From a virus, in IMG/VR virus record IMGVR_UViG_3300046684_000073, positions 1 to 24,823 of that record: 24,823 bases of DNA; one strand, written 5' to 3'. Made by a program: the position numbers and the translations under genes. The notes beneath the pieces were generated by a model. It saw only the letters and a list, made by a program, of their open reading frames with translations, did not search any database and had not been told where the DNA came from. This document shows positions 1 through 24,823 of this stretch, one piece after another. The first letter of the stretch is position 1; each line of letters begins with the position of its first letter.

Positions 1-1214
1 AGGCCGACGTGGCGCACCTTGCCCTGCTCGTACAGGACGCTGAAGGGCTCGGCGCGCTGCACCTTGCCGCGGCTGGCGGTGACCATCTTGAAGTTCACGC
101 GCATGCCCAGCTTCGCGGCCGCAGCCTGCACCACGAACTTCACCATGCCGCCGCCGAAGTTCGACTCGCCCACGATGGCGTCGGCGCTGTGCCGCTGGTA
201 TGCCTGGACGGCGACGCCGCCCCAGATCGTCGGCCCGGCCTTCACGGTCAGGTCTTCCAGCAGGTACGCATTGCCATCCACGCCCAGGCCTTCGACGGTG
301 ATGCCCACTTCGTCGTTATCGGCGTTCTGCGCGTCGTCGCTGGCGCCACTTGGGTCGACCGTCACTACCACGCGCACCAGGGCGGGCACGTCCTCGGGGG
401 CAGCGCGCCAGCGGTCGACCATCGCTTCATCGAACAGGGCGTTGGGCGTGGCCTCGGCGAACTCGCCGCGTTCGAAGCGGCGCCGCATGCGCTCGGACAG
501 GCCAGACAGGGTGGCCAGGTATTCCGGCGACAGATTGGCCTCGTTGTCGCGCGGGTTCATCTGGAAGCTGTCGTAGTTCTCCGGATTGGCCAGCGGCTGC
601 TTCGTTTCGGGGTCCAGCTTCTGCTTGAAGACCTTGAAGGTCCAATGCATCTTGCTGGGCGGGTTGCAGTCGAACAGGTACCGCAGCTTCAGGGGCTGGG
701 CCACGCCGTTGATGATCTGCATACAGCGCTGCGCCAGGCGGGTCAGCAGCAGCTGCACGCCTTCCCACTGGATCTGGCTGGCCTCGTTCACGTAGATGGT
801 CGCGAACTCCATGCCCAGCACCTTCTCCATGCGGTCCTTGTCGTCCAGGCCCAGGAACCAGATCTCGCTGAAGATCGGCTGGCCCTTGTCATCGACGCCG
901 GTGCGGATCTTGGCGAAGCCCTCGGACATGTTGATATCCCATCCGTCGCCCTTCACCAGGTCGGGGTAGCAAACCCGCATCACCTTCGGGAAGGTATCGC
1001 GCATGATCGACGCCTTCAGGTGGTTGAAGCGCCACCGCACGATCAGGTGGCGCGAGCCTGGCGCCTTCAGCGCGCGCAGCACGATGTTCCGGACGATCAG
1101 GAAGGTCTTGCCCGACCGGCCACCACCAAACAGCATGATCCAGGTGCATGCGCTGGCCAGAATCTGCTGCGCCAGCAGCTGCCGCGGCGTCGGTTTGAAG
1201 CCGGTCACGGTCAC
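1..1214 (-). CDS. terL: Terminase large subunit (partial, runs off left edge)
   Basis: This is the DNA-packaging motor ATPase and headful nuclease. The visible 404 codons show a Walker A motif GGGRSGKT at residues 30-37, a Walker B-like strand FATIYVNEAS around residues 137-146 (Asn-Glu in place of Asp-Glu), the downstream LFDCNPP segment near 180-186, and the start of the RNase H-like nuclease domain with VVVTVDPSG (Asp287) and VGESN (Glu350). The C-terminal part of the nuclease domain lies beyond the window. I chose a GTG start at 1214 because it overlaps the small-terminase stop (GTGA) and leaves a normal N-terminus. A second in-frame GTG at 1208 is possible. The ribosome binding site is weak, so translation is probably coupled to terS. 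The family assignment is clear from the motifs; the exact start is less certain. Confidence 0.95.
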   Translation of the reverse strand, partial: MTVTGFKPTPRQLLAQQILASACTWIMLFGGGRSGKTFLIVRNIVLRALKAPGSRHLIVRWRFNHLKASIMRDTFPKVMRVCYPDLVKGDGWDINMSEGFAKIRTGVDDKGQPIFSEIWFLGLDDKDRMEKVLGMEFATIYVNEASQIQWEGVQLLLTRLAQRCMQIINGVAQPLKLRYLFDCNPPSKMHWTFKVFKQKLDPETKQPLANPENYDSFQMNPRDNEANLSPEYLATLSGLSERMRRRFERGEFAEATPNALFDEAMVDRWRAAPEDVPALVRVVVTVDPSGASDDAQNADNDEVGITVEGLGVDGNAYLLEDLTVKAGPTIWGGVAVQAYQRHSADAIVGESNFGGGMVKFVVQAAAAKLGMRVNFKMVTASRGKVQRAEPFSVLYEQGKVRHVG

Positions 1215-1651
1215 AGGTCGGCGTCCGTCGCACTAAATTGCATCTGGATCGGGCCGCCGTTCGCGCCGGTCAGCTCCTGGCGTATCGACTCGCCGTACTT
1301 CTTCGGCGCCCACTTGGACAGCAGTTTTAGCCGGGTCTCTACCTGCAGCTTCCGGTGGCCCAGCATGTCCTCGCGCTTGACCTTTTTGCCATCCTCGCTG
1401 GTTTCCTCGGTCTCGCCGATCTGCGGTGTGTCGGCGATCTCGAGCGCCTCTTCGGCGATGGCGTCGAAGCCCAGCTCACGCGCACGCGCGATGCGTTCGG
1501 CAAACGTGGCGTGGGCCTCGATCCACCCATACACGGTTTGCCATGCGGGCATGTGGTCATCACGGCAGATCTGGCGCAGTGGTTCACCTTCAGCAATGCG
1601 GCGGCAGATCTCGCCCGCTGCTTTTTCCGTGTACGTTGTCTTGCGCCCCAT
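1211..1651 (-). CDS. terS: Terminase small subunit, Sf6 gp1-like
   Basis: This is the DNA-recognition subunit of the packaging terminase, 146 residues long. It follows the layout of Shigella phage Sf6 gp1. An N-terminal helix-turn-helix spans about residues 7-48 (YTEKAAGEICRRIAEG ... MPAWQTVYGWI). Central oligomerisation helices follow (about 50-75 and 98-112). The tail contains KWAPKKYGE at about 113-121 and a short ELTGANGGPIQ end. Residues 76-95 form an acidic and basic insertion (TEETSEDGKKVKRED) that Sf6 gp1, as I recall it, lacks. I chose ATG 1651 over a longer frame opening at 1702 because AGGGGA sits about 10 bases upstream and homologues start at this point. The gene overlaps terL by four bases and is preceded by its own promoter-like sequence. 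Confidence 0.93.
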   Translation of the reverse strand: MGRKTTYTEKAAGEICRRIAEGEPLRQICRDDHMPAWQTVYGWIEAHATFAERIARARELGFDAIAEEALEIADTPQIGETEETSEDGKKVKREDMLGHRKLQVETRLKLLSKWAPKKYGESIRQELTGANGGPIQMQFSATDADL

Positions 1652-1680
1652 GTCATTCCCCTGTTCGTGATTCCCGGTGG

Positions 1681-1709
1681 AATGTATTTCCAGAAGGAAC
1701 AAAAGTCAA
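1681..1709 (-). promoter_or_regulatory. Promoter-like sequence upstream of terS
   Basis: On the minus strand TTGACT (1709-1704) is separated by 17 bases from TACATT (1686-1681), a five-of-six and a four-of-six match to the sigma70 consensus at ideal spacing. Initiation would fall near 1674, giving a leader of roughly 23 bases to the terS ATG. It lies downstream of a hairpin terminator, so it could drive the packaging genes independently. This is prediction from sequence only. Confidence 0.5.
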
Positions 1710-1758
1710 CGGATGAGCGTGTTTACCGCAAAAACAGGCCCGAAAAGCACCACGCGGC

Positions 1759-1790
1759 GGGAATTTATGCGGAAAAATGGGAATTTATGC
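1759..1790. repeat. 12-bp direct repeat upstream of the terS promoter
   Basis: GGGAATTTATGC occurs twice, at 1759-1770 and 1779-1790, with start-to-start spacing of 20 bases, about two helical turns. The repeats lie between the terminator (1815-1852) and the terS promoter-like sequence, in an AT-richer patch with no supported gene. A two-site protein binding element is the simplest reading. The neighbouring HTH protein (1918-2118) is a natural candidate ligand, which is inference. The rest of 1652-1917 holds only the promoter and terminator elements listed here. Confidence 0.5.
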
Positions 1791-1814
1791 AGATGCGGCG
1801 ATCGGCTGCGCCGG

Positions 1815-1852
1815 AAGAGAAAGGGCCGCCGATGCTTTCGCAAGGGCGGCCC
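1815..1852 (-). terminator. Rho-independent terminator between HTH gene and terS
   Basis: On the minus strand GGGCCGCC (1852-1845) pairs perfectly with GGCGGCCC (1830-1823). Inside is a smaller TGC/GCA stem closed by a GAAA (GNRA) tetraloop, with a CT/TC mismatch between the two stems. The stem is followed by TTTCTCTT (1822-1815). The stem and T-rich tail fit an intrinsic terminator for leftward transcription, although the tail is interrupted by C residues. Confidence 0.65.
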
Positions 1853-1904
1853 GAAGGGTGGGGATTGGAGACAGTCGACAGAGCTGGGGACCGGCGACGT
1901 GTCC

Positions 1905-1934
1905 AATGTACGGCGGACTATTCCCTCTTGTCAA
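1905..1934 (-). promoter_or_regulatory. Promoter-like sequence just upstream of the terminator
   Basis: A perfect TTGACA (1934-1929, minus strand) overlaps the last codons of the HTH gene. It is followed after 18 bases by TACATT (1910-1905). Transcription from here would start near 1898 and meet the hairpin terminator after about 50-80 bases. The same TACATT hexamer is used in the terS promoter-like sequence. The -35 match is strong; the -10 match and the long spacer are mediocre. Confidence 0.35.
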
Positions 1935-2118
1935 CAAATTCCGGCGGATCAATGGGAACGTCCCAGCGGGTCCGGTAGGTGCAGATATCGCGGGCGGTCG
2001 ACACGCCACAGCCGAACTGGGCGGCCAGGGTTTCATATCCGACCTTGCCGGGGACGTGGGCGGCGCGCATCTGGCGCACCTGGTCGGCGGTCAGCTTGGC
2101 GCGGTGGTGCTGCTTCAC
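1918..2118 (-). CDS. Small helix-turn-helix protein, possible late regulator
   Basis: This 66-residue protein is almost entirely one helix-turn-helix unit of the homeodomain/resolvase type. LTADQVRQMRAAH (about 9-21) forms the first helix, and GYETLAAQFGCGVSTARDI (about 27-45) gives the turn and recognition helix, followed by CTYRTRW. Similar modules occur in small phage DNA-binding proteins and next to HNH nucleases; no nuclease motif is present here. The ATG at 2118 overlaps the stop of the upstream replication gene (ATGA). Its position at the end of the early leftward operon, directly before a terminator and promoter-like sequences ahead of the terminase genes, is where lambda-like phages keep a late regulator. 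That role is inferred from position only. Confidence 0.75.
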   Translation of the reverse strand: MKQHHRAKLTADQVRQMRAAHVPGKVGYETLAAQFGCGVSTARDICTYRTRWDVPIDPPEFVDKRE

Positions 2119-3014
2119 GGCTGGCCCGCCTGCTCGATGCGCTCGCCCTCGGTGCGATGCACCTGTACCTGGTCGGCCAGCTTCACGAACTTCTGGTACT
2201 GGCGCACGCGCTCGGCGGTGTTGCGCTTGAACTCGGCCTCGGTCTCGTTGCGCTGGTCCACCTTGGCCTGCAGCCGGCGTTCGCGCTCGGCAGTGCTGTC
2301 GGCCAGCATCTGCTTCACCTTCGCCAGCTGGTCCTTCGGGCCACCGGAAAGTGCCAGTTCTGGCACCTTTTCACCTTCCGGACCTTCCAGCTGCGGCACC
2401 GCGCTTTCGTTCTCAGTCAGCGGCAGCTGGCCCAGGTCCGCAGCATGCGCCAGCAGCAGCCCCTGCGCGCTGTCTGGTGCTGGCGCCGGCAGCAGCCCCT
2501 GCTGGATGGCCTTGTGCAGCGCCTGCGCGTGGCTGGTGCTGTCCCAGCCCATGTGGACGGACCACCGAACCGACACCTTCGCAGACCGGGCCACGTTCAC
2601 CAGGCGGGTGTAGGCTTCCAGGAAGGTCTTGCGGCCAGAGATCGCACCAGATGATTCCAGAACCGGGCGGGCGATGCGTAGCGCTTCCGCTGTCTCGGCA
2701 GTCCAGACGACGGTTTCCCGCTCGTCCTGGCTGGCCAGAGCGATCGCCCAGGCCTCTTCCGGACCAGGGCGGCCGTCGCCGTTCGTGCTGGCCTCGACGT
2801 GTTCCACAATGTCGGCAGGTGTCGGCGTGAACTTCCCGCGCTTGATGTGGGCGCCGATCGCCGCGCGCACCTGCGGCAGCGGATACTCGGCCAGCGCCTG
2901 GAAGAACAGCGCCTTGGCGGTCGGGCTGACCAGCTTGGCCGCCGGGGTCTTCCCGAGAATGTCGAAGGCAGCGTCCAGCAGCTGCGCGAATTCGTCAAAG
3001 TCTTCACGCCTCAT
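2115..3014 (-). CDS. Putative phage replication protein (possible helicase loader)
   Basis: A 299-residue protein encoded directly after the O-like replication gene, the position occupied by helicase-loader genes such as lambda P. The N-terminal domain (about 5-75) carries a pattern I associate with small phage replication proteins: FFQALAEYPLPQVRAAI, then HIKRGKFTPTPADIVEHV. A middle helical domain follows (about 85-170). A Pro/Ala-rich linker leads to a charged predicted coiled coil (about 225-290, KVKQMLADSTAERERRLQ onward). There is no Walker A motif, so it is not a DnaC-type AAA loader. I chose ATG 3014 (AAGGGG seven bases upstream, overlapping the preceding gene by 11 bases) over the long upstream extension of the frame, which is Arg/Pro-rich shadow sequence. 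The loader role is inferred from position and size. Confidence 0.7.
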   Translation of the reverse strand: MRREDFDEFAQLLDAAFDILGKTPAAKLVSPTAKALFFQALAEYPLPQVRAAIGAHIKRGKFTPTPADIVEHVEASTNGDGRPGPEEAWAIALASQDERETVVWTAETAEALRIARPVLESSGAISGRKTFLEAYTRLVNVARSAKVSVRWSVHMGWDSTSHAQALHKAIQQGLLPAPAPDSAQGLLLAHAADLGQLPLTENESAVPQLEGPEGEKVPELALSGGPKDQLAKVKQMLADSTAERERRLQAKVDQRNETEAEFKRNTAERVRQYQKFVKLADQVQVHRTEGERIEQAGQP

Positions 3015-3810
3015 GAGCCGCCCCTTCGTTGTCATCGAAGCCCAGCAGGCGCTTCGCCTCGTCGGTGTTGGCCTGCGCCTGGCTGGCCACCGGCGCACGC
3101 GGGCCACCCGGGAAGCCGACCACGTTGCCACCGACAGCCGGGGGGCGCGGTGCGTTCTCGGTGCGTTCCTTACGCACCCAGCTGCGCCAGGTTGCCGACC
3201 AGTCGACCTTCGTGGCGGCCTGTCCCGACTTGGCGGTCCAGTAGTCGAAGAAGTTCTGGGCGACCAGGGACGGCAGCAGGTCGGGCCGTTCGGTCTTGCA
3301 ATAAGCGACGTCCTCGGGTGACGGCTTCCAGTCGGTGGGCAAGCGCGTGCCGCGCGCTGCGCTCTTACCCTTTTTAGTACCACTATCAGTGGATTTATCT
3401 ATCTCTTCTCTTCTCTTCTCTTCTCTAGCTAACGCATCACTAACGCTGTCTGCGTTAGCACCTTCCTTTGCGGCGTGGTTTGCCACCCGTTTCGCGGTCT
3501 GTGCGCGGGTTTTGGCTGACTTGCCGTTGTGCTCTTCGAAGCGCTCGATGATCACGCCCTCGGGCGTTTCGCGCAGCCAGCCGATCGACACCAGGGCCGC
3601 ACCGAATCCCCTGATGCCGGTCTTGCGGTCGATCGCCGCGGCACTCATGCCGGGCATCAGCCCCGTTTCGGTGTGCTCGTCCGCCGTCGACCAGAGCCAA
3701 TACAGGCCGCCGACCACCGTGGCCTCGATCGAGCTTGTCAGGTCGCACAGTTGCGACACCCGCGGGTCATCCCACAGGTTCGTGCGCACTTTGATCCATT
3801 CACCTGCCAT
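3004..3810 (-). CDS. O-like phage replication initiator
   Basis: A 268-residue protein with two domains. Residues 1-110 look like a winged-helix DNA-binding domain (GEWIKVRTNLWDDPRV, then GLYWLWSTADEH, then IDRKTGIRGFGAALVSIGWL). Residues about 155-217 form a second domain (LPTDWKPSPEDVAYC ... FFDYWTAKSG ... DWSATWRSWVRKE) that recurs in phage replication initiators. The two are joined by a hydrophilic linker (about 115-155) whose DNA is repeat-rich and looks like a replication origin (3380-3459). I chose ATG 3810 because GGGGGAA lies just upstream and the protein then begins directly with the domain. ATG 3843 adds 11 residues and has GAAGGTG upstream, so it remains possible. The gene sits between an unknown protein and the putative helicase loader in the leftward operon. 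Confidence 0.8.
   Translation of the reverse strand: MAGEWIKVRTNLWDDPRVSQLCDLTSSIEATVVGGLYWLWSTADEHTETGLMPGMSAAAIDRKTGIRGFGAALVSIGWLRETPEGVIIERFEEHNGKSAKTRAQTAKRVANHAAKEGANADSVSDALAREEKRREEIDKSTDSGTKKGKSAARGTRLPTDWKPSPEDVAYCKTERPDLLPSLVAQNFFDYWTAKSGQAATKVDWSATWRSWVRKERTENAPRPPAVGGNVVGFPGGPRAPVASQAQANTDEAKRLLGFDDNEGAAHEA
3402..3426. repeat. Five perfect tandem copies of TCTCT (AGAGA on minus strand)
   Basis: Twenty-five bases are five exact copies of a pentanucleotide. On the coding (minus) strand they are pure purine and encode about residues 129-137 of the O-like protein (an Arg/Glu/Lys run). The unit length is not a multiple of three, so slippage would shift the frame ahead of the C-terminal domain. 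The tract also gives extreme strand asymmetry, a feature of some origins. Confidence 0.85.
3428..3459. repeat. Three iterons with core CTAACGC / GCGTTAG
   Basis: GCTAACGC at 3428-3435 and ACTAACGC at 3439-3446 are direct copies with an 11-base period. GCGTTAGC at 3452-3459 is an exact inverted copy of the first. The arrangement gives both direct and inverted binding sites close to one helical turn apart, as expected for an initiator. The DNA encodes the linker of the O-like protein. Confidence 0.65.
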
Positions 3811-3845
3811 GTTTTCCCCCAGCTTTTCCAGTTGTCCTTCCATCC

Positions 3846-4274
3846 CTACACCTTCAGCGCGCCGGTGCGGTTAAATTCGTCCACCGCGTCCTGCGCCACC
3901 CTGGCGACCTTCACGGCCGGCACCGTGCGCAGGAAGTCCATCGTTTTCCCGACACCCTCGCGCAGGATCCGCAGTTCGTCGCCCTTTACGACGTGCTTGC
4001 CGATCTCCTGCGCCCGCACCTGAATGTCGCGCACCGCTTCCACCATAGCCTGCGCGATCGGCAGAACAGGGTGGCCATCTGGCGCCAGCCGCCGCGTCAT
4101 GTCGGCATTGCTCAGCAGGTCATAAATGTGCTGCTCTTCCAGGTGCGACTGGCCCAGCGCCAGCGATGCGGAATAACCCGGGAATTCCATCTTCTGCCGG
4201 TCGTGTAGGCCCAGCGGCGTCACCACCAGCTTCGGGCGGTAGGACTTGTCGCGTTTCTTCTTCGGTTTGCTCAT
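3846..4274 (-). CDS. Conserved-looking phage protein of unknown function
   Basis: I do not recognise this 142-residue protein. It starts with a very basic segment (SKPKKKRDKSYRPK), followed by a mostly helical body. Residues about 25-60 include FPGYSASLALGQSHLEE, residues 65-85 are a hydrophobic helix (PIAQAMVEAVRDIQVRA), and the end (TVPAVKVARVAQDAVDEF) is also helical. There are no cysteines, membrane segments or nucleotide-binding motifs. The basic N-terminus would suit nucleic-acid contact. I chose ATG 4274 because it overlaps the methyltransferase stop (ATGA). A longer frame reading to 4886 is the out-of-frame shadow of the methyltransferase. It lies immediately upstream of the O-like initiator in the same operon, so a replication-associated role is possible but unproven. 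Confidence 0.7.
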   Translation of the reverse strand: MSKPKKKRDKSYRPKLVVTPLGLHDRQKMEFPGYSASLALGQSHLEEQHIYDLLSNADMTRRLAPDGHPVLPIAQAMVEAVRDIQVRAQEIGKHVVKGDELRILREGVGKTMDFLRTVPAVKVARVAQDAVDEFNRTGALKV

Positions 4275-5236
4275 AGCAGCGCTTCCTGAATGTGTTTGTT
4301 CTGTACGGGCGCGAACAGCTGGCCCTGCGCCACCGCTTGTTCGATGCGCCTGCACGCGGTTTCGAAGTGGCCCGGGTCGCGCTCGATGCCGACGAACGGG
4401 CGGCCCAGCTGGACGCATGCGACGCCGGTGGTGCCGCTGCCCATGAACGGATCCAGAACCACCTGGCCCGGGTCGGTGACCACCTGCACCAGGTCGCCCA
4501 TCAGCGCCAGCGGCTTCTCGGTAGGGTGGCGGCCGGGTCCGCCCTGCGTCGGCGGGTAGGTGAACACGTCCAGGGCGCGCGCAGCGTTCTCCGACGTTTT
4601 GGCGCGGGCGCTGGCCGTCACCTGGTCGCGCGCCAGCAGCGCGGCGGCGTAGGCCTGGTCGAAGTCGACGCCCAGCGGCAGGATCTGGCGCAGCTTGTGC
4701 GCCTGCTCGAGCGTTGGCAGGCATGCCGCCTCTTCCCAGCGGTAGCACAGGCCGGTTTTCTTCCCGCGCACCTGCATGTCGACGGCGCCACGCGACAGCC
4801 CGGCGCAATCGCGGGCGCTGGCGATCAGCTGGGCGACCGCCAGCGTTTTCGGCTCGACCACTTCCCATGTCGTGCGCGGCTGGCACATGTAGATCGGTTC
4901 GAACGAGTAGAACAGGCCACCGTCGGCGACGCGGCCGCCGCCCTTGTTCCAGACCAGCTGGCGCACGTCCTCATAGACCATCTGCAGCAGCGGGTCCAGG
5001 GCGGCCCGGGTGTCGACGGCGAAGAACGACACCAGCACGTCAGACTTCGTGCGCACCTGCGAGACCCAGCCCATGGTGAAGCGCGCCAGCTCGCGGAATG
5101 ACATGGCATCCCATTCTTCATCCAGCACGCCGTAGGGCGGGTCGGTGATGACTGCGTCGACCTTCGGCAGGGTCGGCAGGATTTCCAGGGCGTCGCCGCA
5201 GTACAGGGTGGCGGGCCCGATGGTGACAGTCTTCAT
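4271..5236 (-). CDS. DNA methyltransferase (N4-cytosine/N6-adenine, beta-type order)
   Basis: A 321-residue SAM-dependent DNA methyltransferase of the N6_N4_Mtase family. The catalytic motif IV TDPPYG is at residues 31-36. HPTEKP is at 237-242, motif I DPFMGSGTTG (SAM binding) at 262-271, and FVGIERD at 281-287. Catalytic motif first and SAM motif last is the beta-class order. Between them, residues about 135-190 form a helical insert (ASARDCAGLSRGAVDMQV ... LPTLEQAHKLRQILPLG) that reads like a helix-turn-helix and probably belongs to target recognition. No restriction endonuclease is adjacent, so it looks like an orphan phage methyltransferase that protects phage DNA or alters regulation. 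The start overlaps the rusA stop (ATGA), with GAGGA upstream. Methylated base and site cannot be told from sequence. Confidence 0.93.
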   Translation of the reverse strand: MKTVTIGPATLYCGDALEILPTLPKVDAVITDPPYGVLDEEWDAMSFRELARFTMGWVSQVRTKSDVLVSFFAVDTRAALDPLLQMVYEDVRQLVWNKGGGRVADGGLFYSFEPIYMCQPRTTWEVVEPKTLAVAQLIASARDCAGLSRGAVDMQVRGKKTGLCYRWEEAACLPTLEQAHKLRQILPLGVDFDQAYAAALLARDQVTASARAKTSENAARALDVFTYPPTQGGPGRHPTEKPLALMGDLVQVVTDPGQVVLDPFMGSGTTGVACVQLGRPFVGIERDPGHFETACRRIEQAVAQGQLFAPVQNKHIQEALL

Positions 5237-5724
5237 GCCGCGGCTTCCTCGGCCAGCAGCGCCAGCTGCGGCTGCTCGACTTCCAGCGCCAGCACGCGCA
5301 CCACCACCCGGGCGCCATGCTCGTCGGGCTCCATGCGCTCGGCGATCATGCGACGCACCTGCCAGTTGTCATCCACGAACACGACGCCCTTCAGCGAATC
5401 CAGCAGCACCTTGTTCGCGTTGTCCAGGTCAATGCAGCGCACGCCGTCGTCCCAGGTGGCGCCCAGCTTGCGCTGGCGGGTCTGCCAGTCCTGCGGCCGG
5501 TTCGGGTACAGGCGCACGTCGATCTGGATCCGGCCTTCCATTGGCGCGGCGACGCCGGCAGCGCGCGCAGCGGCCAGCACCTTCTTCTGGTATTGCTTCG
5601 CCTCTGGTGAAACGTAGGTCATTGCCATGGCTGGCCGGCCTGGCGCCGCCGGCACCACGCGCGTGCGCCAATACACGTTGGCCGACACCGGATAGTCCAG
5701 CACCAGGATCACATTCTTGTTCAT
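5233..5724 (-). CDS. rusA: RusA-family Holliday junction resolvase
   Basis: A 163-residue endonuclease that would resolve four-way junctions formed during phage recombination and replication. The RusA signature is clear: IDLDNANKVLLDSL at about 98-111, then GVVFVDDNWQVRRM at about 113-126. The acidic residues Asp99, Asp101 and Asp118/119 correspond to the metal-binding set described for E. coli RusA. It is longer than the 120-residue E. coli enzyme because of an insertion before the acidic motif (about 80-95) and a C-terminal helical, Ala/Glu-rich tail (145-163). Its start overlaps the ybcO-like stop (ATGA). The ybcO-rusA neighbourhood is the same as in the E. coli DLP12 prophage, which strengthens both calls. 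Confidence 0.93.
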   Translation of the reverse strand: MNKNVILVLDYPVSANVYWRTRVVPAAPGRPAMAMTYVSPEAKQYQKKVLAAARAAGVAAPMEGRIQIDVRLYPNRPQDWQTRQRKLGATWDDGVRCIDLDNANKVLLDSLKGVVFVDDNWQVRRMIAERMEPDEHGARVVVRVLALEVEQPQLALLAEEAAA

Positions 5725-6209
5725 GTCATCAATCCCTTCTCTTTCAGTTTTTTTTGTGTAGTCGCCCGCGCGCGATCGAAAGCCTGCTCGAGCTGGGCGC
5801 GGGTCAGCCAGCTGGGCAGCGGACGGCGACCGTCCAGAACATCGTGGCAGGCGCTGCAGCCGTAGCAGGCTTCAGTGTCTGGGGCCTTCAGGCCCAGGCC
5901 CTTCCCATCGGCCAGGCGGTTCGAATGGCACAGCACCGTCGTCGCGGTGTCGCCGGTGCAGATGCCCGGGATCAGCATGGTGCAGGCCTCGCCCCTGGCC
6001 GATCGGCGAATCGGCGTCATCTTAGGGCGGGATGCCTTCAGCGCCCGGTTAATTTTCCGTGCGACCTTCGCCAGCTCGGCATCGACTTCGCCGGTGGTCA
6101 TCAGGCGGTTCGTTTTCGTCACGCTGGCGGTGCGCAGCGTGCCGGTGCGCTGCATCGGGGTCTTGTTGCGCAGCTGGGTCGTGCGCTTGAGCGGGCCGCC
6201 GCGCTTCAT
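5721..6209 (-). CDS. YbcO-like putative nuclease (DUF1364)
   Basis: A 162-residue protein whose C-terminal two thirds match the YbcO/DUF1364 family. IRRSARGEACTMLIPGIC is at about 67-84, TTVLCHSNRL at about 89-98, then ACYGCSACHDVLDGR at about 113-127. The cysteine and histidine pattern (Cys76, Cys84, Cys94, Cys114, Cys117, Cys120, His121) suggests a zinc-stabilised HNH-like fold. The N-terminal 60 residues are basic and probably bind DNA. The biochemical role of YbcO proteins is not well defined, but they sit beside rusA in lambdoid phages, as here, and are presumed recombination-associated nucleases. It overlaps both neighbours by four bases. Confidence 0.85.
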   Translation of the reverse strand: MKRGGPLKRTTQLRNKTPMQRTGTLRTASVTKTNRLMTTGEVDAELAKVARKINRALKASRPKMTPIRRSARGEACTMLIPGICTGDTATTVLCHSNRLADGKGLGLKAPDTEACYGCSACHDVLDGRRPLPSWLTRAQLEQAFDRARATTQKKLKEKGLMT

Positions 6210-7036
6210 GCTGCCACTCCGGTGATCTCTTCCAGGGTGCGCTTGATACCGTTCTTCGGCATCATCATCACTTGGCCGGTCGATCGCTCGAGCGCGACAT
6301 AGTTGCGGTACACGTTCGGGTCGTTCACCAGTTCAGGGTGGTCACGCACCAGGCGTGCGGCCGTGGTCAGGGTGTGGTCATCGGCATAAATGCAGAACAC
6401 GCACGAAAAGCGCGGCATGCCCTTGCTGTAGACGACGTGCGGCTGCTGGCCAGCTGCGGCGATCATGTCGAACACCTGGCGCTCGGTCAGTCCATGCACC
6501 GGCAGCAGGTCGTACCACTCGCGGCCGGCCTTGCTGTTGCGCTCATTGAAGGCGAAGGGCGCCATTTTCTTCCGCTTGGTCGATTCGTCAGCGCGCAGGC
6601 CTTCACAGTTCACAACCAGGTGCCAGGCAGGATGGCCGGCGGCCTTGCGTGCATAGGTCAGGTGGCGGACCACCTTCTCGATCGGGCCGCGCTTCAGATC
6701 CGATGTGCACCAGCGATTAGCCGGCGCCGGGAACATGCCGCGCTCTTCGGCCACCTGCAGCAGGTCGCGGCGCGACTTGCAGAGATGGATCGGCACGCCG
6801 TCGATCGTGGCCCTGATGTGGTCCAGGGCGCCGGCCCATTCCACCCGGCCCAGGTCAGCGTGCACCACTACGCGCTGTTCTTTTGGCACCAGGGCGCGCA
6901 GCAGCAGGTGCATCGCCTGGCTGTCTTTGCCGCCGCTATGGTTCTCGACAAACAGGGCGCCGCGTGCCACCAGGTCGCGGATCTTGCCGACGATATCGAC
7001 GGCTTCCAGCTGCTGCGTTATAGGTTCGCGCTTCAT
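6206..7036 (-). CDS. PAPS reductase-like (PP-loop ATPase) protein
   Basis: A 276-residue protein of the phosphoadenosine phosphosulfate reductase/PP-loop superfamily. The adenylating PP-loop SGGKDS is at residues 34-39. A strand follows with VVVHADLG at about 57-64. RWCTSDLKRGP (Cys110) occupies the place of the substrate and Fe-S segment. GLRADESTKRK at about 146-156 is the usual second nucleotide-contact motif, and a CVFC pair (Cys212, Cys215) follows. The Cys layout differs from assimilatory CysH and is closer in style to DndC-like and phage PAPS-reductase proteins. In a DNA-processing operon a sulfur-transfer or nucleotide-adenylating role on nucleic acid is more likely than sulfate assimilation; that is inference. 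I chose ATG 7036 because AAGGATC lies upstream and the start overlaps the preceding stop (TGATG). Confidence 0.88.
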   Translation of the reverse strand: MKREPITQQLEAVDIVGKIRDLVARGALFVENHSGGKDSQAMHLLLRALVPKEQRVVVHADLGRVEWAGALDHIRATIDGVPIHLCKSRRDLLQVAEERGMFPAPANRWCTSDLKRGPIEKVVRHLTYARKAAGHPAWHLVVNCEGLRADESTKRKKMAPFAFNERNSKAGREWYDLLPVHGLTERQVFDMIAAAGQQPHVVYSKGMPRFSCVFCIYADDHTLTTAARLVRDHPELVNDPNVYRNYVALERSTGQVMMMPKNGIKRTLEEITGVAA

Positions 7037-7563
7037 CAGAATTGATCCTTTTCGAACTTCGACAAAATGGCGTCCATGCCCTGCTGGGCAGTCAGCCGGT
7101 CGGCCTTCGGCCACAGGTAGGTGCAGGCGTGTTCAGTGATCAGGAAGGCCACGGCGTTGTCGTGAAACTCGCGCATTTCCTCTTCGCTGCAGCTGCTGTA
7201 ACTGATCGACTTCGGCACCGGCACCACGCCGCCCTTCGGGCCAGTCATCCAGGTCACGAAGCCGCTGCCGATCTTCAGCCAGAGGCGGAAGGCTTCGAAG
7301 TCGGCGATGCGTTCCTGCGCCTTGAACACGGCCGAGATCGTGGCCATGTGCTTCCGGTGATACCAGCCCTGGCGGCGGCGCTCGATCTTGAAGGTGAAGT
7401 ACTCGCCGCTGCCGGCGGCATCCATGGCGCGAATGAAGTTATTCCAGGCCCGGGTGTCTTTGTCCGTGGCGCCTGAAAAGTGCTCCATCAGGAAGCGGCG
7501 CACGCCGGCCTTGTCCTCGTCGGACAGCTGGGCGTCGGTTTGCTTGACCAGGACGATTTCCAT
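7036..7563 (-). CDS. DUF1367 family phage protein
   Basis: A 175-residue protein with the conserved core of DUF1367. GWYHRKHMATISAVFKAQ is at about 66-83, then FEAFRLWLKIGSGF, then PKGGVVPVPKSISYSSCSEE. It begins MEIVLVKQ, also typical of the family. DUF1367 genes are found among recombination and replication accessory genes of lambdoid phages. Their biochemical role is unknown to me. The ATG directly abuts the TAA of the HTH gene (TAAATG), and its stop overlaps the next start, so it is translationally linked on both sides. Confidence 0.82.
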   Translation of the reverse strand: MEIVLVKQTDAQLSDEDKAGVRRFLMEHFSGATDKDTRAWNNFIRAMDAAGSGEYFTFKIERRRQGWYHRKHMATISAVFKAQERIADFEAFRLWLKIGSGFVTWMTGPKGGVVPVPKSISYSSCSEEEMREFHDNAVAFLITEHACTYLWPKADRLTAQQGMDAILSKFEKDQF

Positions 7564-7836
7564 TTAGTGGGCCTGCCCTTCCTCGGCTGCCACTGGCGGC
7601 GCCAGCTGGTCGACCTGCTTCAGCTTCCAGTCGAAGGCGCGCTGGATGCGCACGCGCACCGTGTCGCTGACCGGCAGTTTCCCCTTGCGCATTTTGCTGA
7701 GTGTCGGCGGCAGGACGTTCAGCATCCGGCACAGGGCCGCGTCATTGTTACGCACAGCATCACCGTTGCGCCTGCGCATTTCTTCCAGCAGAGCATCGAA
7801 TAATGGGTGTGGGGTTCGTTCGTAGGTTGTACGCAT
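7564..7836 (-). CDS. HTH regulator heading the leftward operon (Cro-like position)
   Basis: A 90-residue protein with a Cro/CI-type helix-turn-helix. NNDAALCRMLNVLPPTLSKM at about 29-48 places the turn and recognition helix, followed by RKGKLPVSDTVRVRIQRAF, the helices that complete the fold. The last 15 residues are flexible. It is the first gene of the leftward operon, next to the divergent control region. Small single-domain proteins in that place usually repress early promoters (Cro) or activate (CII). GAGGT lies nine bases before the ATG. The two dyads at 7917-7980 are plausible binding sites. I cannot distinguish Cro from CII by sequence. Confidence 0.78.
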   Translation of the reverse strand: MRTTYERTPHPLFDALLEEMRRRNGDAVRNNDAALCRMLNVLPPTLSKMRKGKLPVSDTVRVRIQRAFDWKLKQVDQLAPPVAAEEGQAH

Positions 7837-7916
7837 TGATTTACCTCATGTTTTGGTGGTTTTTATGGCTTTGCCGCAACAGAGCTTACCGCAAACAAGT
7901 TTCCTGATGCAACACA

Positions 7917-7944
7917 AACATTTTCATTGACGACATAAAATGTT
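7917..7944. promoter_or_regulatory. Operator-like dyad 1
   Basis: AACATTTT (7917-7924) and AAAATGTT (7937-7944) are perfect 8-base inverted arms separated by 12 bases, giving 28 bp in total. The right arm covers the -10 of the leftward promoter-like sequence. A second 28-bp dyad begins 36 bases further on. A dimeric HTH protein such as the 7564-7836 product would fit. Confidence 0.5.
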
Positions 7945-7963
7945 ATTGACGCACAACAAACAA
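7935..7963 (-). promoter_or_regulatory. Weak leftward promoter-like sequence
   Basis: On the minus strand TTGTTT (7963-7958) is followed after 17 bases by TTTTAT (7940-7935). The hexamers match the consensus at only three and four positions, but the spacing is ideal and it faces the rightward promoter. Transcription would begin near 7928 with a leader of about 90 bases before the HTH gene. Other starts in this AT-rich stretch are possible. Confidence 0.25.
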
Positions 7964-7973
7964 TGTCTATAAG
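7946..7973 (+). promoter_or_regulatory. Rightward early promoter
   Basis: TTGACG (7946-7951), a 16-base spacer and TATAAG (7968-7973) give five-of-six matches to both sigma70 hexamers. Transcription would start near 7980, about 50 bases before the first rightward gene. An additional TTGACG lies 19 bases upstream (7927-7932). Dyad 2 covers the whole -10 region, so repression by a dimeric protein is expected. The rest of 7837-8029 contains no supported gene. Confidence 0.65.
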
Positions 7974-7980
7974 ATGTTGT
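7953..7980. promoter_or_regulatory. Operator-like dyad 2 over the rightward -10
   Basis: ACAACA (7953-7958) and TGTTGT (7975-7980) are inverted 6-base arms, with an inner AACA/TGTT pair at 7959-7962 and 7975-7978. The overall length is 28 bp, the same as dyad 1. It spans the TATAAG hexamer, so occupancy would block rightward initiation. Confidence 0.4.
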
Positions 7981-8029
7981 CTGTAGGCAGCGCGTGGGGC
8001 GCTTCCTCGGCAACAAAACAGGGGACTAG

Positions 8030-8203
8030 ATGGAACAAACCGCACAAAACGCGGCGGCAGGCGATGCCTTGCTCACGCTTCAAGCAACCCATATCCGCCG
8101 CGAACGGCTGATGAATCTGGCCAGCGCGCTGATGCTGCTGGACCTGGCGGCGCGCCTGGACAACGGCACGATCAACCAGCTGCCGAACGGTGGCGTCCAA
8201 TGA
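8030..8203 (+). CDS. Small protein, first gene of the rightward operon
   Basis: A 57-residue protein of unknown function. It is helical, with an Ala-rich beginning and an amphipathic segment IRRERLMNLASALMLLDLAARL at about residues 22-43, and has no cysteines. It starts at ATG 8030 after AGGGGAC and ends at a TGA that overlaps the next start (ATGA). Correct codon use, a ribosome binding site and coupled overlap support a real gene. Being first behind the early promoter it could be a host-takeover or regulatory peptide, but nothing in the sequence proves it. Confidence 0.65.
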   Translation: MEQTAQNAAAGDALLTLQATHIRRERLMNLASALMLLDLAARLDNGTINQLPNGGVQ

Positions 8204-8487
8204 AGCGCATCGACGGCGGCCCGGCTTTCGCGGGTGTGCAGCAGGGTCTGGTGGTGCCGGTTGAACTGGCAGCGCAGGCCCAGGCGGTGAAGATCCCGCA
8301 CAACGGAATGAGCTTGCGTGATTACTTCGCCGCGCATGCTCCGATCGACCTGGCGGACGCGCGCAACCAGTGGCACAAGATGCACGGCAGCGGAAGCCGC
8401 CAGCCGACCATTCAGGACATTGTGGCGACGCTGGCGCTTCTGCGCGGCGAGTACGCCGACGCGATGGTTGCGGAGCGTGCAGCGTGA
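8200..8487 (+). CDS. Small conserved phage protein (GMSLRDYFA motif)
   Basis: A 95-residue protein of unknown function. It carries a segment that I recognise from many small phage proteins: a start with DGGPAF, then NGMSLRDYFAAHAP at about residues 35-48. The C-terminal part (about 65-95, IQDIVATLALLRGEYADAMVAE) is helical. These proteins occur in early regions of phages of Gram-negative hosts without assigned activity. The start overlaps the upstream stop by four bases and the stop overlaps the next GTG start. Confidence 0.75.
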   Translation: MKRIDGGPAFAGVQQGLVVPVELAAQAQAVKIPHNGMSLRDYFAAHAPIDLADARNQWHKMHGSGSRQPTIQDIVATLALLRGEYADAMVAERAA

Positions 8488-8720
8488 TCCGCCGCCTGCT
8501 TTCCTTCCTGCTGCCGGCCACCCTGACCGAAGACGAAGAGATCGAACGCACCCTGCAGCGCCTGCGCCAGCAGGAACGCGAGCCCGGCCTATTCGTGCGC
8601 ATGGTCGACCACCCGATCGGCTTCATCGTGATCTTCATAGGCGCCATATTCATCGCGCTGGGCGTGGCCGAACTGCTCTGCACCTTGGCCGGCGCACCCT
8701 TCGACCCGAGGATTGGATAA
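8484..8720 (+). CDS. Small membrane protein
   Basis: A 78-residue protein with a GTG start overlapping the previous stop (GTGA). A hydrophobic/basic N-terminus (IRRLLSFLLPA) is followed by a charged helix (residues about 14-32, DEEIERTLQRLRQQERE). One clear transmembrane segment lies at about 42-66 (IGFIVIFIGAIFIALGVAEL). It may be a type-II or tail-like anchored protein. A longer reading of the same frame back to 8370 overlaps the previous gene and has shadow-like composition, so I rejected it. The role is unknown; superinfection exclusion would be one guess from topology and early location. Confidence 0.65.
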   Translation: MIRRLLSFLLPATLTEDEEIERTLQRLRQQEREPGLFVRMVDHPIGFIVIFIGAIFIALGVAELLCTLAGAPFDPRIG

Positions 8721-8722
8721 CC

Positions 8723-9022
8723 ATGGCGAACAACCGCACGCAAACCCTGGCCGCGCTGGCGCAGCAGGCGCTGGACCAATACCGCACCGATATCGCTACT
8801 GGCGAGCCGGTCTTCCCGCAGTGGGTGCTGGACCTGCAGCAGGTGCTGGAAGAGCACAAGGATATGCTGGCCGCCCTGCAGGGTGAACACAAGGCGCTGG
8901 ACTGGATGATGGCTCGCCTGATCGAGGTCGACCCGAAGTTCATGCCGACGAAGTGCGTCCACTGGCCCGCCATCGTCGCCGGCAAGGAAGCGATGGACAA
9001 GGCGACCAGGGGCACCGCATGA
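8723..9022 (+). CDS. Small phage protein of unknown function
   Basis: A 99-residue soluble protein, mostly helical. It begins MANNRTQTLAALAQQALDQY and continues through a helix around WVLDLQQVLEEHKDMLAALQ (about 34-53). It ends with a short aromatic stretch (CVHWPAIVAGKEAMD). No known domain is recognised. ATG 8723 lies two bases after the previous stop, and the stop overlaps the nuclease start (ATGA), so it may be translationally tied to the recombination nuclease that follows. Confidence 0.65.
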   Translation: MANNRTQTLAALAQQALDQYRTDIATGEPVFPQWVLDLQQVLEEHKDMLAALQGEHKALDWMMARLIEVDPKFMPTKCVHWPAIVAGKEAMDKATRGTA

Positions 9023-9822
9023 ACGAGACCTACACCATCCGCGCCAGTTCGTTCGGCGGCCTGTTCGACTGCGCCTACCGCTTCGAAGGTGAACAGCTCC
9101 TGAAGCTGCACCGCGCGACCAGCCTGCGCGCCTGGCTGGGCACCAGCATCCACGCCAGCACCGCGGCCTTCGACCAGGCAGCGCTGGCCGGGGAACCGAT
9201 CAGCGCGAATGATGCGGCCGACGTGTTCGTGCAAACCCTGTACGAGCCGACCGAAAACGTCGACTTTAAAGACCCGAAGCTGGCGCTGCGCGATGCCGAG
9301 CGCATCGGCCTGACCCTGCACGCCCGCTACTGCGCCGAGATCGCGCCGCAGATGCGTTATGAGTCGGTGGAAATGGGCCTGAAGCCGCTCGATATCGACT
9401 GCGGCGGCGGCGTGATCGTGCGCCTGACCGGCACCATGGACCGGGCCCGGGTGGCGCGCACCAGTGCCGGCAAGGTGATCGCCGACCTGAAGACCGGCGG
9501 GCGCCTGATCAGTGAAGGCGTGGTCAGCACGAAGGGCCGCGCCGCGCAGCTGGGCACCTATCAGCTGCTGAGCGAGTACACCGACGGCCAGCCGACAGCC
9601 GGCGCGCAGATCCTGGCGCTACAGACCACCAGCACCACACAGGTCGGCATCAGCCATGTCTTCGACGCGAAGCGCCAGCTGGTCGGCACCGAACAGGCGC
9701 CGGGCCTGATCGGCATGGCGGCCAAGATGTTCAAGGCCGGGCTGTTCCCGCCGAACCCGCAGTCCGTCCTATGTGACAAAAAATACTGCTCGCGCTGGAA
9801 TACCTGCCCTTATCACGAATGA
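9019..9822 (+). CDS. PD-(D/E)XK nuclease with probable Fe-S cluster (RecB/Cas4-like)
   Basis: A 267-residue exonuclease of the PDDEXK_1 group. It probably resects DNA ends to supply single strands for the RecT protein encoded next. The active-site pieces are GTSIH (His45), GTMDR (Asp141), IADLKTG (Asp156, Lys158) and the downstream Q-x3-Y helix (AQLGTYQ, about 176-182). Cys18 near the N-terminus and three cysteines at the C-terminus (Cys252, Cys257, Cys263, in LCDKKYC and NTCPYHE) match the arrangement of AddB/Cas4-type 4Fe-4S nucleases. No helicase domain is present. I chose ATG 9019 because it overlaps the previous stop; the in-frame extension to 8953 lies inside the preceding gene. Confidence 0.9.
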   Translation: MNETYTIRASSFGGLFDCAYRFEGEQLLKLHRATSLRAWLGTSIHASTAAFDQAALAGEPISANDAADVFVQTLYEPTENVDFKDPKLALRDAERIGLTLHARYCAEIAPQMRYESVEMGLKPLDIDCGGGVIVRLTGTMDRARVARTSAGKVIADLKTGGRLISEGVVSTKGRAAQLGTYQLLSEYTDGQPTAGAQILALQTTSTTQVGISHVFDAKRQLVGTEQAPGLIGMAAKMFKAGLFPPNPQSVLCDKKYCSRWNTCPYHE

Positions 9823-9845
9823 CCCACCACTAGGAGAACCGCAGC

Positions 9846-11066
9846 ATGGCAACAAACCTGCAAGACCTGACAGCCGACCAGAAGGCCGGCACGAACGAAC
9901 TGGCGCGGCGTGCAGCGCACCCGATCACCGGGAAGACCGATTTTCTGGAAAAGCGCAAGGATCTGCTGGGCGCCGGTATCCCTGGCCACATGACGGTGGA
10001 GCGCGAGATCCGAACCGCGACCGTGATGCTGATGCAGTCGAAAGACCTGCAGGCCGCCACGCCGCAATCGTTTTACGTGGCCACCAGTATCGCCATCAAC
10101 AGCGGGATCGGGCTGGGGAACGGCAAGGGCTATCTGGTCGCGTACAAGGGCAACGTGTCCTATGTGCCTGGCTGGAAGGGCCTGATCGACCTGGTGAACC
10201 GTACCGGCCGCGCCAGCGCCTGGACCGGCGTGGTGCACAAGGGCGACCACTTCGAATATGCCCTTGGCGACAGCCCGTTCCTGACCCACAAGCCGGGCGA
10301 CAACGAGGACCACGCCGACATTACCCACTACTACGCAATCGGGCGCGTGAAGGGCAGCGAGTGGCCGCACATAGTGGTCTGGTCCGTGGCCAAGGTGATC
10401 AAGCACCTGAACCAGTACAACAAGGTCGGCGGCAAGCACTACGCCGTGAAGAACGACGACAACATGGAAGCCTATGGCCGCAAGGTCGTGCTGCTGCAGG
10501 TGATCAAATACCTGCCCACGTCGGTCGAGTTGGAAAACGCGATCGCCGCCGAGAACGCGAACGCATCCGGCAAGTCGGCCAAGGTGGAAAACACGATCGA
10601 CGGCAATTTCGTGTTCATCGAGGACGAGGAAGACGCCGCACAGGACCAGCCGGAAGAGCACCCGCGCACCGATGCGCCAGCGTCGACGGCGGCCACCGAA
10701 GAGAAGCCCACGGCGAACGAGCGGCGCCGCGCTGAAGCCGAGACCGTCGAGGTCAAGGAAGCCCAGCCAGCGGCCACCAGCACGGCCAGCGCTGCACCGA
10801 AGCCGGGCACCCTCACGCCCGAGGCATCCGAACAGTACGAACGCCTCATGGCCCAGCTGCACCGCGCCAGCAACCTGAATCAGCTGGCCGATGTGTACGA
10901 GCTGGTCGGCGAAGTCGAGAACACGGAACTGCGCGCCGCCCTGAATACGCTCTACAAGCAGCGCCTGGCCGAAATGACGCCGAAGGATGCGCCGGCCACC
11001 CAGGCGGACGCACCGGCAGCACCGGCGAAGCGCACCCGCGGCACGCGCGGCACCGCGCCGGAATAA
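9846..11066 (+). CDS. recT: RecT-family single-strand annealing protein with C-terminal extension
   Basis: A 406-residue recombinase. Residues about 35-235 form the RecT domain: VEREIRTATVMLMQSKDLQ, SFYVATSIAINSGIGLGNGKGYLV (62-85), and SYVPGWKGLIDLVNRTGR. It would anneal single-stranded DNA made by the nuclease encoded just upstream. The protein is longer than E. coli RecT (269 residues). An acidic stretch (about 255-275) leads into an Ala/Thr/Pro/Glu-rich linker (about 276-325). A small helical domain follows (about 330-378, ASEQYERLMAQLHRAS and QLADVYELVGEV), then a basic Lys/Arg/Thr tail. The extension could bind a partner such as SSB or the neighbouring ATPase; this is inference. AGGAG lies 11 bases upstream of the ATG. 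Confidence 0.92.
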   Translation: MATNLQDLTADQKAGTNELARRAAHPITGKTDFLEKRKDLLGAGIPGHMTVEREIRTATVMLMQSKDLQAATPQSFYVATSIAINSGIGLGNGKGYLVAYKGNVSYVPGWKGLIDLVNRTGRASAWTGVVHKGDHFEYALGDSPFLTHKPGDNEDHADITHYYAIGRVKGSEWPHIVVWSVAKVIKHLNQYNKVGGKHYAVKNDDNMEAYGRKVVLLQVIKYLPTSVELENAIAAENANASGKSAKVENTIDGNFVFIEDEEDAAQDQPEEHPRTDAPASTAATEEKPTANERRRAEAETVEVKEAQPAATSTASAAPKPGTLTPEASEQYERLMAQLHRASNLNQLADVYELVGEVENTELRAALNTLYKQRLAEMTPKDAPATQADAPAAPAKRTRGTRGTAPE

Positions 11067-11099
11067 CGATTTTTCACCACCACCCACGAAAGGGAACCA

Positions 11100-11930
11100 A
11101 TGTCCAAAATCGAGACATTCACGCTACAAAAAGAACGCTGCAAACTGGCGCACCTGAACCTGCGCAGCGAACTGCACGGCGAAGAGCATGCCAATGCGAT
11201 CGACCTGAAGTTCGAATTCGACAGCGCGAACAACCTGCTGGCCAAGCTGCACCCAGACCTGCGCGCCACGTATTACCGGAAGGACGATAACCGCGAGCTG
11301 ATCGAGACCGACCACCTGCCGGCCCTGCGCTTCCCGCTGCTGGATCCGACGATCGGCTGGAAGCTGGAAATTCCGCGCACGCTGCTGCGCCTGCATACCG
11401 ATAGCGGCGACGTGGTGCTGGGCGGCGGCAAGACGAACAATTTCAAGCTGACGCTGAAGGAAGGCGGAACCGTCAGCTGGCATTTCCGCGTGCAGTTCTC
11501 GAAGCCAGACCCTGAAGCAATCGCCGCGCTGTCTAGCCTGCTGCAGACGGTGGTGCCGGTCACGCTCGAGTGCCGCGGCGAAGACGACGAAGACAGCGGC
11601 GATCTGTTCGACCAGGTGGAACAGCAGACCCAGCAGCCAATGAGCGCAGCGCGCCAGCAGGCCGAGGAAATGTTCGGTGCGCCCGGTGCCGTGGTCGACA
11701 CGCTGCCGGCGACGCTGGCCACGCCGGCAGGGGATCCCGACTTCCGCGAAGTGAAGGACGACGTGGTGGACGCCGAGTTCGTGCCGGGTGAAGGTGCGGC
11801 AGCACCTGCTGCTGATCCGATCCCGCTGAAGACCGACGAAGCGCCGGCCGCCAGCAACGTCGAGCCGATCGCGAAGGGCCGCCGCGGTGGGGCGAAGCGC
11901 GCGGCCGGCGGTAGCGCGAACCTGGAATAA
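11100..11930 (+). CDS. Unknown protein in the recombination module
   Basis: A 276-residue protein that I do not recognise. The first 160 residues look like a beta-rich folded domain (TFTLQKERCKLAHLNLRSEL, then IDLKFEFDSANNLLAKL, GWKLEIPRTLLRLH, and NNFKLTLKEGGTVSWHFRVQF). From about 165 on it is acidic and then Ala/Pro-rich and disordered, ending in a basic cluster (KGRRGGAKRAAG). It sits between recT and a Rad50-like ATPase, with AAGGGAACCA before the ATG. A single-strand-binding or recombination-accessory role fits the location. It lacks the acidic C-terminal tip of SSB, and I do not claim an OB fold. Confidence 0.72.
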   Translation: MSKIETFTLQKERCKLAHLNLRSELHGEEHANAIDLKFEFDSANNLLAKLHPDLRATYYRKDDNRELIETDHLPALRFPLLDPTIGWKLEIPRTLLRLHTDSGDVVLGGGKTNNFKLTLKEGGTVSWHFRVQFSKPDPEAIAALSSLLQTVVPVTLECRGEDDEDSGDLFDQVEQQTQQPMSAARQQAEEMFGAPGAVVDTLPATLATPAGDPDFREVKDDVVDAEFVPGEGAAAPAADPIPLKTDEAPAASNVEPIAKGRRGGAKRAAGGSANLE

Positions 11931-11990
11931 CAACAATGCGCGGGGCCGCTCGGTGCGGTCCTGCTACTCAACCGATTGGAGAACAAGACA

Positions 11991-13796
11991 ATGAAAATCA
12001 CCCGTATTCAAGCTGACCATGTGCTGGGCCTGCAAACCGTCGACGTGCGCCTGTCGTCGCCGATCGCCCTTTTCGCCGGCCGCAACCGCGCCGGCAAGTC
12101 GTCCATCCAGGAAGCCGTGCGCATGGCCATCACCCAGGACACCGTGCGCGACGTGAACCTGAAAAAGCAATTCAGCATGCTGGTCAATGATGGGCACCAG
12201 GCCGGCGGCGCCGTGGTCACGATCGACGGCGATGCCGACCAGTCCTTCGCGTTCAACATGCCCAAGGGTGAATTCGTCGGGCCCGAGATCAGCGAACCGA
12301 TGCGCGTAGCCCTGTATGGCCAGCGCTTTGCAAAGATGACCGCCGACGAGCGCCGCACCTTCCTGTTCGGTCTGACCGGCCTGAAGCCAAAGGCGGACAA
12401 CGTGAAGGCGCGCATGCTGGCGCGCGGATGCCAGGAAGTGAAGGTTGACGCGGTGCTGCCGCTGCTGCGCACCGGGTTCCCGGGCGTGTGCGAGCATGCC
12501 AAAAGCAAGGCGACCGAAGCGAAGGGTGCATGGCGCCAGCTGACCGGCGAGACCTACGGCGCCGTCAAGGCGCAGAGCTGGGAAGCGCCGGTGCCGGATC
12601 TGCCGCCGGGCGACGTGCAGAAGCTGGCCGACAAGGTGGCCGGGATCGATCGGAACATCGCGCTGCTGAATGAAAATCTGGGCCGCATCAAGTCGGTGGC
12701 GATGGAAGCGCAGAAGGCAGCGCAGCGCCGCGCCGGACTGGCCGACAGCGCCGGCAAGGTGGCCGACCTGACCGACCAGCTGACCCGGGCGCGCGCCGAG
12801 CTGGCCGAGTACGAGCCGAAGGTGGCAGACCTGCGCCAGCGCGCCAGCGGCACCGTGCGCATCGGCCTGGTACATGACATGGCCAAGTTCATCGACACCC
12901 TGCAGCTGGCAGGGAAGGACAAGACCGCCGAGAAGGCAGCCCAGCAGGCGAAGCTGCTGGCGGCCTACACGAAGGAACACGGCAACCTGGACGCCGGCCA
13001 GCCCGATCCGGAAGCGGTCGCCGCCCTGGCCGAGCATGGCAAGGGCCTGCAGGTGGTCCAGAACCGCGTGAAGAACCTGCAGCGCGACCTGGACGCTGCC
13101 ACCCAGGCCAAGGGCCAGTTCGACGCCCTGGCGCCTGCTGCCGAGGTTTTGGACGCCAGCGCGGAGATCGCCGAGGTCGAAGGGCTGCTGGCCAGCGCGA
13201 AGGCCGACCGCCAGGCCGCCGAGAACAAGCGCCTGGACATTGCTGCCGCCCAGCAGAAGCGCGCCGACGCCGAGAAAAAGACCCGGGGAGCCGCCGCGCA
13301 CCACGTCGACGTCGAGGAATGGACGAAGGTGGCCGACGCCCTGGCGCCACAGGGCATCCCGAACGAAATGCTGCTCGAGGCGCTTGCGCCGGTGAATCTG
13401 CTGCTGAAGCAGGCCGCAGTGGATACCGAATGGATGGCCGCGCAGATCGAACCCGACATGGCCATCACCGCCGACGGCCGCCCGTATCAGCTGCTGAGCG
13501 AGTCCGAACAATGGCGCGTTGATGCCATGGTGGCCCAGGTGGTCGCCGAGCTGTCGGGCCTGAAGGTGGTGATGCTCGATCGTGTCGACGTGCTGGACCT
13601 GCCGGGCCGCGCCCAGCTGCTGGACTGGATGGACGTGCTGGCCTTTGACGGCATCATCGACACCGCCCTGCTGTTCGGCACGTTCAAGGCGATGCCGACC
13701 GGCCTGGCCGACACCATCACCGCGTTCTGGGTCGAGAACGGCAGCATCACCGCCAGCACCACCGTCGACGGCACCGCGCAGCAGGTGGCAGCATGA
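11991..13796 (+). CDS. Rad50/SbcC-like SMC-type ATPase
   Basis: A 601-residue AAA/ABC-type ATPase of the SMC/Rad50 kind. The N-terminus KITRIQADHVLGLQTVDV leads into Walker A GRNRAGKSS (30-38), which is followed by EAVRMAIT. A long central region (about 200-450) is helical with coiled-coil stretches (KVADLTDQLTRARAELAEYE). Near the end are a signature-like LLSESEQWR (501-509) and a Walker B strand VVMLD (526-530). The residue after Walker B Asp530 is Arg531, where Rad50 has the catalytic glutamate. It follows recT and an exonuclease, suggesting a DNA-end-processing role; no Mre11/SbcD partner is seen. I chose ATG 11991 (GGAG nine bases upstream) over TTG 11976. Confidence 0.85.
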   Translation: MKITRIQADHVLGLQTVDVRLSSPIALFAGRNRAGKSSIQEAVRMAITQDTVRDVNLKKQFSMLVNDGHQAGGAVVTIDGDADQSFAFNMPKGEFVGPEISEPMRVALYGQRFAKMTADERRTFLFGLTGLKPKADNVKARMLARGCQEVKVDAVLPLLRTGFPGVCEHAKSKATEAKGAWRQLTGETYGAVKAQSWEAPVPDLPPGDVQKLADKVAGIDRNIALLNENLGRIKSVAMEAQKAAQRRAGLADSAGKVADLTDQLTRARAELAEYEPKVADLRQRASGTVRIGLVHDMAKFIDTLQLAGKDKTAEKAAQQAKLLAAYTKEHGNLDAGQPDPEAVAALAEHGKGLQVVQNRVKNLQRDLDAATQAKGQFDALAPAAEVLDASAEIAEVEGLLASAKADRQAAENKRLDIAAAQQKRADAEKKTRGAAAHHVDVEEWTKVADALAPQGIPNEMLLEALAPVNLLLKQAAVDTEWMAAQIEPDMAITADGRPYQLLSESEQWRVDAMVAQVVAELSGLKVVMLDRVDVLDLPGRAQLLDWMDVLAFDGIIDTALLFGTFKAMPTGLADTITAFWVENGSITASTTVDGTAQQVAA

Positions 13797-14233
13797 GGAA
13801 ATTTAAGGTCTATAAGGCAGCGGTGGCGCGGGTCTTGAACCCGCTGCCGATCCCGACGATCTGCCCGAATTGCGGCGGCCCGGTGGCCATGCAGAGTAAC
13901 AGCGTGGTGTATCGCAAGGAATACGGCCAGTGGCCCTTCCTGTACCGCTGCCAGGATGCGACGTGTGACAGCTACGTAGGCCTGCACCCGAAGACCGATA
14001 TTCCTCTGGGGACGTTGGCCAACAAGGAAACGCGCGACTACCGGAAGAAGGCGAAGGGCCTGCTGATGCCGATGTGGGAAGAGCAAGGCATGGACCGCAC
14101 CGACGTCTATGCCTGGCTGGCGGGGAAGATGGGAATTGCCGACGTCAACCAGTGCCATATCGGCTGGTTCAACATCGAGCAATGCAAGCAGGTCATCCAA
14201 ATTTGTAACGACAACCAGGGAAACAAAGCATGA
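13793..14233 (+). CDS. DUF3268 zinc-ribbon protein
   Basis: A 146-residue protein with a zinc ribbon at the N-terminus. CPNC (about 24-27) and a second pair in YRCQDATCDSYVG (about 51-63) surround an aromatic strand (KEYGQWPFL). LHPKTDIPLGTLANKETRDYR follows, a sequence I associate with the DUF3268 family of phage proteins. The C-terminal half is helical. The likely role is nucleic-acid binding, but no activity is established that I know of. Start and stop both overlap neighbours by four bases (ATGA), placing it translationally between the Rad50-like ATPase and the DEDDh exonuclease. Confidence 0.8.
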   Translation: MRKFKVYKAAVARVLNPLPIPTICPNCGGPVAMQSNSVVYRKEYGQWPFLYRCQDATCDSYVGLHPKTDIPLGTLANKETRDYRKKAKGLLMPMWEEQGMDRTDVYAWLAGKMGIADVNQCHIGWFNIEQCKQVIQICNDNQGNKA

Positions 14234-14874
14234 AAACCATTCTGTTCTACGACACCGAGACCACCGGCCTGCCACTCTGGAACCTGCCCAGCGAGCACCC
14301 AGACCAGCCGCGCGTGGTCCAGCTGGCCGCCGAACTGTGCGTCGAAGAGACCGGCGACACCCTGCAGCAGATGAACATGATCATCCTGCCCGATGGCTGG
14401 ACCATTCCCGACGAAGTGGCCGCGCTGCATGGAATCACCACCGAGCGCGCCCTGGCCGAAGGCGTCGCCGCTGACATGGCGATCGCGCATTTTGTCGACA
14501 TGTGGCAGGACGCCGACCAGCGCGGCGGCCACAACGAATCGTTCGACATGCGCATGCTGCGCATCGAGCTGATGCGCCATTGCCACTACAGCATGCAGAC
14601 CGTCGGCGAACCTCCGGTACCGTTCGCGGACTACTGGAAGAGCGCGCCGGCCTACTGCACGCAAGGCAGCAGCGTGAAGATCCTGAACCTGCCGCCGACG
14701 CCGAAGATGGTGGCCGCACGCCGCAAGGGACCGAAGTCGCCGAACCTGGCCGAGGCTTACGAGTTCTTCACCGGCCAGAAGCTGGAAGGCGCGCACGATG
14801 CGATGGTGGACGTCCGCGCCTGCAAGGCGGTCTATTACGGCATCAAGGCGCACCACGCGCAGGCCGCCGCGTAA
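14230..14874 (+). CDS. DEDDh 3'-5' exonuclease (DnaQ/RNase T-like)
   Basis: A 214-residue exonuclease. Motif I FYDTETTG gives Asp8 and Glu10. Motif II HNESFDMRML gives Asp106, and motif III HDAMVDVRA gives His189 and Asp194, which makes it a DEDDh member. Compared with a minimal DnaQ domain it has an insert (about 120-175) containing YCTQGSSVKILNLPPTP and a basic loop ARRKGPKS. Similar free-standing phage exonucleases degrade single-stranded DNA and often act in recombination or replication clean-up. It completes a module of nuclease, RecT, ATPase and exonuclease. The start overlaps the upstream stop (ATGA). Confidence 0.92.
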   Translation: MKTILFYDTETTGLPLWNLPSEHPDQPRVVQLAAELCVEETGDTLQQMNMIILPDGWTIPDEVAALHGITTERALAEGVAADMAIAHFVDMWQDADQRGGHNESFDMRMLRIELMRHCHYSMQTVGEPPVPFADYWKSAPAYCTQGSSVKILNLPPTPKMVAARRKGPKSPNLAEAYEFFTGQKLEGAHDAMVDVRACKAVYYGIKAHHAQAAA

Positions 14875-14889
14875 CTCGGCCATAATCAC

Positions 14890-14914
14890 GCGCGCCGGCC
14901 CAGCGCTGGCGCGC
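14890..14914. other. GC-rich stem-loop after the exonuclease gene
   Basis: GCGCGCC (14890-14896) pairs with GGCGCGC (14908-14914) around an 11-base loop in the 67-base gap between two genes. A nested palindrome CCAGCGCTGG overlaps it. There is no T-run on either side, so it is not a classical terminator. It may attenuate transcription or stabilise the upstream message. Confidence 0.4.
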
Positions 14915-14941
14915 CCTGTTCACTACATGAGGATTTAGACC

Positions 14942-15943
14942 ATGAACGAGAACCCGAACCGCCGCAAGGATGACGCCCGGCCTGCCGTGGCGCTGCAGTG
15001 GGGCGATCGCCCCGATCAATGGACCCTGCTGCTGACCGGCCCGACGTCGGGCGTGATCGGCCCGCTGGGCAGCACCTGGCCGAACCACCCGCCCCAGCTC
15101 GAGCGCGTCGACGTATGCGTGCGTCGCAAGGATGCCCCTGCGGCCGTGTTCCGCACTGGCGGCGAAGGCGCGAACAAATGGGAACAGTTTTACCCCTACG
15201 ACAGCATCGACCAGCCGCTGCGCGACGGCGAATACCTGTACCGGGAAGGCGCCGCGCCGAAGCTGGACGACATTGAACAGTACCGCCTGCAAATGGCGGC
15301 GATCGGCACCGCCTCCTTCGGCTACTGGAAGGAAGGCGACGGCATCCATCCGGATTACGACACCATGCCGCTGCGCGACGTCGCGCGCCTGTATGCGAAG
15401 TATGAAGCGCTGCACGCGGCCCAGCCCAGCGCAGCGGCGCGCGATGTGATCGCCGAGCGCCGCCGGCAGGTCGATCAGGAAGGCTATGCACCCGAGCATG
15501 ACGAAGAACACAAGTGCGGCGAGATTGCCGCCTACGCTGCGTTCTTCGCATTGCCGCCCGATGCGCGCGCGTGGCCGGCGACGGAAACCGGATACGGCGA
15601 CACCTTCGGCGAAGCGATCGTGCCGCACGACTGGCCCATTCCGAAGGATGGCGACCGCCGCCGCGAGCTGGTGAAGGCCGGCGCCCTGATCCTGGCCGAG
15701 ATCGAACGCTTGGACCGCGCAGCCGCGCCTGCGCTTGATGCCGTCGAAGCGGCCCTGAAGGATGCGGTGATACATGGCACCGGCGCGTTCACTGTGAAGG
15801 CCGACGGCAGCACCGAACACGTCGACCTGCAGGCCCAGAACCGGGCCGCCGCCGAGATCGTCGCCTTCAGCCCGCCGGCGGGCGTGCGCGATGCCCTTTA
15901 CCGCGACTATGTGGTGCCGACGAAGGACGGCGACCCAGCATGA
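14942..15943 (+). CDS. Phage protein with a possible MazG-like helical domain
   Basis: A 333-residue protein. Residues about 10-110 are a beta-rich domain of unknown type (WTLLLTGPTSGVIG, then FRTGGEGANKWEQFYPYD). Residues about 165-260 carry a pattern I have seen in many phage early proteins: ARDVIAERRRQVDQEGY, EHDEEHKCGEIAAYAAFF, then a closing RRELVKAGALILAEIERLDR. The Glu, Asp and His spacing in these helices resembles MazG-type all-alpha nucleotide pyrophosphohydrolases, but I cannot prove this. The last 70 residues repeat Ala-rich helical sequence. GAGGATTTAGACC precedes the ATG. The two-part structure suggests a fusion. Confidence 0.75.
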   Translation: MNENPNRRKDDARPAVALQWGDRPDQWTLLLTGPTSGVIGPLGSTWPNHPPQLERVDVCVRRKDAPAAVFRTGGEGANKWEQFYPYDSIDQPLRDGEYLYREGAAPKLDDIEQYRLQMAAIGTASFGYWKEGDGIHPDYDTMPLRDVARLYAKYEALHAAQPSAAARDVIAERRRQVDQEGYAPEHDEEHKCGEIAAYAAFFALPPDARAWPATETGYGDTFGEAIVPHDWPIPKDGDRRRELVKAGALILAEIERLDRAAAPALDAVEAALKDAVIHGTGAFTVKADGSTEHVDLQAQNRAAAEIVAFSPPAGVRDALYRDYVVPTKDGDPA

Positions 15944-16071
15944 TGCACCCATACCTGAACCCGTTTTTCCTGTTCCAGCTGCTGCTGGAAATCTGGCGGA
16001 CGGCGCCGGGCTGCACCTGCGACAGCAACCAGGGCCGCGCGCCCTGCCGTTGTCGGGAACCGGCGCCATGA
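15940..16071 (+). CDS. Tiny Cys-rich protein
   Basis: A 43-residue reading frame that starts at ATG 15940, overlapping the previous stop, and ends at a TGA overlapping the next ATG. It begins with a hydrophobic/aromatic helix (YLNPFFLFQLLLEIW) and continues with CTC and CRC pairs (Cys25, Cys27, Cys36, Cys38) that could bind a metal or form a redox site. The gap-free coupling on both sides is the main evidence that it is translated. No homologue is recognised. Confidence 0.5.
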   Translation: MMHPYLNPFFLFQLLLEIWRTAPGCTCDSNQGRAPCRCREPAP

Positions 16072-16328
16072 TGCCCGGGTACTTCGCCGCCCTGGCCGCC
16101 CAGGCGCTGGCCGAGACCGAAGCGCGGCTGCAGCGGCAGGAAGCCGAGCGCCAGGCCGCGGCGCAGGTGGAACAGTTCGACAACCTTGCCCGGCGCATGC
16201 GCCAGGGCGACGTGATCGACGTCGAGGCTCGCGAAGTGCCCGATGTGCTGCCGCTGCCGGCGCCGACGAACAACGCGCAGCCCATCCGCGACCAGGTGGG
16301 CACCACTGAAAGGGACACGAACGAATGA
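16068..16328 (+). CDS. Small coiled-coil phage protein
   Basis: An 86-residue protein. It is helical for residues about 5-50 (ALAAQALAETEARLQRQEAE, then AQVEQFDNLARRMRQG), which looks like a short coiled coil, and is followed by a Pro/Ala-rich flexible end. Its function is unknown. The ATG at 16068 overlaps the previous stop (ATGA), and its own stop overlaps the next start, so it belongs to the same translationally coupled string. An extended frame back to 15891 is out of frame with the genes it crosses and was not used. Confidence 0.6.
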   Translation: MMPGYFAALAAQALAETEARLQRQEAERQAAAQVEQFDNLARRMRQGDVIDVEAREVPDVLPLPAPTNNAQPIRDQVGTTERDTNE

Positions 16329-17197
16329 GCATCAAGACATGGCTGAAGGGAAAGCGCCGCCGGTGGAGTGGGAACGATCGCCACTTCGGCCCGTTCACCT
16401 GGAGCACCGCCAGGGACAGCTGGAAGCCGGTGGGGATCGTGCTGGATTCTGGCGACGAGGAAGACACCGCGCATGTGCGGATCCACGTGCATTTCGGCGT
16501 GCTTATCATCGAGACACCGGGCCTGCTGGCGCCCTTCCGCCGCTGGGTCGACACGTCCCACTATGATTGGAGCAAGGCCGGCGCCGGTTACTTCGACGTG
16601 CACCATGCTTGCTACGGCTTCCAGTGCAGCGACGGCTTCCTGCAGGTGTTCCAGGGACCGCAGACCATGGACAGCACCACCACGAAGAGCTGGGCGACCC
16701 ACCTGCCCTGGACGCAATGGCGCCACGTCCGCTTCAGCCTGTACGACACGGCCGGCGCGCACTTCTGGACCCAGCTGGAAAAAGACCAGCCGAAGGGCCG
16801 CGACGAAGCGGCGCGCCGCATTGCTGGCCAGCGGTCAGATGCGCGCTGGGCGGCCGAACAGGCATGTCCCAAGGTCGCGTTCTTGTGCATCGACTACGAT
16901 GGCGCCGAGATCACCGCGACCACGCACATCGAGGAACGCGAGTGGAAGCGCGGGGAAAAGTGGTGCAGCTGGCTGAGTCTGTTCTATCGGCCCATGGTGA
17001 AGCGCAGCCTGGATATTCACTATTCCGGCGAAGTCGGGCCGCGTAAAGGCTCCTGGAAGGGCGGCACCATCGGCACCGGCATCAACATGCTGCCCGGCGA
17101 ACTGCACGACGATGCCTTCATGCGGCATTGCGTGAAGCAAGGGCTGACGTATATGGGGCCGCTGCCGAAGCTCGCCGAGCTGGCCACCGCCGAATAA
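16325..17197 (+). CDS. Large conserved-type phage protein of unknown function
   Basis: A 290-residue protein that I cannot assign. It is rich in tryptophan and aromatics (WSTARDSWKPVGIVLDSG, then HYDWSKAGAGYFDVHHACYG). Two recognisable stretches are EEREWKRGEKWCSWLSLFY (about 200-218) and RSLDIHYSGEVGPRKGSWKG (about 224-243), followed by GTGINMLPGE. The last of these I recall from hypothetical proteins of phages of Gram-negative hosts. There is no membrane segment or nucleotide motif. The start overlaps the previous stop, and it is the longest unassigned gene of the rightward arm. Confidence 0.75.
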   Translation: MSIKTWLKGKRRRWSGNDRHFGPFTWSTARDSWKPVGIVLDSGDEEDTAHVRIHVHFGVLIIETPGLLAPFRRWVDTSHYDWSKAGAGYFDVHHACYGFQCSDGFLQVFQGPQTMDSTTTKSWATHLPWTQWRHVRFSLYDTAGAHFWTQLEKDQPKGRDEAARRIAGQRSDARWAAEQACPKVAFLCIDYDGAEITATTHIEEREWKRGEKWCSWLSLFYRPMVKRSLDIHYSGEVGPRKGSWKGGTIGTGINMLPGELHDDAFMRHCVKQGLTYMGPLPKLAELATAE

Positions 17198-17245
17198 CAA
17201 CGGCCAAGCGCGCCGGCCAAGAGGCGCGCACCCTGAAGGAAGACC

Positions 17246-17752
17246 ATGCAAGTCAATACCACCAACAACCGCTTCATCGGCACGAAGATCGTCCTGGCCC
17301 TGGCCATGAACCGCGCAGCATACAACGGCTATCGCGGCTGGCCACTGCCATCGAACGAGAACGGCGACGACGAAGGCTATCTGGTCGAATACACCGACGG
17401 CGGGAAGCCGAACGTGCAGGGCCACGCCGGCTATGTCAGCTGGTCGCCCAAGGAACAGTTCGACAATGCCTATCGCCGCTGCGATGAGCTGCCGTTCGGG
17501 CTGGCCATCGAGGCGCTGAAGAAGGGCGCGAAGGTCGCCCGCGCAGGCTGGAACGGCAAGGGAATGTTCGTGTACCTGGTGCCGGCGAACGCCTACCCAG
17601 CCAGCACCGCGGCCGCGCGTGAATTCTTCGGCACCGATGCGCTGGTACCGTACAACGCCTATCTGGCCCTGAAGGGTGTCGACGGCACCGTCAGCACTTG
17701 GGCGCCCAGCTGCAGCGACGCCCTGGCCGAAGACTGGCAGATTGTCGAATAA
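17246..17752 (+). CDS. Two-part phage protein ending in DUF2829
   Basis: A 168-residue protein that looks like a fusion of two small phage families. The first part (about 1-75) contains TKIVLALAMNRAAYNGYRGW, then DDEGYLVEYTDGGKPN and HAGYVSWSPKEQFDNAYR, typical of a short conserved phage protein often encoded alone. The second part (about 83-168) is DUF2829: GLAIEALKKGAKVARAGWNG, KGMFVYLVPA, then a closing SDALAEDWQIVE. Functions of both are unknown to me. AAGGAAGACC lies directly before the ATG. The 48-base gap from the previous gene has no other signal. Confidence 0.8.
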   Translation: MQVNTTNNRFIGTKIVLALAMNRAAYNGYRGWPLPSNENGDDEGYLVEYTDGGKPNVQGHAGYVSWSPKEQFDNAYRRCDELPFGLAIEALKKGAKVARAGWNGKGMFVYLVPANAYPASTAAAREFFGTDALVPYNAYLALKGVDGTVSTWAPSCSDALAEDWQIVE

Positions 17753-17799
17753 CTGCGCCACCGCAATCCACCGCCGGCTGAGGTCGGTAGCATGATCCC

Positions 17800-17925
17800 A
17801 TGCGACTGACCGATATCATCCTTCTGGCCCTGCTGGGTCTTGCCATCATTGGTGCGCATGACCCAGCAGCGGCTTCTGATCTTCTGGACCACATAGGCGC
17901 CCATCTGCGCGCGCTGATCACATGA
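17800..17925 (+). CDS. Tiny membrane or secreted peptide
   Basis: A 41-residue frame: a short basic start, then a hydrophobic stretch (IILLALLGLAIIGA, about 6-19), then an amphipathic helix ending in HIGAHLRALIT. It could be one transmembrane helix or an uncleaved signal. The stop overlaps the next ATG (ATGA), which supports translation. The nearest Shine-Dalgarno-like GAGGT is about 15 bases from the ATG, which is too far to be ideal. The role is unknown. Confidence 0.5.
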   Translation: MRLTDIILLALLGLAIIGAHDPAAASDLLDHIGAHLRALIT

Positions 17926-18113
17926 CACCACTAACTCCTATCCAGATCGCAGCCATTCACCATGGCCTGGTGCTGCTGGTCATTCGAAGCCGGGAACGCA
18001 TCGATGCGCTGGTCACTAGCGGGAACGGGAATACGGAGATTGCCGAGTACTGGCGCAGCCAGCTGGCCGATGCTCAGCAGGCATTGGAAGCAATGGGTCT
18101 TGGCAGCAGATAG
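17922..18113 (+). CDS. Small helical protein of unknown function
   Basis: A 63-residue protein. Residues 6-30 form a helix (PIQIAAIHHGLVLLVIRSRERI), and a second helix lies near the end (EYWRSQLADAQQALEAM). The pattern resembles a helical hairpin. There are no cysteines and no known motif. The start overlaps the stop of the small membrane peptide (ATGA), so the two are probably co-translated. A TTTTTTA stretch just after the stop has no adequate stem before it, so I do not call a terminator. Confidence 0.55.
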   Translation: MTPLTPIQIAAIHHGLVLLVIRSRERIDALVTSGNGNTEIAEYWRSQLADAQQALEAMGLGSR

Positions 18114-18148
18114 ATTTTTTACCACCAGCCGCAAGTCATTGATTTCAC

Positions 18149-18379
18149 ATGGACACCCTGGAAAAGGAAACGGCGCAGCAGGATGATCTGCCGCGCCGTC
18201 GTGATGGCCGCGTGATGCTGGCGCGCTGCGACGTGCGCCGGGTCGATGCCGAGCGGCGCCGCGGACCGTCGTGGATTCAGCTGATGGTACTCGGCCGGGC
18301 GCTGCTGCTTCGCAGGTCCGGACGTGAGCGCCGTTCAGGCTGGGACCACCGGGCACGGCTGGCTGGCCTGCCCTTCTGA
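18149..18379 (+). CDS. Possible last gene of the rightward arm, Arg-rich
   Basis: A 76-residue frame with phage-like codon use at the beginning (DTLEKETAQQDDLPRRRDG) and an increasingly Arg-rich, low-information second half. There is no clear ribosome binding site, and the ATG follows the previous stop by 35 bases. Its end overlaps the start of a small opposite-strand frame (18335-18475), as expected at a convergence point. It may be a real small basic protein or a GC-rich open frame without function. Confidence 0.35.
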   Translation: MDTLEKETAQQDDLPRRRDGRVMLARCDVRRVDAERRRGPSWIQLMVLGRALLLRRSGRERRSGWDHRARLAGLPF

Positions 18380-18475
18380 TCCTGCGGCCGGCGGCGCTGG
18401 CGGGATCACCAGCCTGCCGTCGACCAGCTCACCGATCAACATGCTGCCGCGTGCTGTGATGGCGTGGAATTCCAT
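18335..18475 (-). CDS. Small protein downstream of Rz
   Basis: A 46-residue minus-strand frame beginning nine bases after the Rz stop. It reads as a compact beta-like N-terminus (EFHAITARGSMLIGELVDGR, about 2-21), then LVIPPAP and a Pro/Ala/Gly-rich tail. The composition is protein-like and unlike the Arg-rich shadows nearby. An AGGG about seven bases before the ATG is the only binding-site candidate. It would be the last gene of the leftward lysis operon. The function is unknown. Confidence 0.4.
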   Translation of the reverse strand: MEFHAITARGSMLIGELVDGRLVIPPAPPAAGSEGQASQPCPVVPA

Positions 18476-18483
18476 GGCATGCC

Positions 18484-18990
18484 CTACTTCGCGTTCAGGG
18501 CCCGGCAGGCTTCGAAGCGCTCGGTGATCCGGTCGTACTGCCGCACGACTCTTGCAAGGTCTGAGGCGACGCCGAGAAGATCAGAAGCAACCTCTGGCAC
18601 AATGCGCGGTCGGTCGGCGTCAGGGTCAGATCCGCCGGCAGCGGGTCGATCGTCGGGCGCGGTGGGGCCTGGTATGGCGCCGACGGCTGGGCAGCGCAGG
18701 CTGTCAGCGCCAGAACGCACGCGACGCTGAGCGTTTTCAAGGTTCGAAGCATATTCCTGTTCCTTCCGTAGGGCGTCGGCATCCCTGGCCCGCAGCTGCG
18801 CGCGCAGGTCCGACTCAGTTTTAAGGGCGGCCGCAGCGTCGCGGTCGTGTTGCGCTTTGCCGGCGGCCACCGCCGCGGTATAGCCGGCGTCGTGCTGTTC
18901 GGCGCCGTAGTCGTTGATCCACCAGGCGCCACCCAGCAGCAGGATCAGCACCAGGATGACGGCGGCCGCCAGCCGCTGCAGGGCGCTCAC
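18484..18990 (-). CDS. Rz: Rz-like inner-membrane spanin
   Basis: A 168-residue i-spanin. After a short N-terminus there is one transmembrane segment (about 6-25, RLAAAVILVLILLLGGAWW). A long periplasmic helical domain follows, with coiled-coil character at about 35-80 (QHDRDAAAALKTESDLRAQL, then KEQEYASNLENAQRRV). It would pair with the lipoprotein Rz1 to fuse inner and outer membranes in the last lysis step. The GTG at 18990 overlaps the endolysin stop (GTGA). The frame continues upstream only as shadow of the endolysin. Its reading frame contains the complete Rz1 gene in a different frame, a hallmark of this gene pair. Confidence 0.88.
   Translation of the reverse strand: MSALQRLAAAVILVLILLLGGAWWINDYGAEQHDAGYTAAVAAGKAQHDRDAAAALKTESDLRAQLRARDADALRKEQEYASNLENAQRRVRSGADSLRCPAVGAIPGPTAPDDRPAAGGSDPDADRPRIVPEVASDLLGVASDLARVVRQYDRITERFEACRALNAK
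18495..18752 (-). CDS. Rz1: Rz1-like outer-membrane lipoprotein spanin, nested in Rz
   Basis: An 85-residue lipoprotein encoded entirely inside the Rz gene in another frame. The signal peptide MLRTLKTLSVACVLALTAC ends in the lipobox LTAC with the acylated Cys19. The start of the mature chain is proline-rich (QPSAPYQAPPRP), as in other Rz1 proteins. The mature part is about 67 residues, longer than in lambda (about 40). AGGAACAGGAAT precedes the ATG, giving independent initiation. The combination of lipobox, Pro-rich start and nesting makes the call strong. Confidence 0.88.
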   Translation of the reverse strand: MLRTLKTLSVACVLALTACAAQPSAPYQAPPRPTIDPLPADLTLTPTDRALCQRLLLIFSASPQTLQESCGSTTGSPSASKPAGP

Positions 18991-19466
18991 GCTGGCACCT
19001 TCGCCGGCTGCACGTCGTACTGCGCCATGTTCCGGCCGCCGGTACGGTTGCCCATAACGTCGATCAGCAGCTTGGCGTAGTTCGGGTCGGTCGCGTAGCC
19101 GGCGTCCGCCACAGCGCGCGCCCAGCCCTCGCCGGTGGTCTCGCGGAAGCATGCGGCGTAGCGCGGGTTTGCCTTGAAGAAGTTGGCATGGTCGACCATG
19201 CACTCGGCCCAGCTGGCATAGGCGCGGAACTTGTCGGTGATGGCGATGCGCTGGCCCTTCACGACTTCATGGGTCGGCACGTCGACGGTCGGGCCCTTCC
19301 AGGATTTATCCGCCTTCACGCCGAACAGGTTGTTACCGGGGCAGCGCGAGCCCCAGCCGGATTCCAGCGCAGCCTGCGCCAGGGTGAAGGAAGCGGGGAT
19401 CCCGGTGGCGCGCTGGCATGCCTGCGCAGCGCTGGCCAGCATTGCAAGGAAGGCGCTAGGCGGCAT
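18987..19466 (-). CDS. Endolysin, glucosaminidase family
   Basis: A 159-residue peptidoglycan hydrolase of the glucosaminidase (FlgJ/LytG-like) family. The signature runs GIPASFTLAQAALESGWG (about 22-39), with Glu35 as the expected catalytic acid, then NNLFGVKADKSWKGP and a conserved FRAYASWAECMVDHANFF. A closing ADAGYATDPNYAKLL is the usual end of this domain. No cleavable signal peptide or SAR anchor is obvious, so release through holin lesions is expected. GAAGGGGGAAGACA precedes the ATG, and the gene overlaps the holin by 11 bases. The order holin, endolysin, Rz/Rz1 is a complete lysis cassette. Confidence 0.9.
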   Translation of the reverse strand: MPPSAFLAMLASAAQACQRATGIPASFTLAQAALESGWGSRCPGNNLFGVKADKSWKGPTVDVPTHEVVKGQRIAITDKFRAYASWAECMVDHANFFKANPRYAACFRETTGEGWARAVADAGYATDPNYAKLLIDVMGNRTGGRNMAQYDVQPAKVPA

Positions 19467-19827
19467 TGTCTTCCCCCTTCACTGGCTGGGCTGGATCCGC
19501 CGGCAGGTTGAACTTCGCCGTGAACAGGGCCTCGAGCTTGAACAGGGCCCTGCTGCCCATGTGCGACGAAATGCCGACCAGGGCGTACTTCAGCGGCGCC
19601 GACGATCCCATGGAGTCGCACAGGTTCGCCGTGATGATGCCGGTCAGGCCGGCGGCGGCAATCTCGCCGATAAACTCGGTGAAATTCCAGGCGCGGACAT
19701 GCCCGGTCTTCATCTTCTGCAGGAACGATGCGACGCCACCGAGAAGTGAAACGAAGGCGACCCAGGCCCAGGGCAACAGCTCGGCAAGGTGGGCGGGAAT
19801 ATCGCCGGAAGGGGTTTTTTCGATCAT
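19456..19827 (-). CDS. Holin (LydA/phage holin 3 type)
   Basis: A 123-residue membrane protein with three hydrophobic segments: about 18-37 (PWAWVAFVSLLGGVASFLQK), about 53-70 (GEIAAAGLTGIITANLC) and a weaker one at about 77-90 (APLKYALVGISSHMG). A charged C-terminal tail ends VKGEDNAA. Size, topology and position directly before an endolysin identify it as a holin of the superfamily that includes P1 LydA. It would form the inner-membrane lesion that times lysis. The ribosome binding site is weak (GAAAGAACA), which could keep expression low. The start follows a 41-base gap after the tailspike gene. Confidence 0.85.
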   Translation of the reverse strand: MIEKTPSGDIPAHLAELLPWAWVAFVSLLGGVASFLQKMKTGHVRAWNFTEFIGEIAAAGLTGIITANLCDSMGSSAPLKYALVGISSHMGSRALFKLEALFTAKFNLPADPAQPVKGEDNAA

Positions 19828-19868
19828 GGTTTTTGTTCTTTCAGGGTCTAGTTTTAGTGGTTGTGGTG

Positions 19869-22049
19869 TTACACGGCCAGCCGTGCTTCCAGCGCGGCGA
19901 TTCTTTCCAGGGCCGCGGTCAGGGCCTTGTCGGTCTGCTGCAGGCCGAGTGTCAGCGGTGCCACGAACTGGTCGTAGCGCAGCGCCTCGGGGCTGTCCGG
20001 ATCTTCTGGGTCGGTCTTGACGTAGCCGCCAAAGTCGACGCCGCCCAGCTGGTCCAGCGCTGCCTTCACGTCGGTGGTCAGGAAGCCATGGTGCAGGCGC
20101 TTGCCCGGGATCGGTTCAACGATCGCTTCGACTTCAGCCGGCACGATCTCGCGGCCCTCTTCGTCCAGCACGGCCGGCTTGACGGTCTTGGCGCCGATCA
20201 CCTTGTTGCTGCCGACGATGAAGCGGAACGAGACAGGGCGCAGCAGGCGGATGAAGTCCATGCCCAGCGCCGTCGGCGCGATGTCCTTTTTCGTCCGCGG
20301 GTCCGAGGTCTGAATCGCACCGTTCGCCGCCCAGATGGAAGACCACAGGAAGCCAGACCCGCCGTTCGTCGTCGCATTGGACACGCGCGGGATAAACTCG
20401 GTGCTGGTCATGGTGGCGATCATGACGTTGGCCGCCGTCGTCCAGATGTGCTGATTCGTCCGGAACGACAGGGTGGAGCTGGCGCCGGCGATCGAGTCGA
20501 TCACATTGTTGCCGTTGTAGCTGAAGGCAATGCCGGTGCCAGTGGCGGCCGTGGTCATGTTCCCCAGCGATCCGTAAAAAATCTTCGACCCATCGTACAC
20601 ATAGCGCTCGCGGCGCACGCCGTTGGTCTGGATCTCGAGCGCCTTCTGCCCGTTGCCGTCAGGGTCGGCCACGAAGTCCACGAAGCCCGGGTACCCGAAC
20701 GTCAAGCGCGCCGCCAGGTTGCCCAGCTTGGAGATATTCACCGCGCCCGGCAGGCTGCGGTGCATCTGGTATTCCGAGTTGGACGGCGCCCGGTTGTGCC
20801 CGAAGCCGATCAGGGATACTTGCTCTGGCGCGGTCGCGATCGGACCAACAGCGGCGCCCGAGCTTTCACCATAGCCGCCGATCAGGCGAATATTTGCCGA
20901 GTGTGCGCTGTCTGGCACGTAGTTCAACATGGTGCCAGTCCACATTTCCCACCAGCAGCTAACGAAGTCGATCTCGGTGGCCGCCTGAATGTAGATCGAG
21001 TTGGTGGCGCGCAGGAATTTGCAGTTTAGGAAAGTGGTGCGGGTCGTGCGGTTGTTGGCGCCGGTCGGATCTGGGCGGAACCAGACGTCATAGGTGCCGC
21101 TGATGTTGGTCGTGACGTTTTCGAACAGGTGGTAAAAGGCGCCCGAGTCGGAGCCGTTCACGGTCGGACCAGGCTGCAGCATGATCTGGTGCGTGCAGTT
21201 CGAAATGAACACATCGCGGACGGTCTGGAAGGACTGGCTGGCGAACGTCGTGGTCTGGTCGATGCTTTCCGGTACACCGGCATAGCCGAAAATTGCGGCC
21301 TTCCCGTTGCCGTCGATCTGCAGGTCGCGCACGCCCGAGAACAGGCGCGCATTACGCACGACAATCATGGTGTTCGAATTGCCGCGGATGATCGTGCCGG
21401 CGCCCTCGCCCTGGATGATGATGCCGTTGCGGGTCGACGTGTCGGCGCCGGTGCTGGGGATCAGGATGCCATCCTTGAAGGCGTCGGCGCCGGCCTTGCC
21501 GTCGACCCTGTAGCCGCCCAGCGGCACCAGCAGATAACCACCACCGCGGCCGACCAGGAAGGTCACCGCCTTGGTGAAGGCGTCGGTCATGTCCAGGCCA
21601 TACGTGTAGGCCTTCGCGTCCGCGCGCTGCGCCGCTGACATGAAATCGGTGACGCTGACCCGCTCGCGCAGCTTGTCCTGGACCCACCAGGCGACCGCAC
21701 CGGCGCCGGCCTGGATATAGCCCAGCAGGGACGAGCCGATCGAGGTCAGCAGCTGCAGCAGGCCATTCGGGTCGGTGTTGTAGTTGTCGACGGAGTAGAC
21801 CAGGTTGCCGAGCAAGTCGCGCACGTCCACGCGATAGTTCCCGGTCCAGTAGATCGGGCTGGCCGGTTCGCCGCGCACGTTCAGCGGGATCGGGTTTTCC
21901 TGCGGCGTGGTGCCGGCGGCGTCGGTGTACGTGGCCTTCGGGTTCGTGGTGCCGGCCGCGTAGGTGTAGACCTTCCCGCCGACCAGCGGCGTCCCGAGTG
22001 CAGACAGAAATTGCTGCTTCGGCAGCGGCATGAGGATAGCAGTAGCCAT
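19869..22049 (-). CDS. Tailspike/tail fibre with beta-helix and S74 chaperone domain
   Basis: A 726-residue receptor-binding protein. Residues about 5-90 form a head-binding domain like that of P22-type tailspikes (PKQQFLSALGTPLVGGKVY, then NYRVDVRDLLGNLVYSVDNY). A pectate-lyase-like beta-helix starts at about 130 (RVSVTDFMSAAQRADAKAY, then GGGYLLVPLGGYRVDG) and runs to about 450. The end is an intramolecular chaperone of the S74 peptidase family: SDPRTKKDI at 582-590 with Ser582 and Lys587 as the likely self-cleavage dyad, HHGFLTTDVKAALDQL, and a C-terminal coiled coil. The chaperone helps trimerise and then cleaves itself off. I chose ATG 22049 (AAGGAAAACCCG before it) over the longer frame from 22100. 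Sugar specificity cannot be predicted. Confidence 0.92.
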   Translation of the reverse strand: MATAILMPLPKQQFLSALGTPLVGGKVYTYAAGTTNPKATYTDAAGTTPQENPIPLNVRGEPASPIYWTGNYRVDVRDLLGNLVYSVDNYNTDPNGLLQLLTSIGSSLLGYIQAGAGAVAWWVQDKLRERVSVTDFMSAAQRADAKAYTYGLDMTDAFTKAVTFLVGRGGGYLLVPLGGYRVDGKAGADAFKDGILIPSTGADTSTRNGIIIQGEGAGTIIRGNSNTMIVVRNARLFSGVRDLQIDGNGKAAIFGYAGVPESIDQTTTFASQSFQTVRDVFISNCTHQIMLQPGPTVNGSDSGAFYHLFENVTTNISGTYDVWFRPDPTGANNRTTRTTFLNCKFLRATNSIYIQAATEIDFVSCWWEMWTGTMLNYVPDSAHSANIRLIGGYGESSGAAVGPIATAPEQVSLIGFGHNRAPSNSEYQMHRSLPGAVNISKLGNLAARLTFGYPGFVDFVADPDGNGQKALEIQTNGVRRERYVYDGSKIFYGSLGNMTTAATGTGIAFSYNGNNVIDSIAGASSTLSFRTNQHIWTTAANVMIATMTSTEFIPRVSNATTNGGSGFLWSSIWAANGAIQTSDPRTKKDIAPTALGMDFIRLLRPVSFRFIVGSNKVIGAKTVKPAVLDEEGREIVPAEVEAIVEPIPGKRLHHGFLTTDVKAALDQLGGVDFGGYVKTDPEDPDSPEALRYDQFVAPLTLGLQQTDKALTAALERIAALEARLAV

Positions 22050-22059
22050 CGGGTTTTCC

Positions 22060-22395
22060 TTAGACGAAATCGGTTGCGGTGAACTTGAAGACCAGGCCAT
22101 TACCCAGCGCCTGCATGCTGCCGCCTGCGCCCAGGCCCTGGCCGATCAGCTCGGGGCAGGGGTAAGACTCGCCCGGGGCGATCGGTCGGCCGCTGATCAT
22201 CACGGTGGTGGCGTCAGCATTGCCAGCGGCCGGCACCATAAAAACCGACAGGGCCACCGGCGCAGCTGCTGCAGCCGGCAGGGTGGCCGTCGCGGCGCGG
22301 ATGATGCGCCTGGTAAGGGCAGGGACGACGACACCCTGCAGCGCTGCGGCGGCGCCGAGTACTTGGGGATCGGGAATGTACTGAGTGATTGCCAT
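22060..22395 (-). CDS. Small virion-associated protein
   Basis: A 111-residue protein of unknown function. The middle is an Ala-rich, probably beta-structured part (APVALSVFMVPAAGNADATT, then MISGRPIAPGESYPCPELIG). It ends NGLVFKFTATDFV. I recall similar small proteins next to tail genes of phages of Gram-negative hosts, where they are thought to be structural. It lies between the spike and another virion-type gene with close spacing (TAA ten bases before the spike ATG). There is no membrane segment or catalytic motif. Confidence 0.65.
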   Translation of the reverse strand: MAITQYIPDPQVLGAAAALQGVVVPALTRRIIRAATATLPAAAAAPVALSVFMVPAAGNADATTVMISGRPIAPGESYPCPELIGQGLGAGGSMQALGNGLVFKFTATDFV

Positions 22396-22415
22396 GGACG
22401 GGCCTTTCGTTGTGG

Positions 22416-23096
22416 TTATGCGGTGGTGTTGTTGATGATCAGGCCCTGCCCAGCCAGACCGGACAGCAGGGAAGTAAGCGCCGCGTTACCGCCGCGCGAT
22501 CCGGTGACCGTGGCGGCAGAAATGGCGCCTTGCTTGCTGCTGTCGCTTGGGTGAACATGGTCGGCGCGCGCATAGCGCTTGCTGCCGCCTGGCGCCGGCA
22601 GGGCGCCATTCATCAGCGGCGCGGTGTCGCCGGCCTGGCTCAAGACAAATTTGCAGGTGGCCAGCTGGTCGGTGTTGGTGTCCTGCAGGGCGGTCGGCGC
22701 AAGTGGCACGCCCACGAATTTCGGCGACAGCAGCGGGGCGTAGCGGGTCAGGATGTAGCGCACTGCAGCGGCCGGGTCTTCGATCAATGCAAGTTCGATG
22801 CGCATGGCTTCGATCTGGCGCTGCAGGGTCAGGGCCGGCATGAACTGCTGGACCAGGGCGCGCAGCTCCTGCAGCTCGGCGCGAAGGGCCTGCACATGGC
22901 TGTCGCCGGATTCGCTGGCCGCCAGGTCCGCCAGTTCGCTGTTGTCCATCGACGTCGGGCCACCCACGCGCACCAGAAGATCCGACAGTGCGCGCGCAAA
23001 CTCGATCGTCATCAGCACGTCGACCTGGCGGCCGTCGGGCGTGGTGGCGCGGCCGATCGGCACGCGCGCGGGGAACAGGTTTAACGGGTTCGGCAT
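22416..23096 (-). CDS. Virion protein with RYARADHVHP motif
   Basis: A 226-residue protein. Residues about 1-50 (NPLNLFPARVPIGRATTPDG, then VLMTIEFARALSDLLVRVGG) form an N-terminal domain. A helical stretch with coiled-coil character follows (about 60-120, VQALRAELQELRALVQQFM). The C-terminal part contains APGGSKRYARADHVHPSDSS (about 178-197), a motif common near the ends of phage tail fibres and decoration proteins. The stop of gp10 and the start here overlap (TAATG). It may be a small fibre or a connector between gp10 and the spike; this is inference. Confidence 0.7.
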   Translation of the reverse strand: MPNPLNLFPARVPIGRATTPDGRQVDVLMTIEFARALSDLLVRVGGPTSMDNSELADLAASESGDSHVQALRAELQELRALVQQFMPALTLQRQIEAMRIELALIEDPAAAVRYILTRYAPLLSPKFVGVPLAPTALQDTNTDQLATCKFVLSQAGDTAPLMNGALPAPGGSKRYARADHVHPSDSSKQGAISAATVTGSRGGNAALTSLLSGLAGQGLIINNTTA

Positions 23097-24532
23097 TATT
23101 CCTCCGGATTCAGGGCGGCGCCCAGGATCACGCGCTTCACCGGGTCGCTGATGGTCAGGCGGTAGATGCGATCGCGCGCCCGGCCCAGGCGGTTCCAGCG
23201 CACGCGCGCCCGGTATTCGCCCTGCTTGCCGATGGATGCCGGGTGTTGGTTGCCCCAGGTGTGGCCGCCGTCGTTCGACCAGTCCAGCAGCGCGACCGGC
23301 GCGCTGGCGAATCCGGCCTCGAGCCCCCAGCCCACTTCCATGTCGATCTGCAGCCGGTTGTGAACGATCCACTGGTAATCCGGCCCGGCGATGTGCGCGG
23401 CGGCGCGGATGGACGGCAATGGGTTGCTGCCGTCGTAGTGGTAGTCCAGGTCCAGGGCGTACAGGTCGCCGGTCTGGAAGTCGCCGACGACGTGCAGGCC
23501 GGCGTAGTAGGCGTGGCAGTTGGACCGATGCCGGCCCAGCTTCCCGGTGTCTGGGTCCAGGTAGGCCCGTTGATGCCATAGCTGGGTGGCGGCGTCATAG
23601 CACCAGGTCACGCCAGCGCCCGGGAAGCTCAGCATGTAGAAGGTGTGACCCTCTTGCTGGTAGGCGTAGCCCACGGCGTCGGAAATATCGCCATAGCTGG
23701 CGATCGCGTATTCGATGGCGTCGGTCGAAACCCGCTGCGGCGTGTAGCCGTTCAGGCGCCAGACAATGCCGCCGCCCTCGCCCGCTGCGCCGATCCAGAA
23801 CACGCTGTTGTCCATCGAGACCGCCGACCAGGGCGCGGCGCATCCCTGCTCGATCGCCGCGTTGGTGTCGCGTGCAAAAGGGAAGTCGATATCGCCGCTG
23901 GCGCGCCAAATTTCGGTAACGGTGCGCTTAAAAATCACGATATCGGAGTGATTTACCAGCAGCCGCACGATCGGTTCGGCGTTGCTTTCCGCGCTGGCAA
24001 AGTCGAGCGCGTCGAAGGTGATCTCGTTGGATCCGGAAATATAAAACTGGTTGGTGCCGGGCCGGTTGAAGATCGCGTAGGTGATGAGAATGTCGACGCT
24101 GCTGGCACCATAAAATGCTTCGTCGCCGATCTGGGCGACAGTGTTGCCAGCCAGGTCGACCACGTAGCCGGCCGGGCCGGTCACAATGACCGCTTGCGTG
24201 CCGTTGTCGGTGATGGCCACCGGCGTCGATCCTGCTGCGATCGCCCCGATCTTCCGGACAGTCGGCGCGCTTCCCTGATCAAGGCCGACCCGGTAGACGC
24301 TGCCGCCGCTGACCACGATCAGCTGGCCGCCGTCGGTGGGCGGATGGATGGCGCGCACCGGGCTGTCGTCCAGCTGTACCAGCGGGCGCGTGCCGGGCGT
24401 GCCGTACAGCGCGGCGACCGCCTTGGCGGTGCCTGACTCGCCCAGCACCGGGAACAGGTTGATACAGGCCTGCGCGTCTAGGTTCTTGCTGCGCGCCTGG
24501 TAGGAAGCGCCGACGAATGGAATCTGCGGCAT
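23096..24532 (-). CDS. Packaged-DNA stabilisation protein, P22 gp10-like
   Basis: A 478-residue tail-hub protein, close to P22 gp10 (472 residues). The N-terminus is family-typical: PFVGASYQARSKNLDAQACI and NLFPVLGESGTAKAVAALYG, then TPGTRPL. WD-like beta repeats fill the rest, with markers such as IWRASGDIDFPFARDTNAAI, FWIGAAGEGGGIVWRLNGYT and the closing DWSNDGGHTWG. The protein plugs the portal after packaging and forms the base for the tail needle and spikes. The start at 24532 overlaps the previous stop (TAATG). This is one of the strongest pointers to podovirus morphology. Confidence 0.9.
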   Translation of the reverse strand: MPQIPFVGASYQARSKNLDAQACINLFPVLGESGTAKAVAALYGTPGTRPLVQLDDSPVRAIHPPTDGGQLIVVSGGSVYRVGLDQGSAPTVRKIGAIAAGSTPVAITDNGTQAVIVTGPAGYVVDLAGNTVAQIGDEAFYGASSVDILITYAIFNRPGTNQFYISGSNEITFDALDFASAESNAEPIVRLLVNHSDIVIFKRTVTEIWRASGDIDFPFARDTNAAIEQGCAAPWSAVSMDNSVFWIGAAGEGGGIVWRLNGYTPQRVSTDAIEYAIASYGDISDAVGYAYQQEGHTFYMLSFPGAGVTWCYDAATQLWHQRAYLDPDTGKLGRHRSNCHAYYAGLHVVGDFQTGDLYALDLDYHYDGSNPLPSIRAAAHIAGPDYQWIVHNRLQIDMEVGWGLEAGFASAPVALLDWSNDGGHTWGNQHPASIGKQGEYRARVRWNRLGRARDRIYRLTISDPVKRVILGAALNPEE

Positions 24533-24823
24533 TATTTGCCCCCTTTCCCGGCCAGATCTTTCAGGTTCGGATTGATCGCGTCGCGCACCTTGCGGCGGGT
24601 GTTGGCCGACTTGATGGCCTGCGCGCTGTAGTTCACCGCCTTGCCGATGATCGGCGTGCCCTTCGCATAGGCGGCAATGTCGTCCAGCTTGCGCATCAGG
24701 GCGCTGGCGGTGTTGGAGCTGTTCACCGTGCCGGTCGGGCTGGTGTAAATGTCGATCGCGACGTCGCGCAGGTCGCGTACCTGGTCGGCGTGCTTTTTCC
24801 CGAAGATCACGTCCAGCTTGCCG
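24532..24823 (-). CDS. C-terminal end of an unidentified virion protein (partial)
   Basis: Only the last 96 residues are inside the window; the gene continues past the right edge, so no start is given. The visible part is helical and basic. It contains a VIFGKKHADQVRDLRDVAID segment, then YTSPTGTVNSSNTASALM, and ends in a basic NTRRKVRDAINPNLKDLAGK tail. The VNSSNTAS piece recurs near the C-termini of large phage internal-virion or ejection proteins as far as I recall. That identity is tentative. Its stop overlaps the gp10 start, as in an ordered virion operon. Confidence 0.6.
   Translation of the reverse strand, partial: GKLDVIFGKKHADQVRDLRDVAIDIYTSPTGTVNSSNTASALMRKLDDIAAYAKGTPIIGKAVNYSAQAIKSANTRRKVRDAINPNLKDLAGKGGK

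Follow-up and report, generated by a model that had tools for sequence, protein, structure and literature searches.

A candidate phage replication origin with 11-bp phased iterons and a purine-pentamer tract inside the linker of an initiator gene

In the viral DNA fragment analysed here (the window, 24,823 bases of an IMG/VR virus record), the segment 3363–3459 is very likely to be a phage replication origin lying inside the linker-coding part of the initiator gene. Its anatomy, its low duplex stability, its conservation at the DNA level and the covariation of its iterons with the N-terminal domain of the initiator are established by computation; the unwinding, the strand capture and the helicase loading are inferred. 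The origin candidate has strong computational support and is of the lambda-like kind, though a distinct variant, characterised by an 11-bp iteron lattice, a purine-pentamer element and a non-O initiator. A few model phages (lambda, SPP1, 80alpha) were already known to have their origins within genes. No report of the purine-pentamer element was found in the open-access literature, most subscription papers not being covered by our search.

Results

The elements of the locus are the following (window coordinates):

3004–3843, minus strand: replication initiator gene (P0001), 279 aa, with profile matches to PHROG 2509 and PHROG 9474
3466–3804, minus strand: N-terminal domain coding region (about residues 14–126), modelled as a confident AlphaFold2 domain; inferred iteron-binding domain, since iteron class tracks the N-domain
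3154–3348, minus strand: C-terminal domain coding region (about residues 166–230), DnaT-like; unrelated domains take its place in relatives
2115–3014, minus strand: next gene, PHROG 6028 (unknown); possible helicase loader on a weak PHROG 2289 match
3452–3458, plus strand: iteron 3, inverted GCGTTAG
3440–3446, minus strand: iteron 2, reading GCGTTAG in the coding direction, one 11-bp period away from iteron 1
3429–3435, minus strand: iteron 1, closest to the tract, reading GCGTTAG in the coding direction and CTAACGC on the given strand
3402–3426, minus strand: (AGAGA)5 tract of purine pentamers, translated as REEKRREE and inferred to form the core of the unwinding element
3380–3392, no strand assigned: dyad CCACTATCAGTGG (CCACT/AGTGG) with a 5-bp stem, not significant alone
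3363–3442, no strand assigned: least stable 80 bp, comprising two iterons, the purine tract and an AT-rich flank; DUE-like

The initiator matches PHROG 2509 ('replication initiation protein') with E=1.6e-45 over residues 12–231 and profile positions 1–255 of 277, which satisfies membership, and PHROG 9474 (replication initiation) with E=2.4e-25, while a DnaT DNA-binding domain in its C-terminal part is only weakly indicated (16.5 bits, below the cut-off of 25). The O-like PHROGs 277, 2365 and 678 are absent from its matches, and lambda O has no match to 2509 or 9474. By these profile comparisons the protein is a member of the PHROG 2509 initiators and stands outside the lambda O families, so the term 'O-like', applied to it in a preceding sequence-only reading, is apt for its function and not for its family. 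The same reading had placed the repeats over the linker between two initiator domains, and the AlphaFold2 model agrees: confident domains at about residues 22–110 and 166–227 are accompanied by a low-confidence inter-domain stretch at about 127–165, inside which the tract residues 140–148 are found. A structure search returned no significant match in the PDB. The product of the next gene resembles the helicase loader profile PHROG 2289 only weakly (E=2.4e-4, residues 36–90); a loader gene beside that of the initiator would mark a replication module of the SPP1/80alpha type. Genes for RusA, YbcO and the terminase small subunit lie near the initiator, and a 142-aa ORF without any PHROG match at E 0.01 (3846–4274) is located between the initiator gene and a DNA methylase gene.

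The three CTAACGC sites described earlier, two direct at an 11-base period and one inverted, were all recovered, and the window holds no further exact GCGTTAG/CTAACGC site and no exact distal iteron array. The outer pair extends into a 9-bp perfect inverted repeat (3428–3436 and 3451–3459). When the initiator gene was shuffled with its codons preserved, any 7-mer occurred three times within 45 bp in 10 of 500 shuffles. The sole TTA codon of the gene falls in an iteron, TTA accounting elsewhere for one of 465 Leu codons. Read 5' to 3' on the coding strand, the order is inverted GCGTTAG, GCGTTAG, GCGTTAG, (AGAGA)5 and an AT-rich stretch.

The five AGAGA units were likewise confirmed. They form 25 consecutive purines on the minus strand, the longest purine run of the window (the runner-up has 13), and the longest pentamer repeat obtained in 2000 codon-preserving shuffles of the gene was 20 nt. 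All three AGA codons of the initiator gene lie in the tract; across the 18 other ORFs of the window AGA makes up one of 359 Arg codons. The earlier description of the tract as AT-richer proved to be an understatement: the least stable 40 bp (3392–3431), 60 bp (3372–3431) and 80 bp (3363–3442) of all 24,823 bp are found here. The second least stable stretch (7906–7985) lies between oppositely oriented gene blocks and is probably a divergent promoter/immunity region. The dyad is present where it had been reported, though it carries no significance, since 43–47% of control 70-mers contain a stem as long as its 5 bp, and its interpretation as a functional hairpin was rejected.

Iterons in this position could also be an autoregulatory operator of the initiator gene, with the tract serving transcription or some other non-melting role. 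Sites for the initiator within the gene that encodes it could cause transcription to be repressed or to pause, and our computed data do not separate an operator from an origin. Nevertheless, no duplex in the window is weaker than the adjoining tract, as would be expected of an unwinding element, and lambda, SPP1 and 80alpha have origins at the same place, which makes the operator an improbable explanation.

The relation between iterons and initiator was examined in the 71 distinct N-domains to which preset motifs allowed an iteron class to be assigned; the pairs compared are not phylogenetically independent. Close N-domain pairs share their iteron class in 96% of cases where the C-domains are homologous and in 89% where they are not, and distant N-domain pairs in 20–25% whatever the C-domain. 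Because iteron class thus covaries with the N-domain irrespective of the C-domain, the N-domain is most likely the part of the protein that reads the iterons, its binding to them being an inference.

The C-terminal domains of the 13 relatives that we collected by protein similarity are of several unrelated kinds, swapped in. Relatives with similar N-domains carry the swapped C-terminal domains downstream of the tract, which would suit a recombination junction, that is, a tract kept as a short shared homology at which N- and C-terminal domains are exchanged. Such a junction, however, leaves the 11-bp phasing of the iterons, their covariation with the N-domain and the differing tract sequences unexplained, and the shared homology may be a by-product and not a function; we regard this possibility as very improbable.

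The origin reading would have been refuted by a lack of iteron conservation in related phages, and it survives, since the relatives keep both iterons and tract at the DNA level. Of the 13 relatives, 12 carry the linker motif itself or one closely resembling it; GCGTTA iterons precede the tract directly and, a few exceptions apart, are spaced by multiples of 11 bp. One relative of 70% GC (L013) has different 11-bp iterons, of the GCGGAC type, followed by the same tract. In two independent phage groups chosen by the N-domain only, synonymous diversity per codon averages about 0.4 in both domains and drops to 0.00–0.16 over the iterons and the tract, where the amino acids are in places less conserved despite the low synonymous diversity. 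The comparison that had been suggested as a check, namely conserved iteron DNA against variable amino acids, therefore came out as anticipated: in independent groups the DNA of iterons and tract is held against synonymous drift and the amino acids vary. By this codon-level evidence, relatives preserve the DNA of the linker rather than its protein.

It might still be supposed that the tract serves the protein, REEKRREE being a charged helical linker and the repetitive DNA incidental. The tract does lie in the inter-domain linker and always reads as charged residues, since all frames of (AGAGA)n yield cyclic REEKR. A search of viral contigs for A-REEKRREE, in which every possible coding was allowed, gave 36 occurrences; AGA is used for all three arginines in 36/36, at GC contents up to 69%, and 36/36 codings are AGAGAAGAGAAGAGAAGAGAAGA plus one wobble base. 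Given this absence of any non-AGA arginine, the near-zero synonymous diversity of the tract, the occurrence of its start in all three codon phases, and the AAAGG, AAGGG and AGAGGA repeats that fill the same place with other peptides, the protein-driven explanation is hardly credible and was rejected by the codon tests.

Exact pentamers are not obligatory for the arrangement, because Pseudomonas-type relatives (L503–L582) carry either the strict AGAGA tract or a less regular purine-rich allele, AAAGAAGATGTAGAGAAGAATAAAGA. The breadth of the layout was assessed by tract scans of viral contigs, whose frequencies refer to samples of the matches listed, some of the loci being related. An unbiased scan with (AGAGA)4 gave at least 80 readable loci. 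In the listed loci, 6-mers repeated at period 11 are found in 53% of the upstream 70-mers, 5% of the downstream ones and 2% elsewhere; at period 12 upstream repeats reach 34%, and for periods 11/12 the range is 5–9% downstream and 2–3% elsewhere. Among the matches listed, 73 tract-bearing ORFs were scanned, 59 of which match PHROG 9474 and 52 PHROG 2509. The repeat (AAAGG)4, chosen for its equal composition to act as the negative control, was dropped as such; it has 11-bp iterons itself and was therefore treated as a second class, the mixed repeat (ACTGA)4 becoming the true control. This control has 11 matches in the whole collection, with upstream repeats in 9%. Repeats of 11/12 bp occur upstream of (AAAGG)4 in 58% and of (AAGGG)4 in 71% of the matches listed, and the tract strand carries the longest ORF in 73/80 and 75/80 of them, respectively. 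In the corresponding position, behind 11-bp iterons that differ in sequence, AAAGG and AAGGG stand in for AGAGA (L185–L264, L599–L678).

Among phages that have a name, the layout is present in epsilon15, VW-6S, BUCT711, phiPSA1 and CBW1004C, for example; repeats of the AGAGGA type are found in the E. coli 442/2 Rac element and in 673R7, and ACAGGGGA repeats in the linker of the Mycobacterium phage Panchino. Copies of a locus's own iteron lie on the N-domain side in 60–79% of loci as against 10–15% downstream, and many members have a second, distal iteron array within the N-domain coding region; in epsilon15 p23 (L141 35179–35856) there are six sites at gene positions 56–112 (the distal array, covering nt 56–117) and four at 335–369 (the proximal array, nt 335–374), spaced 11–12 bp within each array. 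In bacterial chromosomes (AGAGA)5 is mostly an ordinary simple repeat without iterons, the full layout being present in 1 of 80 listed loci (L305). Judged by these scans, the combination of iterons and purine pentamers is widespread among different phages.

Discussion

The proposed origin would work in four steps, all of them inferred. The N-terminal domain would bind the GCGTTAG iterons, which lie on an 11-bp lattice and therefore share roughly one helix face. The strain of the array would open the adjoining (AGAGA)5 and AT-rich stretch, where the duplex of the window is weakest, after which the initiator may hold one of the separated strands, plausibly the purine strand. The C-terminal domain, perhaps also the product of the next gene, would then bring in the helicase. 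Cumulative GC skew, proposed as an independent check, gave no support: the minimum of the window is at about 11 kb and not at 3.4 kb, with gene orientation as a confounding factor. In epsilon15 a local skew minimum lies near the tract and also near a switch of gene orientation.

The arrangement is that of lambda, whose origin lies in gene O (as does that of P22 in gene 18) between two initiator domains; there, too, repeated initiator sites come first on the coding strand and a purine-rich, strand-asymmetric and easily melted stretch comes second. In lambda the purines of the AT-rich region are almost all on one strand (PMC5043065), and the minimal unwinding unit consists of two iterons and the AT-rich region (PMC7466680). 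Of the properties that mark the lambda type, the location of initiator sites within the initiator gene between its domains is met (as far as the sites can be inferred from N-domain covariation), and so is the presence, next to the iterons and on their 3' side in the coding direction, of a purine-rich and strand-asymmetric element that melts easily. The lambda-style layout recognised at the outset is thus borne out, iterons in the initiator linker being followed by an unwinding element that is purine-rich and strand-asymmetric, with replication itself not shown. The iteron criterion is not met: lambda has four 18-bp iterons whose starts are 20–24 bp apart, in contrast to the window's lattice of 11 bp with sites of 7 bp, and its A-rich tract lacks pentamer repeats, unlike (AGAGA)5. 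Iterons and purine pentamers had been judged unlike those of lambda; the differences concern iteron length, spacing, pentamer repeat and also the protein family.

Other phages offer further parallels. The oriL of SPP1, whose initiator is G38P, lies within gene 38 and has direct repeats and a DUE (PMC6316719). ORF20 of 80alpha could not be complemented in trans, which, according to its authors, suggests an origin inside the gene (PMC5499656); 80alpha differs from the window in its longer-period repeats, its TACTAATAATAATAG-type tract and its protein family. In the annotated putative origin of 80alpha (L586 2175–2400), TACTAATAATAATAG-type repeats come after iteron-like ones, and they encode an Asn/Thr-rich linker. 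Close in arrangement are epsilon15 p23, in which 11-bp iterons abut the purine repeat, although the iterons are GCGGAC and an additional distal array is present, and the Rac-like YdaU of E. coli 442/2, a full-length PHROG 2509 protein whose 11-bp iterons also abut a purine repeat, in this case AGAGGA x3. YdaU of K-12 MG1655 has another N-domain, other iterons and another tract; the Rac-like record was accordingly rejected as a stand-in for K-12 Rac, and a link of the purine type to oriJ, the known Rac origin, is not established. The MG1655 (L587 5120–5977) and 442/2 (L144 1228–2016) genes represent a natural domain swap, with the C-domain in common and differing N-domains, iterons and tracts.

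Iteron plasmids (RK2 TrfA and other Reps) likewise have helically phased iterons beside a DUE with repeats, and the Rep proteins of plasmids attach to a single DUE strand, all repeats of which are required (PMC4081077; PMC5043065). The holding of one strand by the window's initiator is proposed by analogy with them. Their origins, however, are not in an initiator linker, and their DUE repeats are 13-mers and not purine pentamers. It is conceivable, though we consider it rather doubtful, that in a very widespread class of origins among tailed phages the DUE consists of interchangeable tandem purine pentamer repeats (AAGAG, AAAGG, AAGGG or looser ones), so that an initiator bound every 11 bp would read the freed purine strand in 5-nt steps as the iteron-initiator counterpart of the DnaA-trio, linker peptides such as REEKRREE and KERKGKE being by-products of the origin DNA.

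The signature of helically phased iterons and a purine pentamer repeat marks candidate origins across many phages with differing initiators, each iteron sequence being tied to an N-terminal domain. It would permit the prediction of origins from sequence and would give a natural series of initiator–iteron pairs for recognition studies. A common charged linker is reinterpreted as a constraint on DNA, and it becomes testable by what mechanism an initiator of this sort melts DNA and keeps hold of a strand.

The 70 bp downstream of the tract may also deserve mention. At the loci L015–L094, a C-run/C-run or C-run/G-run motif is present there in 12% and in none of the controls, and perfect hairpins of at least 6 bp are enriched (35% versus 14%).
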